A stretch of 64,000 bases of DNA. Source: Actinokineospora xionganensis (GTDB lineage Bacteria; Actinomycetota; Actinomycetes; Mycobacteriales; Pseudonocardiaceae). The translations under genes and the position numbers were made by a program. The stretch's first letter is position 1; each line of letters starts with the position of its first letter. Positions 1-64,000 of this stretch are shown here, piece by piece. The stretch covers positions 186,001-250,000 of the forward strand of contig NZ_JABVED010000004.1 of assembly GCF_014323725.1 (NCBI RefSeq). Direction: 5' to 3'. The notes under the pieces are model-generated. The model worked only from the letters and a program-made list of their open reading frames with translations. It ran no database searches and was not told the DNA's origin.

Positions 1-1476
1 CTCGGAGTCGGCCTCACCCTCGGCCGGTTTCCGGTCGCCCTGTCGCAGCATGCTCTCGATCGCCTTGAGGTCGGTCTTTCCGTTGGCGAGCCGGGGAAGG
101 GACTCGACCCACACGACGGTTCGCGGGCGGGCGTAGTCCCGCAGACCGCTCACGTCGATCTGGTCGTCCCGGACATCGGGACCCATCGCCTCGACGACGG
201 CGTGGACGGCGTCGTCGACGACCATCGCGCGGGCGTCGGCGACCCCGGGGTGCCCGCGCAGTTCGGTTTCCACCTCGGCGAGGTCGACCCGCTTTCCGCG
301 CACCTTGACCTCGTGGTCGACGCGCCTGCCGAAGCGCAGCCCGTCTGGGCCCTCGGTGACGATGTCGCCGGTCCGGTACCAGTCGTCGGGGCCCGGCACG
401 CCGTCGGCGAGGAGCCGGTGCCCGCCCGCTTCCTCGACGTAGAAGCGGGAGGCGTTGTGGCGGGGGTCGAGGTAGCCGGCGAAGACCTGCGGGCCGCGCA
501 CGCACAGCTCCACCTCACCGGGCGCCGTCACGGGCTCGATCAACCGCCACTGCAGATGCGGCAGCACCCGGCCGATCGGCACCTCGACGCGGTCTACGGT
601 CGCCCCGGGGGCCATGACGTGCTCGGTGATGGCGATGGTCGTCTCACTGGGACCATAGGAGTTGATGACCGTCGACGCGGGCGCGGCCTCCCGCCACAGC
701 GAAAGGCACTGCGGCGTCAGCGATTCGCCGCCGAAGACGGCGGACCTGACCAGGCCGAGCGAACCCGGGGCCAGCTGCCGCAGCCGGTGCGCCATGACCA
801 CCTGGGACGGCACGGAGTTCCACACGGTGATGTCCCAGCGGGTGCAGAAGCGCTGGATCAGCAGGTTCTCCCGACCCTCCGGGACGACCATGGCGGCGCG
901 GCCCACGGCGGCCAGCACAAGCACCTCGTAGAAGGCGTCGAACTGGGGCCGGTAGTTCTGGCTGATCCGGTCTCCGGGGCCGACCCTGGCCTGGGCGCGC
1001 AGATAGTCCGCGTAGCTCCGCAGGTTCCGGTCGCTGATCGCGACGTCCTTGGGCGCGTTCGTCGACCCGGAGGTCGACAGCACGTAGCACTCCGACTCGG
1101 GCGCGCGCACCGCCTCGGCCGCGGTGTGCCGGGACAGCTCGACCGTGCCGTGCTCGGCGCCGCCGATCCGGGCCCACACCCCGAGTCGGTCCAGCCGCGC
1201 CAGTTCCCCGCTGGAACCGCCGGACTCGAACGGGACGAGGGCGCAGTCGAGGGCGGAGACCGCCAGCAGCGCCGGGTAGAGGTCGAGGCCGAGCGTGTCG
1301 GCCGTGACCGCGATCCGCAGGCCGGGGTGCGCGCCCGCACCGCCCAACTGGGCCTTGATCTGGTCGGCGCGGTCGAGCAGGTGAGCGTAGGTCAGCTTGC
1401 CGAGGCCGCCGTCGATCGCCAGGGCCTCGCCGTCGGCGTCGGCCGTCGCGGCGAAAAGGTCGTGCAGGAATCCCAT
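1..1476 (-). CDS. Stand-alone adenylation enzyme (3' end cut by window edge)
   Basis: An AMP-forming adenylation enzyme that should activate an amino or other carboxylic acid with ATP and hand it to a carrier protein. Visible cores are STSGSTNAPKD (A3, about residue 135), FDAFYEVL (A4), NSYGPSETT (A5), WYRTGDI (A7) and LANGKTDLKAI (A10). Pocket positions 235 to 331 read D-A-E-N-V-G-S-I-A, which I cannot assign to a substrate. The ATG lies one base after the stop of the ATP-grasp gene (TGA-C-ATG), so translation is coupled. Some 20 codons after A10 are visible before the edge. Whether the protein ends there or carries another domain is unknown. The neighbouring carrier protein and ATP-grasp ligase suggest that it loads that carrier; this is inference. 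Confidence 0.85.
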   Translation of the reverse strand, partial: MGFLHDLFAATADADGEALAIDGGLGKLTYAHLLDRADQIKAQLGGAGAHPGLRIAVTADTLGLDLYPALLAVSALDCALVPFESGGSSGELARLDRLGVWARIGGAEHGTVELSRHTAAEAVRAPESECYVLSTSGSTNAPKDVAISDRNLRSYADYLRAQARVGPGDRISQNYRPQFDAFYEVLVLAAVGRAAMVVPEGRENLLIQRFCTRWDITVWNSVPSQVVMAHRLRQLAPGSLGLVRSAVFGGESLTPQCLSLWREAAPASTVINSYGPSETTIAITEHVMAPGATVDRVEVPIGRVLPHLQWRLIEPVTAPGEVELCVRGPQVFAGYLDPRHNASRFYVEEAGGHRLLADGVPGPDDWYRTGDIVTEGPDGLRFGRRVDHEVKVRGKRVDLAEVETELRGHPGVADARAMVVDDAVHAVVEAMGPDVRDDQIDVSGLRDYARPRTVVWVESLPRLANGKTDLKAIESMLRQGDRKPAEGEADSE

Positions 1477-1477
1477 G

Positions 1478-2800
1478 TCACACGCCCTCCGCCCGCTGCG
1501 CGAATGCGTGTCCGCCCGCGTGGTCCCGCGCGCCGAGCCGAGTGATCATGGTTTCCGTCCAGTCGTGGTGGCCGATCGCGTCCTCGGCGAACAGCTCGCG
1601 CAGTCGCACGAGGAACCCGGCGGCGGTCTGCCGCAGGTCCTCGGCCGTCGCGCGGTCGAGAACGACGTTGCACGCCAGCGCGTCGGTGTCCGACCGCGCG
1701 GCGCCTTGCCTGGCTATCTCGTCGACCGCCGCCGCGCCCGCGTCCTTCAACGCGGCCGCGGTGACGTTCGAGCGCACAGTGCCGTCCTCAGTCGGGAACG
1801 GCACGAACATGCCCGCCACCGCGCGCTCGCCGTCGTCGGCGGGGAGGTCCTGGGGCGGCAGGCCCGCGGTGATCAGCAGCGCCTGGCGCACCAGGTCGAA
1901 ACCTGACCGCAGCTTGGTCAGCCGGTTCAGGTGGCCGCCGACCCGACAGTTGATCTCGATGATCTCCGGCCCGGCGGCGCCCAGCTTGACCTCGGTGTGC
2001 GTGACGCCGTCGCCGATCGGGAGCACCCGGTGCGCGCCGATGACGAGGTCCTCGACCTCGCGCCGGACCGAGGCAGGCAGGTGGCAGGGCAGGATGTCGC
2101 CGGTGGTCGCGACCTTCCCGTCCGCCGAGTTCTCCCGCACGTGAACCGGGAACTTGCCGAACGTGGTGATGACGTCGTGGCGCCCGTCGACGCTCTGGAC
2201 TTCGACGGAGACGTAGTCGGCGTGCCAGGCATCGGCCTCGGGGGCGGCGGTGGGGATGAACTGTTCGGCGTAGAGCGCCTGCTCGGGTCGCCAGGAGCCC
2301 TTGAGCGTGGCCACCTTGTCCGGATTGTCCACAATGGTCACATTGTCGCCGCCCGCGCCACGGCGCGGTTTGACGACGAAGGGAAGTCCGAACTCCGCCA
2401 GGACGGTGTCGAAGTCGGCGGCGGCGGTGATCGACCGGGCCGCGACCGCGGTCAGGCCCGCCGAACGCAAAACGGTGCGCTGGGTGAGCTTGTCGGCCGC
2501 GGCGGCGCCGCGGTGCCGCACGCCGAGGTGCTCGCCGATGGCCGCGGCCAACTCGAGTTCGCCGTCGGCGAAGGTCACCACGCCCGCGAGCGGGTCACCG
2601 GGCACGCACAGGTGATCTTCGTCCACTTCGGTCAACTCGCCGAACAGCCGGGTCGCGATGACCGCCAGGCCAGGCCACTGCTGCTTCACCCCGGCCCGCA
2701 ACAGCGGGACGACCTGGATGTCGTCCCCCGCGGCGAGAAGGACGTCGCGCACCGTGGCGGCTCCTCGCGGTGAGAGGAGCACGCCGACGCGCGGCCTCAC
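1478..2800 (-). CDS. ATP-grasp carboxylate-amine ligase
   Basis: An ATP-grasp enzyme of about 440 residues. The family joins a carboxylate to an amine through an acyl phosphate. The nucleotide-binding lysine and glycine loop are visible in FVVKPRRGAGGDNV (about residue 145), and the metal-binding acid and Asn in EIIEINCRVGGH (about residue 285). I chose the GTG at 2800 because it overlaps the stop of the carrier-protein gene in a GTGA, a coupling used repeatedly in this window. The nearer-N-terminal extension of the reading frame looks random. It lies between a carrier protein and a stand-alone adenylation gene, so it may ligate a carrier-bound or adenylation-derived acid to an amino acid. 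It could also be a free dipeptide or amide ligase. The substrate cannot be told from sequence. Confidence 0.85.
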   Translation of the reverse strand: MRPRVGVLLSPRGAATVRDVLLAAGDDIQVVPLLRAGVKQQWPGLAVIATRLFGELTEVDEDHLCVPGDPLAGVVTFADGELELAAAIGEHLGVRHRGAAAADKLTQRTVLRSAGLTAVAARSITAAADFDTVLAEFGLPFVVKPRRGAGGDNVTIVDNPDKVATLKGSWRPEQALYAEQFIPTAAPEADAWHADYVSVEVQSVDGRHDVITTFGKFPVHVRENSADGKVATTGDILPCHLPASVRREVEDLVIGAHRVLPIGDGVTHTEVKLGAAGPEIIEINCRVGGHLNRLTKLRSGFDLVRQALLITAGLPPQDLPADDGERAVAGMFVPFPTEDGTVRSNVTAAALKDAGAAAVDEIARQGAARSDTDALACNVVLDRATAEDLRQTAAGFLVRLRELFAEDAIGHHDWTETMITRLGARDHAGGHAFAQRAEGV

Positions 2801-3024
2801 GTCGATGCGGCCGCGGTCGATGCCTCGATGAGCGCCGCAAGGGATCCGTCGGTGAACAAGACCTCGACCGGAACCTCGACACCCAAGTCCGCCTCGATCC
2901 GCTGGATCAGGTCGATCGCGAGCAGCGAGTCGCCGCCGGTCTCGAAAAAGCGGTCTCCGGCGTCGGCCTCGGCCACACCGAGGACGGCACACCAGTGTGA
3001 GCGGACGACAAGATCAGACGACAA
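2797..3024 (-). CDS. Acyl/peptidyl carrier protein
   Basis: A free carrier protein of 75 residues. The phosphopantetheine serine is in FFETGGDSLLAIDLI, and the GGDS form resembles NRPS carrier domains more than fatty acid ACPs. The start is taken as TTG at 3024, because GGGGGA lies six bases upstream; the longer in-frame ATG at 3066 has no good ribosome site and adds an unlikely leader. The stop overlaps the ATP-grasp start (GTGA). The downstream adenylation enzyme is the obvious loading partner. The 118 bases between this gene and the MFS exporter gene show nothing beyond a possible promoter. Confidence 0.85.
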   Translation of the reverse strand: MSSDLVVRSHWCAVLGVAEADAGDRFFETGGDSLLAIDLIQRIEADLGVEVPVEVLFTDGSLAALIEASTAAAST

Positions 3025-3142
3025 GTGAACTCCCCCTATGACTTCGCGGCATGCAGACCCTCGCACCCCACGCTCGGAACAACTCTCACGTTACAAGACA
3101 AATCCCGTCAGCTGAAATTGAGTTCTCGGATAATGAGAGCAG

Positions 3143-4387
3143 CTATCCGGCCGCGGCGGCCGCGGGCTTCGCGGGCTCGTTGCGGATCAAGCGCACACCC
3201 GGCACGAGCAGCACCAGCGCGCGCACGACGAGATTGGCCGCGGCCACCGTGATGAGCACCACCTCGGGCTCGACGACCAACACCACGAGGCCGGTCGCCG
3301 CCATGCCCATCGGGTTGAACGCCAGCGAGCCCAGCCATTCGTACGAGCTCACCCGCGACAGCGACTCCGAGGGGATCTCCCGCTGCAGCGTACTGAGCCA
3401 CAGCGCGTCGGCCATCGTCACACCGGCCGAGCCGACCAGCGCGAGCAGCGCGACGAGTTCGACCTGCGGAGTCACCGCCATCGCCAGCAGGAACAGCGAC
3501 TCCAGTCCTACCAGGACAGTGGAGCTCACCAGCGGGAACGCGGGCCGCCAGCGCAGCAGGACCAGGCCGCCGAGCACCGATCCCACGCCCGCGGCGGCCA
3601 GGACGATCCCCCAACCGGCGGCGCCCATTCCGCCATTGCGCGCAGCGAGCACTGGGCCGACGACGAAGATCGCGGGGAGCACCATCCCCTGGTAGAAACC
3701 GAAACTGCCGACCATCGACCAGACCCAGCTGCGGCCGATGAACTCCCGCCAGCCCGCCACAAGGGACCGGAGCATCGACTCGTCCGAGGTGGACTTGTTG
3801 TGCGGCAACGGCAAAGTGATCATCAGCGCCGCGCTGCACAGGAACAGCAGCGCGTCGATGAGCACGACGTACCCGGGGTCCCAGAAGATCAGCAACAGCC
3901 CGGCGGCCGCGGGTCCGACGATGGACGCGACGCTGCGGCTCAGCGTGACCAGGGCCGTCGCGTCCTGGATGTGTTCGGCGCCGACCAGATCGGGCACCAC
4001 CCCGGTGTTGGCGGGGGTGAAGAAGGCCCGCGCGGTGCCCCAGCCCGCCTGCAGCACGACCAGGATCGCGATCTGGGCGTGGTCGAGCACCAGCAGCGCG
4101 GCCGTCCCGGCCTGACACGCGGCCATCACGACGTTCGTCGAGATCATGATCCGCTTGCGCGAGGCCCGGTCGCCGAGCACCCCGCCCACCAGGATGAACA
4201 CGACCTGCGGCGCCGTCTGCGCGGCGAGCACCAGACCCAGCGACGCGGCCGACCCCGTGGCGTGCAGCACCGCGAAGGCGAGGGCGACCGGGGCCATCGT
4301 GGCGCCGAACATGGCCAGCGCGCGAGCCGCGAGATAGGCCCTGAAGCCGGGAACGCCGAGCACGGCGGGAGGACGGAACCTGAGCAC
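3143..4387 (-). CDS. MFS exporter (MFS_3 / enterobactin-exporter type)
   Basis: A 414-residue major facilitator with about twelve hydrophobic segments and the cytoplasmic loop signature GGVLGDRASRKR between segments 2 and 3. The N-terminal FRAYLAARALAMFGATM resembles the MFS_3 family, which includes siderophore and antibiotic exporters. The start is GTG at 4387, without a strong Shine-Dalgarno. It is the first gene of the minus-strand block with the carrier protein, ATP-grasp and adenylation genes, so export of, or resistance to, their product is the likely role. Its promoter faces trpB across a 166-base gap holding two CTAG-centred palindromes, so the downstream-encoded GntR regulator could control both directions. 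Confidence 0.85.
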   Translation of the reverse strand: MLRFRPPAVLGVPGFRAYLAARALAMFGATMAPVALAFAVLHATGSAASLGLVLAAQTAPQVVFILVGGVLGDRASRKRIMISTNVVMAACQAGTAALLVLDHAQIAILVVLQAGWGTARAFFTPANTGVVPDLVGAEHIQDATALVTLSRSVASIVGPAAAGLLLIFWDPGYVVLIDALLFLCSAALMITLPLPHNKSTSDESMLRSLVAGWREFIGRSWVWSMVGSFGFYQGMVLPAIFVVGPVLAARNGGMGAAGWGIVLAAAGVGSVLGGLVLLRWRPAFPLVSSTVLVGLESLFLLAMAVTPQVELVALLALVGSAGVTMADALWLSTLQREIPSESLSRVSSYEWLGSLAFNPMGMAATGLVVLVVEPEVVLITVAAANLVVRALVLLVPGVRLIRNEPAKPAAAAAG

Positions 4388-4486
4388 GGATTTCGATTCT
4401 GTCGAGTCGCCGCGGGCAGAGCAAACGACGATCCCACGGCCTGAGATCCGGATCGGCGGGCACGACCGCGCGGCGATTCGAGAATT

Positions 4487-4540
4487 GTTCTAGAACTCTC
4501 AGCGAGTCTGTGCCAGACTCTCGGCAACTGTTCTAGAACA
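4487..4540. promoter_or_regulatory. Twin palindromic operator, probable GntR/HutC site
   Basis: Two copies of GTTCTAGAAC lie at 4487-4496 and 4530-4539; the second extends to the perfect 12-mer TGTTCTAGAACA (4529-4540). Their centres are 43 bases apart, about four helical turns. Between them is another perfect inverted repeat, GAGTCTG/CAGACTC (4504-4510 and 4514-4520), centred almost exactly midway. CTAG-centred palindromes are typical of HutC-type GntR repressors such as DasR. The regulator gene at 6540 lies in the adjacent operon, so autoregulation of trpBA-gntR, and perhaps of the divergent exporter, is likely. The second site ends about 14 bases before the trpB GTG. Confidence 0.65.
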
Positions 4541-4553
4541 CTTAGGGGGAGTT

Positions 4554-5765
4554 GTGGACACTTCGCTCGTCGGCGACAGCCACGGCGGCATCGTGGCCGC
4601 CGCGGGGATGCGCGAGCCTTCGGACACCGGGCGGTTCGGCGACTACGGGGGCCAGTTCGTGCCCGAGTCACTGGTGCCCGCGTGCGTGGCACTCGACCGG
4701 GAGTTCCGACAGGCCTGGGCGGACCCGCGGTTCCGGCAGCAGCTCGAACGGCTGCTCGCGGTCTACGCCGGACGGCCCACCGCTCTGACGCCCGCGTGGC
4801 GACTGTCGGCCGAACTCGGCATCACGCTGCTGCTCAAGCGCGAAGACCTCGCGCACACCGGGTCGCACAAAATCAACAACGTCCTGGGGCAGGCGCTGCT
4901 GGCCCGGCGGATGGGCAAGACCAGGCTGATCGCGGAGACCGGCGCGGGCCAGCACGGCGTGGCCACGGCGACCGCGGCGGCGCTGCTGGGAATGTCGGCC
5001 ACGGTGTTCATGGGCGAGCGCGACATCGAGCGGCAGGCGCTCAACGTGTTTCGGATGGGCATGCTCGGCGCCGAGGTCGTGCCGGTGGGCTCGGGCAGCC
5101 GCACCCTCAAGGACGCGTGCAACGAGGCCATGCGGCACTGGGTGGGCGCGGTCGACGAGGCCCACTACTGCATCGGCTCGGTCATGGGGCCACACCCGTA
5201 CCCGTGGATGGTGCGCGAGTTCCAGCGGGTCATCGGCGACGAGGCGCGCGCCCAGTGCGCCGCCGAACTGACGGCGGGAACACCGGACTTCGTCGTGGCG
5301 TGCGTCGGCGGCGGGTCGAACGCGGCGGGCACGTTCGCCGGGTTCGTCGACACCCCGGCGCGGCTGATCGGGGTCGAGGCCGAGGGCGGCGCCGCCATGA
5401 CCTTCGGCGCGAACGGCGTGCTGCACGGCTACCGGTCGAAATTCCTGCAGGACGAGCACGGCCAGGTCCGGGAGGCGCACTCCATCTCCGCGGGCCTCGA
5501 CTACCCGGGGGTGGGGCCGGAGCACGCCCACCTCGGCGATCTCGGCCGGGCCCGGTACGTGACGGTGTCCGACGAGGAGGTGCTCGACGCGGTCAACCGG
5601 CTCTGCCGGGCAGAAGGCATCTTCTGCGCGCTGGAGTCCGCGCACGCGCTGGCGTGGGTCCTGAGGGCGGCGGGTTCGGCCGAGTTGCCCACCGGGTCGA
5701 CGGTGATGCTGACGCTGTCCGGCCGCGGCGACAAGGACATGCCCGCACTCATGGAGGCGTCGTGA
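4554..5765 (+). CDS. trpB: Tryptophan synthase beta chain, diverged paralogue
   Basis: PLP-dependent beta subunit of tryptophan synthase (indole plus serine to tryptophan), 403 residues, normal length. The PLP lysine is in HTGSHKINN, the catalytic glutamate in AETGAGQHG, and the phosphate loop reads [12 protein letters not shown]. The start is GTG at 4554, just after AGGGGGAG. The stop overlaps the trpA start (GTGA). No trpE, trpD, trpC or trpF gene is nearby, and the pair sits with a GntR regulator beside a biosynthetic block. This suggests a dedicated extra copy that feeds tryptophan or an analogue to secondary metabolism, or an unusual regulon. That role is inference; the enzyme family is not in doubt. 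Confidence 0.93.
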
Positions 5766-6562
5766 ACACCCTCGAAGGGCGACTGCGTTCGGCCCGCCAT
5801 CAGGGACGCAAGCTGCTCGCCCCCTACGTCACGGGCGGCATCAGCGACGACTGGACGCGCTATCTGGCCGCCTACCAGGACGCGGGCGCCGACGCGGTCG
5901 AGATCGGGCTGCCGTTCTCCGACCCGATGCTCGACGGCGGCACCATCCAGGAGGCGTCGGACCGCGCGCTCGCCCGCGGCGCCTCGGCCGACCGGATCCT
6001 CGCCGAACTCGCCGAGGTCGACCTGACCGTGCCGCGCGTGGTGATGACGTACACGAACCTCGTTGTGCGCCAAGGAGTCGAGACCTTCTGCGGCAAACTG
6101 CGCGACGCCGGGGTGTCCGGTCTCATCGTGCCGGACCTCCCGCTCGGCGAGTCGGGCGAACTCGAAGGCGCCGCCGCGGCGTCCGGAGTGGACTTGGTGC
6201 TCCTCGCCGCCCCGTCGACCTCGCCTGAGCGGCTGCGCGAGATCGGCGAGCGCAGCCGGGGTTTCGTCTACGCCGTCAGCCTGATGGGCACGACCGGCGA
6301 ACGCGACCAACTCGCCGAGTCCGGGCTCGCCCTCGCCCGGGCACTGAAGGCGGTGACCGACCGGCCGGTGTTGCTAGGCTTCGGCGTCTCCCGCCCCGCC
6401 CACGCGGTGCAGGCCTGCCGCACGGGCGACGGCGTGGTCGTCGCGTCGGCGCTGATGCGCCGGGTGATCGACGGCGCGGGTCCGGCCGAGGTGGGCGCGG
6501 ACGTCGACGCCATGCGCACCGAACTCGACCGGAGTGCCGATGAACCAACAGGTTCCCCGTGA
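5762..6562 (+). CDS. trpA: Tryptophan synthase alpha chain, diverged paralogue
   Basis: Alpha subunit (indole-3-glycerol phosphate to indole plus glyceraldehyde 3-phosphate), 266 residues. The catalytic glutamate is in [11 protein letters not shown] and the catalytic aspartate in [11 protein letters not shown]. Several signature positions differ from common Trp[10 protein letters not shown] where most have a T-A-G-D-P type loop, MLDGG for LADGP, and SLMGTTGER for S-L-T-G-V-T-G. The GTG start overlaps the trpB stop (GTGA), so a stoichiometric complex is expected. The 3' end overlaps the start of the GntR gene by 23 bases, making a three-gene operon. The divergence supports a specialised copy rather than the housekeeping one. 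Confidence 0.92.
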
Positions 6563-7295
6563 ACCGAAGTACCACGCGATCGCCGCCGACCTCGCCACGA
6601 GGATCCGCTCGGGCGAGTACCGGCCCGGCCAGGCCCTGCCGTCGCAGCGGGACCTGAGCGCGGCCTACGGCGTCACCATGATGACGCTGCGGCAGGCACT
6701 TCAGGTGGTCGAGGACGACGGTCTGGTGTCGCAGCAGCCCGGGCGGGGGACATTCGTCACCGAGCCCCGGGCGGCCTACCAACTCGACTCGCTGCGCGGC
6801 CTCGCCGAGGACCTCCGCGAACAGGGCCACACGGTGCGCACCGAGGTCGTCGGCGTCGGCACCCGCCGTGCCCCGGCTTGGGCGGCGGCCGAACTGGGCA
6901 CCGACCGGGCCCTGCGCGTCGAGCGGGTCCGGTTGCTCGGGGGAAGGCCCGCGGTGCACCAGGTGTCGTGGGTGCGGCAGCCGTACGGGTCGATGGTGCG
7001 TGGCGTCGATTTCACCCAGGTTTCGCTGTATGCGGCGCTTTCCGAGCATGACGTGGTCGTACACCGGGCGACCGAACGCCTGCGGCCCGCGATTCTCGAG
7101 GGCGCGATCGCCGGTCTGCTGCGACAGGCGCAGGGGGTGCCGGTGTTCGTGAGCGACCGGGTCACTTATGGGATGGATGGGGAGCCGGTCGTGGTCGATC
7201 GGGCGACGATTCTTGGGGACGCCATGGAGGTCAGGGCTGAGCGCGCGGCTACGGGGCTTTCGTTGCGGTGGATGAGTAGCGTGGTCGTCGATTAG
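6540..7295 (+). CDS. GntR/HutC-family transcriptional regulator
   Basis: A 251-residue regulator. The N-terminal winged helix-turn-helix (residues about 8-75) includes IRSGEYRPGQALPSQRDL and TMMTLRQALQVVEDDGLV. The rest is a UTRA effector domain of the HutC subfamily. The ATG at 6540 is chosen over the GTG at 6534 because GGAG lies six bases upstream of it. The gene overlaps the end of trpA by 23 bases, so it is co-transcribed with trpBA. The CTAG palindromes in front of trpB are the natural operators. The ligand is unknown; a tryptophan-pathway compound or the cluster product would fit. Confidence 0.88.
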   Translation: MNQQVPREPKYHAIAADLATRIRSGEYRPGQALPSQRDLSAAYGVTMMTLRQALQVVEDDGLVSQQPGRGTFVTEPRAAYQLDSLRGLAEDLREQGHTVRTEVVGVGTRRAPAWAAAELGTDRALRVERVRLLGGRPAVHQVSWVRQPYGSMVRGVDFTQVSLYAALSEHDVVVHRATERLRPAILEGAIAGLLRQAQGVPVFVSDRVTYGMDGEPVVVDRATILGDAMEVRAERAATGLSLRWMSSVVVD

Positions 7296-7549
7296 CGCTC
7301 TTTCCTTGTGGTGATTCGCAGACGTGCTTTGGGTGGGGTGGTTCGCCTGCTGCTTTGCTGGGTGCCTGAAGGGTTCGGCTCCTTGCGATTCGGGTGAGCG
7401 ACTTTTTGGTGAGTAACCGTCCGACTGTGCACATGGCCAGGGATGCGCAGACCATCGCCAATTCGCGGTCGGCTTCGCCGGTGAAGATCACGCGGGCGGC
7501 ATCGTCCTCGACGTGTCGGTGTTCGAGGGCATCGGCGCCGACGCGCGCC

Positions 7550-7897
7550 CGCACACCGGAGGACACGAACTGGCTGCGGATCGCGGGCCTCTACGAGGCG
7601 TTGGCCTTGGTCGCGCCGTTGCCGATCGTGGAGCTCAACCACGCGGTCGCGATCGGTATGGCCTTCGGTCCGGCCGTCGGGCTGGAACTGCTCGACGAAC
7701 TCCGCGACGAGCCCACCCTGAAGGACTACCACCTGCTTCCGAGCACCCGTGGCGACCTGCTGGCCAGACTCGGCCGCGACGAGGAGGCCCGCGCCGAGTT
7801 CGAACGCGCCGCCCAGCTCACCCGCAACGAACGGGAGCGCGTACCTGCTCAGCCGGGTCTCAGACCACTGAGTGAAATCCGGATCCGCCGTCCGTGA
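7550..7897 (+). pseudogene. C-terminal remnant of an ECF sigma factor
   Basis: The stretch encodes LYEALALVAPLPIVELNHAV, then GLELLDELRDEPTL and YHLLPSTRGDLLARLGR and ARAEFERAAQLTRNERER. This is the conserved C-terminal domain (DUF6596 type) of long ECF RNA polymerase sigma factors. The sigma-2 and sigma-4 regions are absent. The last residues slip frame: the ending AYLLSRVSDH is found in another frame. I read it as a decayed gene left between trpBA-gntR and the LuxR gene. The preceding bases (7296-7549) hold no convincing gene and are slightly less GC-rich than their surroundings. Confidence 0.6.
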
Positions 7898-7949
7898 CCT
7901 GGGTTACACTGCGTGACTCTCATCGAGTCGACGGACCCACGGTGGAATC

Positions 7950-10274
7950 TTGAGCGCAGCGATGGTGGTTGAGGGAGGCCAGGCGGACAGACCCGTCGAC
8001 GTCACCAGCTATGTCGGCAGGCGCCATGAGATCGCCGAGGCGCGGCGGCTGCTGGGGACGGTCCGGCTGGTCACGCTCACCGGACCGGGCGGCGTGGGCA
8101 AGACCCGGCTGGCGAGCCGGATCGCCGCGGGCGCCCAGAAACAGTTCCGCGACGGGGTCACCTTCGTCGAGCTGGCCGAGCTGCGCGACCCCGAGTTGCT
8201 GGCCAACCTCGTCGCCGACAAGCTCGGCCTGCGCGACCAGTCGGCGCGGGCGGCGGCGGACACCGTCGTCGAGCACCTGCGCGCCCGGTCCGCGCTGCTG
8301 GTGCTGGACAACTGCGAGCACCTGGTGGCGGCCTCCGCCGAGCTGGTCGACCGGCTGATCGTGTCCTGCCCGAAGCTGGTGATCCTGGCGACCAGCAGGC
8401 AGTCGCTCAGCGTCGAGGGTGAGCACCTGCTGCTGGTGCCGCCGCTGTCGGTGCCGCGCGGTGACGATGTCGCCTCCGCCGCCGAGCTGGCGAACTACGA
8501 CGCTGTGCGGCTGTTCGTCGACCGGGCGACCGCGGTGCTGCCGTCGTTCACGGTCACCGACGCGAACTGCGCCGACCTCGCGCGATTGTGCGAGCGCCTC
8601 GAAGGCCTTCCGCTGGCCATCGAACTGGCCGCCGTGCGGATCCGGTCGATGTCCGTGCGGCAGATGGTGGAGCGGCTGTCGAAGCGCCTCTCCCTGCTCA
8701 CGGTCGGCACGCGCACCGCGCCGCGGCGTCAGCGGACCTTGCGCGCCATGATCGACTGGAGCTACTCGCTCTGCTCCCGGCCCGAGCAGCTGGTGTGGGA
8801 ACGTGCCTCGGTGTTCTCCGGGACCTTCGATCTCGAAGCTGCCGAGCACGTGTGCGGCGGCCCCGGTGTCGAGCAGGCGCAGGTGCTCGACCTGATCGAC
8901 GGGCTGCTCGACAAGTCGGTGCTGATTCGTGAGGAGCACAACGGGGTCGCCCGCTTCCGGATGCTGGAGACGCTGCGGGAGTACGCCCAGGACTGCCTCG
9001 GCCGCGCGGGCGACAAGGCGCGGGTGTCGAGGCTGCAGCGCGACTGGTATGCCGGTCTGACCGCGCGGTTCGAGGCCGAATGGCACAGCGCGCGGCAGGT
9101 CGCCTGGGTGGACCGGCTGCGCCAGGACCACGCCAACCTGCGCGTGGCGCTCGACTTCTGCGTCAACGACCCGGCCGACGCGGTGTTGGGTCTGCGAATG
9201 GCGACACGGGTCGACGACTACTGGGGCATCCGCGGCTTCCACACCGAGGCCCGCCTGTGGCTGGACCGCGCCCTGGCCGCGGCGGCGCCCGACGCGCCGG
9301 AACGTGTTGCGGCGCTTCGGATGTCGGGCTGGTTCGCGCTGCTGCAAGGCGACATCCCACCCGGGATCGACCGGCTCACGCAGGCGGGCGAACTCGTGAC
9401 GGCGACCGGCGACCCGGTCCAGGAGGCGTACCTGGCCCACGCGTGGGGCATGGCGGCGCTGTTCAGCGGCGACCTGTCCAAGGCAGCCGCGGCGTTCGCC
9501 CGGGTGCTGCCCACGTTCCGCGCACACGGCGAACTGCGCGGCGAGCTGTTCACCCTGTTCATCTACGGGTACACGCTCGGCCTCGCGGGCGACCCGGCCG
9601 CGGGCCGGACGATGCTGCAGGAGGCCATCGACACCAGCGCGGCGATCGGGGAGACGTTCTGGCGGGCGTGGTCGCTGTGGGGACTGTCCCAGGTCGAGAT
9701 CACCTACGGCGATGTCGAGGCGGCGGACCAGTCGGCCAAGGAGGCGCTGCGGCTGGAACGGGAGTTCGGCAACCGCCTCGGCGAGGCGTTCAGCACCGAC
9801 CTGCTCGGCTGGGTCGCGCAGCGGCAGGGCAGGCACGTGCGGGCCGCGATGCTGCTGGGCGCGGCGAGCGCGATCTGGTCGGCGATCGGGAGTTCGCCGA
9901 GCATGTCCGCGGTGTTCGACCAGCCGCACCGCGAGTACCTGGAGCTGAACCGGCGGTCCCTGGGCGCGCCCGCGTTCCAGAAGGCGTTCGCCGAGGGGCG
10001 CGCGCTGCCCAGTGACCTCGCGATGCACTACGCGCTGGAGGAGGACACGACCGAACCCGCGGCCGAGTCCGACCAACTGGGCCTGTTGACCAAGCGCGAG
10101 TTCGAGATCGCCCGACTGGTCGCGGAGGGCCTGACGAACCGCGAGATCGCCGCGCGGCTGACCATCGCCCAGCGCACCGCCGAATCGCATGTCGCGCACA
10201 TCCTGACCAAGCTCGAGTTCACCACCCGCACCCAGATAGCGGTGTGGGTCGCGAGCCGCCCACCCGTGGGCTGA
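7950..10274 (+). CDS. Large LuxR-family regulator with AfsR-like ATPase
   Basis: A 774-residue regulator. A P-loop, LTGPGGVGKTRLASR, lies near residue 50 and a Walker B-type LLVLDNCEHLV near 115, forming an AP-ATPase/NB-ARC-like domain. The middle part (about 380-690) is helical and TPR-like. The C-terminus is a LuxR helix-turn-helix with LTKREFEIARLVAEGLTNRE and IAQRTAESHVAHILTKL. The start is taken as TTG at 7950, with GGTGGA upstream; an in-frame ATG at 7962 is possible. Proteins of this build often act as pathway or global activators in actinomycetes. No operon partner exists, since the next gene is convergent, so the target is unknown. Confidence 0.88.
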   Translation: MSAAMVVEGGQADRPVDVTSYVGRRHEIAEARRLLGTVRLVTLTGPGGVGKTRLASRIAAGAQKQFRDGVTFVELAELRDPELLANLVADKLGLRDQSARAAADTVVEHLRARSALLVLDNCEHLVAASAELVDRLIVSCPKLVILATSRQSLSVEGEHLLLVPPLSVPRGDDVASAAELANYDAVRLFVDRATAVLPSFTVTDANCADLARLCERLEGLPLAIELAAVRIRSMSVRQMVERLSKRLSLLTVGTRTAPRRQRTLRAMIDWSYSLCSRPEQLVWERASVFSGTFDLEAAEHVCGGPGVEQAQVLDLIDGLLDKSVLIREEHNGVARFRMLETLREYAQDCLGRAGDKARVSRLQRDWYAGLTARFEAEWHSARQVAWVDRLRQDHANLRVALDFCVNDPADAVLGLRMATRVDDYWGIRGFHTEARLWLDRALAAAAPDAPERVAALRMSGWFALLQGDIPPGIDRLTQAGELVTATGDPVQEAYLAHAWGMAALFSGDLSKAAAAFARVLPTFRAHGELRGELFTLFIYGYTLGLAGDPAAGRTMLQEAIDTSAAIGETFWRAWSLWGLSQVEITYGDVEAADQSAKEALRLEREFGNRLGEAFSTDLLGWVAQRQGRHVRAAMLLGAASAIWSAIGSSPSMSAVFDQPHREYLELNRRSLGAPAFQKAFAEGRALPSDLAMHYALEEDTTEPAAESDQLGLLTKREFEIARLVAEGLTNREIAARLTIAQRTAESHVAHILTKLEFTTRTQIAVWVASRPPVG

Positions 10275-10280
10275 GGGCAC

Positions 10281-10856
10281 TCACACGCGTTCGAGCGGGA
10301 GATGCGGCGGCGGAGGCGGCTCGACCCGGATCTGGTCGCCCGCCTCAATCCGGCCGCCGTGGCGCACAATGGCCATGATCCCGGCCTTGCGCACCAGGTG
10401 ACCGTCGGCGTCCAGGTGGACGACCTGCTTGAGCAGCCCAGACCGGAAGTTGTCGATCTGGGCGCACGGGTTGCGCAGCCCAGTCACCTCGATGACGGCG
10501 TTGGCGCCGAGCCGCAGGATTGTGTGGCGGGGCAGCGCGAGCAGATCGAGCCCCCGGGTGGTGACGTTCTCCCCGAGCTGCCCGGCGTCGACCCGAAAGC
10601 CGTTGCGCGCCAACTCGTCGAAGAGTTCCTCGTGGAGGAGGTGGACTTGGCGCAGGTTGGGCTGGGTCGGATCGACGGCAACCCGCGACCGGTGCCGCAC
10701 GGTGGTGCCCGCGTGCGCGTCGCCCTCGACCCCAAGCCCGGCGATCAGGGTGATGGACGGGGCGACGGGCTTGCTGAAACGGTGCCCACCATCCCGGCAG
10801 ACAGCGACGACCGTGCCGAGGTCAGACACCTCCGTGGTTCCCTTCGTCCGCTTCAC
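10281..10856 (-). CDS. MOSC-domain protein
   Basis: A 191-residue single MOSC (molybdenum cofactor sulfurase C-terminal) domain protein. Family features are GLGVEGDAHAG near the N-terminus, RQVHLLHEELFDEL, GQLGENVTTRGLDLLALP and RNPCAQID, which holds the conserved cysteine. Such proteins bind molybdenum cofactor or sulfur carriers. Some handle N-hydroxylated substrates with reductase partners, and none is encoded here. The GTG at 10856 is chosen because GGAGG sits seven bases upstream; the GTG at 10829 lies too close to its own GGAG. The gene is convergent with the LuxR regulator, six bases apart. Confidence 0.85.
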   Translation of the reverse strand: MKRTKGTTEVSDLGTVVAVCRDGGHRFSKPVAPSITLIAGLGVEGDAHAGTTVRHRSRVAVDPTQPNLRQVHLLHEELFDELARNGFRVDAGQLGENVTTRGLDLLALPRHTILRLGANAVIEVTGLRNPCAQIDNFRSGLLKQVVHLDADGHLVRKAGIMAIVRHGGRIEAGDQIRVEPPPPPHLPLERV

Positions 10857-11022
10857 CCACAGGCCTCCAGGATGCCCGACCGGACGAGTTCGGGTGATTG
10901 TCGGGTCACCCACACAAGCCGCGCCCACCATCCCCATCCACAACAGCCCGAGCGACCGGACCCTCGACGACGCCCCAGGCGAGGCTCCAACCACCCGAAG
11001 GTGCACCACCGACCAAGGCCGG

Positions 11023-11093
11023 GAACCAGGCCACAGACAGGATGCACCCCGCCCAAAGCCCGGCGAACCAGACCACGGACAGGGTGCACCCCG
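11023..11093. repeat. Degenerate 29-bp direct repeat, period 42
   Basis: Bases 11023-11051 and 11065-11093 match at 26 of 29 positions; both start GAACCAG and end GCACCCCG, and are separated by 13 bases. They lie in the 244-base gap between the MOSC gene and the phospholipase gene. I see no other gene or clear hairpin in this gap. Confidence 0.7.
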
Positions 11094-11100
11094 AATGCGA

Positions 11101-13656
11101 TCAGTATCCGATCGGGAACAGCTCAGCCGCCGAAGCCCACGGCCCACGCCCACCGGCCTCACTCAGCACCCGTACCCGCACATACCGGGCCGACGAAGGC
11201 CAGAAGCGAACGGTCTTGGTCTTCGCGTCATCAGGAAACGCGCCTGAGGTGACCTTGGACCAAGCACTCCCATCCGTGCTGAGTTCGACCTCATAACCAC
11301 CGAAGCGCCCATTCGCGCCGCCGTCCTGGCGGGGCACGTAGGTCAGGCCGGTGACCGTCCGCGCGCTGCCGAGGTCCAGGCGGATCTCGTGGGGCGGCTG
11401 GGCGGGCGAGGTCGACCAGCGGGTGTGCCAGATCGTCGATGTGGTGCCGTCCACGGCATTGCGGGCCGCACCGTTCTCGGCTGCCGTCTCCTCGCTGCTG
11501 ACATAGGAGACCACAGTGGACAGTCGGCCCGAGCCCATCACCGGGTCGCTCTTGCTCGCCGTCCCGGTTTCCACGTGGCCCGCGAACCGGCGCAGGAAGC
11601 CGTCGGTGGTGTCCGCGGTGGCGGTCAGGTCGTACCAGTAGTCGGTTCCGGCCACCGAGAAGTAGTCCTCGACCACCGCGTTCACCGCCACGGGGTACGT
11701 CCACGGCCCGCCCGAGCGGTTGCCCGCGACCACCTTGACCACGCACGCCGCCGTTCCGGTGTTGGTCATCCGCAGGTACACCCGGCCCTCGGCGGGCGCG
11801 TACCGAATGGTGACCTCCGGGTTCGCCTTGCCTGCCGAGGTCGCGGTGACCCGGTTGCCCGCGAACCGCCGGACGAAGCCGTTCGGGCCATACGCGGTCA
11901 GGTCGTAAGCGCCGGTGGGTGTTCCGGCAGTGAACGTGTCGGACAGCGACTTGCCCGCCTCCACGGTGTACCGCCAAGGCCCGTCGGTGCGGAACTGGTT
12001 GGCGTAGACGGAGAAGTGCGCCCCCGCGGTCCCACTGTTGACGAAGTCGAACGCCACCGAACCCGCCGTCACCGTCGACTTCACCGCGAGGTTGTAGGGC
12101 AGCGGCCGGGCGGGCCGGACTCCCGGCTCCTGCAGCGGGAACGCCTGCGTCGACGGCGGGGTGCGAAACGTGCCGCGAGGGCCGCTGGACGTCGCGGGCA
12201 CCGGCAGCGTCGGATAGGCGGGCACGGCGGTGTTCAGGTCCAGGGCCGAGGTGAGGTCGCCGCACACCGCGCGTCGCCACGGGGTGATGTTCGGCTCGGC
12301 GACGCCGGTGACCCGTTCGAGGAATTTGAGTACCGACGTGTGGTCGAACACCTCGGAACACACGTAGCCGCCGCGGGTCCACGGCGAGACGACGATCATC
12401 GGCACCCGTGCGCCGAGGCCGATCGGGGTGCCGGAGACGATCTCGTCGGCGAACGGGACCGTCGACTTGCCGTCCGAGCCGTCGCCGACCACCGGCGGCG
12501 TCGGCGCGGGCACGTGGTCGAAGAAGCCGTCGTTCTCGTCGTAGTTCAGGATGAAGACGGTCTTGTTCCACATGGTCTGGTTCGACGCGAGCACGTCGAG
12601 CAGCTTGCTGGTGAGCACGGCCCCGTTGGCGGGTCCGTTGGTCGAGTGCTCGCTTTCGGCGGTGTTGGGCACGAGCCAGGACACCGCGGGCAGCGTGCCG
12701 CGGTCGACGTCGGCCTTGAACGCGGCGAGCAGGCCGCCGCTGCGTTCGCGGCGCAGCGCGCCGTCGTAGAGGGCGCGCTCAGCGGGCGTCAGCGTGGCCA
12801 CACCCTCCGCCAGCTGGGCGAGCATGGTGTTCTGGGTGGTGCTCGACGCCCCGCGGAGCGCGTCGTAGAACGCCTCCACCTTTTTGTATCCGGTCTTCGC
12901 CAACGCCTTCAGTGCGACGTCCACAAAGGTCTTGAAGTATTCCAGAGAGTTGTCGGTGAAGTTGTCCCATTCCTGATAGACCCGCCAGGAGACACCCGCG
13001 GTCCGCAGCCGTTCGGCGTAGGTGGTCCAGGTGTAGCCGGTGTGGTTCGGGTTGCCGTAGGGCGCGTTGCCGGTGGCCCGGGTGGTGCCGCCGGGTTCGT
13101 ACCCGATCATCCCGCTGAACAGGTGGTTGCGGTTGGGGTTGGTCGGCCCCATCTCCGAGCAGTGGTAGGCGTCGCAGATGGTGAACGCCTCGGAAAGCGC
13201 GTAGTAGAAAGCCAGGTGTTCACGCCGGTAACCCGACATCGTGTTGGTCTGCTTGTGCGGCACCCAGGCGTCGTTGCGGCCCTTGGCCCACGCGGCGTGG
13301 CCGTCCGACCAGCCGTGTGGGGTCCCGGCCATGTGGTAGTCGCTGACCGCGTAGGGCAGAACGTATCCGTTGGGGTGACCTACTTTCAGGTCGGAAGTCA
13401 CCGCGCACGGCTGGTGGAACACCGAACGGCCGGTGGAGAGCGTGAGAGCGTTCGGGTCGTTGAAGCCGCGGATACCGCGCAGGGAACCGTAGTAGTGGTC
13501 GAACGACCGGTTCTCCTGCATCAGGATCACCACGTGTTCGATCAGTTCGAGCCCGCCGGTCGGCGCGGCGGCGGCCATCGCGGTGCGCACGCTCAGCGGC
13601 AGCAGGGAGAATGCCGCTGCGCCCGCGCCCAGTCCTAAGAAGCTACGGCGATCCAT
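11101..13656 (-). CDS. Secreted phospholipase C (phosphoesterase family) with discoidin domain
   Basis: An 851-residue exported phospholipase C of the non-haemolytic PlcC/PlcN family. The leader MDRRSFLGLGAGAAAFSLLP is a Tat signal. The phosphoesterase domain (about 35-470) shows IEHVVILMQENRSFDHYYG and EMGPTNPNRNHLFSG. Two C-terminal phospholipase repeats follow (about 510-700). The last 140 residues form an F5/8 type C (discoidin) domain, an uncommon addition that may bind carbohydrate or membrane surfaces. AGGAAG precedes the ATG. The gene is 42 bases downstream of the HAD phosphatase gene on the same strand, so both are probably read from the promoter at about 15.0 kb. The expected reaction releases diacylglycerol and phosphocholine or phosphoethanolamine outside the cell. 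Confidence 0.9.
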   Translation of the reverse strand: MDRRSFLGLGAGAAAFSLLPLSVRTAMAAAAPTGGLELIEHVVILMQENRSFDHYYGSLRGIRGFNDPNALTLSTGRSVFHQPCAVTSDLKVGHPNGYVLPYAVSDYHMAGTPHGWSDGHAAWAKGRNDAWVPHKQTNTMSGYRREHLAFYYALSEAFTICDAYHCSEMGPTNPNRNHLFSGMIGYEPGGTTRATGNAPYGNPNHTGYTWTTYAERLRTAGVSWRVYQEWDNFTDNSLEYFKTFVDVALKALAKTGYKKVEAFYDALRGASSTTQNTMLAQLAEGVATLTPAERALYDGALRRERSGGLLAAFKADVDRGTLPAVSWLVPNTAESEHSTNGPANGAVLTSKLLDVLASNQTMWNKTVFILNYDENDGFFDHVPAPTPPVVGDGSDGKSTVPFADEIVSGTPIGLGARVPMIVVSPWTRGGYVCSEVFDHTSVLKFLERVTGVAEPNITPWRRAVCGDLTSALDLNTAVPAYPTLPVPATSSGPRGTFRTPPSTQAFPLQEPGVRPARPLPYNLAVKSTVTAGSVAFDFVNSGTAGAHFSVYANQFRTDGPWRYTVEAGKSLSDTFTAGTPTGAYDLTAYGPNGFVRRFAGNRVTATSAGKANPEVTIRYAPAEGRVYLRMTNTGTAACVVKVVAGNRSGGPWTYPVAVNAVVEDYFSVAGTDYWYDLTATADTTDGFLRRFAGHVETGTASKSDPVMGSGRLSTVVSYVSSEETAAENGAARNAVDGTTSTIWHTRWSTSPAQPPHEIRLDLGSARTVTGLTYVPRQDGGANGRFGGYEVELSTDGSAWSKVTSGAFPDDAKTKTVRFWPSSARYVRVRVLSEAGGRGPWASAAELFPIGY

Positions 13657-13698
13657 GATCTTCCTATCTGCAGGGGGTGACAGGGAAGCAGACCGTCC

Positions 13699-14961
13699 CT
13701 AGTGGACGGTGTCGAGCTGGTCGGGGATCACGTGTCCGGCGTCGTCGACAACCGGCACAGGGGTGCCCGCGGCGTCGGTCGCACCCGTTGTGGCACAGGG
13801 ATAGGGCTTCGTCTGCGCGGGTTTGGGCCGGATGAACATCGGGTTGACGATCCAGCGGCCGTCGAGGTCGTGGTAGGCGTGGCACATCAGCTCGGTCTTG
13901 TTCCGGTTGATCACCAGGCGCAGCGCCGTGGCGTCGCGGACGAAGGTCAGGTCGGTCGTCGAGTCGCCCGCGCCGAACACCGGCCGCTTGTCTTCGGTCT
14001 GCCACTCGAACGCCTTGGCGCCGCGCACGCCGTAGATCTCCTGGTTGACCCAGCAGCGTTTGCCGTCGATGTAGGTGATCACACTGTCCGCGCCGTCGGC
14101 CACGTCTCCGCACCCGGTCAGCCGGTGGGTGAGCGCGCCCGCCCGCTTGACCGAGCGGATGCCGACGACCCGGTTCGCCGCGACGCCGACGCCCGCGGCC
14201 CACACCTCGACCACGTCCTGCGGTGACGCGGACACGACCCAGACGTCGAAACCGCCGCGCTGCAACGTTCTGACCAGATCGCGCTGCTGGTCGTAGTAGC
14301 GCACCCAGCCCGTCACCGCCTGGGTGCCGACAAGCTGGGTGGCCCCCACCGGAGCCGCCAGGTTCTCCCGCCGCGCGGCGGCGGCGAAGCCGCGAACCTG
14401 GGCGGGCGTCCACCCGGCCAGCAGCTGCGGAAGCCAGGCGTAGGACGGTTCCATCCGGCGGTGGTCGTAGCCGGCGAACGCGGCTGCCCCCGTGGTCGTC
14501 TCAGCGGCGGAGTACACGGTCAGGATCTCGTCGGCGCACCGCGTGTCGGTGCTGGTGGGCAACGGTGCGCCTGCCGCAACCGCGGTGCCACAGGCAGCGC
14601 GCAGGGTCGTCGCGGCGGCGGGCGTCAGATACCGGCTGGTGGCGGCCCAGTCGGCGGGCTGACGCACGACATCGTTGCGCAGCGCCCAGAACAGGGTGGC
14701 GTCGCCGACGTCGTTGCGGATCACGGTGTTGTCCCAGTCGAACACGGCGACCGGACGCTGCCCCTGACGGCCGCAGCGGCCGTGTTCGGCGATCATGGCG
14801 TCGAGCCGCTGCCGGTTGTCGCCGTGCCAGGCCTGCCCAGGGTCGAGGGTGGCGCACGCGGCGGGCGCGGCGGCGGCGGACGGAGTCGGCGCCCAGCTCA
14901 GCGCACCGACCACCAGGGCGGCTGTGAGGACGAGATTGGGGATGAGGATCGGTACTCGCAT
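13699..14961 (-). CDS. Secreted HAD-family phosphatase (phosphorylcholine phosphatase-like)
   Basis: A 420-residue protein with a Sec-type signal (MRVPILIPNLVLTAALVVGA, cleavage near ASAAAA). The HAD nucleophile motif VFDWDNTVIRND is near residue 73. Motif II is in VWVVSASPQ and the acidic motif in VFGAGDSTTDLTF. Its length and build resemble secreted phosphorylcholine phosphatases. With the phospholipase gene directly downstream, the pair would strip a phospholipid to free choline or ethanolamine plus phosphate. GGAAGGA precedes the ATG. The 24-bp element at 14981-15004 lies just upstream and matches elements in front of the ethanolamine-type operon, so the two are probably co-regulated. Substrate specificity is inferred. 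Confidence 0.8.
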   Translation of the reverse strand: MRVPILIPNLVLTAALVVGALSWAPTPSAAAAPAACATLDPGQAWHGDNRQRLDAMIAEHGRCGRQGQRPVAVFDWDNTVIRNDVGDATLFWALRNDVVRQPADWAATSRYLTPAAATTLRAACGTAVAAGAPLPTSTDTRCADEILTVYSAAETTTGAAAFAGYDHRRMEPSYAWLPQLLAGWTPAQVRGFAAAARRENLAAPVGATQLVGTQAVTGWVRYYDQQRDLVRTLQRGGFDVWVVSASPQDVVEVWAAGVGVAANRVVGIRSVKRAGALTHRLTGCGDVADGADSVITYIDGKRCWVNQEIYGVRGAKAFEWQTEDKRPVFGAGDSTTDLTFVRDATALRLVINRNKTELMCHAYHDLDGRWIVNPMFIRPKPAQTKPYPCATTGATDAAGTPVPVVDDAGHVIPDQLDTVH

Positions 14962-14980
14962 GAGCAGTCCTTCCAGGGTT

Positions 14981-15004
14981 TAATGGATCAAATGTGACCC
15001 ATTA
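14981..15004. promoter_or_regulatory. 24-bp operator-like element, copy 1 (phosphatase promoter)
   Basis: TAATGG, a 12-base spacer, then CCATTA, a perfect inverted repeat in its arms. It lies 20 bases upstream of the phosphatase ATG. Two more elements with identical geometry are at 20047 and 20176. The FadR-type regulator gene at 15103 is the obvious candidate binder. The rest of the 141-base gap holds no gene. Confidence 0.65.
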
Positions 15005-15102
15005 GACTCGCCTGGACAGGAAGCTTGGCGCACAAAGATGAGCGCGTCAAGCATCAAATAGACGAAAACCAACCATTACGCGCAACTTCGCGCACTGGAC
15101 AC

Positions 15103-15810
15103 TCAGCGGAGGAAACCGCGCAACAACGAGGCCGTGCCCTCGGTGTGCTCGGCCATCGCCTGACGCGCGGTCGCCGGGTCGCCGCCGAGGATGGCGTCGA
15201 CGATCGTCGCGTGCTGGGTGTTGGAGTGGTCCAGGTTCGGTTGCAGCAGCGGGATCCGGTCGAGCAGAGCGTCCACGCGCATCCGCACGTCGGCCACCGC
15301 GCTGGTGAGCGACGTCGAGCCGCTGGACTCCGCGATGGCCAGGTGCAGCCGGGCGTCGCGGCGCCGGTAGTCGTCCAGGTCGGCCACCGACGCCTCGGTG
15401 AGCGCGTCCTTGAGATGGCGTCGCTCGTCGGGCATGAGCGAGCGCATGGCGGCCTGCTCGGCGGTGCCGGTCTCGAGCACGTGCCGCAGGCAGAGCACGT
15501 CCTGCAGCTCTTCGGCGTCGATGACCCCGTCGCCCGCGGGCTTCGGGGGCAGCACCGCGTTGACGAAGGTGCCGCCGTAGCGGCCGCGGCGCGACTCGAC
15601 GTATCCGGCGTCGGACAGCGCGCGGATCGCCTCGCGCACGGTCACCCGGCTGACGCCGAGGCGCTCGGACAGCTCGCGTTCGGGCGGAAGCCTGCCACCC
15701 GCCTCGACGACGCCGAGGCGGACGGCCTGGAGCAGGCGCTCCACGGTCTCTTCGAACGCGTTCCCCGCACGGACCGGTCGGAAGAGTGCCGCACTCGCCT
15801 GCACACTCAT
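15103..15810 (-). CDS. GntR/FadR-family transcriptional regulator
   Basis: A 235-residue regulator with an N-terminal winged helix (VRLGVVEAGGRLPPERELSE, VSRVTVREAIRALSDAG) and a helical FCD effector domain (about 90-230). It is the last gene of the minus-strand operon glnA-like, hydrolase, aldehyde dehydrogenase, SDR, gntR, with eight bases to the SDR gene. It probably responds to a pathway metabolite and acts at the three 24-bp elements around the operon. This is inferred from position. The N-terminus begins MSVQASAALFRP with no better alternative start. Confidence 0.88.
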   Translation of the reverse strand: MSVQASAALFRPVRAGNAFEETVERLLQAVRLGVVEAGGRLPPERELSERLGVSRVTVREAIRALSDAGYVESRRGRYGGTFVNAVLPPKPAGDGVIDAEELQDVLCLRHVLETGTAEQAAMRSLMPDERRHLKDALTEASVADLDDYRRRDARLHLAIAESSGSTSLTSAVADVRMRVDALLDRIPLLQPNLDHSNTQHATIVDAILGGDPATARQAMAEHTEGTASLLRGFLR

Positions 15811-15818
15811 CTGCTCTC

Positions 15819-16583
15819 CTACACCGGGGTCACGTATGCGCCTGAGATCCCACCATCCACAAGGAACTGGGACGCGGTGATGAACGACGCGTCGTCACTG
15901 GCAAGGAATGCTACCGCAGCGGCGATCTCGCCGGGCTCGGCGAAGCGGCCGACCGGCACATGCACCAGCCTGCGCGCGGCCCGCTCCGGGTCCTTGGCGA
16001 ACAGCTCTTGGAGCAGCGGGGTGTTCACCGGCCCCGGGCACAGCGCGTTGACCCGGATGCCCTCGCGGGCGAACTGCACGCCCAGCTCACGGCTCATCGC
16101 CAGCACCCCACCCTTGGACGCGGTGTAGGAGATCTGCGAGGTGGCCGCGCCCATCACCGCCACGAACGACGCGGTGTTGACGATGGACCCCTTCCCCTGC
16201 CGCCGCATGTGCGGGATCGCGTACTTGCAGCACAGGTACACCGACTTCAGGTTGACGTCCTGCACCCGCTGCCACGCGTCGAGGCCGGTGGTGAGGATCG
16301 AGTCGTCGTCGGGCGGGGAGATCCCCGCGTTGTTGAACGCCACGTCGACCGAGCCGAACTCGGCGACGGCGGTGTCGAACAGCGACCGCACCTGCTCCTC
16401 GTCGGTCACGTCCGTGTGCACGAACAGGCCGCCGACCTCCTCGGCCACCGCCTTGCCCGCCGCGTCGGACACATCCGCCACCACGATGGTGGCGCCCTCG
16501 GCGGCCAAGCGGTGCGCCGTGGCCAGTCCCACGCCGCTCGCGCCGCCGGTGATGACCGCCACCCTGCCCTCGAAACGTCGCAT
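15819..16583 (-). CDS. Short-chain dehydrogenase/reductase
   Basis: A 254-residue classical SDR. It has the NAD-binding TGGASGVGLATA, NNAG (FNNAGISPPDD), catalytic Ser in VNTASFVAV, Tyr-Lys in YTASKGG, and PGPVNTPL. NAD preference is suggested by the acidic residue in VVADVSD. The operon codes for gamma-glutamylation, aldehyde oxidation and gamma-glutamyl hydrolysis. An alcohol dehydrogenase is the step needed between gamma-glutamylethanolamide and its aldehyde, and this SDR could supply it. That would favour ethanolamine over putrescine, since no amine oxidase gene is present. The substrate is inferred. Confidence 0.85.
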   Translation of the reverse strand: MRRFEGRVAVITGGASGVGLATAHRLAAEGATIVVADVSDAAGKAVAEEVGGLFVHTDVTDEEQVRSLFDTAVAEFGSVDVAFNNAGISPPDDDSILTTGLDAWQRVQDVNLKSVYLCCKYAIPHMRRQGKGSIVNTASFVAVMGAATSQISYTASKGGVLAMSRELGVQFAREGIRVNALCPGPVNTPLLQELFAKDPERAARRLVHVPVGRFAEPGEIAAAVAFLASDDASFITASQFLVDGGISGAYVTPV

Positions 16584-16589
16584 AGCCGA

Positions 16590-17957
16590 TCATCCCTCCG
16601 TGTCGATGAAGACGTTCTTGGTCTCGGTGAACGCCGCCAGGGCGTCCGGGCCGAGTTCCCGGCCGAGGCCGGACTGCTTGAAGCCGCCGAACGGTGTCCA
16701 ATACCGCACCGACGAATGCGAGTTGACCGACAGGTTCCCGGCCTCGACCGCCCGGGACACGCGCAGCGCACGGCCGACGTCGCGGGTCCAGATCGAGGCG
16801 GACAGGCCGTAGTCGGTGTCGTTGGCCATGGTGACCGCCTCGGCTTCGTCGGCGAACGGGAGCACCGCGACGATCGGCCCGAAGATCTCATCCGCGGCCA
16901 GCGGGTCGCGGACTCCCGACGGGGTGACCACGGTCGGCGGGAACCAGTAGCCCGGCCCGTCCGGAGCCGTCCCCTGGAAGGCGATCGGGGCGCCCTCCGG
17001 CAGGTACGAACGCACCTTCGCCCGGTGCCCGTGGGAGATCAGCGGACCCATCTCGGTCTTCTCATCGCCCGGGTCGCCGACCACGACGCCGCGTACGGCC
17101 GGTTCGAGCAGCTCCATGAACCGGTCGTAGACCGACTTCTGCACCAGGATGCGCGACCGGGCACAGCAGTCCTGGCCTGCGTTGTCGAACACCCCGTAGG
17201 GCGCCGCAGCGGCGGCCTTCTCCAGGTCGGCGTCGGCGAAGACGATGTTGGCGTTCTTCCCGCCCAGCTCCAGGGTCACCCGCTTCACCTGGTCGGCGCA
17301 ACCCGCCATGATCTGCTTGCCGACCTCTGTGGACCCGGTGAAGACCACCTTGCGCACCAACGGATGCGTGACGAACCGCTGCCCCACGACCGACCCCTTG
17401 CCCGGCAGCACCTGGAACACGTCCTGCGGGATACCCGCCTGATGCGCCAACTCCGCCAGCCGCAGCGCGGTGAGCGGAGTCAGCTCGGCGGGCTTGAGCA
17501 CGACGGTGTTGCCCGCCGCGAGCGCCGGTGCGAAACCCCACGACGCGATCGGCATCGGGAAGTTCCACGGCACGATCACCCCCACCACGCCCAACGGTTC
17601 GGCGAAGGTCAGGTCCACTCCCCCGGGCACCGGGATCTGCCTGCCGAACAGCCGCTCCGGGGCCGCCGCGTAGTAGTGCAGCACGTCGCGGACGTTGCCC
17701 GCCTCCCAGCGCGCGTTGCCGATGGTGTGACCGGCGTTGAGCACCTCAAGGCGGGCAAGGTTCTCCAGGTCGGCGTCGACCGCCTCGGCGAAGCGGCGCA
17801 GCAGTCGCGCCCGGTCCCCCGGCGCGACCGCCCGCCAGGCCGGGAACGCCTTGGCCGCGCGGGCGATCGCGGTGTCGGTCTCCTCGGCCGTGACCAGCCG
17901 GACCGAGTCCACGACCTGCTCGGTGGCCGGGTTGATCACGTCGAACTTGGCTGTCAT
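16590..17957 (-). CDS. NAD(P)-dependent aldehyde dehydrogenase
   Basis: A 455-residue aldehyde dehydrogenase. [20 protein letters not shown] and LKPAELTPL form the cofactor site, [11 protein letters not shown] the glycine motif, [11 protein letters not shown] the general-base glutamate, and [12 protein letters not shown] the catalytic cysteine. Its length is slightly below the family's usual 470-500. The ATG overlaps the stop of the hydrolase gene (ATGA), so it is coupled to it. By context it should oxidise a gamma-glutamyl aldehyde to the acid, as PuuC does in the putrescine pathway or its ethanolamine counterpart. Confidence 0.9.
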
Positions 17958-18679
17958 GCCCTCTCCTCGCGGTAGCGGCGCGCGGCGGCGACCAGGGCCG
18001 CGAAGAGCCGCACATCATCGGACTGCTGCTCGGGGTGCCACTGCACGCCGAGGACGAACTGGTCGCCGAGTCGCTCGACGGCCTCGACCGTGCCGTCCGC
18101 CGCCCGGCCGACGGCACGCAGCTCCGGGCCGAGCGTGGCGACGGCCTGGTGGTGGTAGCAGTGCGCCGTCGCGCGGCCGCCGAGGATGTCGGCGGCCCGA
18201 CTGCCCTCGTCGAGCCGGACCTCGCTCTTGCCGAAGGTCGCGGTCGCGGGCTGGTGGTCGGCCGAGCCGGTCGCCTCCGGCAGGTGCTGGGTCAGGGTCC
18301 CGCCGAGGGCGACGGCGAGCACCTGCATTCCCCGGCAGACGCCGAAGACGGGCACTTTCTCGGTGAGCGCGGCATTGAGCAGGGCGAACTCGAAAGCGTC
18401 GCGGTCCGGCATGCTCACGGTGGTGCGGTGGGGCGACTCGCCGTAGCGCCCCGGGTCGACGTCGGACCCGCCGGTGAGGACGAGGCCATCGACGAGCCCG
18501 GCCAGCTCGGGCGCGCCACCGCCGATGGGCGGCAGCAGCACAGGCACACCGCCCGCGGCCACGACCGCGTTGACGTAGTCACCGTGCAGGATGGCGGCGT
18601 CGGTGTCCCACACACCGAACCGGGCCCGCTCCCGGTACGTGGTGAGCCCGATGACCGGCCTAGAGGCGCTCGAAGGCAC
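17954..18679 (-). CDS. Gamma-glutamyl hydrolase, class I glutamine amidotransferase (PuuD-like)
   Basis: A 241-residue class I GATase-like hydrolase. The nucleophile cysteine is in VFGVCRGMQVLAVALGG and the catalytic histidine and glutamate in GVQWHPEQ. The N-terminal PVIGLTTY and LVLTGGSDVDP are typical of PuuD-type gamma-glutamyl-gamma-aminobutyrate hydrolases. In the operon it would release glutamate from the oxidised gamma-glutamyl intermediate. The GTG at 18679 overlaps the end of the glnA-like gene by 20 bases, so translation is coupled. Confidence 0.9.
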   Translation of the reverse strand: MPSSASRPVIGLTTYRERARFGVWDTDAAILHGDYVNAVVAAGGVPVLLPPIGGGAPELAGLVDGLVLTGGSDVDPGRYGESPHRTTVSMPDRDAFEFALLNAALTEKVPVFGVCRGMQVLAVALGGTLTQHLPEATGSADHQPATATFGKSEVRLDEGSRAADILGGRATAHCYHHQAVATLGPELRAVGRAADGTVEAVERLGDQFVLGVQWHPEQQSDDVRLFAALVAAARRYREERA

Positions 18680-20030
18680 GGACCTTCTCCCAGTCGGTGA
18701 CGGCGGCGTCGTAGGCGGTCAGTTCCACCTTGGCCGCGTTGAGGTAGTGCTCGATCACGTCGTCGCCGAAGGCGAGCCGGGCGGCCTTGCTCCGCGCCAG
18801 CACTTCGGCGGCCTCCCGCAGCGTGGTGGGCACGGTGGCCCGGCCGGAGGTGTAGGCGTTGCCGGTCAGCGCGGGCTCCAGCGGCAGCTCGTTGTCGATG
18901 CCGTGCAGACCGGCCGCGATCATGGCCGCGACCGCGAGGTACGGGTTGACGTCGCCGCCCGGCACCCGGTTCTCCACCCGCAGCGACTCGCCGTGCCCGA
19001 CCACGCGCAGCGCGCAGGTGCGGTTGTCCACGCCCCAGGCGATCGCGGTGGGCGCGAAACTCCCCGGCACGTAACGTTTGTAGGAGTTGATGTTGGGCGC
19101 GTAGAAGTAGGTGAACTCGCGCAGGCAGGCCAGCTGACCCGCGAGGAAGTGCTCCATCAGCGAAGAGAATCCCGAGGCCGACTCCCCCGCCAGCACGGCG
19201 TCGCCGTCGGTCGCGCGCAGGCTCAGGTGGATGTGGCAGGAGTTGCCTTCGCGCTGGTCGTACTTGGCCATGAAGGTCAGGCTCTTGCCCTCCTGGGCGG
19301 CGATCTCCTTCGCGCCGGTCTTGTAGATGCTGTGGTTGTCGCAAGTGGACAGCGCATCGGTGTAGCGGAACGCGATCTCGTGCTGGCCGGGGGCGCATTC
19401 ACCTTTGGCCGACTCCACGTACATCCCGGCGCCGGTCATCTCGTTGCGGATGCGGCGCAGCAGCGGCTCGACGCGGCCGGTCCCGATCATCGAGTAGTCG
19501 ACGTTGTACTGGTTCGCGGGCGTCAGGTCGCGGTAGCCGCGCTGCCAGGCCTGCTCGTAGGTCTCGTCGAAGACGACGAACTCCAGTTCGGTGCCGACGT
19601 AGGCGCCCAGGCCGCGCTCGGCGAGCCGGTCGAGCTGACGGCGCAGCACCTGCCGGGGCGACGGTGCGACCTCGCCGCCGCCGACCCACTCGACGTCGGC
19701 GAGGACCAGCGCGGTGCCCTCCTGCCAGGGGACCAGGCGCAGCGTGTCCAGGTCGGGCCGCAGGACGCAGTCGCCGTATCCCCTTTCCCACGAGGAGATC
19801 TCGAAGCCGTCGACGGTGTTCATGTCGACGTCCACGGCCAGCAGGTAGTTGCAGGCCTCGGTGGCGTGCGGGACGACCTCGGCGAGGAAGTACTCGGCCC
19901 CGCACCGCTTTCCCTGCAGCCTGCCCTGCATGTCGGTGATCGCCACCAGCACGGTGTCGACCGTGCCCGCGTCGACCAGCGCCCGCAGCTCCGCCACGGT
20001 GAGCATGCCCTTGCGTCGCCCCATCGCCAT
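18660..20030 (-). CDS. Glutamine synthetase-like gamma-glutamylamine synthetase
   Basis: A 456-residue glutamine-synthetase-family enzyme. The conserved catalytic stretches are present: VGTELEFVVFD (metal ligands), GQHEIAFRY, HIHLSL, NSYKRYVPGSFAP and RVENRVPGGDVNPYLAVA. Such GlnA-like enzymes ligate glutamate to putrescine, spermidine, ethanolamine or monoamines rather than ammonia. Here the ethanolamine-type permease, the SDR and the absence of an amine oxidase point to gamma-glutamylethanolamide synthetase, like GlnA4 of Streptomyces. It is the first gene of the operon. A 24-bp element at 20047-20070 lies just upstream. The start at 20030 has GGAGGTGG nearby. Confidence 0.88.
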   Translation of the reverse strand: MAMGRRKGMLTVAELRALVDAGTVDTVLVAITDMQGRLQGKRCGAEYFLAEVVPHATEACNYLLAVDVDMNTVDGFEISSWERGYGDCVLRPDLDTLRLVPWQEGTALVLADVEWVGGGEVAPSPRQVLRRQLDRLAERGLGAYVGTELEFVVFDETYEQAWQRGYRDLTPANQYNVDYSMIGTGRVEPLLRRIRNEMTGAGMYVESAKGECAPGQHEIAFRYTDALSTCDNHSIYKTGAKEIAAQEGKSLTFMAKYDQREGNSCHIHLSLRATDGDAVLAGESASGFSSLMEHFLAGQLACLREFTYFYAPNINSYKRYVPGSFAPTAIAWGVDNRTCALRVVGHGESLRVENRVPGGDVNPYLAVAAMIAAGLHGIDNELPLEPALTGNAYTSGRATVPTTLREAAEVLARSKAARLAFGDDVIEHYLNAAKVELTAYDAAVTDWEKVRAFERL

Positions 20031-20046
20031 CCACCTCCCGCTCGTT

Positions 20047-20070
20047 CAATGGAGCATTTGTAGCCCATTA
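20047..20070. promoter_or_regulatory. 24-bp operator-like element, copy 2 (glnA-like promoter)
   Basis: CAATGG, a 12-base spacer, then CCATTA: the same geometry as the copy at 14981. It lies 16 bases upstream of the glnA-like start codon, a position suited to repression. It shares the divergent gap with copy 3. Confidence 0.65.
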
Positions 20071-20175
20071 AACCTGGGATGTCCACAGCCTGTTCCAGCC
20101 AAAGCGCGGTCCACAGCGCCAACCCCTGGTAACACTTGACAAGAACGGGCTAGCGGCGGAACCTCTACCCCACTT

Positions 20176-20199
20176 TAAAGGACCGCCCACGGCCCATTA
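20176..20199. promoter_or_regulatory. 24-bp operator-like element, copy 3 (permease promoter)
   Basis: TAAAGG, a 12-base spacer, then CCATTA. One base of the left arm differs from copy 1 at the centre of the half-site. The spacer length is kept exactly. It lies 18 bases upstream of the permease GTG, which has its own GGGAGG at 20208-20213. Confidence 0.6.
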
Positions 20200-20217
20200 A
20201 CCCATTCGGGAGGCACC

Positions 20218-21681
20218 GTGTCCGTGCAACGGAACCGCGAGCACGTCGAATACAGCGAGGTCGACGCGGACTATCTGCGGCAGCGGCAGCTCAAACGAGG
20301 CGCCGCGGGGTGGCTGCTGCTGGCCGGACTCGGGGTCTCCTACGTCATCTCCGGCGACTTCGCGGGATGGAACTTCGGCCTGTCCAAGGGCGGCTGGGGC
20401 GGGCTGCTCATCGCGACCGTGCTGATGGCGGTCATGTACGGCTGCATGGTGTTCGGGCTCGCGGAGATGTCGTCGGCCCTGCCCGTCGCGGGGGCGGGCT
20501 ACGGCTTCGCGCGACGCGCTCTCGGCCCGCTCGGCGGGTTCGCCACCGGCGTGGCCATCCTGATCGAGTACTCGATAGCCCCGGCCGCCATCGCGGTGTT
20601 CATCGGCGGCTACGTCGAGGCACTCGGGTTGTTCGGGCTGACGAACAGCTGGCCGGTGTACCTGGCCTGCTACCTGATCTTCATCGGCATCCACCTGCGC
20701 GGCGTCGGCGAGGCGCTGCGGGTGATGTTCGCGATCACCGCGGTCGCGGTCGTGGCGCTGGTGGCCTTCGTGGTCGGCATGGTGCCGAAGTTCGACGCGG
20801 GCAAGCTGCTCGACATCCCGGCGACCGACGCGTTCGGCGCCAGCGCGTTCCTGCCGTTCGGGATCACCGGTGTGCTCGCCGCGCTCGTCTACGGCATCTG
20901 GTTCTTCCTCGCCGTCGAAGGGGTGCCGCTCGCCGCCGAGGAGGCGCGCGACCCCAAGCGGGACATGCCGCGCGGCATCATCGCCGCGATGGGCGCGCTG
21001 ACCGTGTTCGCCGCGCTGATCCTGCTGGTCGCCCCCGGCGGCTCCGGCTCGGCCGCGATCGCCAACTCGAACAACCCGCTGGTGGACTCGGTGAAGCTCG
21101 CCTACGGCGGGCAGAACGCGCTGAGCCAGATCATCAACTACGTCGGCCTCGCCGGCCTGGTCGCCAGCTTCTTCTCCATCATCTACGCGTACTCACGGCA
21201 GCTGTTCGCGCTGTCCCGGGCGGGTTACGTGCCGCGCTGGCTGTCGAAGACCGGCTCGCGCAAGACCCCGGTCTTCGCCCTGGTCGTGCCCGGCACCATC
21301 GGCTTCGTCCTGGCGACGGTTCTGGCGGCGAAGGACGCGGCGGCCGCGGGCGCGCTGCTCATCAACATCGCGGTGTTCGGCGCCACGGTGTCGTATGTCC
21401 TTTTGAACCTGTCGCACATCGTGCTGCGCAGGCGCGAACCCGACTTGGAGCGCCCGTACCGCACCCCCGGCGGCGCGATCACGACCAGTGTCGCCTTGGT
21501 GCTCGCGGTGGCCGCCGTGGTCGCCACCTTCCTGGTCGACCTGGTCGCCGCCGCGATCACCGGCGGCATCTTCCTCGCCGCACTCGGCTACTTCTGGTTC
21601 TACAGCCGCCACCGCCTCGTGGCGAACGCGCCGGAGGAGGAGTTCGCCGCGATCAAACGCGCCGAAGCGGAACTGAGCTGA
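20218..21681 (+). CDS. APC-family permease, ethanolamine permease type
   Basis: A 487-residue amino acid/polyamine/organocation transporter with about twelve membrane segments. The first segments read VSYVISGDFAGWNFGLSKGG, a stretch I associate with ethanolamine permeases (Eat). It is divergent from the glnA-like catabolic operon and shares the regulatory region with it. The expected role is uptake of the amine used by that operon, probably ethanolamine released by the secreted phospholipase and phosphatase. The GTG start has GGGAGG five bases upstream. Other amine substrates cannot be excluded. Confidence 0.87.
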   Translation: MSVQRNREHVEYSEVDADYLRQRQLKRGAAGWLLLAGLGVSYVISGDFAGWNFGLSKGGWGGLLIATVLMAVMYGCMVFGLAEMSSALPVAGAGYGFARRALGPLGGFATGVAILIEYSIAPAAIAVFIGGYVEALGLFGLTNSWPVYLACYLIFIGIHLRGVGEALRVMFAITAVAVVALVAFVVGMVPKFDAGKLLDIPATDAFGASAFLPFGITGVLAALVYGIWFFLAVEGVPLAAEEARDPKRDMPRGIIAAMGALTVFAALILLVAPGGSGSAAIANSNNPLVDSVKLAYGGQNALSQIINYVGLAGLVASFFSIIYAYSRQLFALSRAGYVPRWLSKTGSRKTPVFALVVPGTIGFVLATVLAAKDAAAAGALLINIAVFGATVSYVLLNLSHIVLRRREPDLERPYRTPGGAITTSVALVLAVAAVVATFLVDLVAAAITGGIFLAALGYFWFYSRHRLVANAPEEEFAAIKRAEAELS

Positions 21682-21690
21682 TCAACAGCG

Positions 21691-22233
21691 TCAGCAGGCT
21701 GGAGGGAGCCAGGCCGGGTCGGTGACGACCTGGTCTGGCTCCACTGTCATGACGTTCGGGTCGTGCGGGGTTCCCACGCCGAAGCTGAATCCGACCAGGG
21801 CGCCGGCGCACGTGCGCACCGCGCTTGGTCCGCCGTCGGTCATCGTGCCGCGCCAGGCGAGCGGGTCGACACCGACGCGCCAGACCTTCCAGTACGGCCT
21901 GCCGTCGGAGTGCCCGGCGCACGGGTCGGACGTCGGCAGCCCCTCGATGCGGCAGACGTAGTCGCGGTCCTGGTACGCGCCGAACTGGTCCCCGGCGTGC
22001 ACGGGCACTCCCGCGCCTTCGAGTGCGGTCCGAGCGTCGCCGTGGTGGCCGTGGGCGCAGCGGACGACGACATCCGGGCGGCCCGCGGCGGTGAGGTCGA
22101 CCGCGACGGTGACGCCGTCGTTCCCGCCGCACGGTCCCGGTGTCCACACCGGACCCGCCGTGGCCGCCCGCGTTGTCGAGGCGACCGCGAACGCGGCGAG
22201 GACGAGGGCGACGAGACGACTCCGTGTGGGCAC
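21691..22233 (-). CDS. Secreted protein of unknown function (SCO2322-like)
   Basis: A 180-residue exported protein. The leader starts PTRSRLVALVLAAFAVAS, with likely cleavage after ATA. The mature part has six or more cysteines, including VCRIEGLPTSDPC and RTCAGALVGFSFGVG, and the aromatic YWKVWRVG. This pattern is seen in small actinobacterial secreted proteins around SCO2322. I chose the GTG at 22233 because it starts the signal peptide directly; the longer frame from 22302 adds an unlikely leader. It converges on the permease gene. No function is known to me. Confidence 0.7.
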   Translation of the reverse strand: MPTRSRLVALVLAAFAVASTTRAATAGPVWTPGPCGGNDGVTVAVDLTAAGRPDVVVRCAHGHHGDARTALEGAGVPVHAGDQFGAYQDRDYVCRIEGLPTSDPCAGHSDGRPYWKVWRVGVDPLAWRGTMTDGGPSAVRTCAGALVGFSFGVGTPHDPNVMTVEPDQVVTDPAWLPPAC

Positions 22234-22490
22234 GGTCCGAACGTATGGGCAATGCCTCCGTGGTGCAGGCCCAGCGGCGTGATCGACCGGAAAGTAGTCC
22301 AAATCACCCTGTATAGCGCCCCAAATTCGGTCTGTTTGCCGGATTCGACTACATATGACCGTTTCCAGGAACTTGCGAATGGGTTAATACAGGTCAAAGA
22401 TCAGGCTCATTCTCTTGTGCGTCATCCACCTGGGTGATCACTCCGGATGGGCGTATCGACGTCCGCCCGGGACCCGAAAGGTTCTGAGCC

Positions 22491-23231
22491 GTGGCACGTC
22501 GTGGCCTCATCGTTGTTCCTCTCGTGCTCGCCGTAGCAATGGTCACCGCCACCGGCGGGGCCGCGCAGTCGCGGGAGCCCGCGCAAAGCCCGATCGACGT
22601 CACCTTCGACGCGATCAGATTCGATCCCGCCCAGCCCAGGCTCTCGGTCTCATACTGGCGCACGGATGTGGAGCTGGAATACGTGCGCAAGGACCTGTCC
22701 AGCCCGACTGGATGCGTTACGCGCCAAGCGGAGGAAACCGAGGAGGCCGCGGTCGAGCCGGGGTCCGGGCACGTGACGCTGGCGGGCGTGCGCTACGACC
22801 TGGTGCAGTTCCACTTCCACACGCCCGCCGAGCACCGGGTCGGCGGGCGGGCGGACCCGCTGGAGATGCACCTGGTCCACCGCGCCGCCGACGGCGGACT
22901 CCTGGTGATCGGCGTGCCGCTGCGCCCGGGCACGAGGTCCACTGTGGACAGTGTACTCGCGAGGCTCGCACCGGAGTGCGGTGAACCGGTCGACGTGCCC
23001 GACATCGAGTTGGGGACCTTGCTGCCCGCCAACCGCCTCATGTTGAGCTACACCGGTTCCCTCACCACCGCCCCGTTCACCGAAGGGGTGCGATGGTTCC
23101 TGGCGACGGGCATGACCGTGTCGCAAGCGACCATCGACCGCTTCCAGCAGCTGTTCACCGGCGGCAACGCCCGGGCGGTCCAACCGCTGGGCGGCCGAAC
23201 CCTGGCGCTGACACCGCGGACCGGCGGCTAA
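22491..23231 (+). CDS. Exported alpha-type carbonic anhydrase
   Basis: A 246-residue alpha-class carbonic anhydrase with a signal peptide (GLIVVPLVLAVAMVTATGGA). Zinc ligands are in QFHFHTPAEH and EMHLVH. The N-terminal QSPIDV and the substrate-pocket LSYTGSLTTAPFTEGVRW are family hallmarks. It hydrates carbon dioxide outside the membrane. The length matches bacterial periplasmic or secreted members. It starts with GTG at 22491, about eleven bases after AAAGG. It has no operon partner. The 257-base gap to the divergent secreted-protein gene holds the promoters but no gene. Confidence 0.9.
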   Translation: MARRGLIVVPLVLAVAMVTATGGAAQSREPAQSPIDVTFDAIRFDPAQPRLSVSYWRTDVELEYVRKDLSSPTGCVTRQAEETEEAAVEPGSGHVTLAGVRYDLVQFHFHTPAEHRVGGRADPLEMHLVHRAADGGLLVIGVPLRPGTRSTVDSVLARLAPECGEPVDVPDIELGTLLPANRLMLSYTGSLTTAPFTEGVRWFLATGMTVSQATIDRFQQLFTGGNARAVQPLGGRTLALTPRTGG

Positions 23232-23267
23232 GCCGCGCCGCCGTAGATCGGGGCCGCCGGAAAGCCG

Positions 23268-23764
23268 GTGGGGGCCTATGGTCCGCGCAAGCTGTCCGCC
23301 GAACCGGGAGATTCAGGGACCTCAGTCGTCCGCCACATCACCTTGACTGCGCGCCTCCGCACGAGCCGTACGCGCCGGCCGAGTTCTGGGGCCAGGTTCT
23401 CGGCTACCCGGTCGACCCCGAGGACGCGTCCGGCGACGAGGTGGGCCTGGCGGTGCCTGCCGGTCAGCCGACACTGCTGTCCGTGCGGGTGCCGGAGACG
23501 AAGACGCTGAAGAACCGGGTCCACCTCGACCTGGAGCCCGACCAGCCGCGAGACCAGGAAGTCGAACGGATCGCCGCGCTGGGCGCCAGCGTCGTCGACG
23601 ACCGGCGCAAGCCGAACGGCCGGGGCTGGATGGTGTTCGCCGATCCGGCGGGCAACGAGTTCGGCGTCGAGGCGAGCGCGCGGTGCTGCAACGCGAGTAC
23701 CGCGAGACGCGGGCGAACGGCTGACCTGGCCGTTCGGCCGACGCGGTCCGGGTCCAGCCGATAG
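23268..23764 (+). pseudogene. VOC/glyoxalase-like protein with 1-nt frameshift
   Basis: The beginning (VVRHITL) is in one frame and the continuation (DCAPPHEPYAPAEFWGQVLG, then GYPVDP, HLDLEPDQ and FADPAGNEFGVEA) in another. The join lies in CCTTGACTGC (23341-23350), where one G is missing relative to an intact LDCA reading. The family is the vicinal oxygen chelate superfamily, with single-domain proteins of about 130 residues. There is no good start codon near VVRHITL, and the C-terminal tail runs on past the usual end. It is a decayed gene, or a single-base sequencing error. Confidence 0.65.
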
Positions 23765-23869
23765 GCTCACCCCCGCGTCGATGCCGCTATGTCGGTCGCT
23801 GGGGATGACACACGTGTGGCCCGCAATGCTGGGATGTCTCCGCGTCCGCTCACCTGATTGGAGCTGTTC

Positions 23870-24580
23870 GTGGGGTTTCCTCGATCCGTGCTGACCCTGG
23901 CCGCGATCGCCGCGACCGTGCTGGCGGCGGGCTGCCAGAGCGATGCCGGGGCAGGCGCCCCGGGGGCCACTTCGGAACGGCCCGCCGAGCAGTCCACTGA
24001 GAAGCCCGCCGACCAGAACGCGGACATCGAGGTCGTCGAGACGGGTGCGGCCACCGGCCGGATGTTCGCCGTCGTGCGCAACAACGAGTCCCGTGTCGTC
24101 GTGGCCAGGATGAAGTTCCACCCAGTGGACTCGGCGGGCGCCCCGGTGGAAGCGATCGGGGACTCCGCGACCGTGGTGCTGCCCCCGTCGAGCACGATGC
24201 CGGTCGCCATGGACGTCGGCAAGAAGCTGCCCGCCAAGGTCACCGTCGACCTCAAGCCGATCGACGTCAAGGTGACGCCCGCCGGAGACGGCGGTTTCAC
24301 GGACAAGAAGGCGACGCTCAGCGGGGACGGCACCCGGACCCCGTGGCAGGTGAAGACCTCGTTCACGAACGGCTACGCCGAGGCCATCGACAAAAACATC
24401 GCGGTGCTGATCTGCCGGGACGCCGCGAGCAAGGTGGTCGCGGCGGTGACCTGGGGCTTCTCCGCGGGCCCTGGTGAGACGGTCACCAAGGACCACGACT
24501 TCCAGCACGGCTTCTCCGAAATCGAGGGGACGCCCACGAAGTGCGAGGTGTTCCCCCGGCTCGCCGCCGACTTCGAGTAG
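23870..24580 (+). CDS. Putative lipoprotein of unknown function
   Basis: A 236-residue lipoprotein. It has a hydrophobic leader with lipobox LAAGC near residue 20, a Ser/Pro/Glu-rich linker (about 22-50), then a beta-rich domain with no motif I recognise (FAVVRNNESRVVVARMKF, LICRDAASKVVAAVTW). I chose the GTG at 23870 because GGAG lies about seven bases upstream and it puts the lipobox at a normal distance; the TTG at 23858 would overlap the ribosome site. The gene stands alone between broken genes. Confidence 0.7.
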   Translation: MGFPRSVLTLAAIAATVLAAGCQSDAGAGAPGATSERPAEQSTEKPADQNADIEVVETGAATGRMFAVVRNNESRVVVARMKFHPVDSAGAPVEAIGDSATVVLPPSSTMPVAMDVGKKLPAKVTVDLKPIDVKVTPAGDGGFTDKKATLSGDGTRTPWQVKTSFTNGYAEAIDKNIAVLICRDAASKVVAAVTWGFSAGPGETVTKDHDFQHGFSEIEGTPTKCEVFPRLAADFE

Positions 24581-24584
24581 CCCC

Positions 24585-24960
24585 TCAGGCTGACGGCCGG
24601 GGTGTGTCGAGCGCGTCGCCGTGCCGGTGCACGACCTTCCACTCGCCGTCTTCGCGACGGCAGACCTGGGTGGCGCGGGGCGTGTACTTGACCGGTTCGC
24701 CGTTGGTGAGGCACTCGACGTGCTCGTACCCGGCGACGTGGGCCACGTCGGCGTCAAGCAGCTCGAACTCGTAGGAGAGGCAGTCCGACAAGCGTTCGGC
24801 GAGCCAGTCGACTGTGGCGTCCACCTCCGCGCGACCGATGGCGACCCGCGCGGCCCCGAGGATGCTGACCGGCTCCCGGCGCGACAAAGATCTCGGGCCG
24901 GGGTTCGGCGTCGCCGTTGTGGATGGCGTGCTCAGGCGTCGCCGTTCGGCAGCTCCATGG
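24585..24960 (-). pseudogene. SnoaL/NTF2-like protein, frameshifted
   Basis: The C-terminal two thirds are intact: REPVSILGAARVAIGRAEVD, then TVDWLAERLSDCLSYEFELL, GYEHVECLTNGEPV and REDGEWKVVHRHGDAL, a SnoaL-like pattern of about 120 residues. The N-terminal part HAIHNGDAEPRPEIFVA is in a different frame; the slip is around 24881-24890. No start codon remains in front of it. The decayed 5' end overlaps the stop of the neighbouring broken VOC gene. Confidence 0.6.
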
Positions 24961-25136
24961 GCACGGTATAGAACCGGATTTCGTGTCCGTCCGGGTCGTG
25001 CGCGCCCAGAAGGACCCCGCCGACCGGGGTGCTGTGCACGCCATCGTGCGTCTCCCCCATCGCCGTCGGATGGGCCGCGAGCGCATCGATGGCGTCCTTG
25101 CCGGGGACACCGATCGCGAAGCAGTCGAACGCAGGA
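24932..25136 (-). pseudogene. VOC-family remnant (C-terminal half)
   Basis: An open stretch reads FDCFAIGVPGKDAIDALAAH, then PTAMGETHDGVHSTPVGG and VLLGAHDPDGHEIRFYTVPM, ending PNGDA. This is the C-terminal half of a small VOC protein, ending in the usual metal-ligand glutamate (HEIRFY). No in-frame start exists. A short LAGLRLRGAI in another frame upstream suggests one more frameshift. The N-terminal half is missing. Confidence 0.55.
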
Positions 25137-25260
25137 GGATCGCGCCCCGCAGCCGCAGCCCGGCGAGCGCGTTCGCGGACGCCACCGTCCCGGCGTTCCG
25201 GCCAGGTGCGGCGGGCACGCGGTCATGGGTCTGGGCGGCACCTCGCATGAAACTCATGAC

Positions 25261-25385
25261 GACAGGCCGGCATCCGCACACCAGGAGGGGAGGCCTTCTG
25301 CCTGGTCGAGGCCCCGGACGCCGAATCCGCGGTCCGCGTGCACCGCGAGGCCCACGGCCTGGTGGCCGACCATATCCACGAGTGA
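25261..25385 (+). pseudogene. DUF4242-like remnant
   Basis: The sequence GEAFCLVEAPDAESAVRVHR followed by EAHGLVADHIHE and a stop matches the conserved end of small DUF4242 (SCO4226-like) proteins. Upstream in frame are stop codons, and no N-terminal half is visible. It is a short leftover in a region of decayed genes. Confidence 0.5.
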
Positions 25386-25507
25386 CCGAGGGCAGCTGAA
25401 CGCCACCCCGCAGGCCGCGCCCGGCGACCGGCGGGTGTGGCCTCGGCGCGGGCCACCAGGGCATGTCCTAGCCTCAAGCACGCTGACCACCGATCCTGGG
25501 AGCCCGA

Positions 25508-25888
25508 ATGCGCGACGACGAATCAACCCGCCCGGCCACCGCTCTGGCGCTGTTCCTGGGCACCGCCGGGCTCGCGCACTTCGTTCAGCCGCGCTTCTTC
25601 GACAACATGATCCCCCGCGAACTGCCCGGCAAGGCGCGGCACTGGACCTACGGGTCCGGCGTGGCCGAACTGGGGGTGGCGGCCGCTGTCGCCGTGCCGC
25701 GAACCCGGCGGGTCGGCGGGCTGCTGGCCGCGCTGCTGTTCGTCGCGGTGTTGCCCGGCAACCTCAAGATGGCGGTCGACTACCACCGCGCGGGCAAGCC
25801 GCTCCTCCTGCGGTTGGGCACGGTGCTGCGGCTGCCCGCACAGCTGCCGCTGATCGCCTGGGCCCTGCGCGTGCGGTCCAAGGCATGA
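25508..25888 (+). CDS. DoxX-like membrane protein
   Basis: A 126-residue protein with about four membrane segments. LALFLGTAGLAHFVQPRFFD and MIPRELPGKARHWTYGSGVA resemble the DoxX-like/DUF4267-type small membrane family, whose function is poorly known. The ATG is in CCCGAATG with a weak ribosome site. It has intact codon usage, unlike the broken genes on either side, and stands alone. Confidence 0.75.
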   Translation: MRDDESTRPATALALFLGTAGLAHFVQPRFFDNMIPRELPGKARHWTYGSGVAELGVAAAVAVPRTRRVGGLLAALLFVAVLPGNLKMAVDYHRAGKPLLLRLGTVLRLPAQLPLIAWALRVRSKA

Positions 25889-25906
25889 CCAGGTAAAACC
25901 TGTCGG

Positions 25907-26029
25907 TCATTCCAGGCCACGCACGATGGTGGGCTCCAACTCCTCTTCCTCGCGCGGGCTCGGGATGGTGGGCACGTCGACTTCCGCGTCGGCGTCCGGC
26001 TCGGCTGGGCTGTCATCGGGGTACCGCAT
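25907..26029 (-). CDS. Very small acidic protein
   Basis: A 40-residue, strongly acidic reading frame (PDADAEVDVPTIP, REEEELEPTIV). The ATG at 26029 has GGGAGG eight bases upstream, the main reason to accept it. No family is recognised. It is convergent with the DoxX-like gene. Confidence 0.45.
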   Translation of the reverse strand: MRYPDDSPAEPDADAEVDVPTIPSPREEEELEPTIVRGLE

Positions 26030-26116
26030 CGGTCTCGCCTCCCTTGCGACTCGAATACCCCCGAACGGCCGATTCATGCGAGGTTTACCCACGGTGGCCT
26101 CGGGAACGCCCCACTC

Positions 26117-26420
26117 ATGACCAAGAACCAGGCGACCGGTGCGTGTTCCGGCTCGACCCGCTCGCCGCCGAGTTCCTCCCGCTGGACCAACGCATCCCGT
26201 GGCCGGCCGAACGACGGTTCGCCCTCCTGTGGGACGAGGAGAACGGCTGGGCCGCCGCGGTCACCACCCAGGACGAGGCACGGTTGGTGCCGGCGTCGTT
26301 CCTCGCGATCGACGTGCTCGCCGACGTGAGTCTGGTGGGGCCGGTTCGTCGGGGAGCTCCTCTCCGGTGAGTACCTGGGATCCCCGTTCCCACCCGCTCT
26401 GCGCGACGCGGCGGGGCGGC
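26117..26420 (+). pseudogene. DUF6292-like protein, frameshifted
   Basis: FLPLDQRIPWPAERRFALLW followed by DEENGWAAAVTTQDEARL matches the core of DUF6292 proteins. The expected C-terminal helix (GRFVGELLSGEYLGSP) is in another frame; the slip is near 26335-26345. The reading frame also lacks a clear start. It is probably a decayed gene. Confidence 0.5.
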
Positions 26421-26476
26421 GACGACCTCGACACACCGGCTCGCGGGGTTCGCCCACAGCTGACTCGGTGTGTCAC

Positions 26477-26743
26477 TCAGCGAGGCAGGTTCGCTGGGAG
26501 GTGGGTGATTCCCTCGATATCCGAGGCGGACTTCTCGAGCAGCTGATGTGCCACATCGGCCAGCGCCCGGGAAACCGCTAGTTCGTCGCCGATCTCGGGG
26601 ACGTTCGTGTCGTCCGGGCTCAGCCGCGCGAGCCCGAGACCGACCAGGGTCGCGTCGGGGGTGGTGAGCCGGGCCTTGGCCCGGGTGCGTTCGGTGTGTT
26701 CGTCGATGACGATCTCGATGTGCCAGAGCTTGACCTCGGTCAT
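26477..26743 (-). CDS. DUF1876 protein (Rv2632c-like)
   Basis: An 88-residue member of DUF1876, a small family common in actinobacteria. KLWHIEIVIDEHTERTRAKA, ATLVGLGLARLSPDD, PEIGDELAVSRAL and LADVAHQLLE are the conserved blocks. I chose the ATG at 26743 because GGGAGG lies seven bases upstream and the longer frame to 26806 adds an unlikely leader. The function is unknown; relatives are often linked to stress or dormancy regulons. Confidence 0.85.
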   Translation of the reverse strand: MTEVKLWHIEIVIDEHTERTRAKARLTTPDATLVGLGLARLSPDDTNVPEIGDELAVSRALADVAHQLLEKSASDIEGITHLPANLPR

Positions 26744-26940
26744 CACGCGCCTCCCGCGAATGGCTCCGACCTGACAAACCTGGCTTCCATTATCCGGGCT
26801 CCGCACCGTCCTGGCACGGCCTATGGACCCCGAGCGGACACCAGTGCCCGATGACGCCGCCGAATGGCGCGTGGGCCTGCGGGTTTACCGGTTGCCGGCG
26901 GGGGGAAGCCGTCAGGGTCCGAGCGACTGGAGGAGGAGCC

Positions 26941-27351
26941 ATGGCCGATGAGACGGCGACACTCGTTCGACTTGGTGAGACGGACCTGACCCTCGCCAAC
27001 GCCGCGGAGGATGTGCGGGGCCTCACCGTGGTCGACCGCAACGGGGACGAGCTCGGAAAGGTCGAGGGACTCCTGATCGACCCGGACGAGCGTCGGGTGC
27101 GGTTTCTCGAACTCGGCGCGGGCGGCTTCCTGGGCATCGGGAAGAAGACGCTGCTCGTGCCGGTCGACGCGGTCGCCGCGGTCGACGACCAGGTGCACAT
27201 CGACAAGGACCGCGAGCACGTCGCGGCGGGTCCGGGCTATGACCCCGAGCTGAAAGTCCAGCGCGACTACTTCGAGGATGTCTACGGCTACTACGGATTC
27301 TCACCGTACTGGCTGCCCGGCTCCATACCGCCGCGGTATCCGTTCCTCTGA
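26941..27351 (+). CDS. PRC-barrel domain protein
   Basis: A 136-residue protein with a PRC-barrel (about 25-90: VRGLTVVDRNGDELGKVEGL, LIDPDERRVRFLELGAGGFL, KKTLLVPVDAVAAVDDQVHI). A Tyr-rich tail ends YGFSPYWLPGSIPPRYPFL. GGAGGAG directly precedes the ATG. Such proteins are common stress-associated actinobacterial proteins of unclear role. The 271 bases that follow (27352-27622) hold no gene I can support. Confidence 0.85.
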   Translation: MADETATLVRLGETDLTLANAAEDVRGLTVVDRNGDELGKVEGLLIDPDERRVRFLELGAGGFLGIGKKTLLVPVDAVAAVDDQVHIDKDREHVAAGPGYDPELKVQRDYFEDVYGYYGFSPYWLPGSIPPRYPFL

Positions 27352-27622
27352 CCGGTGGGCTCATGCCGGACGGCCTCGTGACGGTGTCGACCAGCTCCTG
27401 CCACACCCGGGCGACCCACGGCTGGGGAGCACCACGCCCGCGACGCCCGCGAGTACGTCGCGCGACGGTCGAGGAGATCCGGGCGAACGCCAGCGCGATA
27501 CGACGACCAGGCGACATCGTCACGCGGCCCGGCAGCGCCAGGCCGCCTGACCGGCCATCCGGTCAGGCGGCAGTTCGGTGTTTCCGCCAACAGAACGGGC
27601 CCTCGGTCGGTACGTTGCCCGC

Positions 27623-28153
27623 ATGAACGTCTCGCACCTCGCGCTAGCCGTCGTCTCCGCCGCCTGCATGCTGGCCGGGTGCGACAGCGGGGGCGAACCG
27701 TTGTCGGTCCAGGGTGAGACCCCCACGCCGACCGATGCCGCGGCCACGGGCCTCGACGGCAAGGACCTCTGCTCGCTGGTCACCGAGGAGACGCTGGCGA
27801 TCGCGAACCTGAAGACCTCCGACGGGGTGCGCAAGAAATGGGTGCACTACCCGGCGGCGTGCGTCTTCGGGGAGAAGAAGGACACCAGGGTGATCGTCAT
27901 CGCCGAGTACGACGGCGGCCTGCCGATCAGGAAGGACGACAAGCACTACCGCGAGATCGACGGCGTGCCCACAGAGAACGCGTACGACACCAAAATGACC
28001 TGCCAGCTCACCTTCGATGTTGGCACCTCCCAGGCCAAGGTGCTGGTCGAGGCGCTGTGGGGCCAGGAGAAGTCGTACATGGCGTGCGATATCGGCATCC
28101 CGGCGATGAAGGACGTGCTCGAAGCCGCGAAGAAGCCGGGCCCGGTCGGCTGA
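27623..28153 (+). CDS. DUF3558-type lipoprotein
   Basis: A 176-residue lipoprotein. Its leader ends in the lipobox MLAGC, a Thr/Pro-rich linker follows, then a DUF3558-like domain (DLCSLVTEETLAIANLK, YPAACVFG, and a closing cysteine in YMACDIGI). DUF3558 proteins are abundant in Pseudonocardiales and mycobacteria, with unknown function. I chose the ATG at 27623 to place the lipobox correctly. There is no strong ribosome site. Confidence 0.78.
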   Translation: MNVSHLALAVVSAACMLAGCDSGGEPLSVQGETPTPTDAAATGLDGKDLCSLVTEETLAIANLKTSDGVRKKWVHYPAACVFGEKKDTRVIVIAEYDGGLPIRKDDKHYREIDGVPTENAYDTKMTCQLTFDVGTSQAKVLVEALWGQEKSYMACDIGIPAMKDVLEAAKKPGPVG

Positions 28154-28292
28154 CACCCCGGCTTTCGGGACCGCCTTGCTGATGGAAGTGATCCACGACT
28201 GGCCCGACCCCGAAGCCGCCGCGATCTTGGCCGCCGTCCGCCGAGCCGCGTCCCGTGCGCGGGTGCTGATCATCGAGGGCGTCGCGACCTGA
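28152..28292 (+). pseudogene. O-methyltransferase remnant
   Basis: An open stretch encodes ALLMEVIHDWPDPEAAAILA followed by AVRRAASRARVLIIEGVAT and a stop. This is the segment around the catalytic histidine of class I O-methyltransferases (the usual L-x-x-V-L-H-D-W pattern and the following V-L-L-I-E strand). Both the SAM-binding N-terminal half and the C-terminal end are absent. Confidence 0.55.
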
Positions 28293-28324
28293 TCGCACGC
28301 CTCCCGTTCCGCTTCGGATCGGCT

Positions 28325-28480
28325 TCAGATCCGACTGATCACTTCGCCGGTCCACCGGCTGACCAGAACCGAATCGGCGGGAAACCGTCGGGCGCCGTCG
28401 GCGCGCAGCGCGATCGCGGGACCAGCCTCATACGCGGCCAGGGCCGCCCGGTCCGTGAACTGGTACCGCATCTCCAGGAC
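28325..28480 (-). pseudogene. Short remnant, DUF4286-like C-terminus
   Basis: The frame encodes MRYQFTDRAALAAYEAGPAI, then ALRADGARRFPADSV and a stop. This looks like the C-terminal third of a small dimeric alpha-beta barrel family (DUF4286-like). Upstream sequence in frame is low-complexity and lacks the rest of the fold. The identity is tentative. Confidence 0.4.
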
Positions 28481-28580
28481 GTCTCGCTTGTCCGCGCTGG
28501 GGTGGCGCGGCAGCGGTGAAATCGATCGATGGGGTGCGGGGTCCCCCCGGGGGTTCGGGCGGGACCCCGCGGTCAGAGGG

Positions 28581-30194
28581 TCAGCGGCGGGGCAGGACGG
28601 CGGCGAGGATCTGCTCGACGAGTTCGCCGAGGTCCGGAATCGGCACCGAGCCGGGCAGGCCGTGACCATCGGCCGGGACGGCGGCGGGCGGGTTGGCGGT
28701 TTCGCAGTCGCTCACCCGGTGGGCGGGCAGCACTCCGTCGACGAGGTAGGCGTTGACCTTGTCGTTGACGCAGGCGTTGGCCTTGATCGGGTCGTCGCCG
28801 GGGCCGTACACGCCGTGGGTGCCGTCGTTGTGGACTCGGATCAGCGAGTTGCCCAGGGTGCGGGCCATCGCGGTGCTGTTGTCCAGGGCGGTCTGGGTGT
28901 CGCCCTCGGCACCCAGCACCAGTCCCGGCGCGTACTCGGCGCGGCCGACCCGGGGCAGTTCCTCGCCGTCGCGCTCGTGGAACGCGCAGTTGTTGGGCTG
29001 CACCGTGTTCACCGTGTTGCCGTACGGGAGGAACGTGCGCCACCAGCGCATGTCGCGGTAGTAGGAGTTCAGGTCGGTCGACCAGTCCCAGTCGCAGGTG
29101 ACGGTCTGGTAGACCGCCGCGGACACGCCGCCGTCATCGGCGGCCGAGAGTTCCCTGGCGGCGTCCGCGGCCCGCTTGTTGCTCGCCGCCAGCGCCGGGT
29201 CCGGCCGCTTGCCGTTGACCTCGGCCAGTGTGGCGCCCATGTTCTTGGCGAACGGCGCCCACGACAACCGGTACCGGGTGGACTCACCGACGCCGGTGTC
29301 GAACGCGGTCTGGTTCTCGAACCCCGCCACCGGGCGCTGCGCGGCGACCGCCGCGATCGTGTCGATCGCGGCCCGCACCTCCCACACGGTGTCACCGAGG
29401 TGGAAGGTGCTGTCGCGGGCGGCTGTCCACCTCGCCCACGCGTCGAAGTTGCCCTTGGTCGAGGCCAAGGTGTCCTCGTTCTGGTCCTGCCAGGTCTTGC
29501 CCGGGTCCAGCGACGAGTCGAGCACGCTGCGGTCGAGGCGCTCGGGGAACATCTCCCCGTACACCGCGCCCAGCCAGGTGCCATAGGAGACACCAAGATA
29601 GCTGATCTTTTCCTCACCGAGCGCCTCGCGGACGCGGTCGAGGTCACGGGCGGTGTTCGGGGTGTTGACGTGCTTGCGGAACGTCCCGCCGCCTGCGACA
29701 CAGCCGGCCTCGGTCCGCCGCGCGACCTCGGCGATCGTCGCGAAGTCGGCGTCGGCGGGCCTGGAGGTGCCCACGGTGCCTTGCTGCAGGTCGTCGGTGT
29801 TCGGCTCGACGCAGGTCAGCTTGGTCGAGGCGCCCAGACCGCGCACGTCGATGCCGACGATGTCGTAGACGGCGGCGATGGGCAGGTCGACGTAGTTGAG
29901 CGGAAAGATCCTGCCCTCCCCGCCCGGACCGCCGGGGTTGGTGAACAGCACACCCCGCCGCCGAGCCGGATCAGTCGCCTTGACCCTGCTGATCGCGATG
30001 GTGATCTGCTCGCCGTCCGGGGCGCTGTAGTCCATCGGCACGCTGACACTGGCGCACTCCATGGGCAAACCGTTATCGCAGGGTTGCCAGGCGAGCGTGG
30101 CGGCGTTCGCCGTGCCCGCCACGCTGATGACCGTGACCAGCGCGGCCCCACTCGCGACCGCCGTCACTCCCGCTATCACTTTCTTACGTGACAC
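28581..30194 (-). CDS. Secreted alpha/beta-hydrolase, S33 tripeptidyl aminopeptidase type
   Basis: A 537-residue exported hydrolase. It has a Sec signal (KKVIAGVTAVASGAALVTVI, cleavage near ANAAT), an oxyanion region LFTNPGGPGGEG and the nucleophile elbow YLGVSYGTWLGAVYGEMFP. The C-terminal TAP domain contains the acid and His (LGAEGDTQT, HNDGTHGVYG). The family removes N-terminal tripeptides or hydrolyses other small secreted substrates. I prefer the GTG at 30194 (GGGGAGA seven bases upstream) over the ATG at 30212, which lacks a ribosome site. It is downstream of the DUF1345 gene on the same strand with a 54-base gap. Confidence 0.88.
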   Translation of the reverse strand: MSRKKVIAGVTAVASGAALVTVISVAGTANAATLAWQPCDNGLPMECASVSVPMDYSAPDGEQITIAISRVKATDPARRRGVLFTNPGGPGGEGRIFPLNYVDLPIAAVYDIVGIDVRGLGASTKLTCVEPNTDDLQQGTVGTSRPADADFATIAEVARRTEAGCVAGGGTFRKHVNTPNTARDLDRVREALGEEKISYLGVSYGTWLGAVYGEMFPERLDRSVLDSSLDPGKTWQDQNEDTLASTKGNFDAWARWTAARDSTFHLGDTVWEVRAAIDTIAAVAAQRPVAGFENQTAFDTGVGESTRYRLSWAPFAKNMGATLAEVNGKRPDPALAASNKRAADAARELSAADDGGVSAAVYQTVTCDWDWSTDLNSYYRDMRWWRTFLPYGNTVNTVQPNNCAFHERDGEELPRVGRAEYAPGLVLGAEGDTQTALDNSTAMARTLGNSLIRVHNDGTHGVYGPGDDPIKANACVNDKVNAYLVDGVLPAHRVSDCETANPPAAVPADGHGLPGSVPIPDLGELVEQILAAVLPRR

Positions 30195-30248
30195 TGTATG
30201 TCTCCCCGACATGGTTGGTTGACTGGTGGGTGTTGTGGTGCTTGGACA

Positions 30249-30863
30249 TCATTTGCCGGTGATGACCCCGATGGCCACGCCCAGCGTCGCGGTGTTGTAC
30301 ACGAACGCCAGAACGCTGTGCGCCAGAATCTTGGACCGCACCGAGGAAGCGTTCGTCTCGACGTCGGACACGGCGAACGACGTGCCCAGGGTGAACGAGA
30401 AATAGGCGAAGTCCCGGAAGTTCGGCTCAGGCGTGTTCGGAAATATGAGAATCTTTTCGGGCAGCGCCGCGTAATACGCCTGCGCGTACCGCTCGGCGTA
30501 CCCGAAATGCAGGATCGCCCAAGCGAACAACACGGCGGGCACCGCGAACACCTTGGCGAGGAACTGCTCCTCCGCCGGGACATCGGTGATCACGATCATC
30601 AGTCCGGCGGTGATCCCGACCAAGCTGGAGAACAGCGTGAACAGCAGGCCGCTGCGCTTGCCCAGCATCGTCCCCAGCCAGTCCGACGGCTCGCGATGGC
30701 GATCGACCCGGGCGACCCGCCGCATCCGGGTGACCAGGTAGACCACCGCCAACACGTCCCACAGCGCCAACGCGGTGATGCTGTCGGCGGCGAAGACCAC
30801 GACGCCGAGCGCGATCAGCGCGCCCTCGACGACTCGCGAGAGCACCAGCGAGACCCGCTTCAT
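30249..30863 (-). CDS. DUF1345 membrane protein
   Basis: A 204-residue integral membrane protein with about five hydrophobic segments. The conserved FGYAERYAQAYY and FAYFSFTLGTSFAVSDV are typical of DUF1345. The ATG at 30863 is chosen over 30995 because the extension is not membrane-like. Its function is unknown. It is divergent from the response-regulator gene; the gap of about 315 bases (30864-31178) holds the two promoters and a relatively AT-rich stretch, but no gene. Confidence 0.83.
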   Translation of the reverse strand: MKRVSLVLSRVVEGALIALGVVVFAADSITALALWDVLAVVYLVTRMRRVARVDRHREPSDWLGTMLGKRSGLLFTLFSSLVGITAGLMIVITDVPAEEQFLAKVFAVPAVLFAWAILHFGYAERYAQAYYAALPEKILIFPNTPEPNFRDFAYFSFTLGTSFAVSDVETNASSVRSKILAHSVLAFVYNTATLGVAIGVITGK

Positions 30864-31178
30864 CACGGTGACCCCAGCGGCATGAATCGCGACACGGCCG
30901 CGACTCCCATGACAATTTGTGTCATTTGTGATAATTCCTTCCGAGACTGTCGACCTGGTGACCCAAGAATGACGCCAGGCGCGTCTCCCGGCCATTCAGA
31001 TCACGCGCCCGCCAAGCCGATCACACCGACTCGCCCGCCGATAGTCACCACCAGGGGGGATCACACGGCCGGGTGGCCGGAAATACCCGCAAGGTGGCCG
31101 GGACTTGAGCGCCTCATTTCAGCTTCGGTATTGTCGCGCCGGTTTTCCCTTTAGGGTCATGCCGTGGAGGAAGCCCTG

Positions 31179-31838
31179 GTGATCAAAGCCGTCGTGGTCG
31201 ACGACGAAGCGCTTATCCGGTCCGGTTTCGCCCTGATCCTGGGAGCGGCCCCGGATATCGAGGTGGTCGCGACGGCCGTCGGCGGGGACGCCGTCGCGGA
31301 GGTCGAACGGCACCAGCCTGACGTGGTGTTGCTCGACATCCGCATGCCCGACGTGGACGGTCTGACCGTTCTGCGGCAGTTGCGGCGCCTGACCTCCCCG
31401 CCGGTGGTGGCCATGCTGACGACCTTCGAGGCCGACGAGTACGTCACCGCGGCACTGCGGTCGGGCGCCGCGGGGTTCATCCTCAAGGACACCGATCCCG
31501 CGCAACTTGCTCAGCAGGTCCGCACCCTGGCGGGCGGCAGCGTCGTGCTCTCGCCGAAGGTCACCCGCGCGGTGATGGGCAGCGGCGCGACCCCGGCCGA
31601 AGCCGACGCGGTCCTGCGGGTCGGCAAGCTCAGCACCCGGGAACGCACCGTCCTCGGCCACATCGCCCAGGGACTGTCCAACGGCGACATCGGCCTGCGG
31701 ATGCACCTGAGCACCGGCACGATCAAGGACAACGTCAGCGTCATCCTGACCAAACTCGGTGTGGACAACCGGATCCAGGCCGCCCTGCTCGCCCAGCGCG
31801 CCGAGGTGAGATCAGCGGGCGAGACCGGCACGGCATGA
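31179..31838 (+). CDS. NarL/LuxR-type response regulator (orphan)
   Basis: A 219-residue two-component response regulator. The receiver domain has the acidic pair VVVDDEALIRSG, phospho-acceptor VVLLDIRMPDVDG, and lysine GFILKDTDP. The output is a LuxR helix-turn-helix (KLSTRERTVLGHIAQGLSNG, TGTIKDNVSVILTKLGV). The GTG at 31179 has GGAGGA eight bases upstream and is preferred over the GTG at 31164. No histidine kinase gene is adjacent, so its partner is elsewhere or absent. The 196 bases to the convergent thioesterase gene hold nothing obvious. Confidence 0.88.
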   Translation: MIKAVVVDDEALIRSGFALILGAAPDIEVVATAVGGDAVAEVERHQPDVVLLDIRMPDVDGLTVLRQLRRLTSPPVVAMLTTFEADEYVTAALRSGAAGFILKDTDPAQLAQQVRTLAGGSVVLSPKVTRAVMGSGATPAEADAVLRVGKLSTRERTVLGHIAQGLSNGDIGLRMHLSTGTIKDNVSVILTKLGVDNRIQAALLAQRAEVRSAGETGTA

Positions 31839-32034
31839 CCTGGCAGCGGATCAGACACCGGTTCGGGACTTGACCCCCGTGGCGCTGTCGCTGACGGCAT
31901 CGGGTCTCATCGTCGACACCCTCGGCTGCTGTTCCCGTCTCGCTACCCGCCCGCTCTGCCGCCGCGTCCGCCGTTGTCCCGCCCACACCACAGGTTGCCG
32001 GAATCCCGCGATCCCGTTACGCGGCGCGCGTCTC

Positions 32035-32781
32035 CTACCGGTGGTCGGACAGGCGGGCGACGAGGTCGGCGACGACGGCCGATTCGTGTTCGACGAGGTA
32101 GAAATGCCCGCCGGGGAACACTTTCAGGTCGAACCCGCGGGTGCTCGCCGTCGACCACTCGCGCAGGTCGGCGGTGGAGGTGTTCGGGTCGTCGGCGCCG
32201 AGGTAGGCAACGATCGGCACGTCCACACCGGGCAGCGCGCCAGGTTGGTAGTTCCCGGTGAGGCGATAGTCGGCGCGGATCGCGGGCAGCACCAGGTCGC
32301 GCAGTTCCGGATGGTCGAGGACGGTCGCGCTTTCCGCCCCGAGCCGCTTGACGTCGGCGATGACCAGGTCATCGTCGCCGAAATGGGCGGGCCGGGAGCG
32401 CAGCAGGTGCGGTGGGCGCCGGGCGGAGACGACGAGCAGGGCGGGGGCGGGAGCCAGCCGCCGGGCGACCTCGTGGGCCACCGACGCGCCCATGCTGTGC
32501 CCGAACAACACCAGTGGGACGTCCCGCCAACCGGACAGTGCGGCGGTGACCGCGTCCGCGAGCGGCGCCATCGTCTCGATGAACGGGTCGCCGAGCCGGT
32601 CCTGGCGACCCGGGTAGCGCACGGCCAGGACCTCGACGTCGTCGGGGACCCGGGTGCCCCAGCCGTGGAAGACGCCCGCGGTGCCGCCCGCGTGGGGAAA
32701 GCACACCAGCCGCACGGCGGGCGCCGCGGGCGATGTGATCGGTCGCAGCCAGGTCAGGTCCCGGGCGGTGGAGACGGTCAC
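32035..32781 (-). CDS. Type II thioesterase
   Basis: A 248-residue alpha/beta-hydrolase of the type II thioesterase family. These enzymes clear misprimed or stalled acyl groups from NRPS/PKS carrier domains. Motifs are LVCFPHAGGTAGVF, nucleophile VLFGHSMGASVAHEVA, acid in LGADDPNTS and histidine in FPGGHFYLVEH. The GTG start overlaps the stop of the upstream gene (GTGA). It is the last gene of the minus-strand cluster, placed beyond the ABC1-kinase and glutamate mutase genes, and marks the probable left boundary of the right-hand NRPS cluster. Confidence 0.92.
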   Translation of the reverse strand: MTVSTARDLTWLRPITSPAAPAVRLVCFPHAGGTAGVFHGWGTRVPDDVEVLAVRYPGRQDRLGDPFIETMAPLADAVTAALSGWRDVPLVLFGHSMGASVAHEVARRLAPAPALLVVSARRPPHLLRSRPAHFGDDDLVIADVKRLGAESATVLDHPELRDLVLPAIRADYRLTGNYQPGALPGVDVPIVAYLGADDPNTSTADLREWSTASTRGFDLKVFPGGHFYLVEHESAVVADLVARLSDHR

Positions 32782-33323
32782 GACGAGCCCCGTTTGGCGC
32801 GTCTGCGCGCGGCGCGCAGCCATTCCGCCCTGATCAGGCCGCTGGGCAGCCGGATCAGCAGCCAGTACCGGGTGAATTTGCGCCGGGTGTCCTCGTCGGT
32901 GGTGAGGACCCGCGTCTCGGTGCGCACGGTCGCGCCCGACAGGCGGAAGTTGAACGCCACCTTGTAGTGCCCGGGACCGACGGCGGCGCGGAAACGGTCG
33001 GCCGCCTCGGCGGGCGCGTCGCCGAGTTCGACCGCGCCCGCGGGACGCGCCATGCGCACGACCGAGCCGATCACCACCTCGGTCGCGTCGCGGCCCAGGA
33101 CGGTGAATCCGCCGCTGGTGAGGTCGGTGAGGAACGGCCGGTCGGGCGGCATCCGGGTGCGGCCGAGGGAGGCGACGAACAGCAGGCCGCGAAACAGCGG
33201 GACCTCGCTCCACGTCACCTGTTCGACCGCGTCGAGCAGGCCCGCGCCACCGGGGACGGAAAGTTCGTGGCGCTCATCGAACTGCCATCGCGGCAGCATC
33301 TCGTCGAGCAGGGTGGTGGTCAT
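32778..33323 (-). CDS. Conserved protein of unknown function (DUF2867-like)
   Basis: A 181-residue soluble protein. It resembles DUF2867/SRPBCC-like proteins: FDERHELSVPGGAGLLDAVE, VNFRL-like AFNFRLSGATVRTETRV, and RYWLLIRLPSGLIRAEWL near the end. It lies between a small membrane protein and the type II thioesterase, with one-base and 4-base-overlap junctions, so all three are co-translated. Whether it serves the NRPS cluster is unknown; the tight coupling to a thioesterase suggests so. Confidence 0.65.
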   Translation of the reverse strand: MTTTLLDEMLPRWQFDERHELSVPGGAGLLDAVEQVTWSEVPLFRGLLFVASLGRTRMPPDRPFLTDLTSGGFTVLGRDATEVVIGSVVRMARPAGAVELGDAPAEAADRFRAAVGPGHYKVAFNFRLSGATVRTETRVLTTDEDTRRKFTRYWLLIRLPSGLIRAEWLRAARRRAKRGSS

Positions 33324-33324
33324 C

Positions 33325-33822
33325 TCACGCCTCTCGCCTGCCCCGGGTCGCCCGCTGGTGCAGCAGCGCCGCCACGCCGACGAGGACGCCGCCGACGAAC
33401 CAGTAGGGCTCGTACCCGAAGAAGCTGAATCGCTCCGGCACGGACAAGGTGTGCTGCTCGCCGCGGGCCAGCACGATGCCCGCCTGGATGACGGTCGGCA
33501 CCGAATGAACCAGGCACAGCGCGCACATCGCCCACGCCGCGACCAGGCGCAACCTGCGGGGGAACCGCAGGCCCCACGGCCGCACGAGAGCCAGACCGAG
33601 CAGACCACCGCCCACGCAGAGCGGGACGGCGATGATGTCGATGATCAGGAGCGCGGTGTTGTCGGGGACGGAGAACCCCTCGGGCAGGCCGAAACCGCCG
33701 CCGAAGGCCCAGTACACGTGCAGTAACGCGAACGCGAACGCCCACACCGCGGTCGCGTACCCGAACAGTGGAGTGCCGGTGATGCTCGGATTCTCGGTGA
33801 CGTCTGCCGGACGGTCGAGCAT
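33325..33822 (-). CDS. DUF3995-like membrane protein
   Basis: A 165-residue protein with four membrane segments. The first contains VWAFAFALLHVYWAFGGGFG, typical of DUF3995. ATG at 33822 has AAGGGA six bases upstream; the longer frame is rejected. It is the first gene of a three-gene unit (TGA-G-ATG to the next). Its role is unknown; small membrane proteins of this kind are sometimes linked to transport or immunity. Confidence 0.72.
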   Translation of the reverse strand: MLDRPADVTENPSITGTPLFGYATAVWAFAFALLHVYWAFGGGFGLPEGFSVPDNTALLIIDIIAVPLCVGGGLLGLALVRPWGLRFPRRLRLVAAWAMCALCLVHSVPTVIQAGIVLARGEQHTLSVPERFSFFGYEPYWFVGGVLVGVAALLHQRATRGRREA

Positions 33823-33928
33823 CAAGATCCCTTCGTCGCCCACCGGTCCCGACGCCGGCGGCCTCACGCTCAGCGTAGGGGCAGCAAGCCCGGCTCCGGC
33901 GCGATCTGCAACTAGCTGCAGTCGCCCG

Positions 33929-35878
33929 TCAGCGGCCTCGGCGCAGCATCACGAACAGTGTCCTGAGCACGAGCACGCCGCTCAGCACGAGCATGTTGTA
34001 ACCGATCACCTGGTAGAGCGACAGGCCCGCGGTGACCACCGGGCCGCCTTCGGTGCCCATCAGCAGCACCGCCATCACGCCGGTCGTGCCGCCGAGGAAC
34101 GCGGTGATCACCTGATCGAGCATCGTGGTGACGGCCCGGCGGTCGCCGTCGTCGGAGAGCAGCCTGATCCGCATGGAGAGCTGGCCGCGTTCGAGCGCCC
34201 CGGTGATCCGGTCGAGCCTGCGGGGCAGCCTGCGCACCATCGGCAGCAGCGCCAGCAACTCGTCGGCCACCGAGCGACGCAGCGAGTCGTAGGTGAACCG
34301 GTCGGCCATCATCACCGTCGCCGACGTGCGGGCCTCGGTCATCAGGTCGAATCCCGGGGAGAGGACCGCGAGCGTGCCGTCGAGGGTGATCAGTGAGCGG
34401 AACACGGCGGCGACCTCGGGCGGCACGCTGAGCTCGAACCGCGCGGCGAGCCGCAGCAGCGCGGTGAACATCTCCAGGTCCGGCCCGGTACCGCCGGTGC
34501 CGAGGTGCACCGCCATGAACTGGCCGAGCGCGCGTTCGAGTTGGTGCTCGTCGAGCTCGTCGGACGACACCACCAGTTCCAGCAGCGCGTCGCGCATCGC
34601 GGCCGGGTCGCCGAGGTCCGCGGCGTGCAGCAAACGCCCCAAGGCCGCGCGCAGGGTCGCGTCGAGCCTGCCGACGGAGCCGTAGTCGAGCAGGGCGAGC
34701 CTGCCGTCGGCCAGCAGCAGGACGTTGCCGGGGTGCGGGTCGGCGTGGAACACCCCGTCGACCACGATCTGCCGCAGCACGCAGTCCAGCAGCGCCCGGG
34801 CGAGCGCCGCCCGGTCGGCCTCGCTCAGCGCGCGCAACACCTCGGTCGAGGCGCCCAGCGGGTTGCCGTCGAGCCGGTCGAGCACCATCACACGCGTGGT
34901 CGACAGTCCCTCGTGGACAGTAGGCAGCACGACGCGCGAATCGTCGTGGCCGCCCGCGGTGACGGCGAGCGTGTTGCGCACCTCGACGCGGAAGTCCAGT
35001 TCCTCGCGCAGCGCCGCGGAGAACCCGGCCGTCAGCTCCCGCACGCCCATCGTGGCGCCCCACCGGGTGCGGGTCTCCAGTGTCCGCGCGAGCCGGGACA
35101 GGATGTCGAGGTCGCGGGTCACCTCGGTGCGGATGCCCGGCCGCTGGATCTTCACCACCACGTCGGTGCCGTCGCGCAGCCGGGCCCGGTGCACCTGGGC
35201 CACCGCGGCGGCGGCGAGCGGGGTCTCGTCGAACTCGGCGAACACCTCGTCGATCGGCGCGCCCAGCTCGTCGACGAGCACTTCGCGCAGCCGCGGCCAG
35301 GACACCGGGGTGACCGTGCTGTGCAGGCGTGAGAGCTCCTCGACGAACTCGACCGGCAGGAGGTCGCCCCGGGTGGCCACGAGCTGGCCGAGCTTGACGA
35401 AGGTGACGCCGCCCTCCTCCAGCGCCAGGCGCAGCGACCGGGCCAGCCGGTGCGGCCCCGAGGCGGAGTCCGACCGGGCGCGGCGCCTGCCCCACAGGTA
35501 GGGGCCGAGCCCGTGCCGCACGGCGATCGCGGTGATCTGGGAGTAGCGGCGGGTCCGGGCCAGCCGCCTGCGCACCGCCCGGACCCAGTCCACCGGCCAG
35601 CCCAGCGATCCGGTGGGCACCACCGCCTCGGCGACCACCAGGAAGGTGGCGGCCACCAGCAGCGCCACCCCGAACTGGATGCTCACCAGCACCGGCTGGC
35701 CGGTCGGCCGCACGGCCAGCCCGAACAGCGTCTGGCCGACCAGGCCGAGCCCGCCCGCGACCAGCGTGCGGGTCACGCCCACGTTCAGCCCGAGCAGTTT
35801 GCGGGCCAGCGCGGCGAGCACCGCCACCGCCGCCAGGGTGCCGAGGACGAACAGCACCGCGGACACCACCGGACTCAT
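33929..35878 (-). CDS. ABC1/UbiB-family atypical kinase, membrane-anchored
   Basis: A 649-residue UbiB/ABC1 kinase-like protein. Three or more N-terminal membrane segments (residues 1-100) precede the kinase fold. The KxGQ motif is in TFVKLGQLVATRGDL, the A-rich loop in AAAAVAQVHRARLR, the ATP lysine in DVVVKIQRPG, the catalytic aspartate in HADPHPGNVLL and the metal site in LLDYGSVGRL. The C-terminus has two more membrane segments. Relatives influence quinone or lipid metabolism. The ATG at 35878 is chosen because the longer frame to 36721 is antisense noise. It probably is a neighbour rather than a cluster gene. The imperfect palindrome CTGCAACTAGCTGCAG lies just after its stop. Confidence 0.85.
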   Translation of the reverse strand: MSPVVSAVLFVLGTLAAVAVLAALARKLLGLNVGVTRTLVAGGLGLVGQTLFGLAVRPTGQPVLVSIQFGVALLVAATFLVVAEAVVPTGSLGWPVDWVRAVRRRLARTRRYSQITAIAVRHGLGPYLWGRRRARSDSASGPHRLARSLRLALEEGGVTFVKLGQLVATRGDLLPVEFVEELSRLHSTVTPVSWPRLREVLVDELGAPIDEVFAEFDETPLAAAAVAQVHRARLRDGTDVVVKIQRPGIRTEVTRDLDILSRLARTLETRTRWGATMGVRELTAGFSAALREELDFRVEVRNTLAVTAGGHDDSRVVLPTVHEGLSTTRVMVLDRLDGNPLGASTEVLRALSEADRAALARALLDCVLRQIVVDGVFHADPHPGNVLLLADGRLALLDYGSVGRLDATLRAALGRLLHAADLGDPAAMRDALLELVVSSDELDEHQLERALGQFMAVHLGTGGTGPDLEMFTALLRLAARFELSVPPEVAAVFRSLITLDGTLAVLSPGFDLMTEARTSATVMMADRFTYDSLRRSVADELLALLPMVRRLPRRLDRITGALERGQLSMRIRLLSDDGDRRAVTTMLDQVITAFLGGTTGVMAVLLMGTEGGPVVTAGLSLYQVIGYNMLVLSGVLVLRTLFVMLRRGR

Positions 35879-35973
35879 CGGCGGCCCGCCCCGAGCTCGA
35901 TGCGCGTAGTCATACGCCCACCCTGGCGTACCCGCCTGCCGGGCGCACCTGTCCCCCTCGATAAGGGCCGCTG

Positions 35974-37266
35974 TCAGTCCCGCGACGGCTTGCGGGCGGA
36001 CTCGTTCTCTCGGTCGTACCTGCGTTCGACGTACGACAACGCGGCGAGCAGGTCGCCGCTGGCGCTGCCGGAGGCCCGCAGACTCTCCGGGGCCGGGCGG
36101 GGCAGCGGCATGCCGCCCACGCGCGACCACCGCAGCCAGCCCGAGGCGTCCACGTAGCTGCGGGAGCGTCCCGCGTTGTCCGGGTGCAGGCAGTACGGCA
36201 CGTCGAGCACCCCGGTCGCGAACGCCCGGCACAACGCCTGGCCGACGTCGGGATGCAGGTCCAGCACGGCCTCGACCAGGGTCCTGGCCTCGTTGTGGAT
36301 TCCGCTGTCGATGAGTCGCTCGGTGACCGGTTCCCCGCGCGCGACCTCTTCGGCCACCGCCGCGGCGTACTCCAGCGCCGCCACGTTCTCCTCGATGGTC
36401 GGGATCCGGAACGCCTCCGCGGGCGTCTTGACGATCAGCCGCGCGGCGCCGCCGTGGACCGCGAGTTCGGCCGCGTCGCCGAGCAGGTCGAGCGCGCCCG
36501 AGCGGGTTCGCGGGTACACCCCCATGTAGGCGTAGAGCACGATGTGCCAGTCCATGTCGGAGAGCAGGTCGCCCGCGAGGCGGTGCATGGCGCGCAGCGC
36601 TTCCAGGTCCTGCCTGCGGTCGGTCTGCTGCGCGTAGCTCAGCGAGATGCTGCGCAGCCCGTGCTGGCGGAAGAACAGCCCCTCCAGCACGGAGATCGCC
36701 ACCAACAGGCTGGGCGGGCACAGCTGGCCGAGCATGCAGCCGCCGAAGCTCTCCAGGTGCGGGCGCGCTCCCTGGTCGGCGAGGTTCGCCAAGAGTTCAC
36801 ACGCGCGTGCCCAGTCGTCCACCGCGAGTGGCAGCGGGACCCGGCTGTAGGGCAGGCAGTAGGACACCGGGCCGCCCTCGGTCACGGCCAGACCCGAGCC
36901 CGCCATCGCCTGGAAGATGTCGAGCGGCAGCCCCGATCCGTGCCGCACCTGGACCGGTGTGCCGGTGTGCGCGATGGCGGCCACGAGTTCCCTGGTGACC
37001 GCGGGGTCGAGGTTCACCAGCGGATAGCCGTTGAGCGGCATGCCGGTGCGCATCGCCTCGGCCACCGCCGCGTAGTCCCCGACCCTGGTGTAGCTGTCGA
37101 GCGTGATGGTGGCGATGGTGCAGGCGTTGGCGCCGGTCACGGCGAGCAGACCCCGCAGCATCTGGTTGGGGTCGCTGAATCCCATCCTCGGCTGCACGAC
37201 CAGGGCGGCGCGTTTGGCGGCCTCGGCGAGGAAGCCGTCTATGCCAGGCGTGACGGTCGCGGTCAC
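35974..37266 (-). CDS. glmE: Glutamate (methylaspartate) mutase, E subunit
   Basis: A 430-residue large subunit of B12-dependent glutamate mutase, which rearranges L-glutamate to (2S,3S)-3-methylaspartate. Family stretches include VQPRMGFSDPNQMLRGL near the N-terminus, TIATITLDSYTRVGDY, LNGYPLVNL, VRHGSGLP and LESFGGCMLGQLCPPSLL. The GTG start overlaps the glmS stop (GTGA), as expected for a two-subunit enzyme. Fused or paired GlmES in NRPS clusters supplies 3-methylaspartate as a building block or precursor. Two modules of the adjacent NRPSs share an Asp/Asn-like pocket, which fits. Confidence 0.92.
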   Translation of the reverse strand: MTATVTPGIDGFLAEAAKRAALVVQPRMGFSDPNQMLRGLLAVTGANACTIATITLDSYTRVGDYAAVAEAMRTGMPLNGYPLVNLDPAVTRELVAAIAHTGTPVQVRHGSGLPLDIFQAMAGSGLAVTEGGPVSYCLPYSRVPLPLAVDDWARACELLANLADQGARPHLESFGGCMLGQLCPPSLLVAISVLEGLFFRQHGLRSISLSYAQQTDRRQDLEALRAMHRLAGDLLSDMDWHIVLYAYMGVYPRTRSGALDLLGDAAELAVHGGAARLIVKTPAEAFRIPTIEENVAALEYAAAVAEEVARGEPVTERLIDSGIHNEARTLVEAVLDLHPDVGQALCRAFATGVLDVPYCLHPDNAGRSRSYVDASGWLRWSRVGGMPLPRPAPESLRASGSASGDLLAALSYVERRYDRENESARKPSRD

Positions 37267-37730
37267 GGGACGCACTCGCCACCGGTCGGGCTCGGCACCA
37301 GCCGGTCGAGGAAACGTCGGAACGACTCCGGTGCGGCGTCGTCCCCGAAGACCGCGTCGAATCCGGCCGCGAGCAGGTCGTCGGTCTGGGTGTCCGAGAT
37401 CGGCCCGCCGACGCCGAGCTTGCCGCCGATCACCACTGGCAGATCGCGCAGCGCGCGGTGGGCGCGCAGTGCGGTGATCACCCGTTTGCCGTCGCCGTAG
37501 CCGTGACCGTTGACCGTGGACAGCACGATGAGGTCGGGCTGGACGCGGAGCGCCTCGGAGATCAGCAGCGCGTCCGGGACGCAGGCGCCGAGGTTGACGA
37601 CCTCGGGGCCCAGCTCCTCGATGAGGAGTTGCAGATACACCAGGTTCCAGGTGTGCGCGTCGGAGGAGACGCTGCTGAGCAGCACCCGACGGAGATCACC
37701 TAAGAGGTGGCGGCGGACGTGCGGATGCAT
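37263..37730 (-). CDS. glmS: Glutamate (methylaspartate) mutase, S (B12-binding) subunit
   Basis: A 155-residue cobalamin-binding subunit. The B12 motifs are VSSDAHTWNLVYLQ (histidine ligand), VLSTVNGHG and IGGKLGVGG. It pairs with GlmE downstream, overlapped by four bases. The ATG is preceded by GGAAGGGA. A strong hairpin (37772-37800) lies between the ABC exporter and this gene, so glmSE may be transcribed separately from the NRPS operon despite the shared direction. Confidence 0.92.
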   Translation of the reverse strand: MHPHVRRHLLGDLRRVLLSSVSSDAHTWNLVYLQLLIEELGPEVVNLGACVPDALLISEALRVQPDLIVLSTVNGHGYGDGKRVITALRAHRALRDLPVVIGGKLGVGGPISDTQTDDLLAAGFDAVFGDDAAPESFRRFLDRLVPSPTGGECVP

Positions 37731-37771
37731 GGGTTTCCCTTCCAGGAGAGGCAGAGGTGAGGCGGAACCGA

Positions 37772-37800
37772 GGGTGGGCGCGGACTTCCCGCGCCCACCC
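37772..37800 (-). terminator. GC-rich hairpin between ABC permease and glmS
   Basis: GGGTGGGCGCGG (37772-37783) and CCGCGCCCACCC (37789-37800) form a perfect 12-bp stem with a five-base loop. It lies about 65 bases downstream of the ABC permease stop, which suits a terminator for the NRPS-exporter transcript. No T-run follows. Confidence 0.6.
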
Positions 37801-37865
37801 GGCTCGTGCGGCCACGGCGCGGGTCCGGTGGCTCCGCTCGCGGATGCGTCGAGTCGACGGTTCGC

Positions 37866-38647
37866 TCAGGCCGGAACCACCGAGCGGTACCGGCGGACGG
37901 CCGCGGGCACGACCAGCGCGAGGATCACGGCCAGCCACAGCAGCGCCATGGGAACCGGGTTGCGGGCGGCGAAGCTGTCCCCCGCCGCCGCGGGGTTGCC
38001 CCACAGCTGCCTGCAGGCGCCCGCCACGGCGCTGAGCGGGTTCCACTCGGCGATCGCCCGCAGCCAGCCGGGCAGGCCGCCGAGCGGGATGTAGGCGCTG
38101 GAGGTGAACATCAGCGGCATCAGCAGGACCGACGGGAGCGACGAGGCCGCCTCCGGACTGCGCACCCGCATGCCCAGCAGCGCGCCGACCCAGGCCATCG
38201 TGAAGCCGAACAGCAGCAGCAGCCCGAAACCGGCGATCGCCTCGAGCACGCCGCCGTGCAGCCGCCAGCCGATCGCGTACCCGACCGCGGTCATGGCCAC
38301 GCAGGTGACCGCGCGCAGGGCGGTGTCGCCCACGGTGCGCCCGACGAGCACCGCCGACGGCGACATCGGCAGCGAGCGGAACCGGTCGGTCAGGCCGTTG
38401 TTCAGGTCCTCGATGGTGCCGATCGCGGTGTTGGGCACCGCGGTGATCATCACCTGGGTGAAGATCCCCGCCATGATGAACTCCTGGTAGCCCCCGTTGG
38501 GGATGGAGATCGCGCTGCCGAACAGCACGCCGAAGAGCACCACGAACACCATCGGGAGCACCGTCGCGCTGATCAGCTTGTCCGGCATGCGCTTGAGGTG
38601 CAGCAGGTGGCGCCAGATCAGCGCGCGCCAGTCGGTGAGAACCTCGT

Positions 38648-38651
<4 letters not shown>
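37866..38651 (-). CDS. ABC-2 type exporter permease (DrrB-like)
   Basis: A 261-residue ABC-2 permease with six membrane segments. VLPMVFVVLFGVLFGSAISI forms the first segment, ERNS-like NNGLTDRFRSLPMSPSA the coupling loop, and MFTSSAYIPLGGLPGWLRAI the conserved late segment. Together with the ATPase upstream (ATGA overlap) it forms a DrrAB-type exporter. These typically export or confer resistance to the neighbouring cluster's product, here the predicted lipopeptide. Confidence 0.9.
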
Positions 38652-39625
<974 letters not shown>

Positions 39626-39628
39626 GTC

Positions 39629-46719
<7,091 letters not shown>

Positions 46720-46723
<4 letters not shown>

Positions 46724-49700
46724 TGCGCCATCTCCCACTCGTCGCTGAACTCGTCCGCGTCGTCGCCGCCGTCGTCAGGGGTGTCCAGGCGCGACTCGAA
46801 CCGGTCGAGCTGGTCCTGGGTGATGGCGACCAGCCCGGTGTCGGACGGGGTAAGCCCGCCGACGTCGTCGCGCTCGGCGTGCGCGACCAGGCCGCGCAGC
46901 GCCTCGGCGAAGTCGTCCATCAGCTCGCGGACGTCCGGCTCGGTGAGCAGGGTCCGCGGCCAGGACCAGATGACCACCAGGCGCGGCCCGTCCGCGTGGT
47001 CCTCGGTGATCGCGTTGACCGACAGGCTGTGCGTGAGCGGGGTCGCCGGATCCGGCCTGGGGCCCTCCAGATCCACGCCGCCGACCGTTCCCGCGTCGGT
47101 CACCGCCGCCCACGGCGTCGGCTTCGCCGCGGTGGCGACGCTGTGCCTGCCGAGGTAGTTGAAGCTGAGCTGCGGGTCGAGCAGGTCCGCCAGCTCCGCC
47201 CTGGTGTCGTGGTTGAGGAAACGCAGCAGGCCGTAGCCGATTCCGCTGTCCGGCAGCCCGCGCAGTTGCTCCTTCACCCGCTTGAGCGCGGCGCCGACGG
47301 CGGGCCCGCCCTGGGCCAGCTCGGTCCAGTCGACCTCGCCGGGATCGAGCCGCGCGGGATAGCGGGTGGTGAACCAGCCGACCGTGCGGGACAGGTCAAC
47401 CGGGGCGTCCACACTGGACTCCTCGCGGCCGTGGCCCTCCAGGTCCACGAGCACGACGGAGGTCTCGTCCTCGTCGCGGCTCGCCCGCCACCGCGCCACC
47501 GCCAGCGCGAGGCCGGTGAGCAGCACGTCGTTGACACCCGAGCGGTACACGCCGGGAACCACGGTGAGCAGCGGCGCGGTCAGCTCCGGGGGCAGGGTCT
47601 GGGTGACGAACCCGACCGAGCCCATCGTGTCCTGGGTGGGGTCGAACGGCCGGTCGCCCAACAGCGGGTCGAATTCGTCCTGGATCTCGGTCCACATCGG
47701 CAGTTCCGCGATCCGCCGCGCGTCGTGCGCCTGCGCGGTGAGGTGCTCCGACCAGCGCCGGAACGACGTGCCGACCTCCTGCAGCGCGGGCTCGCGGCCC
47801 GCGCTCACCGCCGCCCACGCCGCGGCGAGGTCCTCGGTGATGATCCGCCAGGACACGCCGTCGACCACGAGGTGGTGCGCGACGACGAGCACCCGGCCCG
47901 CCTCGCCCGGTCCGCCGTCGAACCAGACGACCTGCACCATCCGGCCCGCGCCGGGCTCGGTGCGGTCCCAGGCCTGGTCGCTGTGCGCGGCGATCGACTC
48001 GCGCAAGGCGGCCCCGGTGAGCCCGGCGACGTCGACCCGGCGCACGCACCGCGCGGCGGGAACCGTGCCCGGTTCGGGGATCTCCAGCTTCCACTCCGAG
48101 CCGGTGTCGTCGCGGTCGAGGCGCATCCGCAGCGCGTCGTGCCGGTCGAGCACCGCCTGCACGACCTTGACCAGGCCGTCGAGGTCGAGGTCGGCGGGGG
48201 CCTGCAGCACCGTCGACTGGTTGAACCGGCCGATCGGTCCGCCGCGCTCGCGGAAGCGGTGCAGCGCCGGGGTCAGCGCGACGGTCCCGGTGCCCTGGTC
48301 GGGGCCCGCGCTGACCACGCTGTCGAGGGTGCCCGCGACCGCGGCGAGCGCGGCGACGGTCTTGCCCTCGAACACGTTGCGCGGGGTGATCACCAGCCCG
48401 GCCCGGCGGGCCCGGCTCACCAACTGGATGGAGATGATGCTGTCGCCGCCGAGCTCGAAGAAGTTGTCGTCGATGCCGACGGTCGACACGCCGAGCACCT
48501 CGGCGAACAGTCCACACAGGACTTCCTCGGTGGCGTCGCGCGGACCCCGCCCGGTGGACACCGGGGTCAGGTCCGGCGCGGGCAGCGCCTTGCGGTCGAG
48601 CTTTCCGTTGGGGGTCAGGGGAAGCGCGTCGAGCACGACGAACGCCGACGGCACCATGTAGTCCGGCAGCGCGGCCTCGGCGTGGACGCGGACCTCGGCC
48701 TGGTCCAGACCGGCGCCGTTCGGGACCAGGTAGGCGACCAGTCGTCGGTCGCCCGGCCGGTCCTCACGCACGATCACCGACCCGGTGGCGACGCCCGGGT
48801 GGCCGACCACGACCGACTCGATCTCGCCGAGTTCGATCCGGAAGCCGCGGACCTTGACCTGGTCGTCGGCCCGGCCGATGAACACCAGGTCGCCGTTGTT
48901 GCGCCGCTTGGCCAGGTCGCCGCTGCGGTACATCCGCGACCCGGGCGGGCCGAACGGGTTGGCCACGAAGCGTTCCGCGGTGAGGGCGAACCGGTTCAGG
49001 TAGCCGCGGGCGGTCTGGCTGCCCGCGACGTACACGTCGCCGGTGACACCGGGCGGCACCGGGCGCAGGGCCGCGTCGAGGACGTAGACGTCGATGTTGT
49101 CGAACGGCCTGCCCACGGCGAGCGGCCCGGCGTCGACCTCGGAGCCCGGCTCGATCCGGTACTCCGCGCAGTTCACCGTCGTCTCGGTCTGGCCGTAGAC
49201 GTTGAGGACCGTGCAGTCGGGCTTTCGGGTGCGCAGGTCGGTGAGCGCCTCGCCGAGCAGCATCTCGCCGCCCAGCAGCAGGTGCCCGCTCGGCGAGTAC
49301 TCCCCCGGCAGCGCGGCGAGCAGCGCGAGGTGGCTCGGTGTCGCCTTGAGGAAGGTGCACTCGCGCTCGGCGAGCGCGGCGCGCACCTGCTCGTCGTCCT
49401 CCAGCGCGGAGAGCAGCACCGTCCCGCCCGCGACCAGCGGCGTGTAGAGGCCGGTGACCGTCAGGTCGAACGAGATCGGCGAGTGCAGCACGGTGAGCCC
49501 GCCGGTGCTCGGGTACTTCGCCGACGTCCACGCCAGGTAGGCCGACAGGGCGGCGTGGTCGATGACAACGCCCTTCGGCCTGCCGGTGGAGCCGGAGGTG
49601 TAGATCACGTAGGCCGGGTTCTCGGGCCGCAGCGGCGCGACCCGGTCCGCGTCGGTGATCTCATCCGAGCGTCGGGACGCGACGTGCGAGACCACCGCGG

Positions 49701-52700
49701 GGTCGTCCAGCCGCAGTCGGGTGACCTCTGTGGACAGTTCGGGGAGGTTGGCGTCGGCGGCGGTCAGCAGCAGCACGGGAGCGGTGTCGGCGAGCATGAA
49801 CCGGATCCGCTCGGCCGGGTACTCCGGGTCGACGGGCAGGTAGGCCGCGCCGGTCTTCACCACGGCCAGCAGGGCGACCACCAGGTCCACCGAGCGCGGC
49901 AGGGCGATCGCGACGTAGCGCTCCGGCCCGACACCGCGCTCGATCAGGGTGCGGGCGAGCCGGTTGGCGCGGGCGTCGAGTTCGGCGTAGTCGACGCTTT
50001 CCGAACCGTGGATCAGCGCGGTCGCCGACGGGTGGGCGGCCACCGTGGCCCGCAGCCGCTCCGGCAGCGGGACGACCGGCACCTCCCGGCGCGCGCCGTT
50101 CCATTCGACGAGCACCCGCTCGCGTTCGTCGGCGTCGAGCAGTTCGACCTGGCTGACCCGCGCGCCGGGGTCGGCGACCATCGCCGCCAGCACGCGGACC
50201 ATGCGCCTGCCGAGGGCGGCGACGGTCTCCTCGTCGAACAGGTCGTAGGTGAAGTCGATCGCGCCGTGGATGCCCGCGGGCGCGCCGTCGCGGCCCGTAC
50301 GCTCCTCGAAACCGAAGGACAGGTCGAACTTCGACACCTCAAGGCCTGCGTCGCGCGGAGCGCAGCGCACGCCGGGCAGGTCGAACTCGGGTGCCGGGTT
50401 GTTCTCGACGGTCAGCATCACCTGGAACAGCGGGTGCCGCGACAGCGACCGGTCGGGGCTGAGCGCGTCGACCAGTCGCTCGAACGGCACGTCCTGGTTG
50501 GCGAACGCGGCCAGGTCGGTCTCGCGCACCCGGCCGAGCAGGTCGCGGAACGTCGGGTCGCCCGAGGTGTCCGTGCGCAGCACCAGAGTGTTGAGGAAGA
50601 AGCCGACGAGGTCGTCGAGTGCCTCGTCGGTGCGGCCCGCGATGGCGCTGCCGATCGGCACGTCGGTGCCCGCGCCGAGCCGGGTCAGCAGTGCGGCGAG
50701 GGCGGCCTGCAGCGTCATGAACAGGCTGACCCGGCTGCCGCGGACGAGCCCGAGCAGTCCTCGGTGCAGGTCGGCGTCCAGTTCGAACTCGACCGACCCG
50801 CCGCGGTGGCCCGCCACAGCGGGCCGGGCCCGGTCGGTCGGGAGGTCCAGCTGCTCCGGGATGCCCGCCAGGGCGTCCTTCCAGAAGGCGAGCTGGCGTG
50901 ACTGCACGCTGTCGGGGTCGTGCTCGTCGCCCAGCATGTCCCGCTGCCACAGCGCGTAGTCCGCGTACCGCACCGCAAGCGGCTCCCAGCGCGGTTCCCC
51001 GCCCGCGCGCCTGGCCCCGTACGCGGTGGAGATGTCACGCAGGAGCGGCGCCATCGACCAGCCGTCGGCCGCGATGTGGTGGATCACCAGGACCAGGACG
51101 TGCCGGTCGGCGCCGACGGTGAACAGGTGCGCGCGGACCGGCAACTCGGTCGCCAGGTCGAAGCCACGGGCGGCGGCCCTGGCCACCGCGTTGTCCACTT
51201 CGAACTCGGCGACGTCGACGACGGACAGTGGGAGCCGGGCGTCGTCGACGATCTCCTGGCGTGGCGTGCCGTCGATGTCCGGGAACCGGGTGCGCAGCGG
51301 CTCGTGCCTGGCGATGACGTCGTCGAGCGCGCGGCGCAGCGCGTCGATGTCCAACTCGCCGTCGAGGTCCATGGTCAGCGGCATGTTGTAGGTCGCGGAC
51401 TGGTTCTCGAACCGGTTGAGGAACCACAGCCGCCGCTGGCCGAACGACAGCGGGATCACGTCGGGACGCACCGCCGGGCGCACGGCGGGACGGGCGCCGT
51501 CCGCGCCGGCGAGCCTGCCCGCCAGCGCGGCCACGGTGGGCGCCTCGAACAGCGTGCGGATCGACAGTTCGACGCCGAGCGTCGAGCGCACCCGGCTGAC
51601 CAGCCGGGTCGCCAGCAGCGAGTGCCCGCCGAGGTCGAAGAAACTGTCCTCCACGCCGACCGAGGCGACGCCGATGACCTCGGCGAACAGCCCGCACAGC
51701 AGTTCCTCGACCGGGGTCCGGGGCGCGCGGCCGCCCGCGGCGCAGGCGAACTCGGGCGCGGGCAGCGCCTTGCGGTCGAGCTTTCCGTTGGGGGTCAGCG
51801 GAAGCGCGTCGAGCACCACGAACGCGGAGGGGACCATGTAGTCCGGGAGCAGGCCCGCCGCGTGGGCGCGCAGGGTCGCGGTGTCCAGCGTGCCGCCCGC
51901 GGCGGGCACGACGTAGGCCACCAGCCGCCGGTCGCCCGGCTGGTCCTCACGCACCAACACCGCGACGTCGCCGGTGCTGTCGTGCGCGCCGAGGATCGAC
52001 TCGATCTCGCCCAGTTCGATCCGGAACCCGCGGATCTTCACCTGCTCGTCGGCGCGGCCCACGAACTCCAGGTTCGCGTCCTGCGCCCAGCGCGCGACAT
52101 CGCCCGTGCGGTACATGCGGGTGCCGGGCGCGCCGAACGGGTCGGCGACGAAGCGCTGCGACGTCAGGCCGGACTGGCCGTGGTAGCCGCGGGCCAGGCC
52201 GGAACCGGCGACGTACATCTCGCCCGCCACCCCGGGCGGGGCCGGGCGCAGCCCGCTGTCGAGCACGTAGACACGCAGGTCCGGGATCGCGCGCCCGATC
52301 ATGCTGCCCGGGCTGACCGCCGCGGTGCGCGCGTCCAGGGCCAGGTAGCTGACATGCACCGTCGTCTCGGTGATGCCGTACATGTTGACCAGCACCGGGG
52401 CGTCGTCACCGTGGCGGGAGTACCAGTCCGACATCCGCCACAGGTCCAGCGCCTCGCCGCCGAAGACCACGTAGCGCAGCGCCAGCTCGCGGCCGATCGC
52501 CGGGTTCTCCCGGTCGGCCTGCATGAGCTGGTAGAACGCCGACGGGGTCTGGTTGAGGACGGTGACCCGCTCGCGGGCGAGCAGGCGCAGGAACTCCTCG
52601 GGGGACCGGGTCACCGAATGCGGGACCACGACAAGCTTGCCGCCGTGGAGCAGCGGGCCCCACAGCTCCCAGACCGAGAAGTCGAAGGCGTAGGAGTGGA

Positions 52701-54660
52701 ACAGCGTCCACGCGTCGTCGGGTCCGAACCCGAACCAGTGGTCGGTCGACGACAGCAGGCGAAGCACGTTGCCGTGCGGGATCACCACCCCCTTGGGGCG
52801 ACCCGTCGAACCCGAGGTGTAGATCACGTACGCGGGCCGCTCCGGGCGCAGTTCGACCGCGGGGGATTCGGCGGGCAGCAGCGCGAGCGCGGCCACGGTC
52901 TCGTCGTCGTCCAGGACGACCGCGTCGACGTCGACGTCCCGCCCGAGCGCGGCGACACCGTCGCGCGTTCCCACGATCAGCGCGGGCTCGGCGTCGGCGA
53001 CCATGTAGGCGAGGCGCTCCGGCGGGTAGTCCGGGTCGAGCGGCACGTACGCGGCGCCGGACTTGAGCACCGCCAGCACCGCGACCACCAGCTCCGCCGA
53101 GCGCGGCACGGCCAGGGCGACGAAGCGCTCCGGCCCGGCGCCGCGCGCCACCAGCAGGTGCGCCAGCCGGTTCGCCCGCTGGTCCAGTTCCCGGTAGGAC
53201 AGACGGGTTTCCTCGAACACCACGGCCGTGGCGTCCGGTGTCCGCGCGGCCTGCCGGTCGAACGCCTCGACGATCGAGGCGTGCGCGGGCGGCTGGGCGT
53301 CGGAGTCGTCGTTCCACAGCTCGACGACCTGGTGCACCTCGGGCGCGGTGAGCACGTCGACACGGCCGACCGTCTGGTCCAGGCCCGCGGACAGCGTCTC
53401 GAAGAGGTGGACGAGCCGGTCGGCGAGGCGGCGCACGGTGTCGGCGGCCAGCACCTCGGGCCGGTAGTCCAGGCGCAGGACGAGGCGGCCGTCCTCGATC
53501 CCGGCGATCAGGCCGAGCGGGTAGTGCGTCGCGTCGATCGCGCTGACCGACGCGACCTGGATGTCGCCCGCGGCCGGGCGCAGCGCGGCGGGGTCCATCG
53601 GGTAGTTCTCGTACACGGCGATGGTGTCGAACAGCGTGGCGTGGCCCGCGACCCGCTGCACCTCGGTGAGTCCGAGGTGCTGGTGCGCCATCAGCCGCGA
53701 CTGCTCGTCCTGCACACCGCGCAGCACGTCCGCGAAGGACTCGGCGGCGGTCAGCCGGACCCGGACCGGCAGGGTGTTGATGAACAGGCCGACCATCGAC
53801 TCGATGCCGGGGATCTCCGGGGGACGGCCGGACACGGTGGCGCCGAAGACGACGTCCTCGCGGCCGACGTGGCGGGCCAGCAGCAGCGCCCAGACACCCT
53901 GCACGACGGTGTTCATGGTCAGGCCGTTGCCGCGGGCCTGCTCGGCGATGCGCCGGGTGGCTTCGGAGTCGAGGGCGACGATGTGGTGCTCCGGCGCGAT
54001 CCCGGTGTTCTCCACCGCGTCCGGGGCGATCAGCGTGGGCTCGGCCAGCCCGTCCAGCGCGGCGGCCCAGGCGGACTCGGCGCCGGCGCGGTCCTGGCAG
54101 GCGAGCCAGGCGAGGTACTGCTTGAACGGGGTCACCGGCGGCAGACCGGACTCGTCGCCGTCGCGGGTGTAGAGCTCGAAGAACTCGGCCACCAGGATCG
54201 GCATCGACCAGCCGTCCATCAGGATGTGGTGGTTGGTCAGCACGAGCCGGTGGCGGTCCTGGCCGAGCCGGAAGAGGGTGAACCGCAGCAGCGGCGGGCG
54301 GGAGAGGTCGAACCGGGTGGCCCGGTCCGCGGCGATCAGCCGGTCCAGCTCGGCCGCTTGGGCGGCACCGTCCAGTTCGGACAGATCGACCTCCGACCAC
54401 GGCGGGTCGATCTCACGCGGGATGACCTGCACCGGCTGGTTCAGCTTCTCGTGCCGGAACGCCGCCCGCAGGTTCGGGTGCCTGCGCAGCAACGCACGGG
54501 CCGCCGCACGCAGCGCCGCGGTGTCCAGGGCGCCGTCGAGGTCGAACAGCAGCTGCACCGTGTAGACGTCGACACCCTGCTCGTCGAAGAGCGAGTGGAA
54601 CAGCAGACCTTCCTGCAGCGGCGAGAGCGGCAGCACGTCCGCGATGCCAGGCTTGGTCAT
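46720..54660 (-). CDS. NRPS, C-A-T-C-A-T-E (modules 1 and 2)
   Basis: A 2646-residue NRPS. Module 1 has C (about 10-440, HHILMDG), A (465-960) and T (GGHSLL). Its pocket, D-F-W-N-V-G-M-V-H, is a threonine code. Module 2 has C (1060-1490, HHIAADG), A (1515-2010; D-L-T-K-L-G-V-V-N, Asp/Asn-like), T (LGGDSI, the form that precedes epimerases) and E (2105-2600, [13 protein letters not shown]). The E domain would give a D-residue 2, which matches the C-domain type at the start of the next protein. The C domain of module 1 also resembles the D-accepting type or an N-acylating starter; I cannot decide. The ATG has GGAGG nine bases upstream. The acidic tail ([14 protein letters not shown]) may be a docking element. 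Confidence 0.93.
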
Positions 54661-54740
54661 CTTTCACAGCCTCCAGTCAGCTTCGTGCGGTCGATCTCGT
54701 TCTTTGGCGCAAGGGAAGGAAAGCGGGGAAGGAGCGGGGT

Positions 54741-54776
54741 GGGCCGGCTCAGGGAGGGGGAACCCTGAGCCGGCCC
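54741..54776 (-). terminator. Strong hairpin between ACP and NRPS genes
   Basis: GGGCCGGCTCAGGG (54741-54754) and CCCTGAGCCGGCCC (54763-54776) form a perfect 14-bp stem with an eight-base loop. On the minus strand it follows the ACP stop by 16 bases and is followed by a pyrimidine-rich run. It can act as a terminator or attenuator that lowers NRPS expression relative to ACP and MbtH. Confidence 0.65.
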
Positions 54777-54792
54777 GGGCAGTCGGCGCGCC

Positions 54793-55044
54793 CTACCAGC
54801 CCGCGGACTCGCCGACGACCTGGTAGACACCCCGAAGGTTGACCATGCGGCCCAGCTCGGTCTGGTCGATGACGGTGGAGAACTGCTTCTCCAGCGAGGC
54901 CAGGATCTCGATGGCGCGCAACGAGTCCGCGCCGTGGTCCTCCTTGAACAGGCTCTCCTGGGTGACCTCGTCGGCGTCGATCTCGAGGATCTCGCAGACA
55001 ATGTCCTTGATCTGGTCCATGCGCTCGTCGACGGCGGCAGTCAT
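54793..55044 (-). CDS. Free acyl carrier protein
   Basis: An 83-residue carrier protein. The phosphopantetheine serine is in EDHGADSLRAIEILASLEKQ, and the C-terminal helix has LGRMVNLRGVYQVV. The HGADSL form differs from the FAS-type ACP at 62091. The ATG at 55044 is chosen for the AGGAAA eight bases upstream. It lies between MbtH and the first large NRPS, so it may present an acyl starter to the module 1 condensation domain. No dedicated loading enzyme is adjacent. Confidence 0.88.
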   Translation of the reverse strand: MTAAVDERMDQIKDIVCEILEIDADEVTQESLFKEDHGADSLRAIEILASLEKQFSTVIDQTELGRMVNLRGVYQVVGESAGW

Positions 55045-55200
55045 CTCAAGTTTCCTTTCGGTGGAAGCGACGAGAATCGGGGCTCCAGCGGCGCCGATCC
55101 CATCTTCGAAACCAATCCTGACACCCCACACATAGACACGGAAGCCTGTTTCCTATTGCTGCAGGGATGGGGGTTGAAGCCAACCGACACGCTCGGTCGC

Positions 55201-55294
55201 GTGACGGCTCGGGGCCCTGGATTCGGGAGGCTGTGGGCACGCGACGCAGTCGTCGTGTCCGCAGGTTTCCGAATCCAGGGCCCCGAGCCGTCAC
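55201..55294. repeat. Long inverted repeat, 26-bp perfect arms
   Basis: The arm at 55201-55226 (starting GTGACGGCTCGGGGCCCTGG) is exactly complementary to 55269-55294, with a 42-base spacer. The spacer can itself pair partly (GGCACGCGACG with CGTCGTGTCC), making one long hairpin. It lies in the 298-base gap between mbtH and the ACP gene. It could be a terminator, an attenuator or a dispersed extragenic palindrome. There is no coding sequence in the gap. Confidence 0.85.
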
Positions 55295-55342
55295 TTAAAG
55301 GCGACCGAGCCGCGCGCCCGGAGGGCGCGCCATGTCACCGAC

Positions 55343-55543
55343 TCACACATTCACCAAACTGGCTGGGCGCATGTCGGTCCAGTTTTCTTCGACGTAGGCG
55401 AGGCAGGAGTCCCTGCTCGCCTCGCCGTGGACGGTGCGCCAGCCCGCGGGCACGTCGATGAACGCGGGCCACAGCGAGTGCTGGTTCTCGTCGTTCACGA
55501 GCACCAAAAACGTGCCCTCGGCATTCTCGAACGGGTTTGTCAT
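55343..55543 (-). CDS. MbtH-like protein
   Basis: A 66-residue MbtH-family protein. These bind NRPS adenylation domains and are often needed for their activity. [51 protein letters not shown] contain the family's conserved tryptophans and the S-L-W-P motif. GAGGAGG precedes the ATG. It sits directly after the C-A-T-TE NRPS gene and can serve any of the five adenylation domains in the cluster. Confidence 0.96.
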
Positions 55544-55566
55544 ATCGAGCCTCCTCGATTCTCGAA

Positions 55567-59487
<3,921 letters not shown>

Positions 59488-59537
59488 GGCGATCCATCCT
59501 CGTGTGGTGTGCTGGTCGGTCAGGTCCAGGGCGTGCC

Positions 59538-60245
59538 CTAGCCGCACCCGCCGGCGTGACCGAAGTCGCCTGCGGAGGCCAGGGCCGGGGCGTGAGCGTG
59601 CTCGGCGACCGTGCTCGCCTTGGCGTCCGCCGCGGCTGCGCGCATCGCCGCGACGAAGCCAGGAAGCCGGTCCAGGCCCCAGAACTTGTCGAAGCCGCGG
59701 GCGAAGAACGGCACCCCGAACACGCCGTCGGCGCTGACGTCGAGCAGCGCGGCGACACCGCGCTCCTGGATCGCCGGGAACCGCTCGGCGTCGGCCAGCC
59801 CGCGCGGGTCGGTGCCGAGGTCGCTGGCGATCGAGGTGATCGTCAGCGGGTCGGAGATGTCCAGGCCGAGTTCCCAGCGGGCCCGGTACACCTGGGCGAT
59901 GTACTCCCGGCCGAGGCCGCGGTCCGCGGCGACGAGGTAGCCGAGGTGGGCGACCTCCCAGCGCGGCTCGCGGTCGACCGGCCAGGAGAACGTCAGCCCG
60001 CGCTCGGCGGCGAGCCTGCGGACGTCCTGCAGGATGTAGTGGTGCTTCTCCCGCGACATCGGGACGTATGGGAACCCGCCGCCCGCCGCCTCGAGCCGAT
60101 CGTGCAGCCGCGGCTCCGGCTCCCAGAACGGGCGCCACTCGATCCGGGCGGCGACGTCGGGGTAGGTGTCGATCAGGTCCCGGTAGGCCAGCCAGGAGTA
60201 TGGGCTGCGGAACGAGAAGTACCAGCGGGGTGGTCGCTTGGCCAT
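59538..60245 (-). CDS. DsbA-family protein, HCCA isomerase-like
   Basis: A 235-residue thioredoxin-fold protein of the DsbA/2-hydroxychromene-2-carboxylate isomerase family. The N-terminal motif is YFSFRSPYSWLAYRDL; the S-P-Y-S replaces the C-x-x-C of true DsbA, so it is unlikely to be a disulfide oxidant. VFGVPFFARG near residue 190 holds the conserved cis-proline. Similar proteins in polyketide clusters (FrnE type) act on thiol adducts or isomerise double bonds. Between the ketoreductase and the serine NRPS it may isomerise an enoyl chain; this is inference. Confidence 0.8.
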   Translation of the reverse strand: MAKRPPRWYFSFRSPYSWLAYRDLIDTYPDVAARIEWRPFWEPEPRLHDRLEAAGGGFPYVPMSREKHHYILQDVRRLAAERGLTFSWPVDREPRWEVAHLGYLVAADRGLGREYIAQVYRARWELGLDISDPLTITSIASDLGTDPRGLADAERFPAIQERGVAALLDVSADGVFGVPFFARGFDKFWGLDRLPGFVAAMRAAAADAKASTVAEHAHAPALASAGDFGHAGGCG

Positions 60246-60282
60246 GGGCTGCCGTCTCCGATCTGATGTCCTGCGAGAGTTT

Positions 60283-60441
60283 GTGTCCTGCGCCGGAATC
60301 CGGCGTCTTATCGGTGGTCCAGGTTTTCGCTGGGCGTGCGGGCGGAAGGTTCGCGTACTGGTTGTCCGTGGGCCTTTCGTCCGTGCGGTCAGCGGGAAGC
60401 TGGGCCGCCGAGAAAGATGTCGGATTTCCGGCGCAGGACAC
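60283..60441. repeat. 159-bp imperfect palindrome (MITE-like)
   Basis: The ends are near-perfect terminal inverted repeats: 60283-60302 and 60421-60441 match over 20 of 21 positions (GTGTCCTGCGCCGGAA, then TCCG with one extra A on one side). The inner parts remain partly complementary towards the centre near 60362. The right end abuts the stop codon of the ketoreductase gene. It fills nearly all of the 195-base gap. It may be a miniature transposable element or a structured regulatory region. Confidence 0.75.
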
Positions 60442-61187
60442 TAAATGGTGATGCCGCCGTCGATCTGGAAGACGGCTCCGGTGATGTAGGCGGCCCGGTC
60501 CGAGGCGAGGTAGCCGACCAGGTCCGCCACCTCGTCGGCGGTGCCGAGCCTGCCGAGCGGGATCGAGGCGATCGCGTTGTCCTTGACCTTGGCCGAGAGC
60601 ACCGAGGTCATGTCGGTGTCGATGAAGCCGGGGGCGACCACGTTGACGCGGATGCCGTAGCGCCCGACCTCCTTGGCCAGCGCGCGGGAGAACCCGATGA
60701 TCCCGGCCTTGGACGCGGAGTAGTTGGTCTGCGTCGGATTGCCGTACACGCCCGCCACCGACGAGATGTTGACGATGGTGCCGCGCCTGCGCTTCATCAT
60801 CTCGAACACCGCGGCGCGGCAGACGTTGTAGACGCCGGTGAGGTTGACGTCGATGACGTCGTTCCACTCCTCGTCGCGCATCATCAGCAGCGGGTTGTCC
60901 TTGGTGATGCCCGCCGCGGTGACCACGGTGTCCGGCGGCCCGAGTTCGCCGTTGATCTCGGCGAGCAGCCCGCGCACGGAGCCCGCGTCGGACACGTCGG
61001 CGCGCACCGCGCGGACCCGGACGCCGAGTTCACCCGCCGTCTTCTCCAGTTCCCGCGCGGCGTCCTCATTGGACCGGTAGCAGAACCCCACGTCGTAGCC
61101 GTCGGCCGCGAGCCGCAGCACGGCGGCCCGGCCGATCCCGCGCGAGCCGCCGCTCACCAGCGCCACCCGCCCAGCGTCGTCCGTCAT
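60441..61187 (-). CDS. 3-oxoacyl-ACP reductase (FabG-like)
   Basis: A 248-residue SDR of the FabG type, reducing beta-ketoacyl-ACP with NADPH. It has SGGSRGIGRAAV, a basic residue after the second strand (CYRSNED) fitting NADPH, TAAGITKDNPLLMM, catalytic NISSVAGVYG and YSASKAG, and the usual FabG ending DGGITI. GGAG lies eight bases before the ATG. It is part of the run ketosynthase, carboxyltransferase, ACP, two dehydratases, reductase, a FAS-II-like set for making a fatty or polyene chain. Confidence 0.92.
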   Translation of the reverse strand: MTDDAGRVALVSGGSRGIGRAAVLRLAADGYDVGFCYRSNEDAARELEKTAGELGVRVRAVRADVSDAGSVRGLLAEINGELGPPDTVVTAAGITKDNPLLMMRDEEWNDVIDVNLTGVYNVCRAAVFEMMKRRRGTIVNISSVAGVYGNPTQTNYSASKAGIIGFSRALAKEVGRYGIRVNVVAPGFIDTDMTSVLSAKVKDNAIASIPLGRLGTADEVADLVGYLASDRAAYITGAVFQIDGGITI

Positions 61188-61213
61188 CGGTGTCTCCTCA
61201 TGTCGCGTGTCGG

Positions 61214-61699
61214 TCAGGAATCCAGGGAAGCGGGGCGCAGCACCCCGGCGGGGCGAAACGCCATCACCATGCGGGACACGGTCATCACGGTCGCGCCGTC
61301 GACCGCGCTGTCCCCCTCGAACATCACCGTGTCCGACAGCGCGCGCTGGACGGTCACCCGGTGTTCGACCACGTCGCCGGGCAGCACCGGGCGCAGGTAC
61401 TCGACGCCGGACATGCCGCCGAAGAGCATCACCTTGCCCGCCAGGACATCCGGGTTCGGTTCGGCCCAGGTGGCGAGCAGGCCCGCGGCCTGGGCCCAGG
61501 ATTCGAGGAGCAGCACTTCCGGGTAGGCCAGCTGTTCGGCGCGCAGGTCGTCGGGCAGCCCGGCGTACCACGGCTCGTTGACGGTGACGGCCTTGCGCGC
61601 GGTCAGCCGCTCGCCGGGCACGAGTTCGGTGACGGCGTCGACGAGCAGCATCGGGTAGCGGTGCGGGAGCACCCGGCGGATGTCGGCGGCGGTGATCAC
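61214..61699 (-). CDS. FabZ-like hot-dog protein lacking the catalytic histidine
   Basis: A 161-residue FabZ/FabA-type hot-dog protein. VLPHRYPMLLVDAVTEL and LFGGMSGVEYLRPVLPGD are typical. In FabZ the central motif is H-F-P-G-x-P-x-M-P-G followed by a glutamate in E-A-x-A-Q. Here the histidine segment is replaced by LRAEQLAYPEVLLLESWAQ, keeping the Glu but not the His. It probably works as a partner of the other dehydratase subunit. The GTG overlaps that gene's stop (GTGA), supporting a heterodimer. Confidence 0.85.
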   Translation of the reverse strand: MITAADIRRVLPHRYPMLLVDAVTELVPGERLTARKAVTVNEPWYAGLPDDLRAEQLAYPEVLLLESWAQAAGLLATWAEPNPDVLAGKVMLFGGMSGVEYLRPVLPGDVVEHRVTVQRALSDTVMFEGDSAVDGATVMTVSRMVMAFRPAGVLRPASLDS

Positions 61700-62088
61700 G
61701 GCTGTCCTGCCTCGCGGTAGCGGAGCCGGACCTTCGCGGCCTCGCCGCGCGGCGAGGAGATGACCGCCAGGCACGTCCAGCCGCCGTCGGCGGGCTTCCA
61801 CTCGAGGTCGGTGGTCAGCTCGTCCCCGGGGAAGGTCGGCCCGACGAACCGGGTCGACTCGATGGCCGCCAGTTCGAGGTCGCGGTTGTCCGGGGCGGTG
61901 GCCAGGGCGCTGCGGTGCACGCATTCGACGAGCCCGATCCCGGGGAAGATCGGGAAGCCGGGGTAGTGCCCGGCGAAGATCGGGTTCGTCGCGTCGATGG
62001 CGATGGTGGTGGTGCGCGACCGCAGCGGGTCGCCGGATAGCTCGTCGACGCGGATGCCCTCGCGGACCGGGGAGCACGTGGTGGCCAT
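61696..62088 (-). CDS. Hot-dog dehydratase subunit (FabA/FabZ-like)
   Basis: A 130-residue hot-dog protein. NPIFAGHYPGFPIFPGIGLV is the dehydratase motif with the catalytic histidine, followed by ECVHRSAL. STRFVGPTFPGDELTTDLEW is the usual second strand pair. It is shorter than standalone FabZ (about 150). With the overlapping gene it may form one active heterodimer that dehydrates 3-hydroxyacyl-ACP. It begins two bases after the ACP stop. Confidence 0.85.
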   Translation of the reverse strand: MATTCSPVREGIRVDELSGDPLRSRTTTIAIDATNPIFAGHYPGFPIFPGIGLVECVHRSALATAPDNRDLELAAIESTRFVGPTFPGDELTTDLEWKPADGGWTCLAVISSPRGEAAKVRLRYREAGQP

Positions 62089-62090
62089 GC

Positions 62091-62351
62091 TCAGGCCGCC
62101 GTCAGCTTGTCGTGCATGAGCTGGTAGGCGCGGGACAGGCAGCTGACCTGCTTGAGCTCCGACTCGCGCAGCCGGACACCGTACTTCTTCTCCAGCACCA
62201 CGACGACCTCCAGGGCCATCAGCGAGTCGACCTCGAGGTCGTCGACGAACGACGCGTCGTCGGTCACGTCGTTGACGTCGACGTCGAGCACGGCGGCGAC
62301 GGTGCGTCGCAGGTCTTCCTTGTCCAGCAGCGGTTCGGCGATCCTGGTCAT
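62091..62351 (-). CDS. FAS-type acyl carrier protein
   Basis: An 86-residue ACP. The phosphopantetheine serine is in DDLEVDSLMALEVVVVLEKK, and the acidic helix is typical of type II fatty acid synthases. It probably carries the growing chain for the adjacent ketosynthase, reductase and dehydratases. It starts at 62351, 41 bases after the carboxyltransferase stop, with GGAGAG upstream. The short gap has an ACTGT/ACAGT inverted repeat of unclear meaning. Confidence 0.92.
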   Translation of the reverse strand: MTRIAEPLLDKEDLRRTVAAVLDVDVNDVTDDASFVDDLEVDSLMALEVVVVLEKKYGVRLRESELKQVSCLSRAYQLMHDKLTAA

Positions 62352-62392
62352 CGATCTCTCCTGTCTAGAAAGGACTGTCTACTGTGACTTCT

Positions 62393-63835
62393 CTACAGTG
62401 GAATGTTCCCGTGGTGGCCGCGGCCCGCTGGGGCCGCCGCCAGAGCTTCGGCGAGCCTGCGCCGGGTCTGGGCCGGGTCGATCACCTCGTCCACCACGCC
62501 GATCGCGATGGCCCGCTCGACCCCGCCCGCGACGCGCTCGTGTTCGGCGACCAGGCCCGCGAGCAGCGCGTCGCGCTCGTGCTCCGCCGCCGCCGCGAGC
62601 TTCTTGCGGTGCAGGATGCCGACGGCGGCCTTCGCGCCCATGACGGCGACTTCGGCCCCGGGCCAGGCGAACACCGTGGTCGCGCCCAGCGAGCGGCCGT
62701 TCATCGCGATGTACGCGCCGCCGTAGGACTTGCGCAGCACCAGCGTCACCCGCGGCACGACGGCCTCCGCGAAGGCGTGGAGCAGCTTCGCGCCGCGGCG
62801 CACCACCCCGCCCCACTCCTGGCTGACGCCGGGCAGGTAGCCGGGGACGTCGACCAGGACCAGCAGCGGCACGCCGAAGCCGTCGCACATGCGCACGAAG
62901 CGGGCCGCCTTCTCCGCCGAGAGCGAGTCCAGGCAGCCGCCCTTGCGCAGCGGGTTGTTGGCGATCACGCCGACCGAGCGGCCGCCGAGACGACCGAGGC
63001 CGACGACGATGTTCGGCGCCCACTTCGCCTGCAGCTCCTCGAACACGGGCACGCCGTGGGAGTCGACATCGAGCACCCCGCGCAGAATCGGCTTCACGTC
63101 GTAGGCCCGCTGGGGCCGCTCGGGCAGCAGGGCGGACAGGTCACGCGAGTCCTGCACGCTGCTCAGGTCGAACAGTCCCGGGCGGGCGAGCAGCCCGGTG
63201 ATCCGACGGGCGCGGTCGTAGGCGTCCGACTCGTCGTCGGCGAGCACGTGGACCACGCCGGAGCGGCGGCCGTGCGCGTCGGCGCCACCGAGCCCCTCCT
63301 GGTCGATCCGCTCGCCGGTGACGCTGCGGACCACGTCCGGCCCGGTGACGAACACCCGCCCGGCCGAGGACATGATCACCACATCGGTGAGCGCCGGGCC
63401 GTACGCCGCGCCACCGGCGGCCGGGCCGAGCACCACCGACAGCTGGGGCACCTTCCCCGAGGCCCGGATCATCGCCGCGAACACCTGGCCCACGGCGTGC
63501 AGCGCGGACACGCCCTCGGCCAGTCGGGCACCGCCCGAGTGCCACACGCCCAGGACCGGGCAGCGCTCGCGGACCGCGAGGTCGATCGCCGCCACGATGT
63601 GCGCACAGCCCTCGACACCCATCGCCCCACCCATCCGGGTGGCGTCGGTGCAGTAGGCGACCACCTTCGCGCCATCGATCCGGCCGACGGCGGCGTGCAC
63701 CCCGCTCGCGTCCGCGGGGTTCAGCGGCCGCAGCGAACCTGGGTCGAGCAAGCGGGCAAGCCGGACCTCGGGATCGCGCGGATCCACATGGAGGTCGGGA
63801 AGTTCCGCTTCCCAGCGGGGAACGACGGCGGTCAT
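62393..63835 (-). CDS. Acyl-CoA carboxylase carboxyltransferase (AccD/PccB type)
   Basis: A 480-residue carboxyltransferase beta subunit. The two crotonase-like halves are seen: GVWHSGGARLAEGVSAL, GPAAGGAAYGPALTDVVIM and MSSAGRVFVTGPDVV in the first, GVIANNPLRKGGCLDSLSAE, LVDVPGYLPGVSQEWGGVVR and RKSYGGAYIAMNGRS in the second. It would carboxylate acetyl- or propionyl-CoA to the extender unit together with a biotin-carrying subunit encoded elsewhere. The ATG overlaps the ketosynthase stop (ATGA). The KS-AccD adjacency recalls actinobacterial FAS-II operons. Confidence 0.92.
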   Translation of the reverse strand: MTAVVPRWEAELPDLHVDPRDPEVRLARLLDPGSLRPLNPADASGVHAAVGRIDGAKVVAYCTDATRMGGAMGVEGCAHIVAAIDLAVRERCPVLGVWHSGGARLAEGVSALHAVGQVFAAMIRASGKVPQLSVVLGPAAGGAAYGPALTDVVIMSSAGRVFVTGPDVVRSVTGERIDQEGLGGADAHGRRSGVVHVLADDESDAYDRARRITGLLARPGLFDLSSVQDSRDLSALLPERPQRAYDVKPILRGVLDVDSHGVPVFEELQAKWAPNIVVGLGRLGGRSVGVIANNPLRKGGCLDSLSAEKAARFVRMCDGFGVPLLVLVDVPGYLPGVSQEWGGVVRRGAKLLHAFAEAVVPRVTLVLRKSYGGAYIAMNGRSLGATTVFAWPGAEVAVMGAKAAVGILHRKKLAAAAEHERDALLAGLVAEHERVAGGVERAIAIGVVDEVIDPAQTRRRLAEALAAAPAGRGHHGNIPL

Positions 63836-64000
63836 CGCCGGTCCTGCCTCGGGATGGCGCCCGGGTGGGCGAGGCGAAGCACCGCGCAGCCGACGACGCC
63901 CTCGTCCACCGCCGTGATCAGCGCGGTCCGACCCGCCGACGACGGGTCGCGCTCGGCCAGTGCCAGGATCGCCGCGACCTGCATGGCCGAGGCGGCTCCG
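63832..64000 (-). CDS. Beta-ketoacyl synthase, C-terminal fragment at window edge
   Basis: Only the last 55 codons are in the window, starting in GAASAMQVAAILALAERDP and ending LRLAHPGAIPRQDRR. This fits the C-terminal segment of FabF-like ketosynthases (the G-A-x-G-A-x-x-x-A region and the final strand). The stop overlaps the carboxyltransferase ATG (ATGA). It would condense extender units for the acyl chain. The assignment rests on a short stretch and the context. Confidence 0.65.
   Translation of the reverse strand, partial: GAASAMQVAAILALAERDPSSAGRTALITAVDEGVVGCAVLRLAHPGAIPRQDRR

Follow-up and report, generated by a model that had tools for sequence, protein, structure and literature searches.

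The window, a 64,000-nucleotide stretch of a contig of the soil actinomycete Actinokineospora xionganensis (NZ_JABVED010000004.1, positions 186,001 to 250,000), carries a cluster of eight genes, all of which lie where the original prediction had placed them (Table 1). The genes for phospholipase C (PLC) and the HAD phosphatase lie on the same strand, 42 bp apart, and the proposed export signals could be recognized by eye as a Tat-like leader (RRSFLG) in the PLC and a Sec-like leader in the HAD phosphatase. The remaining genes make up the complete set of the GlnA4/EpuRI cluster (GS-like ligase, ALDH, SDR, amidotransferase, regulator, and permease), and the same set occurs in Streptomyces-like loci.

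Table 1. Genes and operator sites of the cluster, in positions of the window.
Feature	Position	Strand	Basis or remark
Phospholipase C (PLC), putatively secreted	11101..13656	-	TIGR03396; C-terminal F5/8C domain; Tat-like leader by eye
HAD phosphatase, putatively secreted, distant phosphorylcholine phosphatase (4as2) homologue	13699..14961	-	PF12710
Operator 1, TAATGG-N12-CCATTA	14981..15004	.	19 bp before phosphatase start codon
GntR/FCD regulator, FadR-type, assigned EpuRI orthologue	15103..15810	-	Profile search, synteny, primer matches
SDR, proposed gamma-glutamylethanolamide dehydrogenase	15819..16583	-	NF004713 above cut-off
ALDH, proposed gamma-glutamylacetaldehyde dehydrogenase	16590..17957	-	Family profiles
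C26 amidohydrolase, proposed gamma-glutamylglycine hydrolase	17954..18679	-	Family profiles
GS-like ligase, GlnA4 type, proposed gamma-glutamylethanolamide synthetase	18660..20030	-	Family profiles, orthologue comparison
Operator 2, CAATGG-N12-CCATTA	20047..20070	.	16 bp before GS-like start codon
Operator 3, TAAAGG-N12-CCATTA	20176..20199	.	18 bp before permease start codon
Eat-type ethanolamine permease	20218..21681	+	TIGR00908 above cut-off

The PLC scores above the cut-off of TIGR03396 (PC_PLC; 767 bits against 580), a family membership that would predict phosphatidylcholine hydrolysis. The DWDNT, SAS, and GD..TD motifs of the HAD phosphatase are conserved in 9 of 9 aligned sequences. Its similarity to the phosphorylcholine phosphatase structure 4as2 is distant (E 1.6e-6 with a single sequence, 3e-8 by profile), and its best PDB match, scoring above 4as2, is the uncharacterised protein 4gxt. 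The GS-like ligase is identical at 315 of 454 positions (69%) to the Streptomyces-like orthologue in locus L271; no consistent offset was found when the published GlnA4 active-site numbers were mapped onto it. Its second-best match, PDB 5dm3, we take to be the ligase of Chromohalobacter salexigens. A search of the open-licence literature found no relevant paper for PDB entries 8yk5, 9gy2, and 9gye.

The three elements of equal geometry noted in the original prediction turned out to be a single 24-bp palindrome, YAAWGG-N12-CCATTA. The strict pattern YAAWGGN12CCATTR occurs only at these three places in the whole 6.81-Mb genome (reversed control, 0). Relaxed to YAAWGGN12CCWTTR, the pattern matches the window three times, against none in each of 30 shuffles, and the whole genome four times (reversed control, 2), the fourth place lying some 140 bp in front of a second gene of GlnA4 type. 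All four genomic places are thus found at GlnA4-type genes, Eat, or HAD-PLC. A promoter scan found no sigma-70-like promoter.

The operator recurs in related genomes at the GS, permease, and regulator positions, which supports the proposal of one regulon. Across the 1.57 Mb of 80 related GS loci, the N12 form has 64 matches, every one of them either at the GS gene or next to the regulator or a permease. When spacers of 0 to 24 were scanned in the GS upstream regions, only spacers of 12 (41/80) and 13 (10/80) were found. Between the regulator and GS genes of Streptomyces-like loci, the operator is present at one or two mismatches in 14 of 14 gaps, compared with 21 of 850 random fragments. At the family level, 32 of 150 genomes have a match, against 20 with a match to the reversed control; 15 of the 32, including the genome studied here, have it at a GS or Eat gene, and the others look like chance, leaving aside G056 and a second site in G112. 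In a scan of the class, the strict pattern hit no more genomes (10 of 394) than its reversed control (14), a low count that says nothing about operator absence because the strict scan misses the commoner CCTTT variants. Operator counts over many genomes are not informative by themselves; only the places of the matches speak for them.

Synteny and primer matches identify the GntR/FCD regulator of the window as the orthologue of Streptomyces EpuRI. It is 49–53% identical to the regulators of Streptomyces-like loci, in which the published primers for EpuRI, GlnA4, and SCO1612 match the corresponding genes. The SCO1614 primers match the regulator gene in most of these loci with 0–4 mismatches and miss in single cases (e.g., the forward primer in L258 and the reverse primer in L266); in four control loci they find other places, at 4–6 mismatches. 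EpuRI is described as a repressor of glnA4 in Streptomyces (PMC6529630) and binds the glnA4 promoter, and the EMSA targets named in the accessible text include neither a PLC nor a phosphatase (PMC8998196).

The substrate of the cluster had been predicted to be ethanolamine and not putrescine. Consistent with this, the permease scores 529 bits against the ‘ethanolamine permease’ profile TIGR00908 (cut-off 382), the cluster is orthologous to the published glnA4 cluster, and 40 of the 80 related GS loci continue downstream into glycine-cleavage genes, which makes glycine the probable product and ethanolamine the probable substrate. The presence of PuuD- and PuuC-like members beside a GS-like ligase could also suggest a polyamine (Puu-type) pathway, a reading that was rejected and is hardly credible: the ligase reaches only 185 bits against gamma-glutamylputrescine synthetase (NF045547, cut-off 650), the eight cluster genes include an SDR and no amine oxidase, as had been predicted, and the Eat permease and the glycine genes of relatives also argue against it. 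Moreover, deletion of glnA4 in S. coelicolor is described in the accessible text as leaving polyamine use unchanged (PMC8998196). EutB (PF06751), the marker of the Eut ammonia-lyase route, is absent from the genome by a search that detected it in an E. coli control.

The cluster is a second copy in its genome and falls outside the clade of its own genus; of 15 other genus genomes, one shares it. HAD and Eat are both absent from 14 of the 16 genus genomes. Linkage of HAD and PLC to the cluster is absent from most relatives: neither gene occurs in the sequence covered for the 80 GS loci (22 of them shorter than 21 kb), and in 13 family genomes from other genera the HAD genes show neither linkage to the cluster nor an operator. 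These absences would suit a phosphate-scavenging pair that lies beside the cluster by chance, with the operator-like site a neutral relic. This explanation is nevertheless very unlikely, since both genes are linked to the cluster or its operator separately in Streptomyces-like genomes. HAD homologues adjoin the cluster SDR-ALDH in 12 of 12 Streptomyces-like genomes carrying HAD, and one adjoins Eat in G561, in agreement with the predicted tie of the phosphatase to the pathway. The tie of the PLC is upheld by an operator 21–22 bp before a PLC gene distant from the cluster in three of 39 Streptomyces-like genomes (G421, G464, and G631; strict pattern scan), two of which share one site. In the window, the operator stands before HAD at a distance matching the other two; all 24 of its bases are identical in G150, which is weak evidence alone because the surrounding gap differs at only 6 of 141 bases. 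The PLC paralogue of the same genome (63%, contig C11) has neither the operator nor a HAD.

A phosphate-scavenging pair also finds no support in the region before HAD (14962–15102), where no PHO-like repeat was detected at up to two mismatches. The pattern used, GTTCA-N6-GTTCA, represents the tandem 11-nt PHO repeat. PHO repeats are described in the accessible literature as two 11-nt direct repeats. As no such repeat was found, Pho control of HAD-PLC was rejected. We had also first assumed that the published ‘orf1 membrane protein’ was the HAD; this was not established, because another gene (start MSM.TPPGWYPDP or alike) follows HAD in L256, L257, and L263, and no HAD follows the SDR in L270 and L271.

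Alternatively, the main substrates of the hydrolases may be phosphatidylcholine and phosphocholine, or the enzymes may accept many head groups, with ethanolamine as the product used as a signal and choline handled elsewhere. The name of TIGR03396 as phosphocholine-specific and the phosphorylcholine phosphatase activity of the characterised HAD homologue point in this direction. On the other hand, choline, with its quaternary amine, cannot undergo gamma-glutamylation, and the confinement of the genomic operator places to amine genes and HAD-PLC also argues against such mixed scavenging, which we regard as rather unlikely.

The original prediction is confirmed in its observations, and its interpretation largely holds on comparative support from related genomes. 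We estimate a probability of roughly three in four that the locus is an ethanolamine-foraging regulon, in which secreted lipid hydrolases, import, and gamma-glutamyl breakdown stand under one operator. The secreted PLC would cut the head group off external phospholipids, with phosphatidylethanolamine as the proposed target, and the secreted PchP-like phosphatase would convert phosphoethanolamine to ethanolamine and phosphate. After import by the Eat permease, ethanolamine would be converted by the GlnA4-type ligase to gamma-glutamylethanolamide, which the SDR and ALDH would oxidize to gamma-glutamylglycine, and the C26 hydrolase would release glutamate and glycine. In this host, the EpuRI-type GntR/FCD repressor would contact the 24-bp operator that stands shortly before the start codon in all three transcription units. 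A carboxylate-bearing pathway intermediate, bound at the FCD metal site, may be the likeliest inducer, in which case hydrolysis would reinforce its own induction.

Of these parts, the gamma-glutamyl ethanolamine pathway has been published before; the new ones are the operator, a secreted phosphatase of PchP type that recurs in such clusters, and the secreted PLC under the same operator. Where the accessible literature deals with hydrolases that streptomycetes or marine bacteria secrete to break down phospholipids and head groups, it mainly treats their genes as phosphate-starvation genes (PMC7866108, PMC10132767). Here, lipid stripping seems to be wired to the amine. We lean slightly towards the wider view that EpuRI-type repressors of actinobacteria control phospholipid foraging beyond ethanolamine breakdown. 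On this view, at least two lineages, Actinokineospora and Streptomyces, have brought a secreted PLC and a phosphatase dedicated to phosphoethanolamine under the one amine-responsive operator or into its operon, with gene arrangements that differ. Nitrogen and carbon would then be drawn from membrane lipids under the control of the amine and separately from the phosphate regulon, a gamma-glutamyl intermediate providing positive feedback. If so, some actinomycetes cut lipids for the amine under an amine-sensing repressor, the published EpuRI gains an operator that is defined and can be tested, together with targets of two kinds that had not been foreseen, a group of HAD phosphatases receives a specific substrate hypothesis, and a pathway whose ethanolamine source was so far assumed acquires a natural one. 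No report of an EpuRI operator or of a phospholipase-ethanolamine regulon was found in the open-licence literature.

Head-group scavenging by a PLC followed by a HAD phosphatase is known from PlcH and PchP of Pseudomonas. The PLC of the window is homologous, the HAD phosphatase is distantly related (PchP structures 4as2/4as3), and the proposed order is the same; unlike the Pseudomonas pair, the window enzymes are tied to ethanolamine and not choline genes, and the PLC has an extra F5/8C domain. The gamma-glutamyl ethanolamine pathway of Chromohalobacter salexigens reportedly has the same chemistry with a TRAP importer, and we know of no hydrolases associated with it. The Streptomyces coelicolor GlnA4/EpuRI cluster (SCO1610-SCO1615) shares the GS-like ligase, ALDH, SDR, amidotransferase, and repressor gene with the window, and such clusters of other Streptomyces also share the permease (PMC6529630). 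As described in the accessible text, the S. coelicolor cluster includes no phosphatase, phospholipase, or operator sequence, whereas the window adds HAD and PLC under the same operator (PMC6529630). Phaeobacter, as far as its published account is accessible, likewise combines extracellular release, import, and gamma-glutamylation to glycine and glutamate (PhoX, then EtoX, then the gamma-glutamyl pathway), with a TRAP importer and an RpiR regulator gene (PMC10132767). Most of its phosphorus-stress enzymes are described there as belonging to the PhoB regulon, with the ethanolamine genes separately substrate-induced, although Pho-independent growth was also seen (PMC10132767). Unlike in Phaeobacter, the hydrolases of the window lie under the same operator as the amine genes.

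The eight genes of the original prediction hold in both position and kind in gene calls and family profiles. The PLC and the permease exceed the curated cut-offs of TIGR03396 and TIGR00908 ("ethanolamine permease"), respectively, while the GS-like protein scores under the cut-offs of both glutamine synthetase and gamma-glutamylputrescine synthetase. The HAD phosphatase and PLC genes are on the same strand with 42 bp between them; by eye, the PLC has a twin-arginine pattern at its N-terminus and the HAD protein a Sec-like leader. The full-length architecture of PLC plus F5/8C domain is common to a paralogue on contig C11 of the same genome and four genomes of another genus. The GntR/FCD regulator gene lies directly 3' of the SDR gene on the same strand.

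The three elements of equal geometry noted earlier are real, being YAAWGG-N12-CCATTA palindromes at matching distances to the start codons. The strict form of this operator (ending CCATTR) occurs only at these three places in the 6.81-Mb genome, against none in a reversed control; the relaxed form (CCWTTR) adds one place, approximately 140 bp upstream of the second GlnA4-type gene on contig C56, against two matches in its reversed control. The sister genome G150 keeps the whole gene arrangement. When the two are compared, 14 of 175 aligned bases in the GS-permease gap are mismatched and there are indels as well; operator 2 is identical and operator 3 differs solely at the last R. In the HAD gap, 6 of 141 bases differ, none of them inside the operator. 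A promoter scan detected no sigma-70-like promoter, and no PHO-like repeat was found upstream of HAD (14962-15102).

Operators and neighboring features in the window and in related loci (L) and genomes (G)
Feature	Position	Remark
Operator 1	window 14981-15004	19 bp ahead of phosphatase start codon
Operator 2	window 20047-20070	16 bp ahead of GS-like start codon
Operator 3	window 20176-20199	18 bp ahead of permease start codon
F5/8C (discoidin-like) domain	window 11120-11500	PLC C-terminus; possible surface-targeting domain
Secreted-looking protein	window 21691-22302	adjoins permease; no Pfam or NCBIfam match
Alpha-type carbonic anhydrase	window 22491-23231	permease side
Second GlnA4 cluster, genus-typical	L184 5756-10850 (own genome, contig C56)	no Eat, HAD, or PLC nearby
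Non-Eat APC permease	L080 5621-7212; L114 8372-9966	behind operator, Kribbella/Actinomadura clusters
APH-type kinase and FAD oxidoreductase-GcvT fusion	L222 5994-13250; L095, L105, L117, L120	near some clusters
Gene after HAD	L256 13797-14690; L257 13906-14814; L263 9540-10439	product starts MSM.(T/S)PPGWYPDP
Putative operator with 13-base spacer	L044, L045, L047, L049, L050, L053-L056, L099	ten loci, upstream of GS
Strict class matches, GlnA4 clusters	G000 (own genome), G045, G350, G360, G548	
Strict class matches, PLC	G421, G464, G631	just ahead of TIGR03396-type PLC
Strict class matches, elsewhere	G351, G395	

The RT-PCR primers published for SCO1614 (EpuRI), SCO1613 (GlnA4), and SCO1612 of S. 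coelicolor map to the GntR, GS, and ALDH genes of loci from f21, a Streptomyces-like family, mostly with 0-4 mismatches, and both glnA4 primers match locus L271 without any (0 and 0). When tried on four loci from other genera as a control, the SCO1614 primers fit at other places with 4-6 mismatches; two primers from conserved stretches fit there too, with 1-3. From these matches, f21 is probably Streptomyces or very near to it, and the window regulator, 49-53% identical to the f21 GntR proteins, is orthologous to EpuRI. Regulator residues D152, H156, H200, and H222, which we take to be the FCD metal set, do not vary across the 54 homologues compared, a sequence feature that suggests a carboxylate effector. 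In the accessible text of the published work, epuRI deletion derepresses glnA4 (PMC6529630) and EpuRI binds the glnA4 promoter (PMC8998196); that text names no operator sequence ("palindrom" occurs zero times in PMC8998196 and "operator" zero times in PMC6529630) and no PLC or phosphatase among the EpuRI targets (PMC8998196).

When spacers of 0-24 bases were scanned upstream of GS homologues in 80 loci of named genomes, only lengths of 12 (41 loci) and 13 (10 loci) were found, one or the other form being present in 42 loci. The N12 form has 64 matches across the 80 loci (1.57 Mb): 50 within 500 bases ahead of GS, two abutting the GS start (L083 and L087), and 12, in Kribbella and Actinomadura, that lie beside the regulator and precede a different APC permease. 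That permease is of TIGR00907 type, scoring under the TIGR00907 cut-off. Inspection by eye shows near variants in several of the 38 loci that lack an exact match. All 14 Streptomyces-like clusters with adjoining regulator and GS genes carry the operator in the gap at 1-2 mismatches (L272 was left out for its layout, and L268 and L269 lack GS), with 21 of 850 random 150-base fragments equaling or beating the gap matches, although real gap lengths vary. The strict operator occurs in 10 of 394 genomes in the class scan (14 in the reversed control) and the operator in 32 of 150 in the family scan (20 in the reversed control). Raw counts are barely or not above control, and the evidence is the places of the matches.

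A preference for ethanolamine over putrescine is supported by the Eat-type permease, the orthology to the GlnA4 cluster, and glycine-cleavage genes in 40 of the 80 relatives' loci. GcvP and GcvT follow the SDR gene in 30 loci (Amycolatopsis, Prauserella, and Qaidamihabitans), followed by GcvH and SHMT in 24, serine dehydratase in three, and neither in three, while 10 more (Streptosporangium- and Actinomadura-type, and one MAG) have GcvT, GcvH, and serine dehydratase downstream; representative products exceed NCBIfam cut-offs. A route ending in glycine agrees with ethanolamine and disagrees with putrescine. EutB was absent from the own genome in a genome-wide search. The kinase and FAD-GcvT neighbors of some clusters perhaps represent a separate branch for using amines or methylamine.

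Outside the window, a strict pattern scan placed the operator 21-22 bp ahead of the PLC start codon, as placed here, in three of 39 f21 genomes, and both scored proteins among the three PLCs reach the TIGR03396 cut-off. G464 and G631 have one site in common and count as a single case. A comparison of G421 with G464 shows identical arms (12/12) and a spacer that agrees at 6 of 12 positions. The PLC lies approximately 3.9 Mb from the GS cluster in G421 and 3.4 Mb in G631, and no GS occurs in the 16 kb around the operator-bearing PLC of G464. No PLC or HAD occurs in the 80 GS loci, which extend at most 10 kb to either side and in 22 cases span less than 21 kb in total. The own genome's second PLC, on contig C11 and 63% identical to the first, lacks both operator and HAD in 18 kb of sequence. 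HAD is carried by 17 of 394 class genomes, our own counted, and lies directly 3' of the GlnA4-cluster ALDH-SDR in all 12 carriers among the 39 f21 genomes and directly after Eat in G561; the remaining carriers (G330, G553, and G485) have no ALDH-SDR or Eat neighbor. In 13 family genomes of other genera, the stretches around HAD show it unlinked and without the operator. The MSM.(T/S)PPGWYPDP protein is a candidate for the "orf1 membrane protein" described in the published cluster.

Both hydrolase family names indicate choline, and the hydrolases might act mainly on choline or on many head groups, which we consider improbable; sequence searches relate the HAD protein distantly to phosphorylcholine phosphatase (4as2; E 1.6e-6 with the single sequence, 3e-8 with a profile), although the uncharacterised protein 4gxt is the better match. 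We slightly favor the reading that EpuRI-type repressors steer phospholipid foraging, with PLC and phosphatase under an amine-responsive operator or in its operon in at least two lineages, at a probability of about 0.55 because the PLC link has two independent sites outside the window.

GlnA4-type genes number two in the own and sister genomes and one in each of the other 14 genus genomes, and only these two among the 16 have Eat (E 1e-100) and HAD (E 1e-10). In GS (89 rows) and GntR (59 rows) trees alike, a starred Actinokineospora clade (100/98 each time) contains the C56 copy and excludes the window copy; the window GntR belongs to a starred set of eight with Amycolatopsis, Prauserella, and Qaidamihabitans (100/99), and the GS tree does not settle the closest relatives of the window/G150 pair. 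The C56 cluster has one operator, CAAAGG-N12-CCTTTG, and its next divergent gene resembles a secreted protease. A recycling pathway, we infer, was converted to a foraging one by a second cluster equipped with importer, phosphatase, and PLC.

In the open-licence literature, we came across neither an amine-controlled PLC/phosphatase unit nor the operator described here. The accessible parts of the cited papers describe the gamma-glutamyl ethanolamine route and its repressor as already known (PMC6529630) and a phosphate response of Streptomyces glpQ1 and glpQ2 via PhoP (PMC7866108). In Phaeobacter, as far as the accessible text goes, head-group hydrolysis feeds the gamma-glutamyl route; there the PhoB regulon takes in most P-stress enzymes, although growth of phoX and phoB mutants persists at high head-group concentrations (PMC10132767).
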